This document shows, piece by piece, positions 1-52,927 of a stretch of 52,927 bases of DNA (the first letter of the stretch is position 1; every line of letters begins with the position of its first letter). A program made the translations under genes and the position numbers. Source of the stretch: an uncultured Opitutaceae bacterium (GTDB taxonomy: Bacteria > Verrucomicrobiota > Verrucomicrobiia > Opitutales > Opitutaceae). The notes under the pieces are model-generated. The model had not been told where the DNA came from. It ran no database searches and was given only the letters and a program-made list of their open reading frames with translations. Location of the stretch: assembly GCA_903862935.1 (NCBI GenBank), contig CAIOZY010000059.1, positions 1 through 52,927 on the forward strand, given 5' to 3'.

Positions 1-185
1 ACCCATCGCTTGGAACCAAGTCTGCATGAAATCCTTCAAGTCCTCAGCGTCACACCGTTCGAAAAAGTCCCTGTCGCAGAACTTTTTGCATCACGCCCTG
101 CCCAATTCGGTGAAGATGCTTTCACGGGGGATTTCCCTAACCTGTTCAACAACTGTTAATTGATTCCGGACACTACTGATCTGCA
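1..185 (+). mobile_element. 3' end of an IS4-family insertion sequence (transposase C-terminus and right end)
   Basis: Frame 1 is open from base 1 to a TAA at 157-159 and gives the last 52 residues of a protein. The run LHEILQVLSVTPFEKVPVAE matches the conserved C-terminal tail of IS4-type transposases, whose last lines read like LYTILQILSVTLFEKTPI. The usual final NQLILFDL is degenerate here (FPNLFNNC). The bases after the stop (CCGGACACTACTG at about 166-178) look like the terminal repeat of such elements. The other end and the DDE core lie outside the window, so activity cannot be judged. The family call rests on remembered family sequence. Confidence 0.7.
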
Positions 186-390
186 ATCAAAGCAGATATT
201 TCAATTCCAAGGAATGGGGTTAACCTCCGCTAACCGACAAAATGATTACCCAGTCGGATCAGTAGTAGCCCTAGGATCGTCGTAAATTTCTTTCATGAGG
301 GTCCTACCCGACCGCGAAGACTGAGTCGGCTGACTTCGTCACCGGCCGATTTAGGGCGCCGCTCATGGGCCCCCAAAAAGATGCTGCCGC
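160..390. other. Intergenic region with a 10-bp inverted repeat; no gene seen
   Basis: No coding frame is convincing between the insertion-sequence end and the receiver gene. ACTACTGATC at 172-181, inside the presumed insertion-sequence end, is repeated exactly in inverse orientation as GATCAGTAGT at 257-266. This could be a second, older element end or chance. The stretch is visibly less GC-rich than the genes that follow. It must also hold whatever ends the long leftward signalling operon, but no hairpin with a T-run was recognised. Confidence 0.4.
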
Positions 391-756
391 CTAGTTGCCG
401 ATCAACCGCTGCACCTCCGAAAGGATCTGGGTAAGCGGGGCCGTCTTATTGAGATAGGAGGCGACTTTCTTGCTGAGCACGTCCCGCACAACCTCGGGGT
501 CAAAGAAAACCCCGGTGAGCAACATGATGGGAATGTCCGGAAGCCTGAGTTTCAACTGCTCGACCATCTGCAGCCCGTCGGAATCCTCCAACTGCAGGTC
601 GGAGATGATCAGCTGCGGCGGGTCACTGATCACCGTCTTTTGGGCCTCTGCGGCAGAAGGGACGACCGTGGTCCGGTATCCTCGGTAGGCCAGGAACTCG
701 GCGAGCAGGTCGCGAATCTCGGCTTCGTCGTCGACGATTAAGATGTGCTTTTTCAT
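391..756 (-). CDS. Stand-alone response-regulator receiver domain (CheY-like)
   Basis: This 121-residue protein is a single receiver domain with no output domain. The acidic pocket is DD at 9-10, the phospho-acceptor is D53 in ISDLQLEDSD, the switch Thr is T81 in LLTG, and the conserved lysine is K104. The residue after that lysine is Thr, not the usual Pro (NKTAPL), a small departure from the family. It is the last gene of a leftward operon and lies 61 bases downstream of a Cache-HAMP-PAS sensor. Single-domain receivers usually act by protein-protein contact or as shuttles in phosphorelays, so the three co-operonic kinases are its likely partners (inference). Confidence 0.9.
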   Translation of the reverse strand: MKKHILIVDDEAEIRDLLAEFLAYRGYRTTVVPSAAEAQKTVISDPPQLIISDLQLEDSDGLQMVEQLKLRLPDIPIMLLTGVFFDPEVVRDVLSKKVASYLNKTAPLTQILSEVQRLIGN

Positions 757-817
757 AAAGTGGCGGTTGTGGTAAGTATATCGTGAAAATCAGCGGCAGA
801 TGGTAGGCGGACGAGCC

Positions 818-2443
818 TTAGGGTTGGAGAGATCGGAGAATGGCGACACCGCCTACAACCTTGTCCCTGTCGCGCAGCGGGAAGAGGGTAAGCCGGACGG
901 AAGCCGCCCCACCGCCCTTGATCTCGACGGTTGCAAACTGGTCACGCAAGTCGTGCCCCTCTTTAAGGGCCTGGGCCAAGGGGTTAGCCAGAACTGTGCC
1001 CCCCGTCCCCTCCTTGATGCGGACGAATCGGGATAGCGGCACATTGATCAGTTCCTCCTGTTCGAATCCGGTCAGGTGGATGACCGCCGGGTTGATCCGG
1101 GAGATGTTCAAGGCCTTGGTCAGGACGAAAACAGAATCACTAATCGAATTGATAATGAGCTGGTTATACCTGAGCTGGTGCTCCAGAGCCTGGTTCACCC
1201 AGGCCCGCTCCAGGTTCTCGATTGAGAGCTTCTCGTTTGCCGCCGCGAGGTTGGCGGCGTGCTCCTTGACCTTGAGCTCGAGTTCGCGGTTCTGCTTGAG
1301 AACGTCCCTCATCACCGTCATCGACCGGCTCAGCCGGCCGATCTCATCGTCCCGGCGAGGCGGCTTAATCGCGCAGTCGAGGTTGCCCCGGCCGATCTCG
1401 TCGGAAGCCTGCGTAAGCTCATTGAGGGGCTTGAGCGCAGTCCCCGTGGCAGCAAGCACGATCACCGCCAGGAGCGCCAGCGTCACCGCCAGTTCCAGGG
1501 TTGTGATCCAACGGAAGGCGCTGACTTGTTGCAGAAACTCGGACTCGGCATAGCCGACGACCACCCCCCAGCCTGCGATCTGGGCCGGTTTAAAGTTCTC
1601 GTGGACCCGCTTGTGGAGGAGCGGCGAGAGGTAAGACAGGGAGCCCTGGCGCTTGGCGAGCACCTTCTGGTAGATCGCCGCAAGTTCGGGGGCATTGGCC
1701 TTCTCCGCCAGGCCCTCCATCGTCTCCGACATGATGTAGGCCGGGTTCGGGTGCGCGATCAGCCGGCCCTCGCTCGAGAAGATGACGACGTAGCCGGTGT
1801 CGAAGAACTCGTTCTCACCGATCAGCTCCTTGATCCATGCCAGGTCGAATCCGGCAGCAACGACGCCCGCCAGTACCCGCTTTCCGTTCTCGGTCCTGTA
1901 GAAGGGGGCCGAGACCCGGACCACGTTCGTGTTCGATCCGCCTTTATCGAGGAAGGGCTCGCTCCAGACCAGGTCTCCCTTGCCCACGGCCGAACTGTAC
2001 CAATCGCGAGTCCAGTACCTGTAGTCGGTGGCGGCCAGGTCGCGCATCACGAGCCGGGTGCCGGAGCGGTAGGCGTAATGCCCGAAGCGCTCGACCTGCG
2101 GACCCATCGCGTACGGCTCGAATGAGATACTGCAGTCGGAGAAGTTTGCGCTGCCGGCGATCGCGTTTCGGATAATCCGATCGACGTCGTCGGGGCTGAG
2201 CGAGCGGTCCTCAAGGTCCCGGGCGAGGTAGCGGACTGTCGTCTCAACGGATCTCAGGACATCCTGAACCCCCTCCACAACCGCGATCGTCGCAGTCGCC
2301 GCCTGGACCTCCGCCTGCTGGAGTACCAGCCGCTCCACCGCCCGTCGCTTTAGCTCCGAGACGATCGGCACAGCGATAAAGCCCATCAGGAGGATGACCC
2401 CGGCCAAGCGGACCGGGAGCCTATTGAAGAATTTCACTTTCAT
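818..2443 (-). CDS. Membrane sensor protein: Cache (PDC) - HAMP - coiled coil - PAS, with no output domain
   Basis: This 541-residue protein has an N-terminal membrane helix (about 9-27), a periplasmic double-Cache-type region (about 30-310) with the typical YRYWTRDWY, WSEPFLD and AGVVAAGFDL segments, a second helix (about 313-335), HAMP (about 336-390, with PLNELTQASDEIGRG), a coiled coil and a C-terminal PAS (about 425-541). Such sensors normally end in a kinase, GGDEF, PP2C or chemotaxis domain. Here the protein stops right after the PAS. It starts 5 bases after the preceding gene and is followed by a lone receiver, so it belongs to the signalling operon. It probably signals through contact with another kinase of the operon (inference). 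A lost output domain is the alternative. Confidence 0.85.
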   Translation of the reverse strand: MKVKFFNRLPVRLAGVILLMGFIAVPIVSELKRRAVERLVLQQAEVQAATATIAVVEGVQDVLRSVETTVRYLARDLEDRSLSPDDVDRIIRNAIAGSANFSDCSISFEPYAMGPQVERFGHYAYRSGTRLVMRDLAATDYRYWTRDWYSSAVGKGDLVWSEPFLDKGGSNTNVVRVSAPFYRTENGKRVLAGVVAAGFDLAWIKELIGENEFFDTGYVVIFSSEGRLIAHPNPAYIMSETMEGLAEKANAPELAAIYQKVLAKRQGSLSYLSPLLHKRVHENFKPAQIAGWGVVVGYAESEFLQQVSAFRWITTLELAVTLALLAVIVLAATGTALKPLNELTQASDEIGRGNLDCAIKPPRRDDEIGRLSRSMTVMRDVLKQNRELELKVKEHAANLAAANEKLSIENLERAWVNQALEHQLRYNQLIINSISDSVFVLTKALNISRINPAVIHLTGFEQEELINVPLSRFVRIKEGTGGTVLANPLAQALKEGHDLRDQFATVEIKGGGAASVRLTLFPLRDRDKVVGGVAILRSLQP

Positions 2444-2448
2444 TGGGA

Positions 2449-3030
2449 TTAGAACTGGATTCTCAAAATGTCGACCGTGTTGGGGAACTGGGAAAGTTCA
2501 ACGAGTTGGCGGGTCGGCGGGTCGTAGACAAGCAGGCCGCGGTCCGTCTCCATCAAGACATAGGCGTCTACCTGACCGTCCCCACCCAGGTCCCCCCAGT
2601 CGTGCTGGCGCTTGCAGATCATAAGCCCGATTGGCATCGCCAGGGGCTTTCCGTGCTCCCGGACCGCGGCTAGCGAGGCCCCGACCTCGAGAAGCCGGGC
2701 AAAGACCGTCCCGTCGTAGGGCCCCTTCCGCGCAAGCGGGAGTTCGACCCCCACGGACCTGCATGCGGCCTCAAGCCATGCGGCAAGGACCGGCAGGCAG
2801 TCGCTTTTCAAGACGGCGTAGCTTGAGTCCAGGAACTCCACATCGTCCAGGCCCTGCACGCCGCTTTTTTGCAGCTCGTGAAGGAACTTCAGGAACCCGA
2901 TCTGCTTGGTTGCCCCGAAGTCGTCGGTGACAAGCTCGGGCATCGGAAACTGCGGCATGCGCAGCTCCTGCACAGAGGCGCTGGAGCCCAGGGCGAGAAA
3001 ACCGGAGGCGATCAGGATCAGGCGCCGCAT
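2449..3030 (-). CDS. Small exported protein, probable degenerate relative of the papain-like neighbour
   Basis: The product has 193 residues with an N-terminal signal-like segment (MRRLILIASGFLALGSSASV). Its C-terminal part aligns without gaps to the upstream neighbour over about 21 residues (GLLVYDPPT here, GLFVVEPQT there), which suggests a paralogue. At the positions of that neighbour's H181 and E196 this protein has D155 and D170, and no Cys sits in the equivalent FDCDKFA motif (DSSYA instead). It would therefore be a non-catalytic form if the alignment holds. The segment DLGGDGQVD at about 147-155 also resembles a calcium-binding FG-GAP or dockerin loop. It lies 6 bases after the papain-like gene and 5 before the Cache sensor, consistent with an extracytoplasmic partner of the sensors (inference). 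Confidence 0.6.
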   Translation of the reverse strand: MRRLILIASGFLALGSSASVQELRMPQFPMPELVTDDFGATKQIGFLKFLHELQKSGVQGLDDVEFLDSSYAVLKSDCLPVLAAWLEAACRSVGVELPLARKGPYDGTVFARLLEVGASLAAVREHGKPLAMPIGLMICKRQHDWGDLGGDGQVDAYVLMETDRGLLVYDPPTRQLVELSQFPNTVDILRIQF

Positions 3031-3036
3031 CCTGGA

Positions 3037-3696
3037 CTAGAGGTTCAACTCGGCCAGCCCGTCCCGGTTGGGATAGTCCCCGAGCGGCGTCATGGTTGCC
3101 GTTTGCGGCTCCACCACGAAGAGCCCCTGGCTCGTGTCCGCGATAACGACCGCGTGCCCGCCTCCGGCCTCGATTCCCCCAAAGGAGCGCTGGTTGTCGA
3201 CCACGGCCCATCCGACACACAGGGAACCCCCGCTTTCGCCTCCCCGCTGGGCGATCAGGCCGGCATAGGCGACGAAACAGCGGGCGAACTTGTCGCAATC
3301 GAAGAGTTCGTCCTCGAAGTGAAGGTTCAGGGAGGTGCCGAACTTGCGGAACCACCTCACATACGCCACCATCCATTCGTGGTCGGGCCGAACGAAGATC
3401 GAGGCCTGATGGATGATCTTCGGTGTCTTGGGCGTGATGGCCCGGAGTTCGGCGACGATATCGTCAACTGTGCAGGTGGGTTTTCCCGATCCGGCCGTCC
3501 AGGCGGGCGGCCGGGGAAGGACTGTGACGGGCAGCCGGGACAGCGCTGCGAGATCCGGCACGACCCTCTCGACCGGCTCGGCGACGACGGGCGCGGCGGC
3601 AGTGAACCCAAGGAGGACGGACAGCACCCCCACTGCCCTGCCCAGGGGCCGTTGCGACCGTGCGCTGAGGGCGAGGCAGGGCGGGGCTACACGCAT
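3037..3696 (-). CDS. Predicted exported papain-like (MOA C-terminal-like) protein
   Basis: The product has 219 residues with an N-terminal hydrophobic signal segment (about 18-39, ending in APVVAEP). The core reads FDCDKFARCFVAY (C134), GGGHAVVIAD (H181) and FVVEPQT (E196). This is the Cys...His...Glu layout of the papain-like domain found at the C-terminus of Marasmius oreades agglutinin and in small bacterial relatives; the family assignment is from memory. The gene overlaps the upstream REC-kinase gene by 10 bases, so it is translated with it. A secreted cysteine-hydrolase-like protein inside a kinase operon is unusual; it might process or sense an external ligand, but nothing in the sequence identifies a substrate. 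Confidence 0.6.
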   Translation of the reverse strand: MRVAPPCLALSARSQRPLGRAVGVLSVLLGFTAAAPVVAEPVERVVPDLAALSRLPVTVLPRPPAWTAGSGKPTCTVDDIVAELRAITPKTPKIIHQASIFVRPDHEWMVAYVRWFRKFGTSLNLHFEDELFDCDKFARCFVAYAGLIAQRGGESGGSLCVGWAVVDNQRSFGGIEAGGGHAVVIADTSQGLFVVEPQTATMTPLGDYPNRDGLAELNL

Positions 3697-4763
3697 GGCA
3701 AATCCAAAGCTACCGTCAGACCCCTTCCACCCCGGCCCGCCATCAGATCCAGGCGCCCGCCGCCGATCTCCGCGACCGCGCGGGCAATGGCGAGCCCGAT
3801 CCCCAGCCCCTGCTGCTCCCGGTGTTGCCGGCCGAACTGGGTGAACGGCCCCACGGTTTTCATCTGCTCGGCCGTCATGCCTTCCCCGCAGTCGGAAACC
3901 TCGATGCGGTAGGCTCCCCCCACCCGTCGGCCGCTGACGTCAACCGGCGAGCCCTTGGGCGAAAACCGCAGGGCATTCTCCACAAGTTCGGCGACGGCGT
4001 TCCCAAGGACATCCGCGGACAGGGCCACCCTGCCGGGCTCAACCTGAAGCCGAAGGTCGTCCTTGCGGTCTTCCTGTTCGGCGATCCGCGCAGACGCCAA
4101 CGCGATCGGCCCGTCCGCGGCGCATTCCCAAGCGGGCTGCTGGCGCGGCCCGCTCCGAATGCGCTCGAGTTCGAAGAATCGGATGAGCTTGTGCGACAGC
4201 CTCTGCTGCCGCTCGGCCCCGGAGCGGATCAGGCCGAGGAGCCCCTTCAACTCGGCGGGACTCACGCTCCCCCCATCCGCCTCGATGAGATCCAGACCGC
4301 CCATGACGGCCGTAAGCGGGGTCAACAGCTCGTGGGACCATTCGGCCGACATCTCACGACTGCGTTCCTGGAGCAGCTGCTCGATGCGCTCGCGAAGCGG
4401 CAGGTGCCTGCGGATGCGCGCCTCGATCGCGTCCATAATCTCCCTCTCCGTGAAGGGCTTTGTGACGTAGTCGTCCGCGCCGAGCTTCATCCCAAGGCGC
4501 TGGTCGTCCCGCGTGGCCCGGGCTGTCAGAAAAATGAACGGCAGATCCGCCCCGTCCCGTCTCTGCCGGATTGCGGTGATCACCTGGTAGCCGTCCATTC
4601 CGGGAAGGCCGATGTCGCAGAGGATTAGGTCAGGCTGCTTCGCGGCCAGCTCAAGCCCCTCCTCGCCGCTCGCGGCTGCGAGCACGGTGTGGCCGTTAAT
4701 CTCCAGCATCTGCCGGAGCACCTCGCGGATGTCTTCCTCGTCCTCGATGACAAGGATCTTCAT
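3687..4763 (-). CDS. Receiver-histidine kinase protein (REC-HisKA-HATPase), second of the pair
   Basis: This 358-residue cytosolic protein has an N-terminal receiver (about 1-118; D50 in LILCDIGLPG, K102 in TKPFT) followed by HisKA with H144 in the H-box SHELLTPL. The HATPase (about 235-355) has the N-box AVAELVENALRFS, G1 SDCGEGM and G2 QGLGIGLAIARAV. The receiver-first order lets an upstream kinase switch this kinase, as in chained relays. Its start overlaps the stop of the preceding REC-kinase gene by 4 bases and its end overlaps the papain-like gene by 10. No transmembrane segment or DNA-binding domain is present. All catalytic motifs look intact. Confidence 0.9.
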   Translation of the reverse strand: MKILVIEDEEDIREVLRQMLEINGHTVLAAASGEEGLELAAKQPDLILCDIGLPGMDGYQVITAIRQRRDGADLPFIFLTARATRDDQRLGMKLGADDYVTKPFTEREIMDAIEARIRRHLPLRERIEQLLQERSREMSAEWSHELLTPLTAVMGGLDLIEADGGSVSPAELKGLLGLIRSGAERQQRLSHKLIRFFELERIRSGPRQQPAWECAADGPIALASARIAEQEDRKDDLRLQVEPGRVALSADVLGNAVAELVENALRFSPKGSPVDVSGRRVGGAYRIEVSDCGEGMTAEQMKTVGPFTQFGRQHREQQGLGIGLAIARAVAEIGGGRLDLMAGRGGRGLTVALDLPCV

Positions 4764-5842
4764 GGCTGGGAGGCAGGGCCAGGCCCGGAGGGCAGTTCGA
4801 ACCAGAAGCGGGCCCCCTGGCCCGGCCGGCTCTCGACACCCACCTGACCATCGAGCTTCTCCACGATCCGCCGGACGATCGACAGGCCCAGGCCATGGCT
4901 GCCGCCCGCCCGCACGGTAGAAATCCGCGTAAAGGGCACAAACAGGGCGGCCTGCGCGGCAGCCCCCAGGCCCGGGCCGCGGTCCTGAACCCAGAAACGG
5001 ACCCTCCGGACGTCCGGACGGAGCTCGGCGCCCAGAGTGATCTCAGCCTTCGGCCCGGCGTATTTGGCGGCGTTGCTGATGTAGTTGGCCCAGACATGGG
5101 CCACCCAGGGGGCGTGGCCCAGCGCCACCGGCCAGTTCGGCTGCGAGTGGACGTTGGCCTCGGTCTTCTTGATCAGCTCCTCCAATCGCTCCAAAGCCTC
5201 CCCGACGACCTTTCCCATATCAAGCTCCCGAGATGTTATCGGCTGGCGGCGCACCCCGGCAAGAACGAGCAGGTCGTCGATGATGGACCCCAGGCGGGCC
5301 GCGGCCAGGGAGGCCTCCCTCACGTTCTTGCGCATCAGCGCCTCATCCGCCTTGCCCAGGGTCAGCTCCAGAAGCCCCAGCCGCCCGTTAAGCGTAGCGA
5401 GGGGATTCTTCAGGTCGTGGGCAACCGTGTGCGCAAAGGCATCAAGCTCGTCCATCAGCTCCTTCTTCTCAAGCCGGGTCCGGACCGAGCGGATCACCTC
5501 GTCCTCCGTGAAGGGCTTGGTGATGAAATCGTCGGCGCCCAGCTCCATGCCCCGCCGGGCCGCTGCCCGGTCCACCTTTGCCGTGATGACGATCACGGGG
5601 GTCCCGCGCAGGCCCTCGTCGCTCCGAAATTGCTGGAGCAACTCGAAACCGTTCAGCCCGGGCATCTCGATATCGGTGATGATGAGGCTCGGCAGCTCGC
5701 TTCGAGCTAGGGTGAGCCCCTCGGTCCCGGTGGGCGCCGAAACGGCCCGGTATCCGTTCATGTCGAGGATGTCGACCAGCGTGCGCCGCACGGGCTCGTC
5801 ATCCTCGATAACGAGGACGGTCGGTGTAGACAGTGTGATCAT
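4760..5842 (-). CDS. Receiver-histidine kinase protein (REC-HisKA-HATPase), first of the pair
   Basis: The product has 360 residues starting MITLSTPTVLVIEDDEP. The receiver has D57 (IITDIEMPG) and K109 (ITKPFT). The HisKA H-box is VAHDLKNPL with H142. The HATPase has N-box WANYISNAAKYA, G1 DRGPGLG and G2 GSHGLGLSIV. The ATG (5840-5842) overlaps the TGA (5839-5841) that ends the large upstream kinase once that gene's frameshift is corrected, the arrangement seen elsewhere in this operon. Read literally, the upstream frame runs on in register through this start and would fuse both proteins. The junction of about 140 residues is then not kinase-like, so a separate gene is the better reading. Confidence 0.85.
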   Translation of the reverse strand: MITLSTPTVLVIEDDEPVRRTLVDILDMNGYRAVSAPTGTEGLTLARSELPSLIITDIEMPGLNGFELLQQFRSDEGLRGTPVIVITAKVDRAAARRGMELGADDFITKPFTEDEVIRSVRTRLEKKELMDELDAFAHTVAHDLKNPLATLNGRLGLLELTLGKADEALMRKNVREASLAAARLGSIIDDLLVLAGVRRQPITSRELDMGKVVGEALERLEELIKKTEANVHSQPNWPVALGHAPWVAHVWANYISNAAKYAGPKAEITLGAELRPDVRRVRFWVQDRGPGLGAAAQAALFVPFTRISTVRAGGSHGLGLSIVRRIVEKLDGQVGVESRPGQGARFWFELPSGPGPASQP

Positions 5843-8800
5843 GGGGTGGCCCCGGGATCCCGGGGAAGATGCACGGTGAAGTGGCTGCCTCGATCCGGGG
5901 CCGAGCTGACTGCGACCGTTCCGCCGAGCAGTTCCGCCATGCGCTTGACGATGTTCAGGCCGAGCCCGGTGCCCTTGATGGTGCCAACGTTCGAACCCCG
6001 CTCGAACGGTTCGAAGATTCGGCTCTGATCCGCCTCGGGGATGCCGATGCCCTGGTCCTCCACGGAGATCACCGCCTCGCGCGCATCGACCGCAAGCCTC
6101 GTCGTGACGATGGACCCAGTGGGCGAATAGCGGGCTGCGTTGCTGAGGAGGTTGGAGAGGATGTGGTGCAGGATGCTCGTGTCGGTGGGGAAGCCCGACG
6201 CCGAACCCTCGCTCGTAAACACAAACCGGTGCGCGTCGCGGTCCCCCATCTGGATCTCTTCGATGACCCCCCCGCGTGTACTGTCTGAGGTCGATCGGAA
6301 GGACCTGTGCTTTGATCCGCCCCGCGTCGATGCGGCTCAGGGTCAGGATCTCGTCGAGCATGTCGGTCATGCGCCGCATCGAGAGGTTGATCCGCGTGAA
6401 GAGCTCCTCGCGCTTGCTCTGCGTCATCCGGTCCAGGTGGTTGCGCAACAACTCGACCGAGCCCATCGCGGCGGCCATCGGAGTCCGGAACTCATGGGAG
6501 GTGACCGAGATGAACCGGCTCTTCATCTCGGAGACCTGGCGTTCCTTCTCGAGCATCCCGGCCGCCTCGGTCTCGAGGCGTTTCCGGGCGGTGATGTCGC
6601 GCACGAAAACGACGAACTCTTCGGCCCCGATCGGGGAGGTGCGCACCTCGACCGCCAGCTGCCCCGTGTCCGAGGCGAGTGAGGCCTCGGCGGACACTGT
6701 CCTGCCTTCCGCGAGCGCCTGGGCCCCGCTCGCAAGGACGGTGGAGCGCAGCACCGAGCCCATCTGCGGGTTGGGCCCAAACTCTGCGGCAAAGGAGGAG
6801 TTTGCCAGCGGGGTCCCCCCTTTTGCTTCCTGAAAGCTGATGAGCGTTCCGTTCTGGCCGATGCGCATGACCAAGTCAGGGATCGAGTCCAACAGCGCCC
6901 GGATCTGGCGGTTTCCGGCCGCAAGTTCAGCAGTGCGCTCCGCCACCTTCTGCTCCAGCTCGGCGCTGAAGCGCCGCACGGCCGCGAAGGCCTCCCGCTC
7001 GCCAACACCGACCCCGATGGAGCGCGCGACGTTGTGGACAACCTCTCGCTCGCGGACGCTGAACGGTTCCCCGGGGGAACTCTCCTGCAATCGGACATAG
7101 CCCACGGTCAAATAGCCCGCGCTCCTTTCGTTGATGACAATCGGGGCGGATATCTGCGCCAGAAGCGGCAGCGCGGGCCCGCAGGTGATGCGGGCCCCGT
7201 CGATTTCCACGATCACGTGCGCATCCGACGGGCTCCCCATGGCGCCCGGAAGGCTGCTCGCGACGATCTCCAGGAGCTGGTCCGCACTGAGGTCGCGCCG
7301 CTCGAACGCCTGCGAGATCCGGTGCAGCTCCCTGAGCTGTTTGACGAGCTCGTTGAGCTCAATCTCCGCGAGCTTGCGCTCCGTCACATCCTGGACCGTG
7401 CCGACGGCGCGGACGGGCTCGCCCGACTGCGAGCGTACGACCTGGCAGCTGCCTTCGACATACCGGGTCTGTCCGCCCGGAAACACGAGGCGGTGCCCGA
7501 GAACAAATCCCTTGCCCGAAGCCAGGGCTCCCTCGAGGAGGCCACTCAGCCTATTCCGGTCCTCCGGGGGCATCAGGTCGGTGAAACCCTCCGCCGATGG
7601 GTGAGCTGTCGCCGGGTCTAGGCCCAGGAGCCGGAACATCCCGTCCGACCAAATCACCTCGCCCGTCTTCAGGTCCAACACCCAGTTGCCGAGCCTGGCA
7701 ATGTGCTCGGCGTCGGTCAGGCGATCACGGCTCTCCCGAAGGGCTTCCTCGGAGCGCCTGCGCTCGGTGATGTCGCGGCTGATCCCCAGGACCTGGGTCA
7801 TCTTCCCCGAGCTGTCGGCGAGCAGGGTGCTCACCACTTCGGTTGGAACCGAAGCCCCGTCGCTGCGAACCTGGTCGACTTGGTCGATACTGGTCCGGGC
7901 AGAGGGATCCCCGCCGGCAAGTCTGCCCAAGCGAACGGAGAGGGACTCCAGAGCCACTTCCGCAGACTGCGGCGTCAGCAGATCCACCATGCGCAGCCCG
8001 AGCATCTCGCTGGGCGAGCGCCCCAACAAAGTGACGACCGACGGGCTGCAGTAGGTGAACCTCTCTGAGGACAGGTCGTAGAGCCAGATCACGTCGGCCG
8101 TGTTATTCGCGATCAGCTGATAGCGCTCCTGGACCTCGGCCAGCGCAGACTCTGTCCGCTTGCGCTCTGTGACGTCCTCCTTGATCGCCACGTAATGGGT
8201 CGGCGTGCCGCTCTCATCGACGACCGGGGCAATGATGGCGCATTCAAAATACAGGTCGCCGTTCTTCTTCTTATTGCACAGCTCGCCACTCCAGACTTCC
8301 CCGCGAGCGAGCGTCTGCCACATCTCGACGTAGGTCGCCTGGGGGGTCGCTCCGGACTTCAAGACCCGCGGGTTCTGCCCCTGGACCTCCTCCCGGGAAT
8401 AGCCGGTCGTCGCAAGGAAGGCGGGGTTAACGTATTCGATCGCCCCGGACAGGTTCGTGATCACGATCGACAACGGGGCCTGGTCGACGGTGCGGGACAG
8501 TTTGCGCAGCTGGGCCTCGGCACGCCGCCTCTGGCTTATGTCGCGGGTGATTCCCAGGACCTGCATCACCCTGCCCTCGGGGTTCTGCATCAGCGTGATG
8601 ACCACCTCGGCTGGCAGCATGGCCCCATCCTTGGTCAGCAATTCCAGTTCGTAGGTCTGGGTGCGCGCCGCCTCGTCCCCGGCTTCAAACGCGGCCACCC
8701 GCTCGAGAACATCCTTCAGGACCGACTCGCGCACCTCGGGTGGCAGGGAGTCGGCTATAGGCCGGCCCACCAGTTCCTCGGGGCTGAACCCCCGCACGCG

Positions 8801-11800
8801 GCGCACCGCGGGACTCATGTAGGTGAAACACCGGGTTTTCAGGTCCCCGAGCCAGATGATGTCCGCGCTGTTCTCGGCCATGAGCCGGTACAGCTCCTCG
8901 CTCCGCCGCAGCGCCGCCTCGGTGCGCTTGCGGTCCGTGATATCGACCTTGAGAGCGGCGTAGTGGGTCGGCTTGCCCTGCGCGTCAGTAATCGGGGTCA
9001 CAACGGCGTACTCGGTGAAGTGCGCGCCACTTTTCGTCTGGTTGATGAGCTCCCCCCGCCAGGGCTTCCCCTTCGCCAGAGTGTCCCACATCTCGCGGAA
9101 GGTCTCCGGCGGGGTGAGGCCGGACTTGAGGAGCCGGGGATTCTTCCCCAGGACCTCCTCCAGGGCGTACCCGGTAACTTCGGTGAAATAGGGGTTTACG
9201 TACTCGATTGCCCCGGACAGATCCGTGATCACGACCGAGCTGGGGCTTTGGTCGAGGGCGGACGAGAGTATGCGCAGCTGGCTTTCGGCCTGCTTAATCT
9301 CCGTGATATCCGACCAGACGGCGCTGATATAATCGATACCCCTCAGGCGGAGCGGACGGATGCTGACCCTCACGTCGCGCGGGCTGCCATCCCGGGTCTT
9401 GTGGCGGCTTTCGAACGAAATGCCGCCTGTTTCGATAGCAGATTCGATATGCCGCCGGATCTGGCCGGTGTCGTGGTCATTCTGGAAGTCCTCCACCTTT
9501 AGGGATGCGAACTCCTCCCGCGTGTACCCCAGCCCCTCGTGGGCCGATCGGTTGAATTCCACGATGCGGCCCGTCCCAATCTCCACCAAGGCGATCGAAT
9601 CCATGGCCTGGGCGACGATGATCGAGAAGATCTCCTCGCGCGCCCGGAGCTCCTCCTCGGAGCGCTTCCTTTCGGTGATGTCGAACCAGCTGCCCACAAG
9701 CTCCAGGGGCTCCCCCTGGGAATTACATACAAGCGTCGTCTCGTCGCGCATCCAGCGCCAGCTTCCGTCCGCGTGACGGAAGCGGTATTCGCGCCTGATA
9801 ATCCCGCCCGCCTTGAGTTCGCGCGCGGCGCCGTCCGCCGCAGCAATATCCTCGGGGTGCACGTGGGCGTGCCAGAAGCTCGGATCCTCCACGAAGGACT
9901 TGGCCTGGTGGCCGAGGACCGCGCGCACATTCTGGCTGATGAACGTCGTCCTGAAGTCCCCGCTGGGCTGAACGGAGTAGACTACGACCGGGGCCGCCGT
10001 CAGCAGGAACTGCATGCGGCCCTCGCTTGCCTTCAGGGCATCGTCGGCCCGCCTCTTGCGAGCCTCCGCCTCGAAGGCATCGAGCGCAAAGGAGATGTCC
10101 CCGGCGGTCTCCTCCAGGAGCGCAACCTTCCGCGGACGAAAGAACCCGACCTCGGCGGCGTAGACGGTGAGCAGACCCACCTTTTCCCCCTGGCACTGAA
10201 GCGGCACGGCGATCGACGAGTGGAACCCGGCCTTGGCCGCCTGCTCGCGCCACGGCGCGGTGTGGGGGTCCGAGAAGAAGTCGTTGCAGACATGGCTCCG
10301 TCCTTCGCGGAAGGCCGTGCCGCTCGGTCCCTGCCCCTCCGGTACGTCGGCATCCGTCGAAATGCGGATCCTCGCGACGTAACCATAGGTGTCCCCGGCA
10401 ACCGCCACGGGTTCGACCCACCGGGTCTTCGGATCCACCACGCCTATCCAGGCCATCGTGAATCGCCCGTCATCAACCAGAACCCGGCAGACGCTCGCAA
10501 ACAGCTCCTCCCGGCTCTTGGCGCGCACCAGCACCTGGTTCACATGGCTGATCACGAAAAACATGCGGGTCAGCCGCTCGATCTCGAGATCCTGGGCCTT
10601 GCGCTCGGTGACGTCGCGCGTAATCGCCAGCAGGTACTTGGAGCCGTCGATCTCGACCGGCCGGGCGCTCACTTCCACCGGGAATACGGCTCCGTCCCGG
10701 CGCCGGTGGTTAGTCTCGAAGACGGCGCCTTCGCTGGGATAGTCCGCAATCGAGCTGTGTTCCCCCTGTCCCTTTCGCTCGTCCCCGCGGAGGTCATAAA
10801 TCGTCAGGCGCCGCATCTCCAAGGGGTCTCTCCCGTACAGTGCCAACGCCCGGTCATTGGCATCGACGATCCTCATCTCGCTGTCGAAGAGCAAGATGGC
10901 GTCGTTTGCGTTCCTCATGACAACCGCGAGCCGTTCGACCGCCGCGCGGCGCTGGCGCTCGGTTTCCTCGTGCAACTGCTCGTAGGTCCGCTGACGCGCC
11001 CGCCAATACCCGGCGACGAGAAGCGCTACGACAACAAACCCCAGCAGAACGAACGCGCTCAGTTTGCGGGCCTCGGAGCGCACGGTCTCGTAGGCCTCAG
11101 CCCGGTCCATCTTTGCGATGAGGAACCAGGGTGTTCGATCGACAGCCCGCGACACGAACACGACCGGTACTCCCCGGTAATCAACGCCCTCCCCGAGTTC
11201 CGTCCCGTGCCCGGCCACCGCTGCAGCGGCGGGAAGGTTCGAGTGGAAGATCGGTAGCCGCAGATCAAGCGGAGCGCCCGGGCGGAATCGAAGCTCGCTT
11301 AGAATAGTAACCGAGTCGCCGTCGCGGCGCACGAGCATCAGTTCCGCCGATGCGCTCGTCTCCGGCCAGCGCTGGATCATGGGAAGAAGATCCCTTCGGG
11401 GGTCGACACGCAGCAAGACCGCCCCGGCAAAGGATCCGTCCGAGGACCTAACCGGCGCCAGAAACTCTATGCAGAGGCCCCCTCTGGGTTCCCGGTGCAG
11501 ATCCTTGACCGCGACGTCCCCGGCCAGCGCAATGTTGGCGAGATCCTTCTGCTCCCATCCCTCGAGAGCCCCAGCGCTCGCAGGGGATGCAAACAGCGGC
11601 GCGAAGTTGCGGTCCAGAAGGATCACGTCTTCGTAGCCGTAGGCCTTGCGATACTCCAAGAAGTACCGGGTCAGGGCCTCCTGCGTCCGGCTGGTGGCGG
11701 TGCCTGCGGAAAGGGTCTCGATAACTTTTACAAAAAATGGAGCGAGGGCCAGCGTGTGGGCGTCTCCGAGGCGCTCCGCGCGCCAGGCCTCCACCTGGCT

Positions 11801-12622
11801 TTCCTTCAGCATGCAGACTGCGGTTAGGCTGTCGTGCAGCGCCCGTTTCGCCTGCGCAAGTTGCCGCGCCAGGTAGGCGTATCCTGACCAAGTCAGGGCC
11901 AGGGAAAGACCGGTTAGGGCGAGGGCGATCTGCCACCGGCCCCGCCGCCGGAACATACGCGGCTCGTCGCCTTCGGAGACCACCCCTTCAGACCGGATCT
12001 GGGCCACGCGCTGGGCGCCAAAGGCCAGGGCGAAGGCAACGCTCAGGACAGCGAAAGCCGCCGTTCTCCACAGCCGGGGTCCGGCAAGAGAATCCGCGGA
12101 CAACAAAGGAACGCCGGCCAGCCTCCCCGTCAGATCGACGCAATGGGCAACAGCCAGGGCCCCGCCCAGGGTCAACCCAGCCCTAAGCCACCATCGGTGC
12201 AGGGCATTCCGACGGGCGAGGATCAGGAGCAGCCCCGCCATAATTAGGAGCGACCCCGCCGTGGTCGGCCCCATCTGGACCCATTGGGACCAAGAGACCT
12301 GGACCGAGGCAACACTCGCAACCCAGGAGGCAAGGCCGATAGCGGCAACCAGGACTGCGGCAACGATCGCCGCAGAGCGGGCGGCCTTCGATTCTTCCCA
12401 CAAATACATCAGCCCGAGCGGGATTCCGATCAACAGGATGGATAAGGCCGTTGGAGGAAGACCCGGGATTGTCCCCCACCGGGCCGTCAGGAGCCCTATC
12501 CCCATCAGGCGCTGCACCCCAGGGACGAGCGCAAGGCCCACTCCGGCCAGCGCCGTAAGGAAAATGACCCGTCTAATTCCGAGGCCCAGGCCGTGGGCGC
12601 TCTTAGATAAAAGGATCTTCAC
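5839..12622 (-). CDS. Giant membrane histidine kinase with nine PAS and two GAF domains; frameshift at a 7-G run
   Basis: The start is a GTG at 12622. An N-terminal multi-helix membrane block (about 1-215), a helix near 235-250, an extracytoplasmic sensor-like region (about 253-525) and a helix (about 527-546) precede the cytosolic part. That holds PAS1 (from about 563), GAF1 (688), PAS2-PAS8 (from about 870, 996, 1116, 1243, 1373, 1498, 1636), GAF2 (1755), PAS9 (1906) and HisKA with H-box SHEFRTPM (about 2043). The HATPase (N-box NLLSNAARYS, G1 DQGIGIPE, G2 GTGLGLNIV) lies in another frame. Removing one G from the run at 6267-6273 joins them into about 2260 residues ending at 5839. It is the first gene of the signalling operon. 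A sequencing indel, a real mutation or programmed slippage could all explain the shift. Confidence 0.85.
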
Positions 12623-12723
12623 GGGAATGGAAAGATTGGAAGCCCCGGTTCCATGCGCCCTTCAGCTCGTCCGGCATCACCCCAGATGCTGCGAGCTTGG
12701 ACGCGCCTTGTCGATCCCCGACC

Positions 12724-12759
12724 GGGTCGCAACGGGCCATTCCAGGCCCGTTACGACCC
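12724..12759 (-). terminator. Strong hairpin downstream of the tyrosine phenol-lyase gene
   Basis: The arms GGGTCGCAACGGGCC (12724-12738) and GGCCCGTTACGACCC (12745-12759) pair over 15 bases with one mismatch around a 6-base loop. A second small hairpin (AGACCC at 12764-12769, GGGTCT at 12777-12782) sits between it and the gene's stop codon. Neither is followed by a clear T-run in the direction of transcription, so the termination mechanism is uncertain. The position, between the end of the lyase gene and the start of the kinase operon, fits a transcription boundary. Confidence 0.55.
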
Positions 12760-12809
12760 CAGGAGACCCAAAACTGGGGTCTAGACCCTACCTCGTTCGC
12801 CCGGGAACA

Positions 12810-15545
<2,736 letters not shown>

Positions 15546-15563
15546 GCGGCCGGGCCGGTGCGG

Positions 15564-16658
15564 CTAGGCAGCTGCGCCGGGCCCGGGGCCCCGGCGATTC
15601 TCGAAGAGATAGTGCGAGACCATCCACTCCGCGCCGCCCGAGAAGCCGAAGAGTTCGGCGCAGGCCATGAAGAAGACCCTCCAGCGAACGAGCCACCGCA
15701 GCTCCTCGCCGGGGCCGTACACCTCCGAGAAAAGAGCCCGGACCCTGCCCCGGTTCAGGTCGAGCCTCGCCAGCCAGGCCTCCGCCGTCTTCTGGTAGTG
15801 GGTTCCGGAAAGCCTCCAGTGACCGCGGAGGGCGAAGTCGTCCTGGAAGCGCAGCAGCAGGTCGTCGCTCGGCATCAGGCCCCCGGTGAAGAAGTGCTGC
15901 GCCATCCAGTCCGAGGCCCCGCGCACCTCGAAGGGGTAGGCGTAGCGGCTGTGGGCGAAAACGTGGACGAAAAGGAGCGCCCCGGGGCGGGACCACCCGC
16001 CGATGCGGCGCATCAGCTCCGCGTAGTTTCGCATGTGCTCGAACATCTCCACGGAGACAACGCGGTCGAACCGCCGGCCTGTGTCGAAGTCGTTCATGTC
16101 GGCCGTGACGACCTCAAGGTTCTGGAGGCCGCGCTGGGCGGCCTCCCGGTCGATGTGCTCCTTCTGGGAGCGGGAATTGGATACGGCCAGGATCCGGCTC
16201 GAAGGAAACCGCGCCGCCAAGTGCAGGGAAAGGGACCCCCACCCGCAACCCAGCTCCAGGATGTCCTGGCCGTCACCCAGGCGCGCCCGGCGGCAGGTCA
16301 GGTCGAGCATCGCCTCCTCGGCCCGCCCGAGGTCGGAGGTGCCGTCTGCCCACAGGGCGCAGCTGTACTTCAGGTTCGGGCCCAGGACCAGCCGGTAGAA
16401 CTCCGCGGGAACCTCGTAGTGCTGGGCGTTTGCCGCGTCGGTGTGCAGCGCGACCGGGCTTGAACGAAGCCCCGCGACAAGATCGGCCAGACGCTCCGCC
16501 GGCCCCTCGGGCCAGCCCCTGCCCTCCTGCTCAAGACGCTGCGCGAGCAGCTGCCGGATGCCCAGGCGGATCAGCCGGTCCGGGACAAGGTCCCGCTCAA
16601 GCCACCGCACGTAGCGGGCCTCCGTAACGGGCGAGTCGGGGGAGAGGGGCTTTGCCAT
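15564..16658 (-). CDS. SAM-dependent methyltransferase, cyclopropane-synthase / coclaurine N-methyltransferase-like
   Basis: This 364-residue cytosolic enzyme carries the SAM motif ILELGCGWGSLSLHLA (about 127-142) and the family blocks YEVPAEFYRLVLGPNLKYSC, VSVEMFEHM and FFTGGLMPS. The last, together with LFVHVFAH, resembles the branch containing plant coclaurine N-methyltransferase more than E. coli Cfa. The substrate is therefore uncertain: an unsaturated acyl chain or an amine. It begins 3 bases after the DUF1295 gene in an operon led by the MerR/B12 regulator. A second, different member of the superfamily lies in the divergent operon at 20526. Confidence 0.85.
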   Translation of the reverse strand: MAKPLSPDSPVTEARYVRWLERDLVPDRLIRLGIRQLLAQRLEQEGRGWPEGPAERLADLVAGLRSSPVALHTDAANAQHYEVPAEFYRLVLGPNLKYSCALWADGTSDLGRAEEAMLDLTCRRARLGDGQDILELGCGWGSLSLHLAARFPSSRILAVSNSRSQKEHIDREAAQRGLQNLEVVTADMNDFDTGRRFDRVVSVEMFEHMRNYAELMRRIGGWSRPGALLFVHVFAHSRYAYPFEVRGASDWMAQHFFTGGLMPSDDLLLRFQDDFALRGHWRLSGTHYQKTAEAWLARLDLNRGRVRALFSEVYGPGEELRWLVRWRVFFMACAELFGFSGGAEWMVSHYLFENRRGPGPGAAA

Positions 16659-16661
16659 CGG

Positions 16662-17438
16662 TCAATCCTTGGGAAACCAAGGCACGAAGGCGCTGGTCGT
16701 CTGCTGGTACCTGCGGTAGTCCTCGCCCCGCGTGCGGAGGGCCTGGGCCTCGGTGGCGGGGATTCCGGTGACTCGGAACAGGAAAAAGAGCATGAGGGCC
16801 GGGGCCGCGAGGGCGACCCACCCGTGGGGCGAACCCAGGCAGAACATGGCGAAAGCGGCCCAGATCAGCCACTCGAAGAAGTAGTTCGGGTGGCGCGAAT
16901 ACCGCCAAAGTCCCGCGCGGCAGGTCTTTCCCCGGTTGGCGGGGTCGGACTTGAACCGGTGGAGCTGCCAGTCGGCCGCCGTCTCGCCCACCCACGCGAC
17001 AAGCCACAGGAGGAGGCCCGCCCACTCCAGGGGGGATAGCCGCGGGCTCGGGTTCGCTGCCGCGATCAGGAACGGGACTGACAGCAGGATGCACAGCAGG
17101 GCCTGGGCCTGGAAAAACGCCAAGAACTTCAGGGCGATGCGGCCGCCCCACTTGCGGCGCAGCTCGGCGTACCGGCCCTCCTCGGGCTGGCCGGCGACGC
17201 GGGTGACGAACAGGTACAGCGCCAGGCGCAAACCCCAGACCCCCGCCATGAGGGCGACGAGTCCGGCCCTCGGCGGATACCCGCCGCACTTCAGTCCGTA
17301 GTAGACCCCCAGCAGGCCCGTCCCGCCGGCCCATCCCACGTCGACAATCGCCGCGTTTCGCAGCGGCAGGTGGATCGCCCACAGCACCAGCATCAGGGCG
17401 CAGACCCCCGCCGACCCGACAAGCAGGGCGGCGATCAT
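16662..17438 (-). CDS. DUF1295 membrane protein (steroid 5-alpha-reductase / isoprenylcysteine methyltransferase-like fold)
   Basis: The product has 258 residues with about six or seven membrane helices. The C-terminal block GLWRYSRHPNYFFEWLIW with a later YRRYQQTTSAFVPWFP is the signature of DUF1295, related to steroid 5-alpha-reductases and ICMT-type methyltransferases. The ATG (17436-17438) overlaps the TGA of the regulator gene (17435-17437), which sets the start and discards a longer in-frame extension. Members of this family often sit beside cyclopropane-synthase-like and flavin oxidoreductase genes, as here. A reductase step on a membrane lipid is plausible but unproven. Confidence 0.85.
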   Translation of the reverse strand: MIAALLVGSAGVCALMLVLWAIHLPLRNAAIVDVGWAGGTGLLGVYYGLKCGGYPPRAGLVALMAGVWGLRLALYLFVTRVAGQPEEGRYAELRRKWGGRIALKFLAFFQAQALLCILLSVPFLIAAANPSPRLSPLEWAGLLLWLVAWVGETAADWQLHRFKSDPANRGKTCRAGLWRYSRHPNYFFEWLIWAAFAMFCLGSPHGWVALAAPALMLFFLFRVTGIPATEAQALRTRGEDYRRYQQTTSAFVPWFPKD

Positions 17439-18358
17439 CGGACGGCCTCCCCCGCCTTCAGGCGCACCAGGTGCCGTTCGAATTCGGCGAAGTCCCCGAT
17501 CACAAAGGCTGCCGGGCGCCTCCGCGCCCCAGCAACGGCCTCCGCCCCGCTCCCGGCAAGCCACAGCTCGGTCGACGGGGGCAGCTCCGCAGCCAGCCGC
17601 GAGACATCGGCCCGCGCCGCCGCGCCGGCGTTGACCGCCAGGATCCCCACGACCACCGCCCTGGGCACGCACGCCCGGGCCGCCCCGAGGATCTCCCGGG
17701 CCGGCAGGTCGGGCCCTAGGTAGGTCACGCGGAACTGGCGGGCGACCGCGAGCATCGCCCCGGCCAGGATTCCAAACTCGTGAAGCTCGCCGGATAGGGT
17801 CGTGAAGAGGATGCGCGGGGCCTGGTCGGCCGGCCGCTGGAGCCTCACAAGCCCCCCCAGCAGGTTGCGCACGCAGGCGCAGAACAGGTGCACCTGCGCA
17901 ATCTGCAGGCTGCCCTCCCTCCATCCATCGCCGGCGAGCCGCATCACCGGGAGCACCACCCGGTGCACCAGGTCGGCGGGGCCCATCAGAATTGCCAGGC
18001 GCCCGAGTTCCTCGTTGACCGCCTCCGGGTCGAAGGCCCCGATCGCCTCCAGGAGCGGCCCGAGTTCGGAGGACCCAGCGTGCGCGCGCACGGACGGGAC
18101 CGCCCCCCGGGCAGGCAGCAGCCGGGATAGCCCCTCAAGCTCGGAGTCGGACTTGGAGGCGACCCGCCCGATCGAATGGCCCGCCTCGACGGCGCCCCGC
18201 AGCAGCGCCAGACGGCGCACGTCGGTCTCGCTGTACAGGCGGACCCGCTCGCTCCGGTCCGGCTCAACCGCCCCGTAGCGCCTCTCCCAGGCCCGCAGGG
18301 TGTCCGCCGGAATCCCGGTCAGCTTCGAAACGGCTCGGATCGGGTACTGGGGACGCAT
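17435..18358 (-). CDS. MerR-family regulator with a C-terminal B12-binding domain (CarH/LitR-like)
   Basis: The product has 307 residues. The MerR helix-turn-helix (about 6-68) has ISKLTG-type residues and TLRAWERRYG. The C-terminal part (about 100-300) is a cobalamin-binding module: a helical cap, then a Rossmann part with ELHEFG holding H193, which matches the lower cobalt ligand of CarH. The cap motif W-x9-E-H is present as W146-x9-V156-H157, so the Glu is missing. The residue after the Trp is Arg, where Thermus CarH has the His that captures cobalt after illumination. It leads the leftward operon and is divergent from the flavin oxidoreductase operon. It is likely a repressor at the palindrome at 18402-18434; light sensing is uncertain. 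Confidence 0.85.
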   Translation of the reverse strand: MRPQYPIRAVSKLTGIPADTLRAWERRYGAVEPDRSERVRLYSETDVRRLALLRGAVEAGHSIGRVASKSDSELEGLSRLLPARGAVPSVRAHAGSSELGPLLEAIGAFDPEAVNEELGRLAILMGPADLVHRVVLPVMRLAGDGWREGSLQIAQVHLFCACVRNLLGGLVRLQRPADQAPRILFTTLSGELHEFGILAGAMLAVARQFRVTYLGPDLPAREILGAARACVPRAVVVGILAVNAGAAARADVSRLAAELPPSTELWLAGSGAEAVAGARRRPAAFVIGDFAEFERHLVRLKAGEAVR

Positions 18359-18401
18359 GGTCGGGGTGCAGGAGCCGAAGTGATCCAGAGGCGGTAATTG
18401 T

Positions 18402-18434
18402 TGTCAAGCGTTTGTCCAGGACATTTACTTGACA
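18402..18434. promoter_or_regulatory. Nested palindromic operator in the divergent MerR/flavin-oxidoreductase control region
   Basis: The sequence has exact two-level symmetry: TGTCAA, 5 bases, TGTCC-A-GGACA, 5 bases, TTGACA, centred on 18418. The half-sites TGTCA/TGTCC are 11 bases apart, one helical turn. That is the spacing known for operators bound by tetrameric CarH-type repressors, though those are described as direct repeats. A possible rightward promoter, TTGTCA (18401-18406), 17 bases, TTTACT (18424-18429), lies inside it, so binding would block the polymerase. The regulator encoded next door is the obvious ligand (inference). Confidence 0.7.
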
Positions 18435-18511
18435 TCGATCCCTGCGCCGACTGCCCTGCTCCCGTGCCCGAGACCCTCCCCAATCCCAGTGAACCGTCTG
18501 ACCTGCCCCCG

Positions 18512-19759
18512 ATGCGGATCGCCGTCATCGGCAGCGGGATTGCGGGCATGGCCGCGGCCTACTTTCTCAGCCGCAGGCATCAGGTGAGCCTCTTCGAGAA
18601 GGACGGCCGGCTCGGCGGCCACACCCATACCGTGGCCGTCGACACCCGCGGCGGTCCTTTGTCTGTCGACACCGGGTTCATCGTCCACAACGACCGGACC
18701 TACCCGAACCTGGTCAGGCTGCTGGCCGAGCTGGGGGTCGAGACCCAGCCGAGCGACATGTCCTTCTCCGTTTCCAGTCGATCGGACCGATTCGAGTACT
18801 CGAGCCGCGGGCTGTCGGGGTTCTTTGCCCAGCGCTCGAACCTGCTGCGCGCCGGTCAGTACCGGCTCCTAGCGGCGATCCTGCGCTTCAACCGCGATGC
18901 GCCCAAGCTCCTGATGGACCCTTCGGCCGGGGCCCTGACCCTGGGCGAAATGATGGACCGGGGGCGCTACCCGGCGGTGTTCGCCGAGCGCTACCTCTAC
19001 CCTATGGCCGGCGCCGTGTGGTCGATGTCCCTGCGGGACATCCGGGACTTTCCCGCCCTCACCCTGGTCCGGTTCTTTGAGAACCACGGCCTGCTCAGCC
19101 TCGCAGACCAGCCCCAGTGGCGGGTGATCCGGGGCGGGAGCGCCCGCTACATCGCGCCGCTCACGGCGCCCTTCCGCGACCGGGTTGCGCTCAACTGCGC
19201 GGTCGAGCGCGTCGGCCGGGGCCCGGCCGGCGTGGCGCTGCACTTCGCCGGGCGGCCCTCCCAGCACTTCGACCAGGTCGTCTTCGCCTGCCACGGGGAC
19301 CAGGCCCTGAGGCTCCTGGAGTCGCCGACCGACGCCGAGCGGCAGGTCCTCGGCTGCTTTGCGACGAGCCGCAACGAAGCCTGGCTCCACACGGACTCGT
19401 CGCTGTTGCCCAGGAGTCCCCGGGCCCGAGCCTCGTGGAACTGCAGGCTGAGCGGCGACCCCTCCGCCGGGGCCGCCGTAACCTACCACATGAACCGCCT
19501 GCAGTCCCTGAAGGCGCAGGAGGACTTCTGCGTGAGCCTCAACGCCCAGGACCAGATCGATCCGGCGAAGGTCCTGCGCAGGATCGAGTACCGCCATCCC
19601 CTGTACACGCGGCAGGCCGTCAGCGCCCAGGGGCGCTGGGCCGAGGTGAGCGGCCGCAACCGCAGCCACTTCTGCGGCGCCTACTGGCACTACGGATTTC
19701 ACGAGGACGGCCTGAACTCCGCCCTGCGGGTCGCACGGGCCCTGGGGGTGGCCTGGTAG
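18512..19759 (+). CDS. FAD-dependent amine-oxidase-like oxidoreductase (COG2907 type)
   Basis: The product has 415 residues. The start is set at the ATG at 18512 because the dinucleotide-binding motif MRIAVIGSGIAGMAAAYFLS begins right there; the frame upstream runs through the operator and is not coding. Further marks are FEKDGRLGGHTHT (flavin-contacting) and a C-terminal CGAYWHYGFHEDG block typical of COG2907. This family accompanies DUF1365 and cyclopropane-synthase-like genes in many bacteria, and in Rhodobacter such flavoproteins act in furan fatty acid formation. A role in oxidising a methylated acyl chain is inference. It is followed 5 bases later by the DUF1365 gene. Confidence 0.88.
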   Translation: MRIAVIGSGIAGMAAAYFLSRRHQVSLFEKDGRLGGHTHTVAVDTRGGPLSVDTGFIVHNDRTYPNLVRLLAELGVETQPSDMSFSVSSRSDRFEYSSRGLSGFFAQRSNLLRAGQYRLLAAILRFNRDAPKLLMDPSAGALTLGEMMDRGRYPAVFAERYLYPMAGAVWSMSLRDIRDFPALTLVRFFENHGLLSLADQPQWRVIRGGSARYIAPLTAPFRDRVALNCAVERVGRGPAGVALHFAGRPSQHFDQVVFACHGDQALRLLESPTDAERQVLGCFATSRNEAWLHTDSSLLPRSPRARASWNCRLSGDPSAGAAVTYHMNRLQSLKAQEDFCVSLNAQDQIDPAKVLRRIEYRHPLYTRQAVSAQGRWAEVSGRNRSHFCGAYWHYGFHEDGLNSALRVARALGVAW

Positions 19760-19764
19760 GAGCG

Positions 19765-20529
19765 ATGCAACCGGCCCTCTACGTCGGGACTATCCGGCAC
19801 CGCAGGCTCGAGCCCGCGCGGCACGAGTTCACCTACCCCCTCTTCATGGCCTTCCTGGACGTGGACAGGATCCCGGAGCTGATGCGGGTGTCGCCCTTGG
19901 CGGGCTATGGGCGCTTCGCCTGGGCGAGCTTCCACGAGGCCGACCACTTCGGCGACCCCGCCCTCCCCCTCAGGCGCAGGCTCCGGGAGGACGCCGAAGC
20001 CCACGGCGTGAGGCTGCCCGACGGGCCGATCTACCTGCTGACCCACCTGCGCTACCTCGGGTATGTCTTCAACCCGATCTCGATCTACTACTGCTACGAG
20101 CGCTCGGGAGCCCTGGGTGCGGTCCTGGCGGAGGTCAACAGCACCTTCGGCGAGTCCCGCAACTACTGGCTTTCCGAGTCGAGCCGGGTCGCGCCCGGCG
20201 ACCCCGACACCCACCGCTGCGGCAAGGCGATGCACGTCTCGCCGTTCATGCCGATGGACCTCGACTACCGGTTCGTCCTGCCGCCGCCCGGCGGGGAGCT
20301 GGTCGCGCACATGGACACCCTCAGCGGCGGGCGCCGCTTCTTCGACGCCACACTCAGGCTCAGCCGGAGGCCATGGAGCGCAGCCTCGCTGCACCGCGCG
20401 CTCTTGCGGTTTCCGTGCGTGACGCTCAAGGTGATCGCCGCGATCCATTGGGAGGCCCTGTGGCTGTACCTGAAACGCGTGCCGGTCTTCACCCACCCGT
20501 CAAGGCGCCCTCGGGGACCGAGTCTATGA
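19765..20529 (+). CDS. DUF1365 family protein
   Basis: The product has 254 residues. Family marks are YVGTIRHRR near the N-terminus, HEFTYPLFM, LLTHLRYLGYVFNPISIYYC and KAMHVSPFMPMDLDYRF. The biochemical role of DUF1365 is not settled. It is almost always next to a flavin oxidoreductase and a cyclopropane-synthase-like methyltransferase, which suggests a joint lipid modification. The ATG at 19765 follows an AGGAG that includes the previous stop codon, and the 3' end overlaps the next start by 4 bases (ATGA). A longer upstream reading in the same frame overlaps the oxidoreductase gene and was rejected. Confidence 0.88.
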   Translation: MQPALYVGTIRHRRLEPARHEFTYPLFMAFLDVDRIPELMRVSPLAGYGRFAWASFHEADHFGDPALPLRRRLREDAEAHGVRLPDGPIYLLTHLRYLGYVFNPISIYYCYERSGALGAVLAEVNSTFGESRNYWLSESSRVAPGDPDTHRCGKAMHVSPFMPMDLDYRFVLPPPGGELVAHMDTLSGGRRFFDATLRLSRRPWSAASLHRALLRFPCVTLKVIAAIHWEALWLYLKRVPVFTHPSRRPRGPSL

Positions 20530-21755
20530 GTTCCCTTTCCCAGAACCTTCTCCTGCGAAGCCTCGAGGGGCTGCGCGGCGGCTCCCTGGAGCTCAGCTCG
20601 GGCGGCAGCCGGTGGAGTTTCGGCGATCCCGGAACCGGGATCGCGGCCCGGATCGACGTGCACGACCAGCGGTTCTTTTCGCGGGCCGTCTTCGGCGGCG
20701 ACATCGGGATCGGCGAGGCTTGGATGGACGGGGACTGGTCGTCGCCCGACCTGGTCGCAGTCGTCCGGCTGGCCGTCCGGAACCTCGCCGGGCTGGAGCG
20801 GGGAAACCGGCTCCTGAGCGCCGTCAGCCGGGCGGCGGACACCGTCCGGCACCGGCTGCGCGGCAACACCCTCTCCGGCAGCCGCCGCAACGTCCGGGCC
20901 CACTACGACCTGAGCAACGAATTCTTCCGGCTGTTCCTCGACCGGAGCCTGATGTACTCCTGCGCCTACTACCAGGCTCCCGGGGACTCGCTGGAGAGGG
21001 CCCAGGAGCAGAAGCTGGAGCGCATCTGCAGGAAACTTCGCCTGGGGCCGCAGGACCATGTGCTCGAAATCGGCACCGGCTGGGGCGGGTTCGCCGAGCA
21101 CGCGGCCGCCCGCTACGGCTGCCGCGTGACGACAACGACGATCAGCGCCCGCCAGCACGATCTCGCGCGCGAGCGCTTCGCCGCGAGCCCGGCGGGCGGG
21201 CGGATCGAGCTGCTGAAGGAGGACTACCGGGCGCTGCGCGGCCGCTACGACAAGCTCGTCAGCATCGAGATGTTCGAGGCCGTGGGGCTGGCCTACTATG
21301 ACGAATTCTTCGGGGCCTGCGAACGGCTGCTGAAGCCCGGGGGGAGCATGCTGATGCAGGTGATCACGATCAACGAGCAGGCCTTCCCCGCCTACCACGG
21401 CCGCAGCGACTGGATCCAAAAATACATCTTTCCGGGCTCGGAGCTGGCCTCCCTGGGAGAGATTGTGCGCTCGCTCGCGCGGGTCACGTCGCTGTCGATC
21501 CACAACGCCGAGGGGATCGGCTCCCACTACGCCCGCACCCTGGCCGAGTGGCGCAGGCGCTTCCACGCGGCGGCCTCCGACGTGCGCGCCCTGGGCTTCG
21601 ACGAGCGCTTCATTCGGATGTGGGACTACTACCTGGCGTACTGCGAGGGCGCCTTCCTCGAGCGGCACATCAACGACTTCCAGCTGCTGATCGCCGGAAA
21701 CCGAGGGGGAACTGCCCTGTTTGACGAGCCCTGGGACGGGCCCCCGTCGCCGTGA
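20526..21755 (+). CDS. Cyclopropane-fatty-acyl-phospholipid synthase-family methyltransferase
   Basis: The product has 409 residues. An N-terminal lipid-binding-type region (FFSRAVFGGDIGIGEAWMDG) precedes the SAM domain with VLEIGTGWGGFAEHAA, SIEMFEAVG and WIQKYIFPG, all classic for the Cfa superfamily. The cysteine of the bicarbonate site is kept (MYSCAYY). The stretch that reads LLHTIG in E. coli Cfa reads LMQVITI here, replacing the bicarbonate-binding His by Gln. That variant is typical of the branch found with DUF1365 and flavin oxidoreductases, where methylated rather than cyclopropane products are known or suspected. It is translationally coupled at both ends. Confidence 0.88.
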   Translation: MSSLSQNLLLRSLEGLRGGSLELSSGGSRWSFGDPGTGIAARIDVHDQRFFSRAVFGGDIGIGEAWMDGDWSSPDLVAVVRLAVRNLAGLERGNRLLSAVSRAADTVRHRLRGNTLSGSRRNVRAHYDLSNEFFRLFLDRSLMYSCAYYQAPGDSLERAQEQKLERICRKLRLGPQDHVLEIGTGWGGFAEHAAARYGCRVTTTTISARQHDLARERFAASPAGGRIELLKEDYRALRGRYDKLVSIEMFEAVGLAYYDEFFGACERLLKPGGSMLMQVITINEQAFPAYHGRSDWIQKYIFPGSELASLGEIVRSLARVTSLSIHNAEGIGSHYARTLAEWRRRFHAAASDVRALGFDERFIRMWDYYLAYCEGAFLERHINDFQLLIAGNRGGTALFDEPWDGPPSP

Positions 21756-22291
21756 ACGCTCCCGCTGCACAGGCGGTGCCCTGTACGATCGTCTCCGGCC
21801 CGCGGGGTGCGGGAAAGACCCGCTGGATCCAGCGGCAGATCCTCGGCCTTGGCGCGCGCGAGCCGGGGGTTCGCGTCGCCGTGCTCCTCGGGGAGGAGGG
21901 CCGGACCCGCATGGAGCGCTTCGCCCGTGAGACCCCGGGGGTCACCGTGCACCGGCTCCTCCTGCCGTGCTTTTGCTGCCCCGGACTCGCCGAGATCGGC
22001 TCGGCCGTCGGGGCCCTGGTCGCCGCATCGGGGGCCTCCCGGCTGTTCATCGAACTGCCCGCGATCGGGGCGCCGGGCCTGGTGGCGGAGTTCGACCGCG
22101 CGATCGGCTGGCCGCGCCGGGTGCTCGTCTTTCTCGACGCCTCCTGGGCCGCGTGGCGCCGGGACGGCCGGCTCCTGTACTACCAAACGGTGCTCCTTGA
22201 CCTGGCCCAGGCCGTGGCGGAAACCCCGGAGGAGGCCGATCGCCTCGGGGAGATACCGCCGGAGTCGGTGCCGGGCCCATCCGGGCCGTAG
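21752..22291 (+). CDS. Miniature P-loop protein with a CxCC motif (COG0523 / G3E GTPase-like)
   Basis: The product has 179 residues. Walker A is GPRGAGKT (16-23), and CFCC at 73-76 matches the CxCC metal-binding motif of COG0523 (CobW-like) metallochaperone GTPases. FIELPAIGAP at about 99-108 occupies the place of that family's E-x-x-G-x-A-x-P motif. The NKxD guanine motif and the C-terminal CobW domain are absent, and the length is about half the family norm. The GTG start overlaps the stop of the methyltransferase (GTGA), so it is the last gene of the rightward lipid operon. A metal or cobalamin-related helper role is only inference. Confidence 0.6.
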   Translation: MNAPAAQAVPCTIVSGPRGAGKTRWIQRQILGLGAREPGVRVAVLLGEEGRTRMERFARETPGVTVHRLLLPCFCCPGLAEIGSAVGALVAASGASRLFIELPAIGAPGLVAEFDRAIGWPRRVLVFLDASWAAWRRDGRLLYYQTVLLDLAQAVAETPEEADRLGEIPPESVPGPSGP

Positions 22292-22355
22292 CGGATAAAC
22301 CGGTCGCAAACGGCCCAAGGCCTTCCTTCCCTTCGGTCACTCCCTGATTTTTCAC

Positions 22356-23198
22356 ATGCGAACCCCCACTCCCGACCGCCCTCTTTGGCTATTCGCAACA
22401 CTGTGGTCCCTGCGCCAGTATCCCTCGCGCGGCCGGGAGTGGACCTGGAAGCGAAAATTCAAGGCGATTGAGGCCGCGGGCTTTGATGGGGTTTTCTCCC
22501 CGCCACTGCCCGTCCTCGCCGAACGGGGCCGGCTGCGCTACCTGGCGGTGGCAAGCCTCGGGACGGGCTCAAGCGTCGCTAAGCCCCTGCGCGAGGCGAA
22601 GGCGCTGGGGGCGGTGGCAATCGACATCCAGCTGTGCGACCACGACACGCCCGTCGCCGCGGCCGTAAAGCTTGCCCTGCGGATCCGGGACGTGGCCCGC
22701 GACTGCGGGCTGCCGTTTGCGATCGAAACCCACCGGGACACCCTGACCGAGACTCCCGAGAAGACCCTCGCCCTGGCACGGGCCTACCGGGCGGCCTGCG
22801 GCGAAACGATGCCCTGCTGCCTCGACCATTCCCACTTCGCGGTCGTGCGCCACCTCCCGCCTGGATCGTTCTGGGAGCGCCTGAGCGAACCGAGGGCCCT
22901 GCTCCGGGCGGCGACCCAGTTCCACCTGAGGCCCTTCAACGGGCACCACTGCCAGATCCCGGTCCTCGACCGCGCGGGCCGCCGCACACCGGAGTACCGG
23001 GACTGGCTCGCCTACGCCTCAAGCCTGCTTACGCACCTGCGCGGGCGGCCCGGCACAGGCCCAGTCATTGCCGTTCCAGAACTGGGCAACGCCGCCCCGG
23101 CGTACGGTCTGAGCTGCTTCGGGGACACCTGGCGCGACGTCCTCGCCGTGACGGAGGACCTCAGGGCGCTGTGGCGGACCCCGGCCGTCAGTCCCTGA
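22356..23198 (+). CDS. Xylose-isomerase-like TIM-barrel protein (sugar phosphate isomerase/epimerase type), copy 1
   Basis: The product has 280 residues and begins at the ATG at 22356, 64 bases after the lipid operon. It shares TREWTW/GREWTW-like N-terminal residues, ETHRDTLTETPEKT, LDHSHFAVV and HLRPFNGHHCQIPV with the protein at 45182-46024, so the two are paralogues. Glu, Asp and His at barrel-strand ends are the usual metal ligands of the xylose-isomerase-like superfamily. The reaction is unknown. The copy at 45182 sits in a sugar operon, this one beside lipid genes. Its 3' end overlaps the small membrane-protein gene on the other strand by about 11 bases. Confidence 0.75.
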   Translation: MRTPTPDRPLWLFATLWSLRQYPSRGREWTWKRKFKAIEAAGFDGVFSPPLPVLAERGRLRYLAVASLGTGSSVAKPLREAKALGAVAIDIQLCDHDTPVAAAVKLALRIRDVARDCGLPFAIETHRDTLTETPEKTLALARAYRAACGETMPCCLDHSHFAVVRHLPPGSFWERLSEPRALLRAATQFHLRPFNGHHCQIPVLDRAGRRTPEYRDWLAYASSLLTHLRGRPGTGPVIAVPELGNAAPAYGLSCFGDTWRDVLAVTEDLRALWRTPAVSP

Positions 23199-23469
23199 GG
23201 TAATAATAGGCCGCCGTCGCGAGGGCCGCGAAGCCCACCGTCGGGGCGACAACCCACAACGGGCTGAAGGGCATGCGGTAGTGGTTGAAGGCCCACACGA
23301 CGACAAAGCTCTTCAAGACGATCAGCGCCCAGCAGAAGCGGATCACCGTCTCGACCTGCCTGCGGCGGAGCGCAGCGCGCTCCTCGGGCGTGGGCTCGGC
23401 GTCCCCCGGGTGCGGTTTGCTGAAAAGGGACTGAAGGTCTTCTTTGAGGCTAGTCTTGGTTTCGGGCAT
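23188..23469 (-). CDS. Small membrane protein of unknown function
   Basis: The product has 93 residues: a charged cytosolic-type N-terminus (about 1-40, rich in Glu, Arg and Pro) and two hydrophobic helices (about 43-61 and 70-88), ending in YYYLRD. No family was recognised. It converges with the TIM-barrel gene, with a short overlap, and is divergent from the membrane glycosyltransferase at 23647. The coding call rests on the clean two-helix pattern and the ATG preceded by a purine-rich stretch on the minus strand. Confidence 0.6.
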   Translation of the reverse strand: MPETKTSLKEDLQSLFSKPHPGDAEPTPEERAALRRRQVETVIRFCWALIVLKSFVVVWAFNHYRMPFSPLWVVAPTVGFAALATAAYYYLRD

Positions 23470-23646
23470 GGGGCACCTCCGGTTGCGGGGCTCGCCGGGG
23501 GCTCCCGGCTTGTCCGCACCCTAGCAGGGCGGCCGGAGACCGGCTGCGCGTCCCTTGGGATTCTTTCTGCATTAATTGCGAGCAGCCCTCCGGGAGCGGT
23601 CCGGTTGACACCGCGCCGGAGCGGATGCGATCCTAATCCGCCGAGC

Positions 23647-25407
23647 GTGAGACCGAAGCTTTTCACCGCCTTGAAGGCTGCGCTGATCGCGTCCGCCTGC
23701 GCCTGGGCCTATTGGCCCGCCATGCGGGGCGGATGGCTGTGGGACGACACGATGTACATCGTGGACAACCCGCTCATCCGCTCGCCCGGCGGCCTGGGTG
23801 GGATCTGGTTTGGCTCCGCCGGTGCGAGCTACTACCCGATTACCGAGACCGTGCGCTGGGCGCAGTGGCAACTGTGGGGAAACGCCACGTTCGGCTACCA
23901 CCTGACCAACCTCGGGCTGCACCTGCTGGGGGCGCTCCTGTTCTGGCGGCTGCTCGGGATCCTCGGGGTCAGGCGCGCCTGGCTGGGCGGGCTCATCTTC
24001 GCGGTTCACCCCCTCGCGGTCGAGTCGGTCGCATGGATCTCGGAACTGAAAAACACCCTGTCCCTGCCCCTCCTCCTGCTCGCGACCTTAGCCTACCTCC
24101 GCTGGGACGCGGCGCCCCCGGGAAGGCGGGGCCGGCCGTACGCCCTGGCGGTCTTCTGGTTTGCCGCCGCGATGCTTTGCAAGACAGCGGTGGTCATGTT
24201 CCCGGTGACGATCCTGCTGTATGCCTGGTGGAAAAGGCGGGCGATCCGGTGGGCGGACGTAGCGGCGAGCCTGCCGTTCTTTGCCGTGTCGCTCGGCCTG
24301 GGGCTCGTCACGGTGTGGCTCGAGCACACGCGGGTGGTCGACTACCAGTACGCGCCCAGGGAACCCCTGGCCGTCCGGGCTGCCGCCGCGGGCCTGGCGG
24401 AGGCCTTCTACCTGGGAAAATCGCTGCTGCCCACGGACCTGATGCCCATCTATCCCCGGTGGGCCCTCGATCCGCCGTTGGCCGTCCAGTGGCTGCCCTG
24501 GCCCGCCCTGGCTGTGCTGGCCGCCTGGTTCTACACGAAACGGGAGGGATGGGGGCGCCACGCCCTTCTGGGACTGGGCTGGTTTGTGATCACCCTGGCG
24601 CCGGTCCTGGGATTCATCGGGATTGCCTATCTGCGGCTCTCCCGGGTGGCTGATCACTTCGCCTACGTGCCGCTCCTGGGCCTGGTCGGTCTTGCGGTGG
24701 CCGCCATGAACCTAGCACCGGAGGAGGCCCCCAAGCGCTCCGGAGCCCGAGTCGTGCGGGTCCTTGCGCTCGCGGTCCCGATCGCCTTGGCGGGCGTTTT
24801 TGCCGCAATGAGCCGGGCTTACGCGGAGGTCTTCCGGGATGAGGCCACGTATTGGGGTTACACCGTAACCCAAAATCCCGGCGCTTGGATCGCCCACTAC
24901 AACCTGGCCAAGTCCCTGCGCGAGGGCGGCCGCCTAGACGAGGCGATCGCCCATTACGAGGCGGCCCTGCGGGCCAAACCGGACCTGGCCGAGGCCGAGG
25001 ACAACCTCGGGGTCACCCTGACCAACTCCGGCAGGAACCTGGAGGCGATCGCCCACTATGAGGCCGCAATCCGGATCCAGCCCGATTTCCCCGAGGCCCA
25101 CGACAACCTCGGGGTCACCCTGACCCGGATCGGCCGCCTGGACGAGGCGGTGGCGCACCTGGAGAGGGCCCTCGAACTTGCGCCGCGCTCCGCAGAGGGG
25201 CACAACAATCTGGGCCTCGCCCTGGCGGGCCTCGAGCGCTGGGACGAAGCGATCGCCCATTACCAGGCCGCGATCCGGATCCGGCCAGGCCTGGCCGCCT
25301 TCCACCGAAACCTCGCATCTGCCCTGCGCGGCGCCGGCAAGATCGCAGAGGCGATGGACGAACTGGCTCGCGCCCAAGAGTTGGAGGACAACTCCCCCAG
25401 ACCCTAG
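23647..25407 (+). CDS. TMTC-like membrane glycosyltransferase with C-terminal TPR repeats, copy 1
   Basis: The product has 586 residues, with a GTG start at 23647. The first half has about ten membrane helices with the GT-C-like acidic loop GGWLWDDTMYIVDNP and the DUF1736-type motif AVESVAWISELKNTLS. The C-terminal 180 residues hold about five TPR repeats (GRLDEAIAHYEAALRAKPDL and variants). This layout matches TMTC O-mannosyltransferase-like proteins common in PVC bacteria; the sugar donor and acceptor are unknown. Its stop overlaps by 4 bases the stop of a paralogue on the other strand. The frame continues open upstream to 23281, but that part opposes the small membrane-protein gene and lacks family similarity. 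Confidence 0.85.
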   Translation: MRPKLFTALKAALIASACAWAYWPAMRGGWLWDDTMYIVDNPLIRSPGGLGGIWFGSAGASYYPITETVRWAQWQLWGNATFGYHLTNLGLHLLGALLFWRLLGILGVRRAWLGGLIFAVHPLAVESVAWISELKNTLSLPLLLLATLAYLRWDAAPPGRRGRPYALAVFWFAAAMLCKTAVVMFPVTILLYAWWKRRAIRWADVAASLPFFAVSLGLGLVTVWLEHTRVVDYQYAPREPLAVRAAAAGLAEAFYLGKSLLPTDLMPIYPRWALDPPLAVQWLPWPALAVLAAWFYTKREGWGRHALLGLGWFVITLAPVLGFIGIAYLRLSRVADHFAYVPLLGLVGLAVAAMNLAPEEAPKRSGARVVRVLALAVPIALAGVFAAMSRAYAEVFRDEATYWGYTVTQNPGAWIAHYNLAKSLREGGRLDEAIAHYEAALRAKPDLAEAEDNLGVTLTNSGRNLEAIAHYEAAIRIQPDFPEAHDNLGVTLTRIGRLDEAVAHLERALELAPRSAEGHNNLGLALAGLERWDEAIAHYQAAIRIRPGLAAFHRNLASALRGAGKIAEAMDELARAQELEDNSPRP

Positions 25408-27410
25408 GGGCGACCCTGCAGCCGCTGCGCGGCTTCGAGGTGCGGCCTGGCCTCCTCGGCCCGGCCGGCCTGAAGGAGGGCCTTGCCGAGAAGCTCGTGG
25501 GCGACCGGCATCTGCGGGCTCACCGCCACGGCCCGCTCGAACTGCTCGATCGCGCCGTCCAGGTCGCCCGCTTGGGCGAGGATGTTGCCGAGGACCAGGC
25601 GGGCCTCCACAAAGTCGGGCTTGAGCCTTACCGCCTCCTCGTAGTGGGTCCTCGCCTCCTGGGGCCGCCGCGACAGCAGCAGCGCGTAGCCCAGGTTCTT
25701 GTGGGCGTCGGCGTAGTCCGGGCTGATTCGCAGGGTCTCCTCGAACTGCTCGATCGCCTCGGGCAGCCGGCCGGTCATCGCCAGGGCGGTCGCCAGGTTG
25801 TTTCGGGCCTCGGCCTTGTCGGGTTTAAGGCTCAGGGCCGTGTCGAACTCCTCGATCGCCTCGGGCAGCCGGCCGGCCTCCGCAAGAGCCCGGCCCCGGT
25901 TGTAGTGGGCCTCGGCGTAGTTGGGCCAGAGCTTCAGGGCCTCGTCGATGTGGGCGATCGCTCCGCGGATGTCGTGCAGGAGGAAGAGGGCCGCCCCGAG
26001 GTCGTTTTGGCTGACGGCGTAGTCGGGCTTGATCCGGAGGGCCTGCTCGTACTGCTCAATCCCCTCGCGCAACCGGCCGGCGTTGACGAGGACAACCCCG
26101 AGGTTGTTGTAGGCCATCCAGCACTGCGGGTTTCGCCGGATCGTGGTCCGGTAGAGGGTGTCCGCGTCGCGGTACATGGCGCACTGCGCCCGGGTCAATA
26201 ATCCCAGGGCGGCGACGGCCGCAGCAGCAGCAGCGACTGGGAGAGCCCGCCGGAGCGGGCCGCCCGCGCCCTTCCCGGGGCCCTCCGAACGCGCCCATGC
26301 GTTCCACCGGGCCCAGCCGGCGCATGCAAGCGCGATCACCGCCGGCATTGCCAGGTACTGGAAGTGGTCGGCGACAAAGGAGAAGACAAACGGGTAGACA
26401 TTGAAAAAGCCCAAGACCGGAAAAAGCGTTCCGCAGAACAGCAGCCACGCGGCGAGCGGCGAGCGGCTCCAGTCCCGCAGGAGCCAGAGGCCCGCGCTTG
26501 CGGCGGCGAACAAGACCAAGGCGGCATAGGCCCCGGCCGAGCCCGCGTCGATTTGCCAGCGCGGATAGATGAAGACAAGCCCCTGCGGCCAGACGAGCTT
26601 GCCCAGGTAAAACCAGACGACCCGCCCGGCCAGCAGGCACCGCTCCAGGAGCGACAGGTCAAACGAGGTTCCCTGGGCCCCGATGTAGGTGCGCTCGACC
26701 CACGCGGTGAAATACCCCGCCGAACCGCCGAGGACGAGCCAGGGCAGAAGGGGTCGGCAGTCCCGCGACCAGGACAGACCGCCCTCCCTCCACCAGATCA
26801 CGACCAGGAGGGCCGCCGGGAGGGTCGCCGTGACGCTCTTCGTGAGAAGGGCCAAAACGAAGAGCGCACTGGCCAGGGCGTAGGCGCCCGCCCCCGCCCG
26901 GTGCGGCCCCTGCCCGATCCCGCGCCACCTCAGGAAGGCGATCGCCGACAGCAGGTACAGGGCGGTCGAAAGCGTGTTTTTCTGCTCGGAGATCCAGGCG
27001 ACCGACTCGACGCACACCGGGTGAAGCGCGAAGACAAGCCCCGCAAGCCAGGCCCCCGGGACCGACAGGCGCCTGAGGAGCAAAACCAGCAGGCAGGCGC
27101 TGGTAGCATGGAGGAGGATATTGACCAGGTGGTAGCCCGCAGTCGCGTCGCCCCAGAGGCGGTGCTCGGCCCAGAAGGCGCTGTGCAGGACCGGGTAGTA
27201 CTGCTGGGTCGCCCCGAGCTTAAGCCAGATCTGGGCCAGCCCAGAAACCGACCGGAGCGCTGGCTTGGTGACATGGGCGTCGTCGTCCCAGATCATGCCG
27301 CCCCGAATTGCGGGCGCATACGCCGCCAGGGCCGCCAGGACGATCCCGGCGCACGCCAGGGCCGCCCTGAGCCGGGGTCCCGCCGTCGAAATGAGTCCGC
27401 GGAGTCGCAC
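25404..27410 (-). CDS. TMTC-like membrane glycosyltransferase with C-terminal TPR repeats, copy 2
   Basis: The product has 668 residues from a GTG start. It has the same plan as copy 1: membrane region with GGMIWDDDAHVTKPAL, CVESVAWISEQKNTLS, YIYPRW-like loop residues and VADHFQYL, then about seven TPR repeats (GRLPEAIEEFDTALSLKPDK and others) at about 430-668. The two genes are convergent and end to end, with 4 shared bases. Copy 2 has a longer membrane region and more repeats. TMTC proteins transfer sugars from a lipid carrier to exported proteins in eukaryotes; the bacterial role is inferred only from the fold. Confidence 0.85.
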   Translation of the reverse strand: MRLRGLISTAGPRLRAALACAGIVLAALAAYAPAIRGGMIWDDDAHVTKPALRSVSGLAQIWLKLGATQQYYPVLHSAFWAEHRLWGDATAGYHLVNILLHATSACLLVLLLRRLSVPGAWLAGLVFALHPVCVESVAWISEQKNTLSTALYLLSAIAFLRWRGIGQGPHRAGAGAYALASALFVLALLTKSVTATLPAALLVVIWWREGGLSWSRDCRPLLPWLVLGGSAGYFTAWVERTYIGAQGTSFDLSLLERCLLAGRVVWFYLGKLVWPQGLVFIYPRWQIDAGSAGAYAALVLFAAASAGLWLLRDWSRSPLAAWLLFCGTLFPVLGFFNVYPFVFSFVADHFQYLAMPAVIALACAGWARWNAWARSEGPGKGAGGPLRRALPVAAAAAAVAALGLLTRAQCAMYRDADTLYRTTIRRNPQCWMAYNNLGVVLVNAGRLREGIEQYEQALRIKPDYAVSQNDLGAALFLLHDIRGAIAHIDEALKLWPNYAEAHYNRGRALAEAGRLPEAIEEFDTALSLKPDKAEARNNLATALAMTGRLPEAIEQFEETLRISPDYADAHKNLGYALLLSRRPQEARTHYEEAVRLKPDFVEARLVLGNILAQAGDLDGAIEQFERAVAVSPQMPVAHELLGKALLQAGRAEEARPHLEAAQRLQGRP

Positions 27411-27468
27411 GGGGCGGCACGCTCCCAGATCCGGCCCTCCAGGTCGATCCTGTTCGCCGGGAAAGCCC

Positions 27469-28713
27469 CTAGGAGGAGGTCTTCAGGAAGGCCTGCTCGT
27501 CGCCGCCCTTCCAGGCCTTCGCCGGGGTGAGCGGCGTCGGGCGGATGTGCGGGTAAAGGACGATCTTCCCCTCGGTCTCGGTGTTCTTGACCATCTCCAG
27601 GGCGCGCGGCGCCTTGTCGAGGCTGCCAACCATGCTCATGTGCAGCCCCGGGTCGAACTCCCCGGCGGCGACTATGCGCAGGGTCTCGGCGATGTCGGCC
27701 GGCGAGCCGCCGCTCGAGCCGACGACGCGGATGTCGTCGTAGTGGACACGGAGGGTGTCCAGGTCGATCACGTGCTCGCCCTTCTTGAGGCCCCCGAAGA
27801 GGTTCAGGGTGCCACCGCGGGACAGCCAGGCCTGGGCCCTGATCTGGAGGTCGCGGACCCCCACCGCGACGATGATGTCGTCGGCCCCAAGGCCGTTGCT
27901 CGAGGTTCTGAGCTGGGCGAGGCCGGCCTCGTTGGTCAGCGCATGCAGGGCCGCGCCCGCCGCCTTGGCGCGGGGGCCGAGGACGTCGCGCACCCACTGC
28001 AGGCGGGACTCGGCGATGTCGATGACAATGATCGCTCGCGGCTTGAACCGCAGCGCCGCCTCGGCGTGCATCCGGCCCATCGGGCCGGCGCCGACAATCA
28101 GGGTGACCCCGCCGGGAAGCAGGCCTATCCGCGCCTCGCGCGGCGAGGCCGGGGTCTTCTGGAAGATGTGGATATGCCTGTCCTGGCCTGAGATGGCGCA
28201 GGAGATCGGCTCGCACAGAGCGGCCGCGAAAAACGGCATCGACTCGTCCGGGATCGGCAGCAGGCACCCGGCGGCGATCGTCTCCTCGGTGACGAGGATG
28301 TACTGGGCGAAGTGCCCCGGCAGGCAGTAGCCGACGGCGACCTTGAGCATGCCGGCCGCGTTGTTGCGGAACCTCTCCCGGTGGTTGATCGGCGGGTGGT
28401 CCACGGCGGGCTGGATGCAGTAGCGCTTGCCGACGGGGAAGCGGTCGCGGAGGTTCTTGCCGACCGAGACGATCGTGATGCAGCCCTCGTCGCCGAGCTG
28501 GGCGGGGTACTTCGCCAGGTCGATCCCGTTGATGAAGGTGTGCTCGTTGCCCTGGGCGAGGATCTTCAGGTTCGAGGCGCACACGCCGGCGGCGTCGACT
28601 CGGGCGAGCAGCTGGTCGTCGTTGGGAACGGGGACGGGCACCTGTTCGACCTTGAGGTTCTCAAAGCCGACGCCGTGCAGGCGCACGGCGAGCATCGTTT
28701 TGGGCAGGTTCAT
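27469..28713 (-). CDS. Zinc-type alcohol dehydrogenase (MDR family), polyol/sorbose-phosphate-reductase-like
   Basis: The product has 414 residues. The N-terminal catalytic domain has GVCASNLKIL (zinc Cys) and LGDEGCITIVSVG. The Rossmann part has TLIVGAGPMGRMHAEAA (about 205-221). The insert between the two halves (about 145-200) is longer than in ordinary alcohol dehydrogenases and resembles the L-sorbose-1-phosphate reductase group. The ATG overlaps the stop of the E3 gene by 4 bases, so it is the last gene of the dehydrogenase-complex operon. It probably oxidises a sugar alcohol or its phosphate, but the substrate is not determined. A longer upstream frame overlaps the E3 gene and was rejected. 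Confidence 0.85.
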   Translation of the reverse strand: MNLPKTMLAVRLHGVGFENLKVEQVPVPVPNDDQLLARVDAAGVCASNLKILAQGNEHTFINGIDLAKYPAQLGDEGCITIVSVGKNLRDRFPVGKRYCIQPAVDHPPINHRERFRNNAAGMLKVAVGYCLPGHFAQYILVTEETIAAGCLLPIPDESMPFFAAALCEPISCAISGQDRHIHIFQKTPASPREARIGLLPGGVTLIVGAGPMGRMHAEAALRFKPRAIIVIDIAESRLQWVRDVLGPRAKAAGAALHALTNEAGLAQLRTSSNGLGADDIIVAVGVRDLQIRAQAWLSRGGTLNLFGGLKKGEHVIDLDTLRVHYDDIRVVGSSGGSPADIAETLRIVAAGEFDPGLHMSMVGSLDKAPRALEMVKNTETEGKIVLYPHIRPTPLTPAKAWKGGDEQAFLKTSS

Positions 28714-30095
28714 AATTTTTTCTTGGGCGGGGCGTGGATCGACTCCCCGTGGATCGCGTGGGCGGCCTCCATCCACAGTTCGCCGAAGGTGGGGTGGGCG
28801 TGGATCGTGCGGCCGAGCTCGGTTGCGGTGAATTCCCCGCGGATGGCGAGCGCCGCCTCCGCGATCAGTTCCGTGGCGTGGGCGCCGACCGCCGCGGCCC
28901 CGAGCAATTGGCCCGTGGACGGGTCGGAGATCCACTTGACGAAGCCTGCGGTCTCCCCGGCGGCCAGGGCCCGGCCGATCCCGCGGAAGTGGAACTTGCC
29001 GGTGGCAACCGCCCTGCCCTGCTTTTTCGCCTCGTCCTCGCTCAGGCCCACGGTGCCGACCTCGGGCGCCGTGAAGATGACGTTGGGGACGATCTTCTCA
29101 TTGCGCCGCTGGCCCGGGCCGCAGGCGTTCTCGGCTGCGACGACGCCCTGGGAGGTCGCAAAGTGGGCAAGCTGGGTCTTACCCGTGACGTCGCCCACCG
29201 CGTAGATCGTGGCGACAGCCGTCCGGCCGAACTCGTCGGCCTCGATAAAGCCCCGTTCATTGACCTTCAGGCCCGCCTTCTCGAGGGCGAGCCCCTCGGT
29301 GACCGGCTTTCGGCCGATCGCAGCCAGAAGAAGGTCGGCCTTCAGGGCCTCGTCGCCGAACCGGCCGCCAACGCCGCCGGGGCCGGCCGTCACCGCCTCG
29401 AGCGGCTTTCCCGTGAGGACGCGGATCCCCAAGCCCTTCTCCATGTGGCTGCGGACCTCGCGCCGTACGTCGGCGTCGAGCAGAAGAAGGATGTCCTCCA
29501 AAAGCTCCACAACCGTCACCTTCGCCCCCAGAAGCGCCGCCAGGCACGCCAGCTCGCAGCCGATGAATCCGCCGCCGAGTACGAGGATCGACTCCGGAAG
29601 CCTCTCCAGGTCGAGGAACCTGCGGCTTTCGACGACGCGCTCGTGCCGGGGAAGGAAGCCGGGGACGACCGAGGTCGAGCCCGTGGCGATGATGACCTTG
29701 CGGGCCCCGATCACCGTCCCGTCGCTCAATTCGAGGCTCGTGCGGTCCCGGAACGAGGCCGCTCCGGAGAACTGCCTGACCCCGTTGGCGCTCAGCAGCT
29801 GCTTCACCCCGCCGGTCAGCTGGCCGACGACCCGGTTTTTGTGCGCGACCATCGCCGCGTAGTCGACCGAGACGTCCTTCACCGTGATTCCGAGGGCCGA
29901 GGCGTGCCGGATCCGGGCGAGGGTGTCCCCGGCTCCGATCAGGGCCTTGGTGGGGATGCAGCCCCAGTTCAGGCAGGTGCCGCCGAGCTTCTCCTTCTCG
30001 ACGATGGCGACCGATGCGCCGAGCTGGGCCGCGCGGATCGCGGCGGGGTAGCCGCCGGGTCCGGCGCCTATGACTACGATGTCGAAGGTTTCCAC
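28710..30095 (-). CDS. lpdA: Dihydrolipoyl dehydrogenase (E3)
   Basis: This 461-residue flavoenzyme reoxidises the lipoyl arm of the E2 subunit with NAD. The FAD motif is IGAGPGGYPAAIRAAQLG, the redox disulfide is C41 and C46 in GGTCLNWGCIPTK, the NAD motif is LGGGFIGCELACLAALLG, and the C-terminal base pair is in HAHPTFGELW. The start is a GTG, with AGGAG 11 bases upstream. It lies between the mannitol-dehydrogenase-like gene (18-base gap) and the alcohol dehydrogenase (4-base overlap), so E3 is made with E1 and E2 from one transcript. Confidence 0.95.
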   Translation of the reverse strand: METFDIVVIGAGPGGYPAAIRAAQLGASVAIVEKEKLGGTCLNWGCIPTKALIGAGDTLARIRHASALGITVKDVSVDYAAMVAHKNRVVGQLTGGVKQLLSANGVRQFSGAASFRDRTSLELSDGTVIGARKVIIATGSTSVVPGFLPRHERVVESRRFLDLERLPESILVLGGGFIGCELACLAALLGAKVTVVELLEDILLLLDADVRREVRSHMEKGLGIRVLTGKPLEAVTAGPGGVGGRFGDEALKADLLLAAIGRKPVTEGLALEKAGLKVNERGFIEADEFGRTAVATIYAVGDVTGKTQLAHFATSQGVVAAENACGPGQRRNEKIVPNVIFTAPEVGTVGLSEDEAKKQGRAVATGKFHFRGIGRALAAGETAGFVKWISDPSTGQLLGAAAVGAHATELIAEAALAIRGEFTATELGRTIHAHPTFGELWMEAAHAIHGESIHAPPKKKL

Positions 30096-30113
30096 AATCT
30101 TGGGTTCTCCTGT

Positions 30114-31343
30114 TTAGAGTTGGGTCCTGGCTTCGGTGATGAGCCCGATCAGCTTGTCCTTGCGCCCGGCGGGAACGTCGGGGCCGGGCCAAAGGGAGCG
30201 CAGGGCCGCCTCCGCCGGGCCCGCTTGCCCGAGCGCGTCGAGGGCGGCAGCAGCCCCGCGGGCAAAGCGCACCGGGGCGAGCCCGGCGTCCAGGGCGATC
30301 CGCATCGTCCCGACGAGCCGGTCCTCCCAGGCGAGCTTGCGGCGGGGGTCCCGGGTCACCCGGTCGGTGCGGTCGCGAAGATGGGGGTTGGTCATCCGGA
30401 CGAGCAGGTCCTCGGCGTAGGCCCGGTAGCCCTCCGGCGTGAAGAGCGGATCGATCCCCCGGTGCCTGGCCATCAGCGCGGGCCCGGACTCCTCGAGGAA
30501 TGCAGCCCGGGCGAAGGCCATCAGATCCCCGTCCGAAGCCGCATCCGACATGAAGCGGAAGCCCCGGCGCTGGATCAGGTAGCCGATGAGAGCGTGGACC
30601 GCGTTGTGCCCGTAGAGCTTTGCCTCCTCGAAGGGCAGCAGGTCCGGCTTCTCAATGAAGACCTCGATCCCCCGCTTGAACCCGGAAAGAGCGATCCGCG
30701 TGATCAGGATTCGGTTGAACTCCTCCACGAGGAGCGCCCGGGGGGAACCCTCGACCAGCGGGGCGAGGCCCTCCGCGGCGATCTCCGCCGGCTCGGTGAC
30801 AACCCCGCTCATCTTGCCGATCACGGTGTTGAGGATCTGGCAGACCTTCCGCGCCGCGGCGCGGTCGGCCGGCTCGAGCAGGCGATCGCAGCGCTGCTGG
30901 AGGATCTCAGCCGCGTGGTTGTTGTTCTCGGCCGTGTAGACAACGCAGGGAGGAAGGCCGCTTTCGGAGGTCTTGGCACGGATCGCCCGCGCGATCAGAC
31001 CTGCGACCGACGGCTCCCCGCGGTCGAAGAAGTCGACGCTCGGCAGTGCCGTGGCGATCTCCGAGGCTTGCCCAAGCGCGGCCTCTAGGGCCTTCGCGTC
31101 CTCGGGGACGGCGGGGTTAAAGATCTCGATCCCGCTCACCTCCCGGACCCGGATCCCGCCTGCGGCGGCGATATTGACTCGGAACTTGCCCCCGGACCGG
31201 CGGACCGCCGCAACGACCTCGGGAACGACCTCGGCCACGACCAGGCGCGAGAACTTTCCCGACTGGAACGCCTCATAGAGGAAGAGTCCTCCCTGGATGG
31301 CGCCGAAGCCGAAGCCGACGAAGGTGCGGGGATGCGCGGGCAT
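30114..31343 (-). CDS. Mannitol dehydrogenase-family protein (mannitol-1-phosphate 5-dehydrogenase-like)
   Basis: The product has 409 residues. The N-terminal nucleotide motif is VGFGFGAIQGGLFLYEA, matching the G-x-G-x-I-x-x-G start of long-chain mannitol dehydrogenases. The C-terminal domain has KLYGHNAVHALIGYL, the block with the catalytic Asn-His pair. In this family the enzyme interconverts a polyol (or polyol phosphate) and a ketose with NAD. The exact substrate is unclear, and sequence drift from E. coli MtlD is large. It lies 12 bases after the E2 gene and 18 before E3, an unusual insertion between two subunits of one complex. The DeoR regulator heading the operon suits a sugar or polyol signal. 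Confidence 0.75.
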   Translation of the reverse strand: MPAHPRTFVGFGFGAIQGGLFLYEAFQSGKFSRLVVAEVVPEVVAAVRRSGGKFRVNIAAAGGIRVREVSGIEIFNPAVPEDAKALEAALGQASEIATALPSVDFFDRGEPSVAGLIARAIRAKTSESGLPPCVVYTAENNNHAAEILQQRCDRLLEPADRAAARKVCQILNTVIGKMSGVVTEPAEIAAEGLAPLVEGSPRALLVEEFNRILITRIALSGFKRGIEVFIEKPDLLPFEEAKLYGHNAVHALIGYLIQRRGFRFMSDAASDGDLMAFARAAFLEESGPALMARHRGIDPLFTPEGYRAYAEDLLVRMTNPHLRDRTDRVTRDPRRKLAWEDRLVGTMRIALDAGLAPVRFARGAAAALDALGQAGPAEAALRSLWPGPDVPAGRKDKLIGLITEARTQL

Positions 31344-31355
31344 GGCGGGGACGGT

Positions 31356-32711
31356 TCAGACGGCCAGGCGCTTCCACAACTCGAGGTCCTCGAGCTTGGT
31401 CTTGATGGCGTTGACGAAGCGGGCCCCCATGGCCCCGTCCACGATGCGGTGGTCGCAGGACAAGGTCAGTTTCATCATCTGGCGCACCACGACCTTCCCG
31501 TCGCGCACGACCGGCTGGGCGAGGGTGCTGGAAACCGCGAGGATCGCGCTCTCGCCGGGGTTGATGATGGCGCTGAAGTTCTCGACGTTGAGCATCCCCA
31601 TGTTGGAGATCGTGAAGGTGCTGCCGCTCAGTTCATCGGGCGAAGCCTTCCCCGCCCGGGCCTTCTCGGCGAGGCCCCGGGTCTTCTCGGAGAGCTCCCG
31701 CAGCGAGAGCTGGTCAGCCGAGCGGATGACCGGCACCACAAGGCCCTGCTCCAGGGAGACGGCGACCCCGAGGTTGACGCGGCCGTGCCAGCGCACGGTG
31801 CGGCCGTCGGTTGAGCTGTTGACGTCGGGAAACTCCTGCAGGGCGAGGACCGCCGCCTCGGCGATAAAGTCGGTGAGGGTAAAGGAGGCCCCGGACTCCT
31901 TGAGCCGGGCCCGGTAGGAGACCAACTCGGACATGTCGACCGACACGGTGACGTAGAAGTGCGGGATGTCGCGGAAGCTCTGGGTCAGGCGCTGGGCGAT
32001 GACCTGGCGCATCTTGGACAGGGTCCTCGGTCGCTGGGCGGCCGAGCGCTTGACGTCCTCGACCGTGATCCGGCCGCCCTCGCCCGTGCCGACGATTGCG
32101 AGCAGGTCCAGTTTATCGTGGGCGGCGAGCTCCTTGGCGGTCGGCGTGATCCGCAGGGCCCCGTAGCCGTGGGCCTCGAGGTGCGCCCTGACGTCCTTTT
32201 CGACAACCCGGCCCCCGGGGCCGGTCCCCGCGATCCCGGACGGGTCGATGACGCTCGCCCGGGCGAGCGCGGCCGCCCGCGGGCTGATCTTGAACAGGGC
32301 CGGAGCCGCCGCGGCGGCAGGGGCCACCGGCACCCTCTCGGGCGCCGGGGCGGGCTGGGCTACTGGGGAAGGAGCCGGGCGGGACGGCGCCGGAGCCGCT
32401 GCCGCGGGCGCGGCGGGAGCCGGCGCGGGCCTCGCGGCCGGGGCCTGCGGCGGGGCCGACGGAACCGCCTCCCCGGCCTTCCCGAGGAACCCGACGGCGC
32501 TCTGGACGGGCACGGAGACCCCGGGCTGGACCAGGATCTTCAGGAGGACCCCGTCCTCGAAACTCTCGAAGTCCATGACGGACTTGTCGGTCTCGACCGT
32601 GAACAGGATGTCGCCCTTGGCGACCTTGTCGCCCTCCTTCTTGCGCCATTCGACGATCGAGCTCTCTTCGGTCATCTGACCGAACTTCGGCATGATGATG
32701 GGCGTTGCCAT
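31356..32711 (-). CDS. Dihydrolipoamide acyltransferase (E2) of a 2-oxoacid dehydrogenase complex
   Basis: The product has 451 residues. One lipoyl domain (1-80) carries K43 in VETDKSVMDFES. An Ala/Pro-rich linker (about 85-135) leads to two consecutive peripheral subunit-binding domains, ISPRAAALARA...GTGPGGRVVEKDV (about 145-180) and ITPTAKELA...GTGEGGRITVEDV (about 187-222). The catalytic domain follows, with CDHRIVDGAMGARF containing the active-site His and Asp. Two binding domains in one E2 is uncommon. With the neighbouring fused E1, pyruvate is the most likely substrate, but branched-chain oxoacids or acetoin cannot be excluded. It starts 12 bases after the E1 stop. Confidence 0.92.
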   Translation of the reverse strand: MATPIIMPKFGQMTEESSIVEWRKKEGDKVAKGDILFTVETDKSVMDFESFEDGVLLKILVQPGVSVPVQSAVGFLGKAGEAVPSAPPQAPAARPAPAPAAPAAAAPAPSRPAPSPVAQPAPAPERVPVAPAAAAAPALFKISPRAAALARASVIDPSGIAGTGPGGRVVEKDVRAHLEAHGYGALRITPTAKELAAHDKLDLLAIVGTGEGGRITVEDVKRSAAQRPRTLSKMRQVIAQRLTQSFRDIPHFYVTVSVDMSELVSYRARLKESGASFTLTDFIAEAAVLALQEFPDVNSSTDGRTVRWHGRVNLGVAVSLEQGLVVPVIRSADQLSLRELSEKTRGLAEKARAGKASPDELSGSTFTISNMGMLNVENFSAIINPGESAILAVSSTLAQPVVRDGKVVVRQMMKLTLSCDHRIVDGAMGARFVNAIKTKLEDLELWKRLAV

Positions 32712-32723
32712 GGGGGGGTCAGC

Positions 32724-35030
32724 TCACAGGATTGAGTTAGCGGCCGCAACGACGTCCCCGACATTGGGCAGGAACGCGGCCTCGAGGATGTGGGACTGGG
32801 GGGCGATTCCGTTCTTGGCGCCCACGCGCTTGACGGGGGCGTCCAGGTAGTCGAACGCGGCCTCCTGGATCGTCGAGGCAATCTCCCCGGTGTAGCTTCC
32901 GATGTGGATCGCCTGGCTGGCGACGACGCAGCGGCCGGTCTTGCGGACACTCTTGAGGATCGTCTCCAGGTCCAGGGGGACCAGGCTCCGAATGTCGATC
33001 ACCTCGGCGCTCACTCCGCGCTCGGCCTTGAGCTTGTCGGCGGCCTTCAGGCAGTCATGGACCAGGGGGCCCCACGCCACAAACGTGATGTCGCTTCCCT
33101 CGCGCTTGACGTCGGCGACCCCGAGCGGGACCAGGTACTCGCCCTCCGGGACCTGGCCCTTCATGCCGTAGAGGGCCTGCGACTCGACAAACAGGACGGG
33201 GTTGTTGTCCCGGATCGCCGACTTGAGCATCCCCTTGGCGTCGTAGGGCGTCGCCGGGTAGACGACGTACAGGCCCGGGATGTGGCAGAACATCGACTCG
33301 AGGGTCTGCGAATGCTGGCCCCCGTAGCCTTTGCCGGCGCCGGCCGAGGCCCGGATCACGAGCGGAACCTCCGTCTGAGCGCCGCTCATGTAGTGCCACT
33401 TGGCCGCCTGGTTGCTGATCTGGTCTGAGGACATCAGGGCGAAGTCGAAGTACATGAGCTCCACCACTGGCCGCAGCCCGTTCATCGCCGCCCCGCCCGC
33501 GGTCCCGCAGATGCACGCCTCGCTGATCGGCGTGTTGAAGACCCGTTCGCGCCCGAAGGCCTCCATAAGGCCCTTGGTGACCTTGAAGGCGCCCCCGTAG
33601 TCGGCGACATCCTCGCCGTAGAAGATGACGCGCTTGTCCCGGTTCATCTCCTGGATGAGCGCCTCCTTAAGGGCGTCCTTGTACGTGAGCTCCCCGTTCA
33701 CCCGCTTGATCTCCGGCAGCGGGCCCACAAGCTCGCTCTTGGCGTACTCCGGGGGCACCACGTCGCACTTGGTGTCCGTGTACATGAAGGTCAGGACATC
33801 CTCGGCCAGGGGGTCGGCCGCGGCCACCGCCCGCTTGGCGGCCCGGCCATTGCGGTCGGCCACCCGCTTTTCGACGGCGGCGATCCCCGCCGCGTCGGTC
33901 ACCTTGGCGGCGAGCAGCTCGCGCTTGAAGCTCTCGATCGGATCGATCGCCTTCCAGGCGGCCTCCTCCTCCTTGGTGCGGTACTCGTTGCGCGGATCGC
34001 TCAGCGAGTGGCCCCAGTAGCGGTAGCACCCGACGTCGAGGAAGACCGGGCCCTTGCCCTCGCGGCACAGCTTTGCCGCGCGGGAGACTGCGTCGCGCAC
34101 GGCCAGGACATTCATGCCGTTCACGATCTCGGAATGCAGGTTGTTCTCGGCGAAGCCGGCGGCGCGGCGGGCCATGTGGTCGATCCCCATGACCTCGTCG
34201 TCGGTGCGGTGGGTCATCCCGTAGTGGTTGTTGCACACCAGGAAGATGATCGGCAGGCCGAACTTGTGGTCGCCGGCGTAGTGGTTGCGGAACTGGGCCT
34301 GGGAGGCGAAGTTCAAGGACTCGAGGACGACCCCGTTTGCGTAGGCCCCGTCCCCGGCGAAGCAGCACACGACGTTGCCGCGCCTCAGGTAGCGGTTGGC
34401 CATCGCCGCCCCGGTTGCGATCGGGACGCCTCCGCCCACGATCGCGTTGGCTCCGAGGTGGCCGACCGAGAAGTCGGCGATGTGCATCGAGCCGCCTCGC
34501 CCGCGGCAGTAGCCGTCGTCCTTGCCGAAGAGTTCCCCGATCGTGCGGTAGACGTGCTCCTCGAGCGCTGCCTCGATCAGGTCCTCGCGCCGGTTGGACG
34601 CGCACTTGGGCACCCGGCTGCGGAGCTGCTCGTCGCTCATGCCCCGGATTGCGACCGTGCCCTTGGCCAGGCTCTCGCCGTGGCCGCGGTGGGTGCTGGT
34701 AATGTTGTCGATCAGCTGCAGGGCAGAGCAGGCTCCGGCCGCCGTGCCCTCCTGGCCCACAGACACGTGGGTCGGGCCGCGGTAGTTGTAGTCGCGGATC
34801 GGCTCGTAGGCCCCGGAGCGCAGTTTGACGATCATCTCCTCAAGCTCGCGGATCACGAGCATGTCCTCGAGGACGGCGATGGCCTCCTTCGCCGTGATCG
34901 TCCCGGCCTTCAGCTCGGAGGCCAGGTCGGCCTTGTAGCGGTAGGCGGGGATCTTTCCGCAATCGATCTCGAACGGCGTGAATTTCGGCCTCGAGTCACT
35001 TAGGTAGGTCGGTGAGTTGTTCATACCCAT
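32724..35030 (-). CDS. Fused alpha-beta E1 subunit of a 2-oxoacid (probably pyruvate) dehydrogenase
   Basis: The product has 768 residues. The first half (about 40-390) is E1 alpha with STHRGHGESLAKG and the thiamine-diphosphate motif GDGAYANGVVLESLNFA...NNHYG. The second half (about 435-768) is E1 beta with IFYGEDVADYGGAFKVTKGL, FNTPISEACICG and GAGKGYGGQHSQTLE. In most bacteria these are two genes; the fused form is known in some PVC and Bacteroidetes lineages. The protein decarboxylates the oxoacid and charges the lipoyl arm of E2. It lies 15 bases after the DeoR gene. ATG codons at 35030 and 35024 are both possible starts. Confidence 0.92.
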   Translation of the reverse strand: MGMNNSPTYLSDSRPKFTPFEIDCGKIPAYRYKADLASELKAGTITAKEAIAVLEDMLVIRELEEMIVKLRSGAYEPIRDYNYRGPTHVSVGQEGTAAGACSALQLIDNITSTHRGHGESLAKGTVAIRGMSDEQLRSRVPKCASNRREDLIEAALEEHVYRTIGELFGKDDGYCRGRGGSMHIADFSVGHLGANAIVGGGVPIATGAAMANRYLRRGNVVCCFAGDGAYANGVVLESLNFASQAQFRNHYAGDHKFGLPIIFLVCNNHYGMTHRTDDEVMGIDHMARRAAGFAENNLHSEIVNGMNVLAVRDAVSRAAKLCREGKGPVFLDVGCYRYWGHSLSDPRNEYRTKEEEAAWKAIDPIESFKRELLAAKVTDAAGIAAVEKRVADRNGRAAKRAVAAADPLAEDVLTFMYTDTKCDVVPPEYAKSELVGPLPEIKRVNGELTYKDALKEALIQEMNRDKRVIFYGEDVADYGGAFKVTKGLMEAFGRERVFNTPISEACICGTAGGAAMNGLRPVVELMYFDFALMSSDQISNQAAKWHYMSGAQTEVPLVIRASAGAGKGYGGQHSQTLESMFCHIPGLYVVYPATPYDAKGMLKSAIRDNNPVLFVESQALYGMKGQVPEGEYLVPLGVADVKREGSDITFVAWGPLVHDCLKAADKLKAERGVSAEVIDIRSLVPLDLETILKSVRKTGRCVVASQAIHIGSYTGEIASTIQEAAFDYLDAPVKRVGAKNGIAPQSHILEAAFLPNVGDVVAAANSIL

Positions 35031-35045
35031 TTCTTTCCGGTGTGG

Positions 35046-35828
35046 TTACGCTCGTACGAGCTTGACGCCTTTCTTGGCTAGTTGCTTTGCAAATTCTACG
35101 GGCTTGTCCGTGATCAGGACCTGCACGCGATCCCATCGGCCGGCCCGGGAAAACGACACCTTCCCGGCCTTGCTGCTGTCGGCCAGGACGATCACTTGGC
35201 GCGCCTTCCGGGTCACCAGCTCCTTGGTGAAGGCCTCGCTCGGGTCGGTGGTCGTGAGCCCCTCATCCAGGGAGAAACCGATCGTCCCCATGAAGGCCTT
35301 GTCCAAATGCAGCTCGTCCAGGATGAGGCGGGTGAGCGGCCCCACCAGGGTCTGGCTCAGGCGCCGCAGTTCCCCTCCGATCAGGATCAGCCTCGGGCCC
35401 GTCCCGGCGAGCTCCAGGGCGGCGTGGAGGGAGTTGGTGACGACCGTCAGGTTCGGGCGGTCGCGCAGGAGCCGCGCGAATTCGAGCACCGTGCTCCCCC
35501 CGTCCAGGTAGATCGTGTCGCCGGGGGCGACGAATTCGAGGGCGGCCTCGGCTATGCGCCGCTTCTCCCGGGCGGCCCGGGCGGTCTTGTCGGCGAAGAC
35601 CGGCTCCTCAAGCCGGCTTTCGACGCTGACGGCCCCGCCGTGGACCCTGCGGATCGCGCCCGAGCGCTCCAGCTCGTCCAGGTCCCTCCTCACCGTCGCC
35701 GCGGACACGCCGAGCTGCCGGCAGAGGTCCTCGATCCGCACCACCCCGCTGTCGCGCACCAGCGCCCGGAGGTTCTTCCACCGCTGCGGCGCAAGGGCCT
35801 TGGAGTCGGATTCGGACATGCGGACCAT
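35046..35828 (-). CDS. DeoR-family transcriptional regulator
   Basis: The product has 260 residues. The winged helix (about 14-70) carries the DeoR signature VRIEDLCRQLGVSAATVRRD with GAIRRVHGGA. The sugar-sensing domain (about 85-250) has GDTIYLDGGSTV, TVVTNS and FMGTIGFSLDEGLTT. Members of this family respond to phosphorylated sugars and usually repress nearby catabolic genes. It is the first gene of the operon for the oxoacid dehydrogenase complex and two polyol-type dehydrogenases, 15 bases before E1. Autoregulation through the repeats just upstream is likely. ATG at 35828 or the in-frame ATG at 35819 could be the start. Confidence 0.92.
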   Translation of the reverse strand: MVRMSESDSKALAPQRWKNLRALVRDSGVVRIEDLCRQLGVSAATVRRDLDELERSGAIRRVHGGAVSVESRLEEPVFADKTARAAREKRRIAEAALEFVAPGDTIYLDGGSTVLEFARLLRDRPNLTVVTNSLHAALELAGTGPRLILIGGELRRLSQTLVGPLTRLILDELHLDKAFMGTIGFSLDEGLTTTDPSEAFTKELVTRKARQVIVLADSSKAGKVSFSRAGRWDRVQVLITDKPVEFAKQLAKKGVKLVRA

Positions 35829-35880
35829 GATTGATTGTGATCGATTGTGTGAATAGTATGATCGGGATCAATTAAAAACT
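35829..35880 (-). promoter_or_regulatory. Probable operator/promoter of the DeoR-led operon
   Basis: Just upstream of the regulator start the + strand holds GATTGTG twice, 10 bases apart (35833-35839 and 35843-35849), and the exact palindrome TGATC-GG-GATCA at 35859-35870. TGATC also occurs at 35838-35842, 21 bases (two helical turns) from the palindrome. In the leftward direction TACTAT (about 35851-35856) could serve as a -10. The region is markedly AT-rich against its surroundings. Confidence 0.55.
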
Positions 35881-35956
35881 ATCATCGGTTCGTCACCCCT
35901 GAAGGGCTCAATAAAGCCCCTTGGCAAGGACCGGCCCCACGGGCATCCTGCCCCGA

Positions 35957-36652
35957 ATGGGCATGAATGAGCCCCCACTCCCCACCCGCGCCGGAGCCTG
36001 GCCGGCCCGATACTGCCCGGACCTGGCCCGGGAGCCCGCCTCGGCGCAGCCGGCGCCCGGCGACCCCGACTGGAGGCTCCTCCGGCAGCACTGGCTGCCC
36101 AACGGGCCCGAGCCGCGGTTTCAGCCGGGATGGGCCCGGGTCCAGTGGAACGAGCGGGCCCTGCGCTACGAGGCGGTGCTAAAGGGCCGGGGGCCCAAGA
36201 ACGCCGCCTGCGGGCTGAACGAGCGCACCTGGGAACTCGGCGACATCTGCGAGATCTTCTTCCAGGACTGCGGCGGCGAGCGCTACCTGGAAATCCATGT
36301 CACCCCGGAGAACCAGCGCCTGCAGCTTCGCTGGACCCCCGAGACCTTCCGGGCCTTCGTGGACGGGGGGATGAGGGACCTGTCGGCTCCGCTCGTCGGC
36401 GACCCGGCGTGGCTGAGCAGCACCGCGCGGGTCCATGAGGACTATTGGTCGGTGTGCGCGATCATCCCGGCGCAGAGCCTCCCGATCCGGGACGGGGCCC
36501 TGAGGGTCGGCGCCGTGTTTCTGACGGCGGTCTGCCGCTACGATTGCTCGACGGGGCCCGGGTTCGTCCTGTCCTCGACGGCCCCCCTCTCCGAGCCGTC
36601 CTACCATCGCCGGCACGAGTGGGATCCTCTGCAGCTGATGGGGCCGGTATGA
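35957..36652 (+). CDS. Stand-alone CBM9-like (carbohydrate-binding / DOMON-type) domain protein
   Basis: The product has about 231 residues. The segment TWELGDICEIFFQDCGGERYLEIHVTPEN is shown here only by its key parts: WELGDICEIFF, ERYLEIHVTPEN and LQLRW. This is the core of family 9-like carbohydrate-binding modules. No signal peptide is evident, so the protein appears cytosolic, odd for a binding module. The starts at 35957 and 35963 are both ATG and in frame. It is divergent from the DeoR operon and may be co-regulated through the shared control region (inference). No catalytic domain is attached. Confidence 0.7.
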   Translation: MGMNEPPLPTRAGAWPARYCPDLAREPASAQPAPGDPDWRLLRQHWLPNGPEPRFQPGWARVQWNERALRYEAVLKGRGPKNAACGLNERTWELGDICEIFFQDCGGERYLEIHVTPENQRLQLRWTPETFRAFVDGGMRDLSAPLVGDPAWLSSTARVHEDYWSVCAIIPAQSLPIRDGALRVGAVFLTAVCRYDCSTGPGFVLSSTAPLSEPSYHRRHEWDPLQLMGPV

Positions 36653-36958
36653 CGGGCTGGCGGACCCCGGCGCTAGCCCTAGGTGGGGAAGACAGCGCTC
36701 ATCTGAGATATCGGCGGGAAAATGGGCGCTGGCTTTTCGTCTGCCACATCTCCACGGCGGCAAACCTCAATGAGTTGGCCATGCAGGGACTTCGGGCCGC
36801 ACCGAAGCAGAAGGGCAGGAAACTGGCCGGGCAGATGCAATGGAATCAGTTCGACCAATTGCCGCAGCACGGTAGCTTGCCGGCCTCGGCTGTTTTTTGT
36901 CCCTCGCACCCTGCAATGGGCAGGCAAACTGAAGGCTTCCGAGCGACCGCCTTTCTCC
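36653..36958. other. Non-coding stretch between the CBM9-like gene and the pRiA4b ORF-3 family gene
   Basis: Frames are open here on both strands, but none has recognisable family similarity, and base composition falls compared with the genes to the left. It probably marks the left border of an inserted segment of mobile-type genes. No terminal repeats or integrase were found. Confidence 0.4.
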
Positions 36959-37555
36959 ATGGTCAAAACCCGCATCAAGACCGATCCGGCCCACGTGCAA
37001 TTCCAGCTCAAGGTTGAGTTGCTCAATATCACGCCCGCCATCTGGCGCCGCTTGCTCGTTCCAGCCACAATTAAGCTGCCCATATTGCACGATGTCCTGC
37101 AGCTCTCCTTTTGTTGGACCAACAGTCACCTCCACGCCTTCCGGCTTGGGGAGGAGTCCTACCAGGCCGCCTATCCTGACGACTGGGAAGGAGACTTCGC
37201 AGGAATGACCAAGCCTCGCGACGAGAAGAAGGTCCGCCTTTGCGATCTGCTTCATTCCGAGGGCGACCGGCTCATCTACGAATACGATTTCGGCGACAGC
37301 TGGGAGCACGAAGTCCTCGTTGAGAAGCTTTTCCCACAGGTCACCGGTAGAGTCGTCACATGCTTGGCCGGCGCCCGCGCCGGCCCGCCAGATGACTGCG
37401 GTAGTATTCCCGGCTACGAAAACTTGGTCGAGGCCATGGCCAACCCGAAACACCGCGAACGCGACCAGCTGCTCGATTGGCTCGGCTATACCTACGATCC
37501 AGAAGCATTCAGCCTAGACACCCTCAACCGACAGCTCGAGAAGCTCAAAATCTAA
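36959..37555 (+). CDS. Plasmid pRiA4b ORF-3 family protein
   Basis: The product has 198 residues starting MVKTRIKTDPAHVQFQLKVE. Family marks are ITPAIWRRLLVP near residue 30, LHDVLQLSFCWTNSHLHAF, LIYEYDFGDSWEHEVLVE and the C-terminal CGSIPGYENLVEAMANP with RDQLLDWLG. The function of this family is not established; it is common on plasmids, in phage-like islands and in variable chromosomal loci. It stands 79 bases before a broken BRO gene, supporting a mobile origin. The frame is open upstream to 36722, but that part shows no similarity to the family. Confidence 0.85.
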   Translation: MVKTRIKTDPAHVQFQLKVELLNITPAIWRRLLVPATIKLPILHDVLQLSFCWTNSHLHAFRLGEESYQAAYPDDWEGDFAGMTKPRDEKKVRLCDLLHSEGDRLIYEYDFGDSWEHEVLVEKLFPQVTGRVVTCLAGARAGPPDDCGSIPGYENLVEAMANPKHRERDQLLDWLGYTYDPEAFSLDTLNRQLEKLKI

Positions 37556-37634
37556 TCACTTCTAAGGGATGGCTGTGAATTGCTCTAACTCATAAAACTC
37601 TCTGCGCGGTCGCCTAAACAAACCCACAACTCCC

Positions 37635-38495
37635 ATGAACGAACTCGTTATCTTTGAGAAAAAAAAGGTCCGTCGAGCCCGTCATGGGGAGGCGTGGTGG
37701 TTTGTTGTCGTCGATGTCGTGGCAGCACTCACCGATTCGGTCAATCCGTCGGACTACCTCAAGAAACTGCGGCGCCGCGATCCGCTTCTGAATGAAGCGT
37801 TCAAAGGGGGGGGATAGCTTGTCCCCCCCCTTGCGCTCCCATTTTCTACGGCCGGGGGCCGGCAGTTACTCCAGTGTTGGGACGTTTCAGGGGTCTTTCG
37901 CCTCGTTCAGTCCATTCCGTCACCCAAGGCCGAACCATTCAAACGCTGGCTTGCCAGGGTCGGATATGAGCGCCTTCAGGAAATCGAGAACCCCGAACTG
38001 GCCGCCCAACGGATGAAGGAGATTTACCGGCAGAAGGGCTACTCGTCCGCATGGATTGAGAAGCGTGTGCGAGGCATCGCCGTGCGTGACGAATTGACCG
38101 ACGAATGGAAAAAGCGCGGGGTCAAGGAGGACGTCGAATACTCGATTCTCACAGCAGAGATCAGCAAGGCGACCTTTGGCATGACGCCGTCACAGTATCG
38201 CGAGTATAATGCGCTCGCCGGGTCTGGCGAAAACCTGCGAGACCACATGTCCGATCTCGAGTTGATCTTCACGATGCTCGGCGAAGCGTCGACAACTGAG
38301 ATTGCTCGCAGAATTGACGCTCAGGGGTTTCCGAAGAACAAGGTGGCTGCCAGACAGGGCGGCAACATCGCGGGCAACGCTCGTCGCGAACTTGAGCGAA
38401 AAAGCGGACGGAGTGTTTCGACCCCCGAAAACTTCAAGGAACTGGCCGAAGGCGAGCGGCGCTTGCGCGATAAGCGAGCGGGCAGCAAGCAGTAA
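37635..38495 (+). pseudogene. BRO-family (phage antirepressor-like) gene interrupted by one in-frame amber codon
   Basis: The start MNELVIFEKKKVRRARHGEA and the segment VNPSDYLKKLRRRDPLLNEA form a Bro-N domain. A TAG at 37815-37817 follows EAFKGGG. In the same frame the protein continues with VPPLALPFSTAGGRQLLQCW, FRLVQSIPSPKAEPFKRWLA, then KRVRGIAVRDELTDEWKKRG and LELIFTMLGEASTTEIAR to a stop at 38493-38495. The full reading would be about 285 codons. From memory, relatives have a Gln at the break (FKGGGQ), so a CAG-to-TAG change is likely. Everything after the stop is well preserved, so the lesion is recent, a sequencing error, or suppressed. Confidence 0.85.
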
Positions 38496-38591
38496 AGAAA
38501 GCACCAGGGGGTGCCGACGAACCAATCCCGCCATCTTGAGCGCACAAGCCAGGGGAGTAATTCGATTTTGACCGCGGCCCGGTCCCGGATA

Positions 38592-38608
38592 GGGTGCGCA
38601 GCGCACCC
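38592..38608. repeat. Perfect palindromic hairpin directly before the cysE start
   Basis: GGGTGCGC-A-GCGCACCC is an exact inverted repeat ending one base before the ATG at 38610. It occupies the place where a ribosome-binding site would be, so it could hide the start of translation, or it may be a mobile-repeat scar at the right border of the BRO/pRiA4b segment. Confidence 0.6.
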
Positions 38609-38609
38609 G

Positions 38610-39536
38610 ATGAACCACGACGAGATCAAGGCGGCCCTCCTCGCCTCCTACGAAGCCGACGGCGGCATCAACCACCTCGACGGCACGAACCTGCCGTCCC
38701 AGGAGTCGGTGAACACGCTTGCCCGCGACCTCATGCACCTGCTCTTCCCCGGCTACTTCGAGGAGACCGGCTTGGTGAAGGGTGAAGTCTCCGCGCATAT
38801 CGGGCGGCTGCTCTCCCGGGTGGAGCGCCGCATGGCCTCCGAGGTCGAGAAGTGCCTGCGGTTCTCTCCGGGGAAAGACCTTCCCGGGAGGGCGGCCGCG
38901 GTCACCGGCGAGGCCCTGGGTAAACTTCCCTCCTTGCGCCGGGTGATCCAGACCGACGTCCTGGCCGCCTACGAGGGGGATCCCGCGGCGCGAAACGTCG
39001 AGGAGATCATCCTGGCCTACCCGTGCGTCCTGGCGATCTCGCTCCAACGTGTGGCCCATGTCCTGTATGAGCTGGGGGTGCCGCTGCTGCCGCGCATGCT
39101 CACCGAGTACGCCCACGACCGCACCGGGATCGACATCCACCCGGGAGCCCAAATCGGGACCCATTTTTTCATCGACCACGGGACCGGGGTCGTGATCGGG
39201 GAGACCGCGCGCATCGGCAACCGCGTCAAGATCTACCAGGGGGTAACCCTCGGCGCCAAGTCCTTCGTGACCGACGACAAGGGTCTTCCGGTCAAGGGCA
39301 TCCAGCGCCACCCCAAGTTGGAAGACGGGGTCGTCGTCTACCCTGGCGCCACGATCCTCGGCGGGGAGACCGTGATCGGGGCCAATTGCGTGGTCGGGTC
39401 CAACGTCTGGCTGATGCAGTCGATGCCGCCCAACAGCATCGCCTATTACCAGGGCGACCAGTCCTCGATCATCCGCCCCAAGCAGAAGCGCGAGGCGTTG
39501 GTGGGCCAGGTCGGAGCCGGGGACTGGGTGATCTAG
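38610..39536 (+). CDS. cysE: Serine O-acetyltransferase (EpsC-type)
   Basis: The product has 308 residues. It makes O-acetylserine from serine and acetyl-CoA, the first step of cysteine synthesis. A helical N-terminal region (about 1-180) precedes a left-handed beta-helix of hexapeptide repeats (about 185-290) with GIDIHPGAQIG, FFIDHGTGVVIGETARIG and VKIYQGVTLGA, containing the catalytic Asp-His pairs. The long N-terminus fits EpsC-type enzymes. The start at 38610 matches the family N-terminus but sits against a palindrome. It converges on pyrD with 4 shared bases. No cysteine synthase lies beside it; cysS is elsewhere in the window at 51966. Confidence 0.92.
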   Translation: MNHDEIKAALLASYEADGGINHLDGTNLPSQESVNTLARDLMHLLFPGYFEETGLVKGEVSAHIGRLLSRVERRMASEVEKCLRFSPGKDLPGRAAAVTGEALGKLPSLRRVIQTDVLAAYEGDPAARNVEEIILAYPCVLAISLQRVAHVLYELGVPLLPRMLTEYAHDRTGIDIHPGAQIGTHFFIDHGTGVVIGETARIGNRVKIYQGVTLGAKSFVTDDKGLPVKGIQRHPKLEDGVVVYPGATILGGETVIGANCVVGSNVWLMQSMPPNSIAYYQGDQSSIIRPKQKREALVGQVGAGDWVI

Positions 39537-40594
39537 GAGTTTCCCCTTCGGTCAGCCAGGGCCCGGGCCAGGTCCCGCGCGAAAAACGGACCCCGGTAAA
39601 TGAGGCCGGTATAGACCTGTATAAGGGTCGCCCCGGCGTCCAACTTCTCGGCGGCCGACTCGGCGTCGGTGATCCCGCCCTCCCCGATGATCGGCAGCCG
39701 TCCCTCGGTGGCCCGGGCGAGGTAGCGCACAATCTCGGTCGCCCTTGCCCTGAGCGGGGCTCCGCTCAGGCCGCCCGCCTGCTCCGCGGAGGCGAAGGGC
39801 CCCGGGCGGGCCAGCGTGGTGTTGGTCGCAATCAACCCGTCGAGCCCCAGGTCGGCGACAACAGCGAGGATCCGGTCGATCTGGGGGAAGGTCAGGTCAG
39901 GGGCTATCTTCAGGAGCAGTGGCACGCGCCTGCGCCCCGGCAGGGCCGCCCGGGCCCGGTTGGCGCCCGTCAGGGCCGAGAGCAGCTCCCTGAGCGGGGC
40001 CTCCTCCTGCAGGCCCCTCAGCCCCGGGGTGTTCGGGCTGGAGACATTGACCACCAGGTAGTCGGCGTGGTCGGCCAGCAGGGCGAAGCTCGCCAGGTAG
40101 TCCTCCGGAGCCCGGGCAACGTCGACTGCCTTCGACTTGCCCAGGTTGATCCCCAGGGGGATTCGGCGCCGCCCCGGGCCCGGCTGGCGTGCGAGCCTCC
40201 GGGCCACCGCCTCAGCCCCGCCGTTATTGAATCCCATCCGGTTGATGACGGCCTCGTTGGCGGGGTACCGGAACAGGCGGGGCTTCGGGTTGCCGGGCTG
40301 GGCCCGGGCCGTCACGGTCCCGATCTCCACGTGGCCAAAACCCAGGGCCGAGGCCGCGGGCCAGGCAACGGCGTTTTTGTCAAAACCCGCAGCCAGGCCC
40401 ACGGGGTTGGGGAAAACGACCCCGAAAGCCCTCACCGGGCGCCCCCCCCCGGCCCGCGCCCAGGGTTCCATGAGGCGGCAGGCAAAAGGCATCCAGCCGA
40501 GCGCGGCCATGGCGCCCACGGCGAGCTCGTGGGCCCGCTCCGGATCCGTCCGGAACAGGGCCGGCCTGACCAGCTTTTCGTAGTACAGGGCCAT
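39533..40594 (-). CDS. pyrD: Dihydroorotate dehydrogenase, class 2 (quinone-linked)
   Basis: This 353-residue FMN enzyme of pyrimidine synthesis passes electrons to quinone. The N-terminal helical extension (MALYYEKLVRPALFRTDPER) typical of class 2 enzymes is present. Other marks are GLAAGFDKNA, NRMGFNNGG, VNVSSPNTPGLR (with the catalytic Ser of class 2), LLKIAPDL and IGEGGI. The ATG at 40594 is chosen because the family N-terminus starts there; the frame continues to 40777 with unrelated low-complexity sequence. It converges with cysE. Confidence 0.93.
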   Translation of the reverse strand: MALYYEKLVRPALFRTDPERAHELAVGAMAALGWMPFACRLMEPWARAGGGRPVRAFGVVFPNPVGLAAGFDKNAVAWPAASALGFGHVEIGTVTARAQPGNPKPRLFRYPANEAVINRMGFNNGGAEAVARRLARQPGPGRRRIPLGINLGKSKAVDVARAPEDYLASFALLADHADYLVVNVSSPNTPGLRGLQEEAPLRELLSALTGANRARAALPGRRRVPLLLKIAPDLTFPQIDRILAVVADLGLDGLIATNTTLARPGPFASAEQAGGLSGAPLRARATEIVRYLARATEGRLPIIGEGGITDAESAAEKLDAGATLIQVYTGLIYRGPFFARDLARALADRRGNS

Positions 40595-40782
40595 CGCCAC
40601 ACAGCGTGAAAAGCCCGGGCCAAAACGCAAGGATGGGAACGCTCGGGGCCCCGGACCGGGGGGGTGCGCCGGATCGTCGTCGAACCCGCTTGCAGCCAGG
40701 GCCTTAAGATGGCGCTTTTTGTGCTTGTTTTTTAAGGGCCCACTAGCACGCTGCGGCTCAAAATTTACCTGCTTCAAAATTC

Positions 40783-41553
40783 ATGGCCAAACCGACCTCA
40801 ACACTCGAATGGTGCATCGTCCGCCTCGGCGAAGACCACAACTGGTGGGTCGCTGAGACCAGCGACCCAGTCCGCTGGGACGTGGACGGTCTGAGCATCA
40901 TTGATCCCCGGCAACTCTCCCACCTGATCGAGCTCGTGGAGGCGCTGCGCGACTACGGTTTCGACCAGGACGTCTTCGAGAGCGCCTTCATCTCCTTCCG
41001 GATCGACCGCGACCTGGGCAGCGGCAAGGTGCGCTTGAAGCGAGTCAAGGAGTCGTTGTTCGAGTCCGACGAGAAGCTCTTCGCGCTTCCCGATGTGCTG
41101 GACGAGGAGAACGGACCCTACGCCGACCTGCTCGACCACCTGACGCGCTGCCGGGTCAAGCTCCTGAACGACCTGTTCGACTTCGAGGCCAAGCTGTCGG
41201 TCGACGAGGTTGAGGACGAGATCCGCGAGGACCAGAACGCCCACTTCATCGAGGGCAGGGCCTTGCATGTGTTCGAGGAGCTCGGCGCGATCCTCGACTA
41301 CATGCCCGCCGGCCACGAAACCGACGAGGAGCAGCCGGTCAAGGATGTCGTCGAGGAGGACACCGACGATCTGCCGGAGCTCGACGAGGACGAGGAGGAG
41401 AAGCTCAAAAACGACGCATCGCTCAAGTGGGACGAGGACGAGGACAGCGATGACGACGACGAGGAATCCGGGGAGGGCAAGGACAAGGAGGACTCCGACG
41501 AGGAAGGCGAGGAAGAGGAAGCCAAGCCGCGCAAGCGCACGAAGAAGAAGTGA
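40783..41553 (+). CDS. Unknown protein with a long acidic tail and basic C-terminus
   Basis: The product has 256 residues. The first 175 form a mixed alpha/beta-looking domain (starts MAKPTSTLEWCIVRLGEDHN; later LLDHLTRCRVKLLNDLFDFE and HVFEELGAILDYMPAG). The last 80 are mostly Asp and Glu with a few Ser and Lys, closing with KPRKRTKKK. No family was recognised. Acidic tails of this type occur in histone- or RNA-polymerase-binding and chaperone-like proteins, but that is only a compositional parallel. The ATG follows an AT-rich leader (about 40715-40780). It converges with the sugar operon 35 bases downstream. Confidence 0.7.
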   Translation: MAKPTSTLEWCIVRLGEDHNWWVAETSDPVRWDVDGLSIIDPRQLSHLIELVEALRDYGFDQDVFESAFISFRIDRDLGSGKVRLKRVKESLFESDEKLFALPDVLDEENGPYADLLDHLTRCRVKLLNDLFDFEAKLSVDEVEDEIREDQNAHFIEGRALHVFEELGAILDYMPAGHETDEEQPVKDVVEEDTDDLPELDEDEEEKLKNDASLKWDEDEDSDDDDEESGEGKDKEDSDEEGEEEEAKPRKRTKKK

Positions 41554-41588
41554 GGTTTCCCCGGGCGGAGGCCTCCTTGCGCTCCCGC

Positions 41589-42479
41589 TCAGTCCAGCCC
41601 GTGTCGCTCCCTGAACGTGAGTTCGGCGACCCCCGACTTGTCCAGCTGCCCCAGCCCGAGCCTCACCATCTTTTCAAACTGCTCCTGGGTCGCCCGGGCC
41701 AGCGGCAGCGAAAGGCCCGCCTCCCGGGCGAGCGCGCACGCGATCCCGCTGTCCTTGGCCGCATGGGCGGCCGAAAAAAAGCACGAGTGCTCCCGGTTCT
41801 GCATGTCCTCGCCGTCGGTCTTGAGGACCTGGGAGGCGGCCCCGGTCTGGCTGAATACCTCCCGCAATATCCCGAGGTCCAGGCCCAGCGCGGCCCCCAA
41901 CCCCAGCCCCTCCGCCAGGCCTGCGGTGTTGATATTCATCACCATGTTGACCAGGGCCTTAACCTGGGCCGCGCGGCCCGTGGGACCCACGTAGCGCAGG
42001 GCGCAGCTGAGTTTCTCCAGGATGGGCCTGACGCGCTCGAAGTCCGCAAGGGCGCCGGCGCACATCAGGTAGAGCGTTCCGTTGCGGGCCTGGGGGATCG
42101 AGGAGGCCATGCAGCCCTCCAGACTGGCCGCCCCGGCGGCCCGGCAGCGCCGCTCGACCTCGACATGGGTGGCTGGTGAGATCGTCGCGCAGTTGACGAA
42201 GACCTTGCCCCGGGCCCCGGTGAGCAGGGAGTCGCCCGCCTCCGCGAAGACCCCGAGCTGGGCCGCGTCGTCGCTGACGACCGTGAAAATGACGTCCGCG
42301 GCGGCGGTCACCGCCGCCAGGCTCCCCGGGGCGGCTGCGCCGATCTCCCGGGCAAGCTCCTCGGCGGCCACAGCCCGGGCGTCGTGGACCGCCGTGACGG
42401 CGAACCCGCAATCCCGGAGGCGCCGGGCCATGTTGGCACCCATGCGGCCGGTGCCCACGAAAGCGATGCGATCAACCAT
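41589..42479 (-). CDS. NAD(P)-dependent beta-hydroxyacid dehydrogenase (3-hydroxyisobutyrate dehydrogenase family)
   Basis: The product has 296 residues. The N-terminal Rossmann motif is IAFVGTGRMGANMARRL (about 4-20). The substrate-binding region GCMASSIPQARNGTLYLMCAG and the catalytic-lysine region AAQVKALVNMVMN are in the expected order, and the all-helical C-terminal domain is complete. The family reduces or oxidises small beta-hydroxyacids such as tartronate semialdehyde, 3-hydroxyisobutyrate or sugar acids. It is the last gene of a four-gene sugar operon, starting 5 bases after the esterase stop, so a sugar-acid intermediate is the likely substrate (inference). Confidence 0.88.
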   Translation of the reverse strand: MVDRIAFVGTGRMGANMARRLRDCGFAVTAVHDARAVAAEELAREIGAAAPGSLAAVTAAADVIFTVVSDDAAQLGVFAEAGDSLLTGARGKVFVNCATISPATHVEVERRCRAAGAASLEGCMASSIPQARNGTLYLMCAGALADFERVRPILEKLSCALRYVGPTGRAAQVKALVNMVMNINTAGLAEGLGLGAALGLDLGILREVFSQTGAASQVLKTDGEDMQNREHSCFFSAAHAAKDSGIACALAREAGLSLPLARATQEQFEKMVRLGLGQLDKSGVAELTFRERHGLD

Positions 42480-42484
42480 GGCGC

Positions 42485-43450
42485 TCAGAGTTTCTGCATG
42501 AAGTTGAACGACAGGTCGCCCTGATCCGGCAGCGCCTCGTGGTTAAAGTCGGGGTAGATGACCATCGACTTGACGCTCGTGATCTTGTTGTAGGCGGCGA
42601 ACTGGGTCGACGGCGGGCAGATGGTGTCCATCAGCCCCGTGTACATCAGGACCTCGGCCCGGATCCGGGGGGCCAGATGCTGGCAGTCGATGTAGCCGAG
42701 GCGGGTGAACGTTTCTTTGTCGCGCTCGTGCCGGGGGTCGAACCGCCTGAAGTAGATGTTGATCTCCTCGTAGGCGTCCTTCGCCAGATCCATCTCCCAC
42801 ACTCTCTGGTAGTCGCACAGGAAGGGAAACAGCGGGGCCGCGCACTTGATCCGCGGCTCAAGGGCCGCGCAGGCCAACGTCAGTCCGCCGCCCTGGGACG
42901 GCCCCATGGCCCCCACCCGCGCGGGGTCCACCTCGGGCATCCCCATCACGATCCCGGCCAGCTGCGCCGCATCGAGAAACAGCGAGCGATAGAGCAGGTT
43001 TTTCGGATCCGGGTCGTCCACGCCCCGGATGATGTGGCCCCGCAGGGTGTTGCCCTTGACCCCCCCGACGTCCTCGGAAAGTCCTCCCTGGCCGCGGCAG
43101 TCCAGGGCCGCGACCGAGTAGCCCTGGCTCACGTACGCGAGCTTCTCCTGCCAGTCGCCGCAGGCGCCCGAGTACCCGTGGAACTGCAGGACAGCAGGGT
43201 GCCGGCCCTGGGACTGCCGGGGGCGCAGGTACTTCGCGTGGACGCGGGCCCCTCCCACCCCGGTGTACCACAGGTCAAAGCACTCGGCGATCCGCGAGGA
43301 TATGGCGGTGCTCGGGCGCAGATCGACCTTCGGGTCGATCGAGCGCATCTCCTGCAGGGAGGAGTCCCAGTACGCGTCGAAGTCGGCGGGCCGCGGGTTG
43401 ATGCCGCGGTAGAGTTTGAGTTCGGACAGGGGTTTTTCGAACAGGGGCAT
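42485..43450 (-). CDS. Acetyl xylan esterase / cephalosporin-C deacetylase-family hydrolase
   Basis: This 321-residue alpha/beta hydrolase is of the AXE1 (CE7) type. The catalytic Ser is S185 in GPSQGGGL, the acid is the Asp in YTGLMDTICPPS and the base is the His in DFNHEALP. The RGQGG block and the oxyanion region FHGYSG are also present. No signal peptide is seen, as usual for CE7 enzymes, which remove acetyl groups from imported oligosaccharides inside the cell. It lies 19 bases after the isomerase gene and 5 before the dehydrogenase, so it likely deacetylates the sugar fed into this operon (inference). Confidence 0.88.
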   Translation of the reverse strand: MPLFEKPLSELKLYRGINPRPADFDAYWDSSLQEMRSIDPKVDLRPSTAISSRIAECFDLWYTGVGGARVHAKYLRPRQSQGRHPAVLQFHGYSGACGDWQEKLAYVSQGYSVAALDCRGQGGLSEDVGGVKGNTLRGHIIRGVDDPDPKNLLYRSLFLDAAQLAGIVMGMPEVDPARVGAMGPSQGGGLTLACAALEPRIKCAAPLFPFLCDYQRVWEMDLAKDAYEEINIYFRRFDPRHERDKETFTRLGYIDCQHLAPRIRAEVLMYTGLMDTICPPSTQFAAYNKITSVKSMVIYPDFNHEALPDQGDLSFNFMQKL

Positions 43451-43469
43451 GGGAATAGGGTTCGGAGAG

Positions 43470-45095
43470 TTACCAGGGCTTCCCGCGGGCGTCCGTGCCG
43501 CACAGGTTCACCTCGAGGCCCAATTCGGCCGCAAGGGCGGCCTTGGTGTAAAGAGCCAAATCGGCCTCCTTTGCGGAGTTCGCGTAGGCGACCTGCACGT
43601 GGTTGGCCTTGTGGCGGGCCATCATCTGGTCGCGGCTCACCCCGTAGAGGGCCGCGTGCATGATCGGCCACTGGCTGGTCGTCTCCTTCCAGCGCCGCTC
43701 GGTTTCCCGCCGCGGCAGGGACACCACCTTCGCCCGGCCGAGGTCCATCTTGAGCCTTCCGCCCTGGACGAAGATCCGGCTCCAGACGATCTCCCCTGGC
43801 TTGGCCACGCCCCGGACGGTGCCTCCGCCCATCCTGAAATACATCGGGGGCTGGCGCATCGAGTCAGTGCCCGCGTAGCCGTTGACGTGGTGGGCCGGCG
43901 GCGCGGCCCCGGAGATCAGGAGGACCCAGACGTAGTCGGGAACCGTGCCGCTCCGGTCCCAGTCGGCCCAGCGCAGGTCGTGCAGCGTGTTCTCCCGGGG
44001 CTGGCGCAGGGCGGCGTGCACCCGGTCGGTGAGGATCCCGTCGAGCCCGGCGCACTCGTCCACCTCGTTGAAGTGGGTGATCGGCTGGCCGTCCCGGATC
44101 ACCGCGCCCTTTGCGTCGAGGACGGGCGGGCGGTCCGAGTTGTTGAGGAGCCCCTCCGCCAGGTCCGAGGCCGGCAGCAGGTCCTTCAGGCCCTGCTGGT
44201 ACTGAATTCCGATCGCGTCGCACCCGAACTGCTCGGCAATGCGCACGGCGGCGATGTAGGTGCGGCACTGCCACAGGATCTGGTCGTCCGTCAGGTCGGT
44301 CTCCTCGTTGGAACCCAGGTTGAACCTCATCCCCTTTGCCCGGAGCCAGTCGAACGCCGCACGGGCCTCCTGCTCGCTCACCTGGGTGGCGCCGTAGTAG
44401 AGGGCCGACTGGGAGAGCCGCTCCTTGCACACCCCGGCCTGGTAGAGCAGTTCGTCGGGAATGATCGCGTTGTACATGCCCATGCACCCCTCATCGAATA
44501 CTCCGAGGATCGCCTTCCGGCGGGCGAGGCCTGCGGCGATGCGGCGCGCCACCGCAAGGGCCCGGGCCGGCACGGCGACCCCGGAAAGCGGCCTGACGTG
44601 GTCGGTCTTGTGCCGGACGGAGCCGCTCTTAAGCCACTGCGCCAGCCCCCGGGTGAAGAACTCGTCGGTAAAATCCTCGCTCCACAGGGTCGAATACCTG
44701 ACCCCCGCCTTGGTGAGCGACCCGTTGAGGTTGAGCATTCCCACCAGCCCCGGCCAGGTTCCGCTCCAATTGGCGACCGTCAGGATCGGTCCCCGGTGGC
44801 TCATGAGCCCCCCCAGGACGTGGTGGGAGTACTGCCAGACGGCCTCGGCGACGATCAGCGGCCGCTCCGGGTCGATCCGGGAGAAGATGTCCAGGCCCTC
44901 CTTCTGGGATCCGATGAAGCCGTGCCCCAGGTCCTTGTTGAAGGGGTGCGCCCGGACCAGCCTGCGGCCGAGTCTGGCGAGGGCTGCGCCGAGCGCCTTC
45001 TCCATCGCCTCCTGGGCCGGCCAGCAGACTTGGTTGGCGGACTGGCGCAGGTCGCCGCTTGCGACCAGGAGGACGTCCCGGGACGTAGTCTTCAT
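43470..45095 (-). CDS. L-fucose / L-arabinose isomerase-family protein
   Basis: The product has 541 residues starting MKTTSRDVLLVASGDLRQSA. Regions reminiscent of fucose isomerase include WSGTWPGLVGMLNLNGSL, GVFDEGCMGMYNAIIP (a metal-ligand Glu is expected here), IGIQYQQGLKDL, the mid-protein FNEVDECAGLDG and the C-terminal KANHVQVAYANS. The enzyme would convert an aldose to its ketose using a divalent metal. The exact sugar is uncertain because similarity to E. coli FucI is distant. The ATG at 45095 is chosen by family fit; upstream sequence in frame is not similar. The gene is second in the operon. Confidence 0.82.
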   Translation of the reverse strand: MKTTSRDVLLVASGDLRQSANQVCWPAQEAMEKALGAALARLGRRLVRAHPFNKDLGHGFIGSQKEGLDIFSRIDPERPLIVAEAVWQYSHHVLGGLMSHRGPILTVANWSGTWPGLVGMLNLNGSLTKAGVRYSTLWSEDFTDEFFTRGLAQWLKSGSVRHKTDHVRPLSGVAVPARALAVARRIAAGLARRKAILGVFDEGCMGMYNAIIPDELLYQAGVCKERLSQSALYYGATQVSEQEARAAFDWLRAKGMRFNLGSNEETDLTDDQILWQCRTYIAAVRIAEQFGCDAIGIQYQQGLKDLLPASDLAEGLLNNSDRPPVLDAKGAVIRDGQPITHFNEVDECAGLDGILTDRVHAALRQPRENTLHDLRWADWDRSGTVPDYVWVLLISGAAPPAHHVNGYAGTDSMRQPPMYFRMGGGTVRGVAKPGEIVWSRIFVQGGRLKMDLGRAKVVSLPRRETERRWKETTSQWPIMHAALYGVSRDQMMARHKANHVQVAYANSAKEADLALYTKAALAAELGLEVNLCGTDARGKPW

Positions 45096-45181
45096 AGTGG
45101 GGAGGGGAATTGCCTGCAGCTTGGGGGGATTGCGGTCGGGTTTCGAGGCGCAAAACAGCCCCGGCGGGCCAGACTCCGGCC

Positions 45182-46024
45182 TCAGCCCGTCTTCTTCCAG
45201 GCGCGGGCGATTTCCGAGCGCAGGGCAACCGCCTGCGGCCAGGCCGGAGGCAGACCCGTGATGTTGTAGCCGGAGCCCCCCTCGGCGTAGGGACCCATCT
45301 CCGGGCAGGCGAAGAGCGTCCGGCCCCGGTTTGCCGGAGCCGAGCGCCACAGCCGGAGCAAGGCCTCGACGAAGACCAGATAGGACTTGGCCTCGGGCGT
45401 GAGGGCGCCCCGGTGCGTCACAGGGACCTGGCAGTGGTGCCCGTTGAACGGGCGCAGGTGGACCTGCTCGGAATTTTGGACCAAGTCCGGGTGGTCGAGC
45501 AGCCGCTCGGCGTAGTGGGGCGGCTTGAGGGCTTTGACGACCGCAAGGTGGGAGAAGTCGAAGTTGATCTTGATCATCTGGCCGGTCGCCCGGTGATAGC
45601 GCTCGGCGATCTCGTAGGTCTTCTCCGGGGTCTCCGTGCAGCAGTCCCGGTGCACCTCGAGGGAGACCACGACGCCCCCGATCTTCTCGGCCTCGCGGAC
45701 CATCCGGATCCAGTGCCGGGTAGCCACGGCCGGGGGGGTGAAGTCGTCGTCGAGCTGCACATTGATGTGCACGGCCCCCGCCTCCTTCTGCTCCCGGATC
45801 CTCGCTGCAAATTCCGCGGGATCGCTCGAGGAGATGAATCCGAGCAGGTGCCGGAGCCCCAGCCGGTCGGCCAGGCGGCGGTGTTCCGGGGTCAATAGCC
45901 CGGCGACCCCGTCAAAGCCGGCCTCGGCCGCGGCCCGCATCTTGCGGGCCAGAGTCCACTCCCGCGTCAGGCTCGGATGCTCGCGCAGGGACCACAGGGC
46001 AGCGATGTGGGAGATTTGGGGCAT
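45182..46024 (-). CDS. Xylose-isomerase-like TIM-barrel protein (sugar phosphate isomerase/epimerase type), copy 2
   Basis: The product has 280 residues, a paralogue of the protein at 22356-23198 with the same length. Shared marks are LTREWTLARKM, LEVHRDCCTETPEKTYEIAE, FDFSHLAVVKAL and HLRPFNGHHCQVPV. The Glu, Asp and His at strand ends fit the metal site of xylose-isomerase-like enzymes. It heads the four-gene leftward operon with an isomerase, a deacetylase and a dehydrogenase, suggesting a sugar isomerase or epimerase or a ketose-utilising step. The reaction is unknown. Confidence 0.8.
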   Translation of the reverse strand: MPQISHIAALWSLREHPSLTREWTLARKMRAAAEAGFDGVAGLLTPEHRRLADRLGLRHLLGFISSSDPAEFAARIREQKEAGAVHINVQLDDDFTPPAVATRHWIRMVREAEKIGGVVVSLEVHRDCCTETPEKTYEIAERYHRATGQMIKINFDFSHLAVVKALKPPHYAERLLDHPDLVQNSEQVHLRPFNGHHCQVPVTHRGALTPEAKSYLVFVEALLRLWRSAPANRGRTLFACPEMGPYAEGGSGYNITGLPPAWPQAVALRSEIARAWKKTG

Positions 46025-46235
46025 GGCCTTGTTGGTGGCACCTGCGCGGCCCGATTCAAACCCAAAGTCGCCCGGTCCCTAGGTCCGAGGGGGGCCCGGT
46101 TTTCAGAGGAAGCCCAAAAATCCGTAACGGATCTCATACATCTTGTACCGATTACGCTGAGCTCGAACAGCCGAGCCCACAAACCGAAACCCCACCATCG
46201 CCGGAATCTCGGGCAGACTGGACTTCACGGGCAGT
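46025..46235. other. Intergenic region between the AbiEii toxin remnant and the sugar operon
   Basis: This is 211 bases without a convincing gene. It must contain the leftward promoter of the sugar operon. A short exact palindrome, ATCCGT-A-ACGGAT, lies at about 46119-46131, but no clear -35/-10 pair was recognised. Confidence 0.3.
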
Positions 46236-47098
46236 TCACCAATCGGAAATTCCAAAGCGCTTTTTCATCTCCGCAGTCTTGGTCCAGGCCGCGCCGGGAA
46301 ATAAGACGATGAAGCGCGAAAAAACCTTGTGGAAGACTTCCCCGGTCGAAGCCTCCGTCAAACGTGCCGCCTCCGGCGCGGGTAGCAGCGGCCTCAAGTC
46401 GATCAAAAATCTCGGATCTTTCAGTTTAGCAAACATGCGCCTTTCGGCCTCCGCTCTGTTAACGTAGAGATTTGATTGCCGAAGATAGCGGCCCAACATT
46501 TCAACAGCTCGAGCCGTGTCCAAGCCTTCAAATCGGTCGAGTGCTTGGGCCAGATCGAAAAGGTCCCGTCCCTTGTCGCGCTGTAGCAGGGCCCTCAATT
46601 TCGTCGCCACCATCTCCTCGCGCGAAAAGTGACCACGTCGGCGGCTCCAGCGAACCAGGGGTCATCGACCCGCAACGGGATCGCCCGGCTGGGATCGAAA
46701 GCCTCGATTTCGCGGGTGCTGATCTCGATCTTGAGACGGATGTCGGCGCCGCCGTCTTCAGCCTCGACCTTGAACCGGAGCTTGGGAGAGACCGGGCTTC
46801 GATCAAAGTTCGCCTGCCCGAGCCATGGCTCCAACAGGCTGCGGATTCTCTGCAGAATCGGCTTGATCGGACCCGTGGTCGTCCGCACGAGGTCGAGATC
46901 TTCGGAATAGCGCAAGGGAGCGGAGAAATGCAGCTTGTTAAGAGCCGTGCCACCGCGAAAGCGAAGCCCCTCGCGCAAGAAAGAGTCACTGAATAATTCG
47001 ACGATCGCGCGACAGATGATCAGGTCTTGTTCGATCTGCCGTTGCTCGGCCCAGGGAGCGACCCGACTCCATGCGACAATGTTCATCGTTGGGATCAT
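46236..47098 (-). pseudogene. abiEii: AbiEii/AbiGii-type nucleotidyltransferase toxin gene with a one-base frameshift
   Basis: The N-terminal half (47098 to about 46630) has FRGGTALNKLHFSAPLRYSE and DLDLV, the nucleotidyltransferase core motif of AbiEii toxins. The C-terminal half (from about 46629 to 46236) has VATKLRALLQRDKGRDLFDL in another frame. The junction is the A4 run at 46625-46628 (T4 on the coding strand); one extra T would give VVTFSREEMVATKL, the expected family sequence. The locus would then encode about 287 residues. The ATG overlaps the antitoxin stop by 4 bases. The toxin is therefore inactive in this strain, or the base was lost in sequencing. Confidence 0.85.
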
Positions 47099-47922
47099 GC
47101 GTCTGCCTCCGTAGGTTGATGTGCAATCACACGCCAGCGCCCGTCACGCTCTGCCGCAGCAGGGGAAAGGTCGGGATCACCCGAGATCGCGGGATCCAAT
47201 TCGACCCAAGGAATGGATGGCCCGGGCGACAAACGCCGGAAAAGCGGTTCGGTCCGGTCTTTATGGCCGGAACGGCTCAACATATGGCCGAGCCTTTGCA
47301 CGACGGAGCGTTCGAATGCCGGCATCAGGGCCGCCAGTTTCTCGGGTTCGATTTTTGCGCCAAGTTCGGAGAGGACTGTGGCAATGTTGCCCAGCCCGCC
47401 GGCAGCGCGCGGATAGCGCAAAAGATCGAAAGCCGTGAGTTCAACCGTAGCCAACTTCATCTTCCCGGTGTCGGTCTTGCGTTCTTCGATGCCATTGCTG
47501 ATCGCAGCCATGTCCCGGCGATAATAGAATGCGATAAGAGAGCGCCCGGCCCGGATCTCGGGCATTCGCCGATCGGTAATAACTTGGAACTCCAACACCG
47601 CTTGGTGGGAGGCACCGTGCAGTTCCGCCGCCTTCAGCAGAGCCACATAATAGGGATGCCCTTCGCGCTGCATCAAATCGGCGATATACCACGTCGGCGG
47701 CGGAGCGCCCCATGAGTGAAACTGCGGCGGGACCACGACGTAAAACCCCCGGCGTGGACTAATTAACCGACCTTTGCGCTGCAGGCGCTCTGCTGCGTCC
47801 AAGAATGCTCCTCGACCAACTCCGAGCGCCTGTTCGGCCTCTTCGCGCGAGAAGACCGTTCTGCCAGCGGATAATAGCTCCAGCGCGTAGGAAGGTAATG
47901 TCGGCCGGTTCTTTTTTATCAT
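47095..47922 (-). CDS. abiEi: AbiEi-family antitoxin / transcriptional regulator (type IV toxin-antitoxin)
   Basis: The product has 275 residues. The N-terminal winged helix (about 10-65, VFSREEAEQALGVGRGAFLD) is followed by the AbiEi antitoxin domain with GFYVVVPPQFHSWGAPPPTW, YYVALLKAAELHGASHQAV and AFDLLRYPRAAGGLGNIATV. Antitoxins of this class repress their own operon by binding inverted repeats and neutralise the toxin without a stable complex. The gene is intact and overlaps the toxin start (ATGA). It appears to remain functional although the toxin reading is broken. Confidence 0.92.
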   Translation of the reverse strand: MIKKNRPTLPSYALELLSAGRTVFSREEAEQALGVGRGAFLDAAERLQRKGRLISPRRGFYVVVPPQFHSWGAPPPTWYIADLMQREGHPYYVALLKAAELHGASHQAVLEFQVITDRRMPEIRAGRSLIAFYYRRDMAAISNGIEERKTDTGKMKLATVELTAFDLLRYPRAAGGLGNIATVLSELGAKIEPEKLAALMPAFERSVVQRLGHMLSRSGHKDRTEPLFRRLSPGPSIPWVELDPAISGDPDLSPAAAERDGRWRVIAHQPTEADA

Positions 47923-47927
47923 GTCGA

Positions 47928-47994
47928 ATATTCCGCTATTTATGCGGATATGTAAACATGATAATGTTACGTATAATCCGTGTTATTCACGGAG
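47928..47994. promoter_or_regulatory. Inverted repeats and a TATAAT box upstream of the AbiE operon
   Basis: Three small inverted repeats lie in a very AT-rich stretch: TCCGC/GCGGA (47932-47936, 47944-47948), ACAT/ATGT (47956-47959, 47964-47967) and CCGTG/CACGG (47978-47982, 47988-47992). AbiEi proteins bind inverted repeats in their promoter, so these are operator candidates. On the + strand a perfect TATAAT stands at 47972-47977 without a good -35. Confidence 0.5.
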
Positions 47995-48002
47995 ACAGCT
48001 GC

Positions 48003-48116
48003 ATGAAAATCCATTCTCCTCTCCCTCTTAAAATTCATTGGTGTCCAGGCGCGACCGAGTCGACCATGGCTCTCGTACGGTTCTGGAGTATGCAACCCCA
48101 ATGCTGCCCGCCTTGA
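48003..48116 (+). CDS. Possible tiny gene (37 codons) divergent from the AbiE operon
   Basis: The ATG at 48003 has GGAG at 47991-47994, 8 bases upstream, and a TATAAT at 47972-47977. The frame runs to TGA at 48114-48116, and a small GGGT/ACCC hairpin with a seven-T run follows at 48124-48145. The predicted peptide (MKIHSPLPLKIHW at its start, Cys-Cys-Pro-Pro at its end) matches no family known to me. A full set of expression signals around a short frame is suggestive, but a non-coding RNA or remnant is as likely. Confidence 0.25.
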   Translation: MKIHSPLPLKIHWCPGATESTMALVRFWSMQPQCCPP

Positions 48117-48123
48117 TCCTCCG

Positions 48124-48145
48124 GGGTCAGCAACCCTCTTTTTTT
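48124..48145 (+). terminator. Possible intrinsic terminator of a short rightward transcript
   Basis: GGGT (48124-48127), loop CAGCA, ACCC (48133-48136), then TCTTTTTTT to 48145. The stem is only four base pairs, so it is weak, but the seven-T run is uncommon in this GC-rich sequence. Confidence 0.4.
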
Positions 48146-48309
48146 CACACAAAAGCTAACAAACATCTCTCTCGCATCTCCATTCCCCATCAATTTTTCC
48201 CCAATCCTTCCCTTGGGGAAGGCAACCGAAAACAGCGCTGAAGAGATTTAAACTACAATCTGAAGCGATTATTATGTAAAGCCTTGCGAGTATTTGTGCC
48301 CAAGGGGAC
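48146..48309. other. AT-rich intergenic sequence downstream of the CoA-transferase gene
   Basis: No gene seen. It contains a perfect hairpin, CCTTCCC-TTG-GGGAAGG (48206-48222), with no T-run downstream in either direction. The composition matches the AbiE locus more than the hemB operon, so the boundary of the acquired segment may lie near 48300. Confidence 0.35.
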
Positions 48310-49659
48310 TCAGCGCAGGGCGAGCTTGAAGTCGCAGCCCGTCTTGGCCCGCACGGTCTCTACAGTGACCCCGGGATGCAGTTCCCTCAAGACCAACCCC
48401 CCGCCCTCGGCGACGTCGAAGACGCACAGGTCGGTGATCAGCATGGAGACGACCCCCTTGCCCGTGATGGGCACGGTGCAGCTCTTGAGGACCTTGGGGC
48501 TTCCGTCCTTGGCCGTGTGCTCCATCAGGACGATCACCCGGTTCACACCGGCCACCAGATCCATCGCGCCCCCCGGCCCCTTGACCATCTTGCCCGGGAC
48601 CGTCCAATTCGCCAGGTCTCCGTTCTCGGCGACCTCGAGGCCCCCGAGGATCGCCAGGTCGATGTGCCCCCCGCGGATGATTCCGAAGGAGTCCGCGCTG
48701 GAGAAGAAGCTCGAGCCGGGCACGGTCGTCACGGTCTGCTTTCCGGCGTTGATGAGGTCGGCGTCGACCTCGCTCTCGGTCGGGTACGGCCCGATCCCGA
48801 GCAGCCCGTTCTCCGACTGGAGCGTGACGTGAATGTCCTTGGGGATGTGGTTTGCGACCAGGGTCGGAATCCCGATCCCCAGGTTCACGTAGAAACCGTC
48901 CCTCAACTCCGCCGCCGCCCTGCGGGCCATCAGGTCCCGCACCGGGGAATCCTTCTTAGCCCCCGTCCCGGCAACCGTCCTAAACTCGATCCGCTTCTCG
49001 TAGCGGGCCCCGGCGATGATGCGGTCGACGAAGATTGCGGGTGTGTGGATCTGGTCGGGGTCGAGGGCGCCGACCTCCACCAGCTGCTCGACCTCGGCCA
49101 CCGTCACGGCCCCGCAGGTGGCTATCATCGGGTTGAAGTTCCGCGCGGTCTTCCGGTAGACGAGGTTGCCGGACCGGTCCCCCCGCCAGGCCTTCACGAT
49201 CGCCAGGTCCGCGCGGATACCCTCCTCGAGGACGTACGCCCTGCCTCCGAAAACCTTGGTCTCGCGCCCCTCGGCCAGCTTCGTTCCGAACGCTGTGCGC
49301 GTGTAGAAGCCGGGGATCCCGGCCCCGCCCGCCCTGAGCCGCTCCGCGAGGGTCCCCTGGGGGACGAGCTCAAGCTCGAGTTCGCCGGCGAGCACCTGGC
49401 GCTCGAACTCGCGGTTCTCCCCAACGTAGGAGGCGATGACCTTCTTGACCTGCCGGCGCTTGAGGAGAAGCCCCATACCGAAGTCGTCGACCCCGGCGTT
49501 GTTGCCCACGATCGTGAGGCCTTTTACGCCGCTCTTGACGAGGGCGGCGATCGGGTTTTCGGGGATGCCGCACAGGCCGAAACCGCCCGCGGCAATCGTC
49601 AGGTTGTCGCGCAGGAGGCCGCCCAGGGCGGACTCCGCATCGGAGAACTGTTTATTCAT
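48310..49659 (-). CDS. 3-oxoacid CoA-transferase, fused A and B subunits (SCOT-like)
   Basis: The product has 449 residues. The A part (1-225) has [16 protein letters not shown] and the B part (about 232-449) has [16 protein letters not shown] and [13 protein letters not shown] with the catalytic Glu. In most bacteria these are separate scoA and scoB genes; here they form one chain, as in mammalian OXCT1. The enzyme moves CoA between succinyl-CoA (or acetyl-CoA) and acetoacetate. It lies 13 bases after the thiolase gene, so the pair can interconvert acetoacetate and acetyl-CoA. The ATG at 49659 fits the family N-terminus; the longer frame upstream overlaps the thiolase gene. Confidence 0.92.
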
Positions 49660-49672
49660 GAAGGGAAACTTC

Positions 49673-50857
49673 TCAGCCGGCGAGTTCGACGCACAGCGCC
49701 AGACCCTCGCCCCCGCCGACGCAGATCGCGGCGACGCCGCGCCTGAGCCCTCGCTCGCGCAGGGCCGCAATCAAGGTGACGAGGATGCGAGCCCCGCTGG
49801 CGCCGATCGGGTGCCCGAGGGATATCGCCCCGCCCCTCACGTTGAGCCGCTCATGGGGGATCCCGATCTCCTTGGCGGCGGCCATCGGGACGACTGCGAA
49901 GGCCTCGTTCACCTCCCACAGGTCGACGTCGCCCGCGGTCCAACCCGCCTTGGCCAGGGCGCTGCGGATAGCCTCGGCCGGGGCGGTCGTGAACCAGAGC
50001 GGGTCCTGGGAATGGCAGCCGTAGCTGAGGATCCGGGCGATCGGCCTGAAGCCCCTCGCCGACACGGCGGCGGGACTTGTCAGGACGAGGGCCGCCGCGC
50101 CGTCGTTGATCGTCGAGGCGTTGGCCGCGGTGATCGTCCCCGCCTTGTCGAAGGCGGGGCGCAGGGTCGGGATCCGGTCGTACTTCACCCGGCCGGGCCC
50201 CTCGTCGAGCTCGACCCGGGTGACAGCGCCCTTCGAGTCAGCGATCTCCACGGGGGTTATCTCGGCGGCAAACCGGCCGTCCTTCTGGGCGGCGTTCGCG
50301 CGGCGGAAGCTCTCCGCGGCGAAGGCGTCCTGGGCCTCGCGGGTGAAGGCGTACTTGGCGGCGCACCTTTCCGCGCACAGGCCCATGTGCTGGTTGCTGT
50401 ACGGGTCCCAGAGCCCGTCGTGGATCAGGGAATCGATGACCGACTGGTGGCCCAGCCGGTAGCCCTCGCGGGCCTTGGGGAGCAGATACGGGGCGGCGCT
50501 CATGTTCTCCATGCCGCCGGCGACCACGATCGAGGCGTCTCCCAGGGCGAGGGCCCGCGACCCCAGGATCACCGCCTCCATCCCGCTCCCGCACACCATG
50601 TGCACCGTCGCGCAGTGCGCCGAAGGCGGGATCCCCGCGTAGATCGCCGCCTGCCGGGCGGGCGACTGCCCTACCCCGGCCTGCAGCACCTGGCCCATGA
50701 AAACCGTGGAGACCTCGGCGGGTTCGACCCGCGCCTGGGCGAGCGCCCCCTTGATCGCCGCGGCCCCGAGCCTGGGGGCGGGGACGCCGGCAAGGGCGCC
50801 CTGGAAACTACCGAGCGGAGTCCGAGTGGCCGCGAGGACCAGCGTCGGGGGATTCAT
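49673..50857 (-). CDS. Acetyl-CoA acetyltransferase (thiolase)
   Basis: The product has 394 residues. The acyl-binding Cys is in [11 protein letters not shown] (about 89), and the second Cys is in the C-terminal [19 protein letters not shown] and [17 protein letters not shown] carry the catalytic His residues. It condenses two acetyl-CoA or cleaves acetoacetyl-CoA. It is placed between hemB (19-base gap) and the fused CoA-transferase (13-base gap), so all three genes are probably one transcript. The partner CoA-transferase points to acetoacetate or polyhydroxybutyrate-type metabolism rather than fatty-acid beta-oxidation. Confidence 0.94.
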
Positions 50858-50876
50858 GGATTATGGGGGAAGACGC

Positions 50877-51890
50877 CTAACGGACCAGTTCAACAGCCAT
50901 CTCCTTGGCAAAGTACGTGAGAATCATCCCGGCCCCGGCCCGCTTGATCGCAAGGAGCGACTCGTGGCGGGTGCGGGCGTAGTCGAGCCAGCCGAGCTTG
51001 GCGGCTGCATGGATCTGGGAGTACTCCCCGGAGACCTGATAGGCCGCCACCGGTTTGTTCGTCGCCCCGCGCACCTCGCGGATGATGTCGAGGTAGGGGC
51101 CGGCGGGCTTCACCATGATGATGTCCGCGCCCTCGGCCTCGTCCAAGGCGGCCTCGATCAGGGCCTCCCTGCGGTTGGCGGGGTTCAACTGGTAGGTCGC
51201 CTTGCCCAACAGATGGGTGCCGGCGGCCTTCGCGCTTCCCACGGCGTCGCGGAACGGGCCGTAGTAGGCCGAGGCGAACTTCGCCGAGTAGGCCATGATC
51301 GCCGTCTGGGGGAAGCCGGCGGCGTTGAGGGCCTGGCGGATCGCCCCGATCCGGCCGTCCATCATATCGCTCGGAGCCACCATATCCACGCCCGCCCGGG
51401 CGTGCAGGATCGCCATCTGGGCCAGGATCCCGACCGTGCGGTCGTTGTCGACGTCGTCGCGGCCGGCCGTGAGGACCCCGTCGTGGCCGTGGGTCGTGTA
51501 GGGATCGAGCGCGATGTCGGTCATGACCGTCAGGCCGGGCACGGCCTTCTTGACCGCCCGAACGGCCCTCAGGACAAGCCCGTCCTCACTCAGGCCGACC
51601 GCTCCGTCCTCGTCCTTCAGCCGCTGGTCGATCTTCGGGAAAAGCGCGACCGCGGGCACCCCCAGTTTAAAGAGGGCGCGGCACTCCTTCACCAGGTCCG
51701 CCACGTTGCGGCGCAGGACCCCCGGCATCGAAGACACCGGCTCAGGAGAGCCCCGGCCGTCGACAACGAACAGCGGGGCGATGAAGTCGGCCGGCCGCAG
51801 CTGCGTCTCCTCGACTAGGGCGCGCAGGGATGCGGTGCGGCGCAGGCGCCGGGGCCGGTGGATCAGATCGAGCTTGAAGTTTTCGGACAT
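50877..51890 (-). CDS. hemB: Delta-aminolevulinic acid dehydratase (porphobilinogen synthase)
   Basis: This 337-residue enzyme joins two 5-aminolevulinate molecules into porphobilinogen in haem and B12 synthesis. The Schiff-base lysines lie in AYSAKFASAYYGPFR and MVKPAGPYLD, and APSDMMDGRI is conserved. The region that holds the zinc cysteines in human and yeast enzymes reads DIALDPYTTHGHDG, with Asp and Ala in place of Cys, so it is the magnesium-type enzyme. It is first in the operon with thiolase and CoA-transferase and divergent from cysS (75 bases apart). Confidence 0.95.
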   Translation of the reverse strand: MSENFKLDLIHRPRRLRRTASLRALVEETQLRPADFIAPLFVVDGRGSPEPVSSMPGVLRRNVADLVKECRALFKLGVPAVALFPKIDQRLKDEDGAVGLSEDGLVLRAVRAVKKAVPGLTVMTDIALDPYTTHGHDGVLTAGRDDVDNDRTVGILAQMAILHARAGVDMVAPSDMMDGRIGAIRQALNAAGFPQTAIMAYSAKFASAYYGPFRDAVGSAKAAGTHLLGKATYQLNPANRREALIEAALDEAEGADIIMVKPAGPYLDIIREVRGATNKPVAAYQVSGEYSQIHAAAKLGWLDYARTRHESLLAIKRAGAGMILTYFAKEMAVELVR

Positions 51891-51965
51891 GGTGGCGTTT
51901 GAAAAAAGATGTAAGCATTTATCTTCGCCATTTCACGCCAAATCCCCCACCCTCGTCCGCTCTCC

Positions 51966-52927
51966 ATGGCCCTGCGCCTCCACGATTCCCTGACCCGCGA
52001 GCTGCGCGAACTCAAGCCCAGCCATCCCGACGGCGTGTTCCGATTCTACACCTGCGGGCCCACGGTGTACGCCCCCGCCCACATCGGCAACTTCCGCACC
52101 TTCCTAGTGAACGACGTCCTGAGGCGGATGCTCGAGCTGGAGCTCGGGAAAGACAAGGTGCGCCACGTCAGGAACCTCACGGACGTAGACGACAAGACGA
52201 TCCGGCGGTCCCGCGAGGAGGGCAAGGCGCTGTCGGCCGTCACCGGGCAGTGGACGGCCAAGTTCCACGCCGACTGCGCGGCCCTGAACTGCCTGCCCCC
52301 CCACGTCGAGCCCACGGCGACCGGCTACGTCCGGGAGCAGGTGGACATGATTGAGGTCCTCATGAAGAAGGGGCACGCCTACCGCGCCCCGGACGGGTCC
52401 GTCTACTTCAAGGTGTCCTCGTTCCCGGGCTACGGCGCCCTGTCGCGCGTCAAGGAGCGCGAGCTCCAGCCCGGGGCCGCCCTGAAGGCGGCCGCGGCCG
52501 ACGACGACGAGAAGGAGGACGGAAGCGACTTCGCCCTGTGGAAGGCCTGGAAACCCGAGGACGGGGAGGTCAAGTGGCCCGGCCCGCAGGGGGCCTCGGC
52601 CGGCCGCCCGGGCTGGCACATCGAGTGCAGCGCCATGAGCCGGAGCCTGTTGGGCGAGACGATCGACCTGCACACCGGCGGGGTCGACCTGCTCTTTCCC
52701 CACCACGAAAACGAGATCGCCCAGAGCCAGTGCTGCACGGGGAAGACCTTCTCCCGGCACTGGTACCACAGCGAGCACCTGCTCGTGGACGGCAAGAAGA
52801 TGAGCAAGAGCCTCGGGAACCTCTACACCCTGGACGACCTGACCGGCCAGGGCTTCTCGCCGGCAGCCGTCCGCTACGCCCTGCTCTCGGGGCATCCCCG
52901 AAAGCAGTTGAATTTCACCCTCGAGTC
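51966..52927 (+). CDS. cysS: Cysteinyl-tRNA synthetase (5' part; runs off the window)
   Basis: About 320 residues are present, with no stop before the window edge; full-length enzymes have about 460-490. Class I signatures are YTCGPTVY with the zinc Cys, the HIGH-type motif APAHIGNFRTF, WHIECSAMS, LLFPHHENEIAQSQC and the KMSKS motif GKKMSKSLGN. An insert rich in Ala and Asp (about 170-185, AAADDDEKEDGSD) interrupts the usual catalytic-domain sequence. The ATG at 51966 follows TCTCC with no clear ribosome site. It is divergent from hemB. Confidence 0.95.
   Translation, partial: MALRLHDSLTRELRELKPSHPDGVFRFYTCGPTVYAPAHIGNFRTFLVNDVLRRMLELELGKDKVRHVRNLTDVDDKTIRRSREEGKALSAVTGQWTAKFHADCAALNCLPPHVEPTATGYVREQVDMIEVLMKKGHAYRAPDGSVYFKVSSFPGYGALSRVKERELQPGAALKAAAADDDEKEDGSDFALWKAWKPEDGEVKWPGPQGASAGRPGWHIECSAMSRSLLGETIDLHTGGVDLLFPHHENEIAQSQCCTGKTFSRHWYHSEHLLVDGKKMSKSLGNLYTLDDLTGQGFSPAAVRYALLSGHPRKQLNFTLE

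Follow-up and report, generated by a model that had tools for sequence, protein, structure and literature searches.

The HAMP membrane protein LapD of Pseudomonas is described, as outlined in PMC4359373, as exerting inside-out control over a periplasmic transglutaminase-fold protease, LapG. In Desulfovibrio, DvhD is reported to combine a periplasmic dCache with a cytoplasmic PAS domain and to control the papain-fold protease DvhG (account in PMC13090378). A transglutaminase homologue of Caulobacter, HvyA, prevents capsulation according to PMC4241560, and the catalytic residues of Marasmius oreades agglutinin (MOA) are Cys-His-Glu plus a Gln in the accounts of PMC8244254 and PMC4764322.

The locus described here lies in the window (the whole stretch of 52,927 nucleotides analysed, from an uncultured Opitutaceae bacterium). 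Open reading frame and domain searches found seven leftward genes at positions 391-12622, encoding three His-boxes and three receivers without a DNA-binding output. The unit consists of two modules, module K with the kinases and module S with P4, P3, the sensor and the lone receiver; module S is the tight unit. Inside-out control by the phosphorylated receiver is in our judgement the best explanation, one that we hold with evenly balanced confidence.

Organization of the seven-gene run

Table 1. Features of the locus, with coordinates in the window
Feature	Coordinates	Strand	Characteristics
Giant membrane histidine kinase	5839..12622	(-)	Membrane/extracytoplasmic N-terminal part, PAS array, GAF, HisKA, HATPase
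HK-B	4760..5842	(-)	REC-HisKA-HATPase (domain search)
HK-C	3687..4763	(-)	REC-HisKA-HATPase (domain search)
P4, papain-like, hydrophobic leader	3037..3696	(-)	Cys134-His181-Glu196-Gln198
P3, degenerate P4 paralogue	2449..3030	(-)	Cys to Gly, His to Asp, Glu to Asp
Sensor, kinase-less membrane protein	818..2443	(-)	TM - dCache - TM - HAMP - PAS
Sensor C-terminal linker-PAS module	821..1246	(-)	ERxW ... HQLxYNxLI ... PAS; common to CHASE3-type proteins
Lone receiver, REC only	391..756	(-)	Phosphorylation site intact

Four-base overlaps join the giant kinase to HK-B (ATGA) and HK-B to HK-C, a ten-base overlap joins HK-C to P4, and gaps of 6, 5 and 61 bases separate P4 from P3, P3 from the sensor and the sensor from the receiver gene. 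These junctions, re-derived from coordinates and sequence, match those given in the sequence-only reading (4-10 bases, gaps under 10, and 61 before the last gene), whose seven genes with three His-boxes and three receivers, and whose exported papain-like protein with a degenerate partner (P4 and its paralogue P3), were found again. On re-examination, alternative starts were favoured for P4 (3633) and the giant kinase (12409).

The domain search assigned a PAS array, GAF and HisKA to the giant kinase and placed its HATPase domain (5839-6249) in another frame. Seven consecutive G (window 6267-6273) mark the point, after HisKA and ahead of HATPase, where the frame is broken; because of this frameshift, positions 4760-12622 form one mechanical open reading frame of 2620 amino acids. 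The break may be a sequencing error, slippage or decay; a programmed frameshift is unsupported, most relatives reading through. Two relatives, L066 and L075, likewise have breaks in this part, at other sequences, and a copy of the sensor in the same genome (C28) loses its frame at a G7 run too.

Domain search and alignments showed the two-component hallmarks (HisKA, HATPase, REC) with conserved phospho-sites. No DNA-binding domain was found among the seven products, in line with the relay without such an output that had been suggested before, in which phosphotransfer is predicted. The gene order PAS kinase, HK-B, HK-C was found again in relatives. HK-B, which like HK-C is an orthologue group by tree and alignment, is present in 44 of 252 genomes of the host's Verrucomicrobiota family (threshold E 1e-80), and module K recurs in the family mostly away from P4. 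The seven-gene set is not due to chance because it is conserved in relatives. The conserved neighbourhood that had been expected holds for module S and the kinase trio, each of which recurs, but the run of seven did not evolve as a single unit.

The papain-like pair P4 and P3

P4 and P3 are similar at a BLASTP E value of 1e-07 (29% over 80 aa), and P4 retains the catalytic residues, whereas P3 has lost them. Among P4-type proteins the catalytic positions hold Cys in 40/40, His in 40/40, Glu in 37/40 and Asp in 2/40, counts which include L052-L057, of which L054, L056 and L057 repeat others. Both the protease activity of P4 and its substrate are predictions from sequence. The dN/dS of P3 was 0.17-0.23 in four pairs of relatives, all of them other than the window copy.

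With a 19-residue hydropathy window, one stretch over threshold was found in P4, two in the sensor and none in P3; with a 12-residue window P3 also shows an N-terminal stretch. Judged by hydropathy, both P4 and P3 are probably exported. A hydrophobic leader ahead of the domain, sought upstream in the open frame, was found in 24/30 P4, 15/15 P3 and 33/40 transglutaminase-like proteins (see below), and the same scan gave 0/49 for receiver matches as a control. Fewer leaders were counted with the gene caller's own starts (15/27, 14/19 and 18/34, respectively).

When the search was widened to the class, 7 of 286 genomes had P4 relatives, every one of the host's family. Distant relatives were seen on six contigs of a viral collection, several being copies, and a comparison of one of these viral-collection proteins with GenBank phages gave no match. 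P4-P3 pairs also occur outside module S, in genome G126 beside adhesin-like proteins and in genome G101 beside HlyD and outer-membrane efflux genes. Such neighbours were thus seen at 2 of 8 sensor-less P4-P3 loci, five of the others being covered by one to four neighbours each and L024 by none. No adhesin or secretion gene adjoining module S was identified in flanks that were covered unsystematically.

The MOA-like papain domain is familiar from fungal chimerolectins. P4 had earlier been labelled MOA-C-like, and this label is supported by several comparisons, each weak alone. P4 possesses Cys-His-Glu and a Gln two residues past the Glu, as in MOA. At the Pfam gathering score P4 had no match to PF18021 (Agglutinin_C); of 10 P4 relatives, a single protein of the viral collection, L053, had a sub-threshold match (19.7 vs 26.8 bits). 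Searches of PDB sequences were uninformative when run with P4 alone or with alignment A3. With alignment A6 an unrelated chain (E 0.19) came ahead of PSL and MOA (E 0.6-0.9), and the motifs DCDxFA and EPQNG are aligned with 2iho. The structure models are poor (pLDDT 43-45). MOA ranked first in Foldseek with the P4 model (pLDDT 45) at E 0.37, and in VIA the Z scores of this poor model for MOA/PSL were 2.2-2.7, below those for a transglutaminase (3.1) and DsbC (3.0). The search with the P3 model gave nothing convincing.

A kinase-less sensor and a parallel CHASE3 class

The domain search found only dCache, HAMP and PAS in the sensor, and its relatives stop at the same place, after the PAS. The dCache-type sensor was found at 13 loci in 12 of 252 family genomes, and P4 adjoins it at all 13; the genome-level co-occurrence of the two gave a hypergeometric p of 5e-11, which is too small because the genomes share ancestry. 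This constant adjacency favours the view, put forward earlier, of the exported pair as putative sensor partners in predicted contact with it.

The C-terminal PAS of the sensor led to 42 further loci of kinase-less proteins, with CHASE3 in 41 (all except L103), an adjoining transglutaminase-like, papain-fold gene at 40 and an adjoining lone receiver at 41. Altogether 71 places with the PAS module were found and 55 were read, the other 16 not being fetched. A papain-fold gene adjoins 53 of the 55 (13 P4, 40 transglutaminase-like) and a receiver gene 54 in a position-based count, of which a length-limited REC profile caught 47. The transglutaminase-like catalytic positions hold Cys in 39/40, His in 40/40 and Asp in 40/40, and receivers of the cassette type have the phospho-site Asp in 54/54, Thr in 53 and Lys in 52, the remainder being gaps. 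Genes of the CHASE3 class are closely packed, with median gaps of 19 (n=33) and 15 bases (n=35) by gene-caller starts. The gene caller was built on the codon usage of the window and failed at six low-GC loci: L103, L109 and L117, for which a six-frame profile search was used, and L026, L027 and L051, which were read for P4/P3 only. L032, on a contig shared with L018, was dropped before counting, and L052-L057 do not enter the module counts.

One plan is common to two kinds of outer domain and two families of papain-fold protein. With a little less than even confidence, we propose a family-wide cassette in which a receiver-driven PAS switch is kept while outer domain and enzyme are swapped. A different role, which we consider improbable, is that the exported proteins are envelope-modifying enzymes acting on capsule or peptidoglycan like HvyA, while membrane protein and receiver report the envelope state and nothing is sequestered. 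Matches to the transglutaminase-like family speak for such a role, as does HvyA, as presented in PMC4241560; yet it leaves unexplained both a dead paralogue under selection and the constant association with a membrane protein that has no kinase.

Relation between the two modules and proposed mechanism

The kinase trio and the P4-P3-sensor-REC genes often lie on different contigs or strands. P4 was seen at 0 of 19 HK-B loci examined, and HK-B or HK-C was found at 6 of the 55 read PAS-module loci, many loci ending at contig ends. HK-B or HK-C adjoins P4 at six loci (the window, L022, L036, L037, L038 and L039), with a seventh case, L034 with L058, by contig ends. One ancestral seven-gene operon was rejected, since the six P4-adjoining HK-B are not a clade (p-AU 0.0003) and orientations differ; the HK-B tree is poorly resolved, with one well-supported branch and bootstrap not settled. 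That the modules are mostly apart, and that the P4-adjoining HK-B do not group, would suit mere neighbours without joint function, a reading to which we give very little credence: against it stand the loci where they adjoin, the gene overlaps in the window and the co-occurrence across genomes. The PAS module is present in 30 of 44 HK-B genomes vs 67 of 252 overall (p 1e-10, made too small by shared ancestry).

Within four genes of the CHASE3-type loci, any HisKA/HATPase gene was found at 11/37 and none at 26/37. Kinases being mostly absent beside the cassettes, most of these therefore stand alone, as an effector would. In one CHASE3-type cassette of the host's own genome (C40), a kinase gene lies directly behind the receiver.

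Both CHASE3 and dCache usually sense ligands, and this fits signalling in the opposite direction as well. The exported papain-fold protein, with P3, would then make, bind or present a ligand to dCache or CHASE3, and the membrane protein would steer a REC-kinase or the giant kinase via its PAS, the receiver being the output towards a motor or another enzyme. Such outside-in signalling appears possible though rather doubtful. Both outer domains are classical input domains, kinases stand beside the module at some loci and HK-B co-occurs with the PAS module; on the other side are the 26 loci without a kinase nearby. The dCache of the window has Y-x4-R-x-W-Y ... D, which we take to be the pattern of amino-acid-binding dCache domains, but several of these positions differ among relatives, so that amino-acid sensing was rejected and this point, too, counts against outside-in signalling.

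For the preferred inside-out control, contacts and direction of signalling are deduced from sequence. The giant kinase, HK-B and HK-C would form a phosphorelay without DNA-binding output, and module S would be its effector. The phosphorylated lone receiver would dock on the kinase-less membrane protein at its PAS end. The resulting change would travel via HAMP across the membrane and reach dCache, and this domain would then hold or free exported P4. P4 might cut or otherwise act on a surface or envelope protein, and P3, its dead twin, might serve as decoy, chaperone or adaptor. The plan would be that of LapD/LapG and DvhD/DvhG, with c-di-GMP replaced by a phosphorylated receiver. If so, inside-out control of surface proteolysis would not be bound to c-di-GMP, as two-component phosphorylation would suffice; kinases and lone receivers that otherwise have no output would gain one, and an MOA-like papain domain would be placed within bacterial signalling.

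Comparison with known systems

Our literature searches found no published receiver-driven system of this kind, which agrees with the earlier statement that no described system of this make-up was known. The locus resembles ordinary hybrid phosphorelays in that HisKA, HATPase and REC are spread over several proteins, and differs from them by its three kinases, the lack of a DNA-binding output and the exported proteins encoded alongside. P4 resembles the papain-like domain of MOA in Cys-His-Glu and the Gln two past the Glu; unlike MOA, no lectin domain was matched in P4, which is small, bacterial and leader-bearing, and with E values of 0.6-0.9 the matches are weak. HvyA, as described, is a surface-acting transglutaminase homologue, as proposed for the transglutaminase-like proteins here.

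With LapD/LapG, as far as its description in PMC4359373 goes, the locus would share the inside-out plan, with a HAMP membrane protein and a papain-fold exported protein. LapD has HAMP-GGDEF-EAL, whereas the domain search found neither GGDEF nor EAL in the sensor. P4 had no match to PF06035 (Peptidase_C93, the LapG family), which was found in none of 8 searched genomes; when six transglutaminase-like proteins were compared with it, two matched at 20.5 and 21.7 bits (cut-off 27). According to its account in PMC13090378, DvhD has an HD-GYP C-terminus and reads c-di-GMP, whereas the sensor, in which no HD-GYP was matched, ends at the PAS in the window and in relatives and has a lone receiver gene next to its own; DvhG is a BTLCP protease, whereas P4 is MOA-C-like and outside PF06035. 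By domain search and hydropathy, the sensor is, like DvhD, a membrane protein with its dCache outside and its PAS inside, and DvhD/DvhG, as described, is the closest architecture: a membrane switch with outer dCache and inner PAS whose partner is a papain-fold (BTLCP) protease located beyond the cytoplasm.

Organization of the operon

The window, which takes in all 52,927 bases of contig C59, is one of 62 contigs in a 3.35-Mb assembly (genome G000), and no gene was called between the lone receiver and the contig end. The seven leftward genes of the sequence-only reading were confirmed by ORF calls, a gene caller and Pfam matches. They comprise module K (a giant PAS kinase and the two REC-HisKA-HATPase kinases HK-B and HK-C) and module S (the papain-like protein P4, its degenerate paralogue P3, a kinase-less dCache-HAMP-PAS sensor and the lone receiver). 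Pfam matches also bore out the proposed three HisKA-HATPase proteins and three receivers (one each in HK-B and HK-C, the third standing alone), and the claimed absence of a DNA-binding output agreed with the lack of any such domain among the operon's Pfam matches. The reading frame of the giant kinase breaks at a G7 run, its HATPase lying in the other frame, and because of this a mechanical ORF merges the kinase with HK-B. A second signalling gene of G000, a dCache sensor on contig C28, is broken alike; sequencing error, slippage (phase variation) and decay are all candidate causes of both frameshifts.

Coordinates of features in the window and in fetched loci
Feature	Location	Coordinates
Seven-gene run	Window (C59)	391-12622
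Stretch from lone receiver to contig end	Window (C59)	1-390
G7 run in giant kinase	Window (C59)	6267-6273
G7 run in dCache sensor	G000, C28 (L019)	about 16261-16267
Third cassette	G000, C40 (L078)	6338-9541
Run of P4-P3 pair and adhesin-like proteins	G126 (L041)	9361-17311

Module S is constant in membership

P4 was found in 40 of the 252 genomes searched from the family (E 1e-8), and a class-wide search found it in 7 of 286 genomes, all seven from this same family. The kinase-less sensor occurred at 13 loci in 12/252 family genomes. P4 and a lone receiver adjoined it at all 13 (contig ends cut one receiver and two P4 genes) and P3 was present at 11, the contig stopping within P4 at the remaining two. 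Over these loci the membership of module S was constant; gene order and orientation differed. G000 carries a second copy on C28, which contains the frameshifted sensor and adjoins a different PAS kinase. Sensor and P4 were associated by genome (p 5e-11; p 6e-17 when P4 genomes are limited to the 17 with matches under 1e-50), values that are too small because genera are not independent.

P4-P3 pairs were also observed without the sensor. The pair in G126 forms a tight run with proteins of 1535 and 694 aa bearing adhesin-like repeats (SdrD_B above cut-off, Big_1 and Invasin_D3 below), and that in G101 (L047) is convergent with HlyD-like and outer-membrane efflux genes; these neighbours would suit surface proteins as substrates. 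Five other sensor-less P4-P3 loci showed no adhesin or secretion gene among the few neighbours searched (L024 lay outside the search).

P4 and P3

P3 and P4 match each other at E 1e-07, and neither reaches any family cut-off in family scans. All 40 P4-type sequences retain Cys and His; the Glu site holds Glu in 37, Asp in two and a gap in one, and is followed by Gln in 39, the remaining one having a gap. Among 22 P3-type sequences Cys is present in none and His in five, and Asp occupies the Glu site in all. Purifying selection acts on P3, whose dN/dS was 0.17-0.23 in four closely related pairs (P4 0.06-0.15 in eight pairs). Export of both proteins is predicted from hydropathy: a leader precedes the domain in 24/30 P4 and 15/15 P3 sequences and in 0/49 control receiver matches, and in a stricter 19-residue test on the window proteins P4 passed and P3 failed.

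Several signs weakly suggest that P4 is related to the papain-like domain of the Marasmius oreades agglutinin (MOA). One P4 relative matched Agglutinin_C at 19.7 bits, under the cut-off of 26.8. The P4-family profile gave four matches in the PDB, an unrelated chain first (E 0.19), with MOA and its homologue PSL at E 0.6-0.9 and DCDxFA and EPQNG aligned; Foldseek with a poor P4 model placed MOA at the top (E 0.37). The catalytic pattern Cys-His-Glu-x-Gln, given for MOA in passages of PMC8244254 and PMC4764322, is also found in P4.

A separate P4-related family was observed at L021 (G054), L029 (G032) and L030 (G027), where a single leader-bearing protein precedes a small one of 81-142 aa. Putatively viral contigs of a viral collection (L052-L057) carry P4 relatives with Cys, His and Glu intact.

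Module K is linked to P4 at few loci

In the tree and alignments, HK-B and HK-C each represent an orthologous group of their own. HK-B was found in 44/252 family genomes (E 1e-80), and 19 neighbourhoods were fetched from the 54 places listed. The order PAS kinase, HK-B, HK-C was seen in 13 of these 19 (the contig stops within HK-C in L058 and L063), HK-C was absent from six, and P4 was seen in none of the 19. Both kinases adjoin P4 in the window, L036 and L039, HK-B in L022 and L037, and HK-C in L038; for G265, we infer adjacency by joining L058 with L034 at contig ends. A single clade of P4-linked HK-B proteins (six taken as linked) was rejected (p-AU 0.0003), and therefore the linkage was gained or lost more than once. 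HK-B was present in 9 of the 12 sensor genomes (p 1e-5).

A parallel CHASE3 class

A transglutaminase-like protein, a kinase-less CHASE3-PAS protein and a lone receiver adjoin HK-B in G010, of the same genus, and in G207. The linker-PAS end of the CHASE3-PAS proteins is homologous to that of the window sensor; its profile matched 70 places in 67/252 family genomes (21/49 genera) and, outside the family, one genome among 288 of the phylum. Reading of 55 of 71 places gave 13 of the dCache type and 42 others, with CHASE3 recognised in 41 of the latter. A papain-fold gene adjoins the PAS-module protein in 53/55 loci (13 P4, 40 transglutaminase-like; the other two are L083, at a contig start, and L097, rearranged) and a receiver gene in 54/55 (L105 meets a contig end). 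Median gaps in CHASE3-class cassettes were 19 (n=33) and 15 bases (n=35). The receivers have Asp at the phospho-acceptor site in 54/54 cases.

Six of the 40 transglutaminase-like proteins were scanned with Pfam, five scoring above a transglutaminase-like family's cut-off and L085 below; the remainder were classed from their similarity to two of the six scanned. Cys is present in 39/40 (the aligned stretch of L117 starts past it), His and Asp in 40/40, and a leader by hydropathy in 33/40. A third cassette in G000, on C40, has transglutaminase-like, CHASE3-PAS and lone receiver genes in one run, with a REC-kinase directly behind the receiver.

Proposed mechanism and relation to known systems

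A PAS-terminated membrane protein has no means of phosphorylating a receiver; a receiver that lacks an output domain must work by contact. In 26/37 CHASE3-type loci no kinase gene appeared at a distance of up to four genes, as would be expected of an effector cassette, and the PAS module is over-represented in HK-B genomes (30/44 versus 67/252 in all, p 1e-10). Passages of PMC13090378 describe c-di-GMP-based control of the papain-fold protease DvhG by DvhD, a dCache-PAS membrane protein, and passages of PMC4359373 describe control of LapG by LapD via HAMP. Because of the kinase-sparse loci, the co-occurrence with HK-B and this analogy, we prefer, at roughly even odds, a reading in which the phosphorylated receiver would exert inside-out control of the exported papain-fold enzyme; outside-in signalling, the main rival, is less likely.

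No description of this combination of parts was found in the literature searched, with subscription journals mostly outside its coverage. In family tests the cassette showed neither PF06035 above cut-off nor GGDEF-EAL, which mark Lap, and no HD-GYP, which marks Dvh; by these tests it is neither Lap nor Dvh. A receiver in place of their c-di-GMP domain yields the present cassette, which, if the inference of inside-out control holds, would function like Lap and Dvh.
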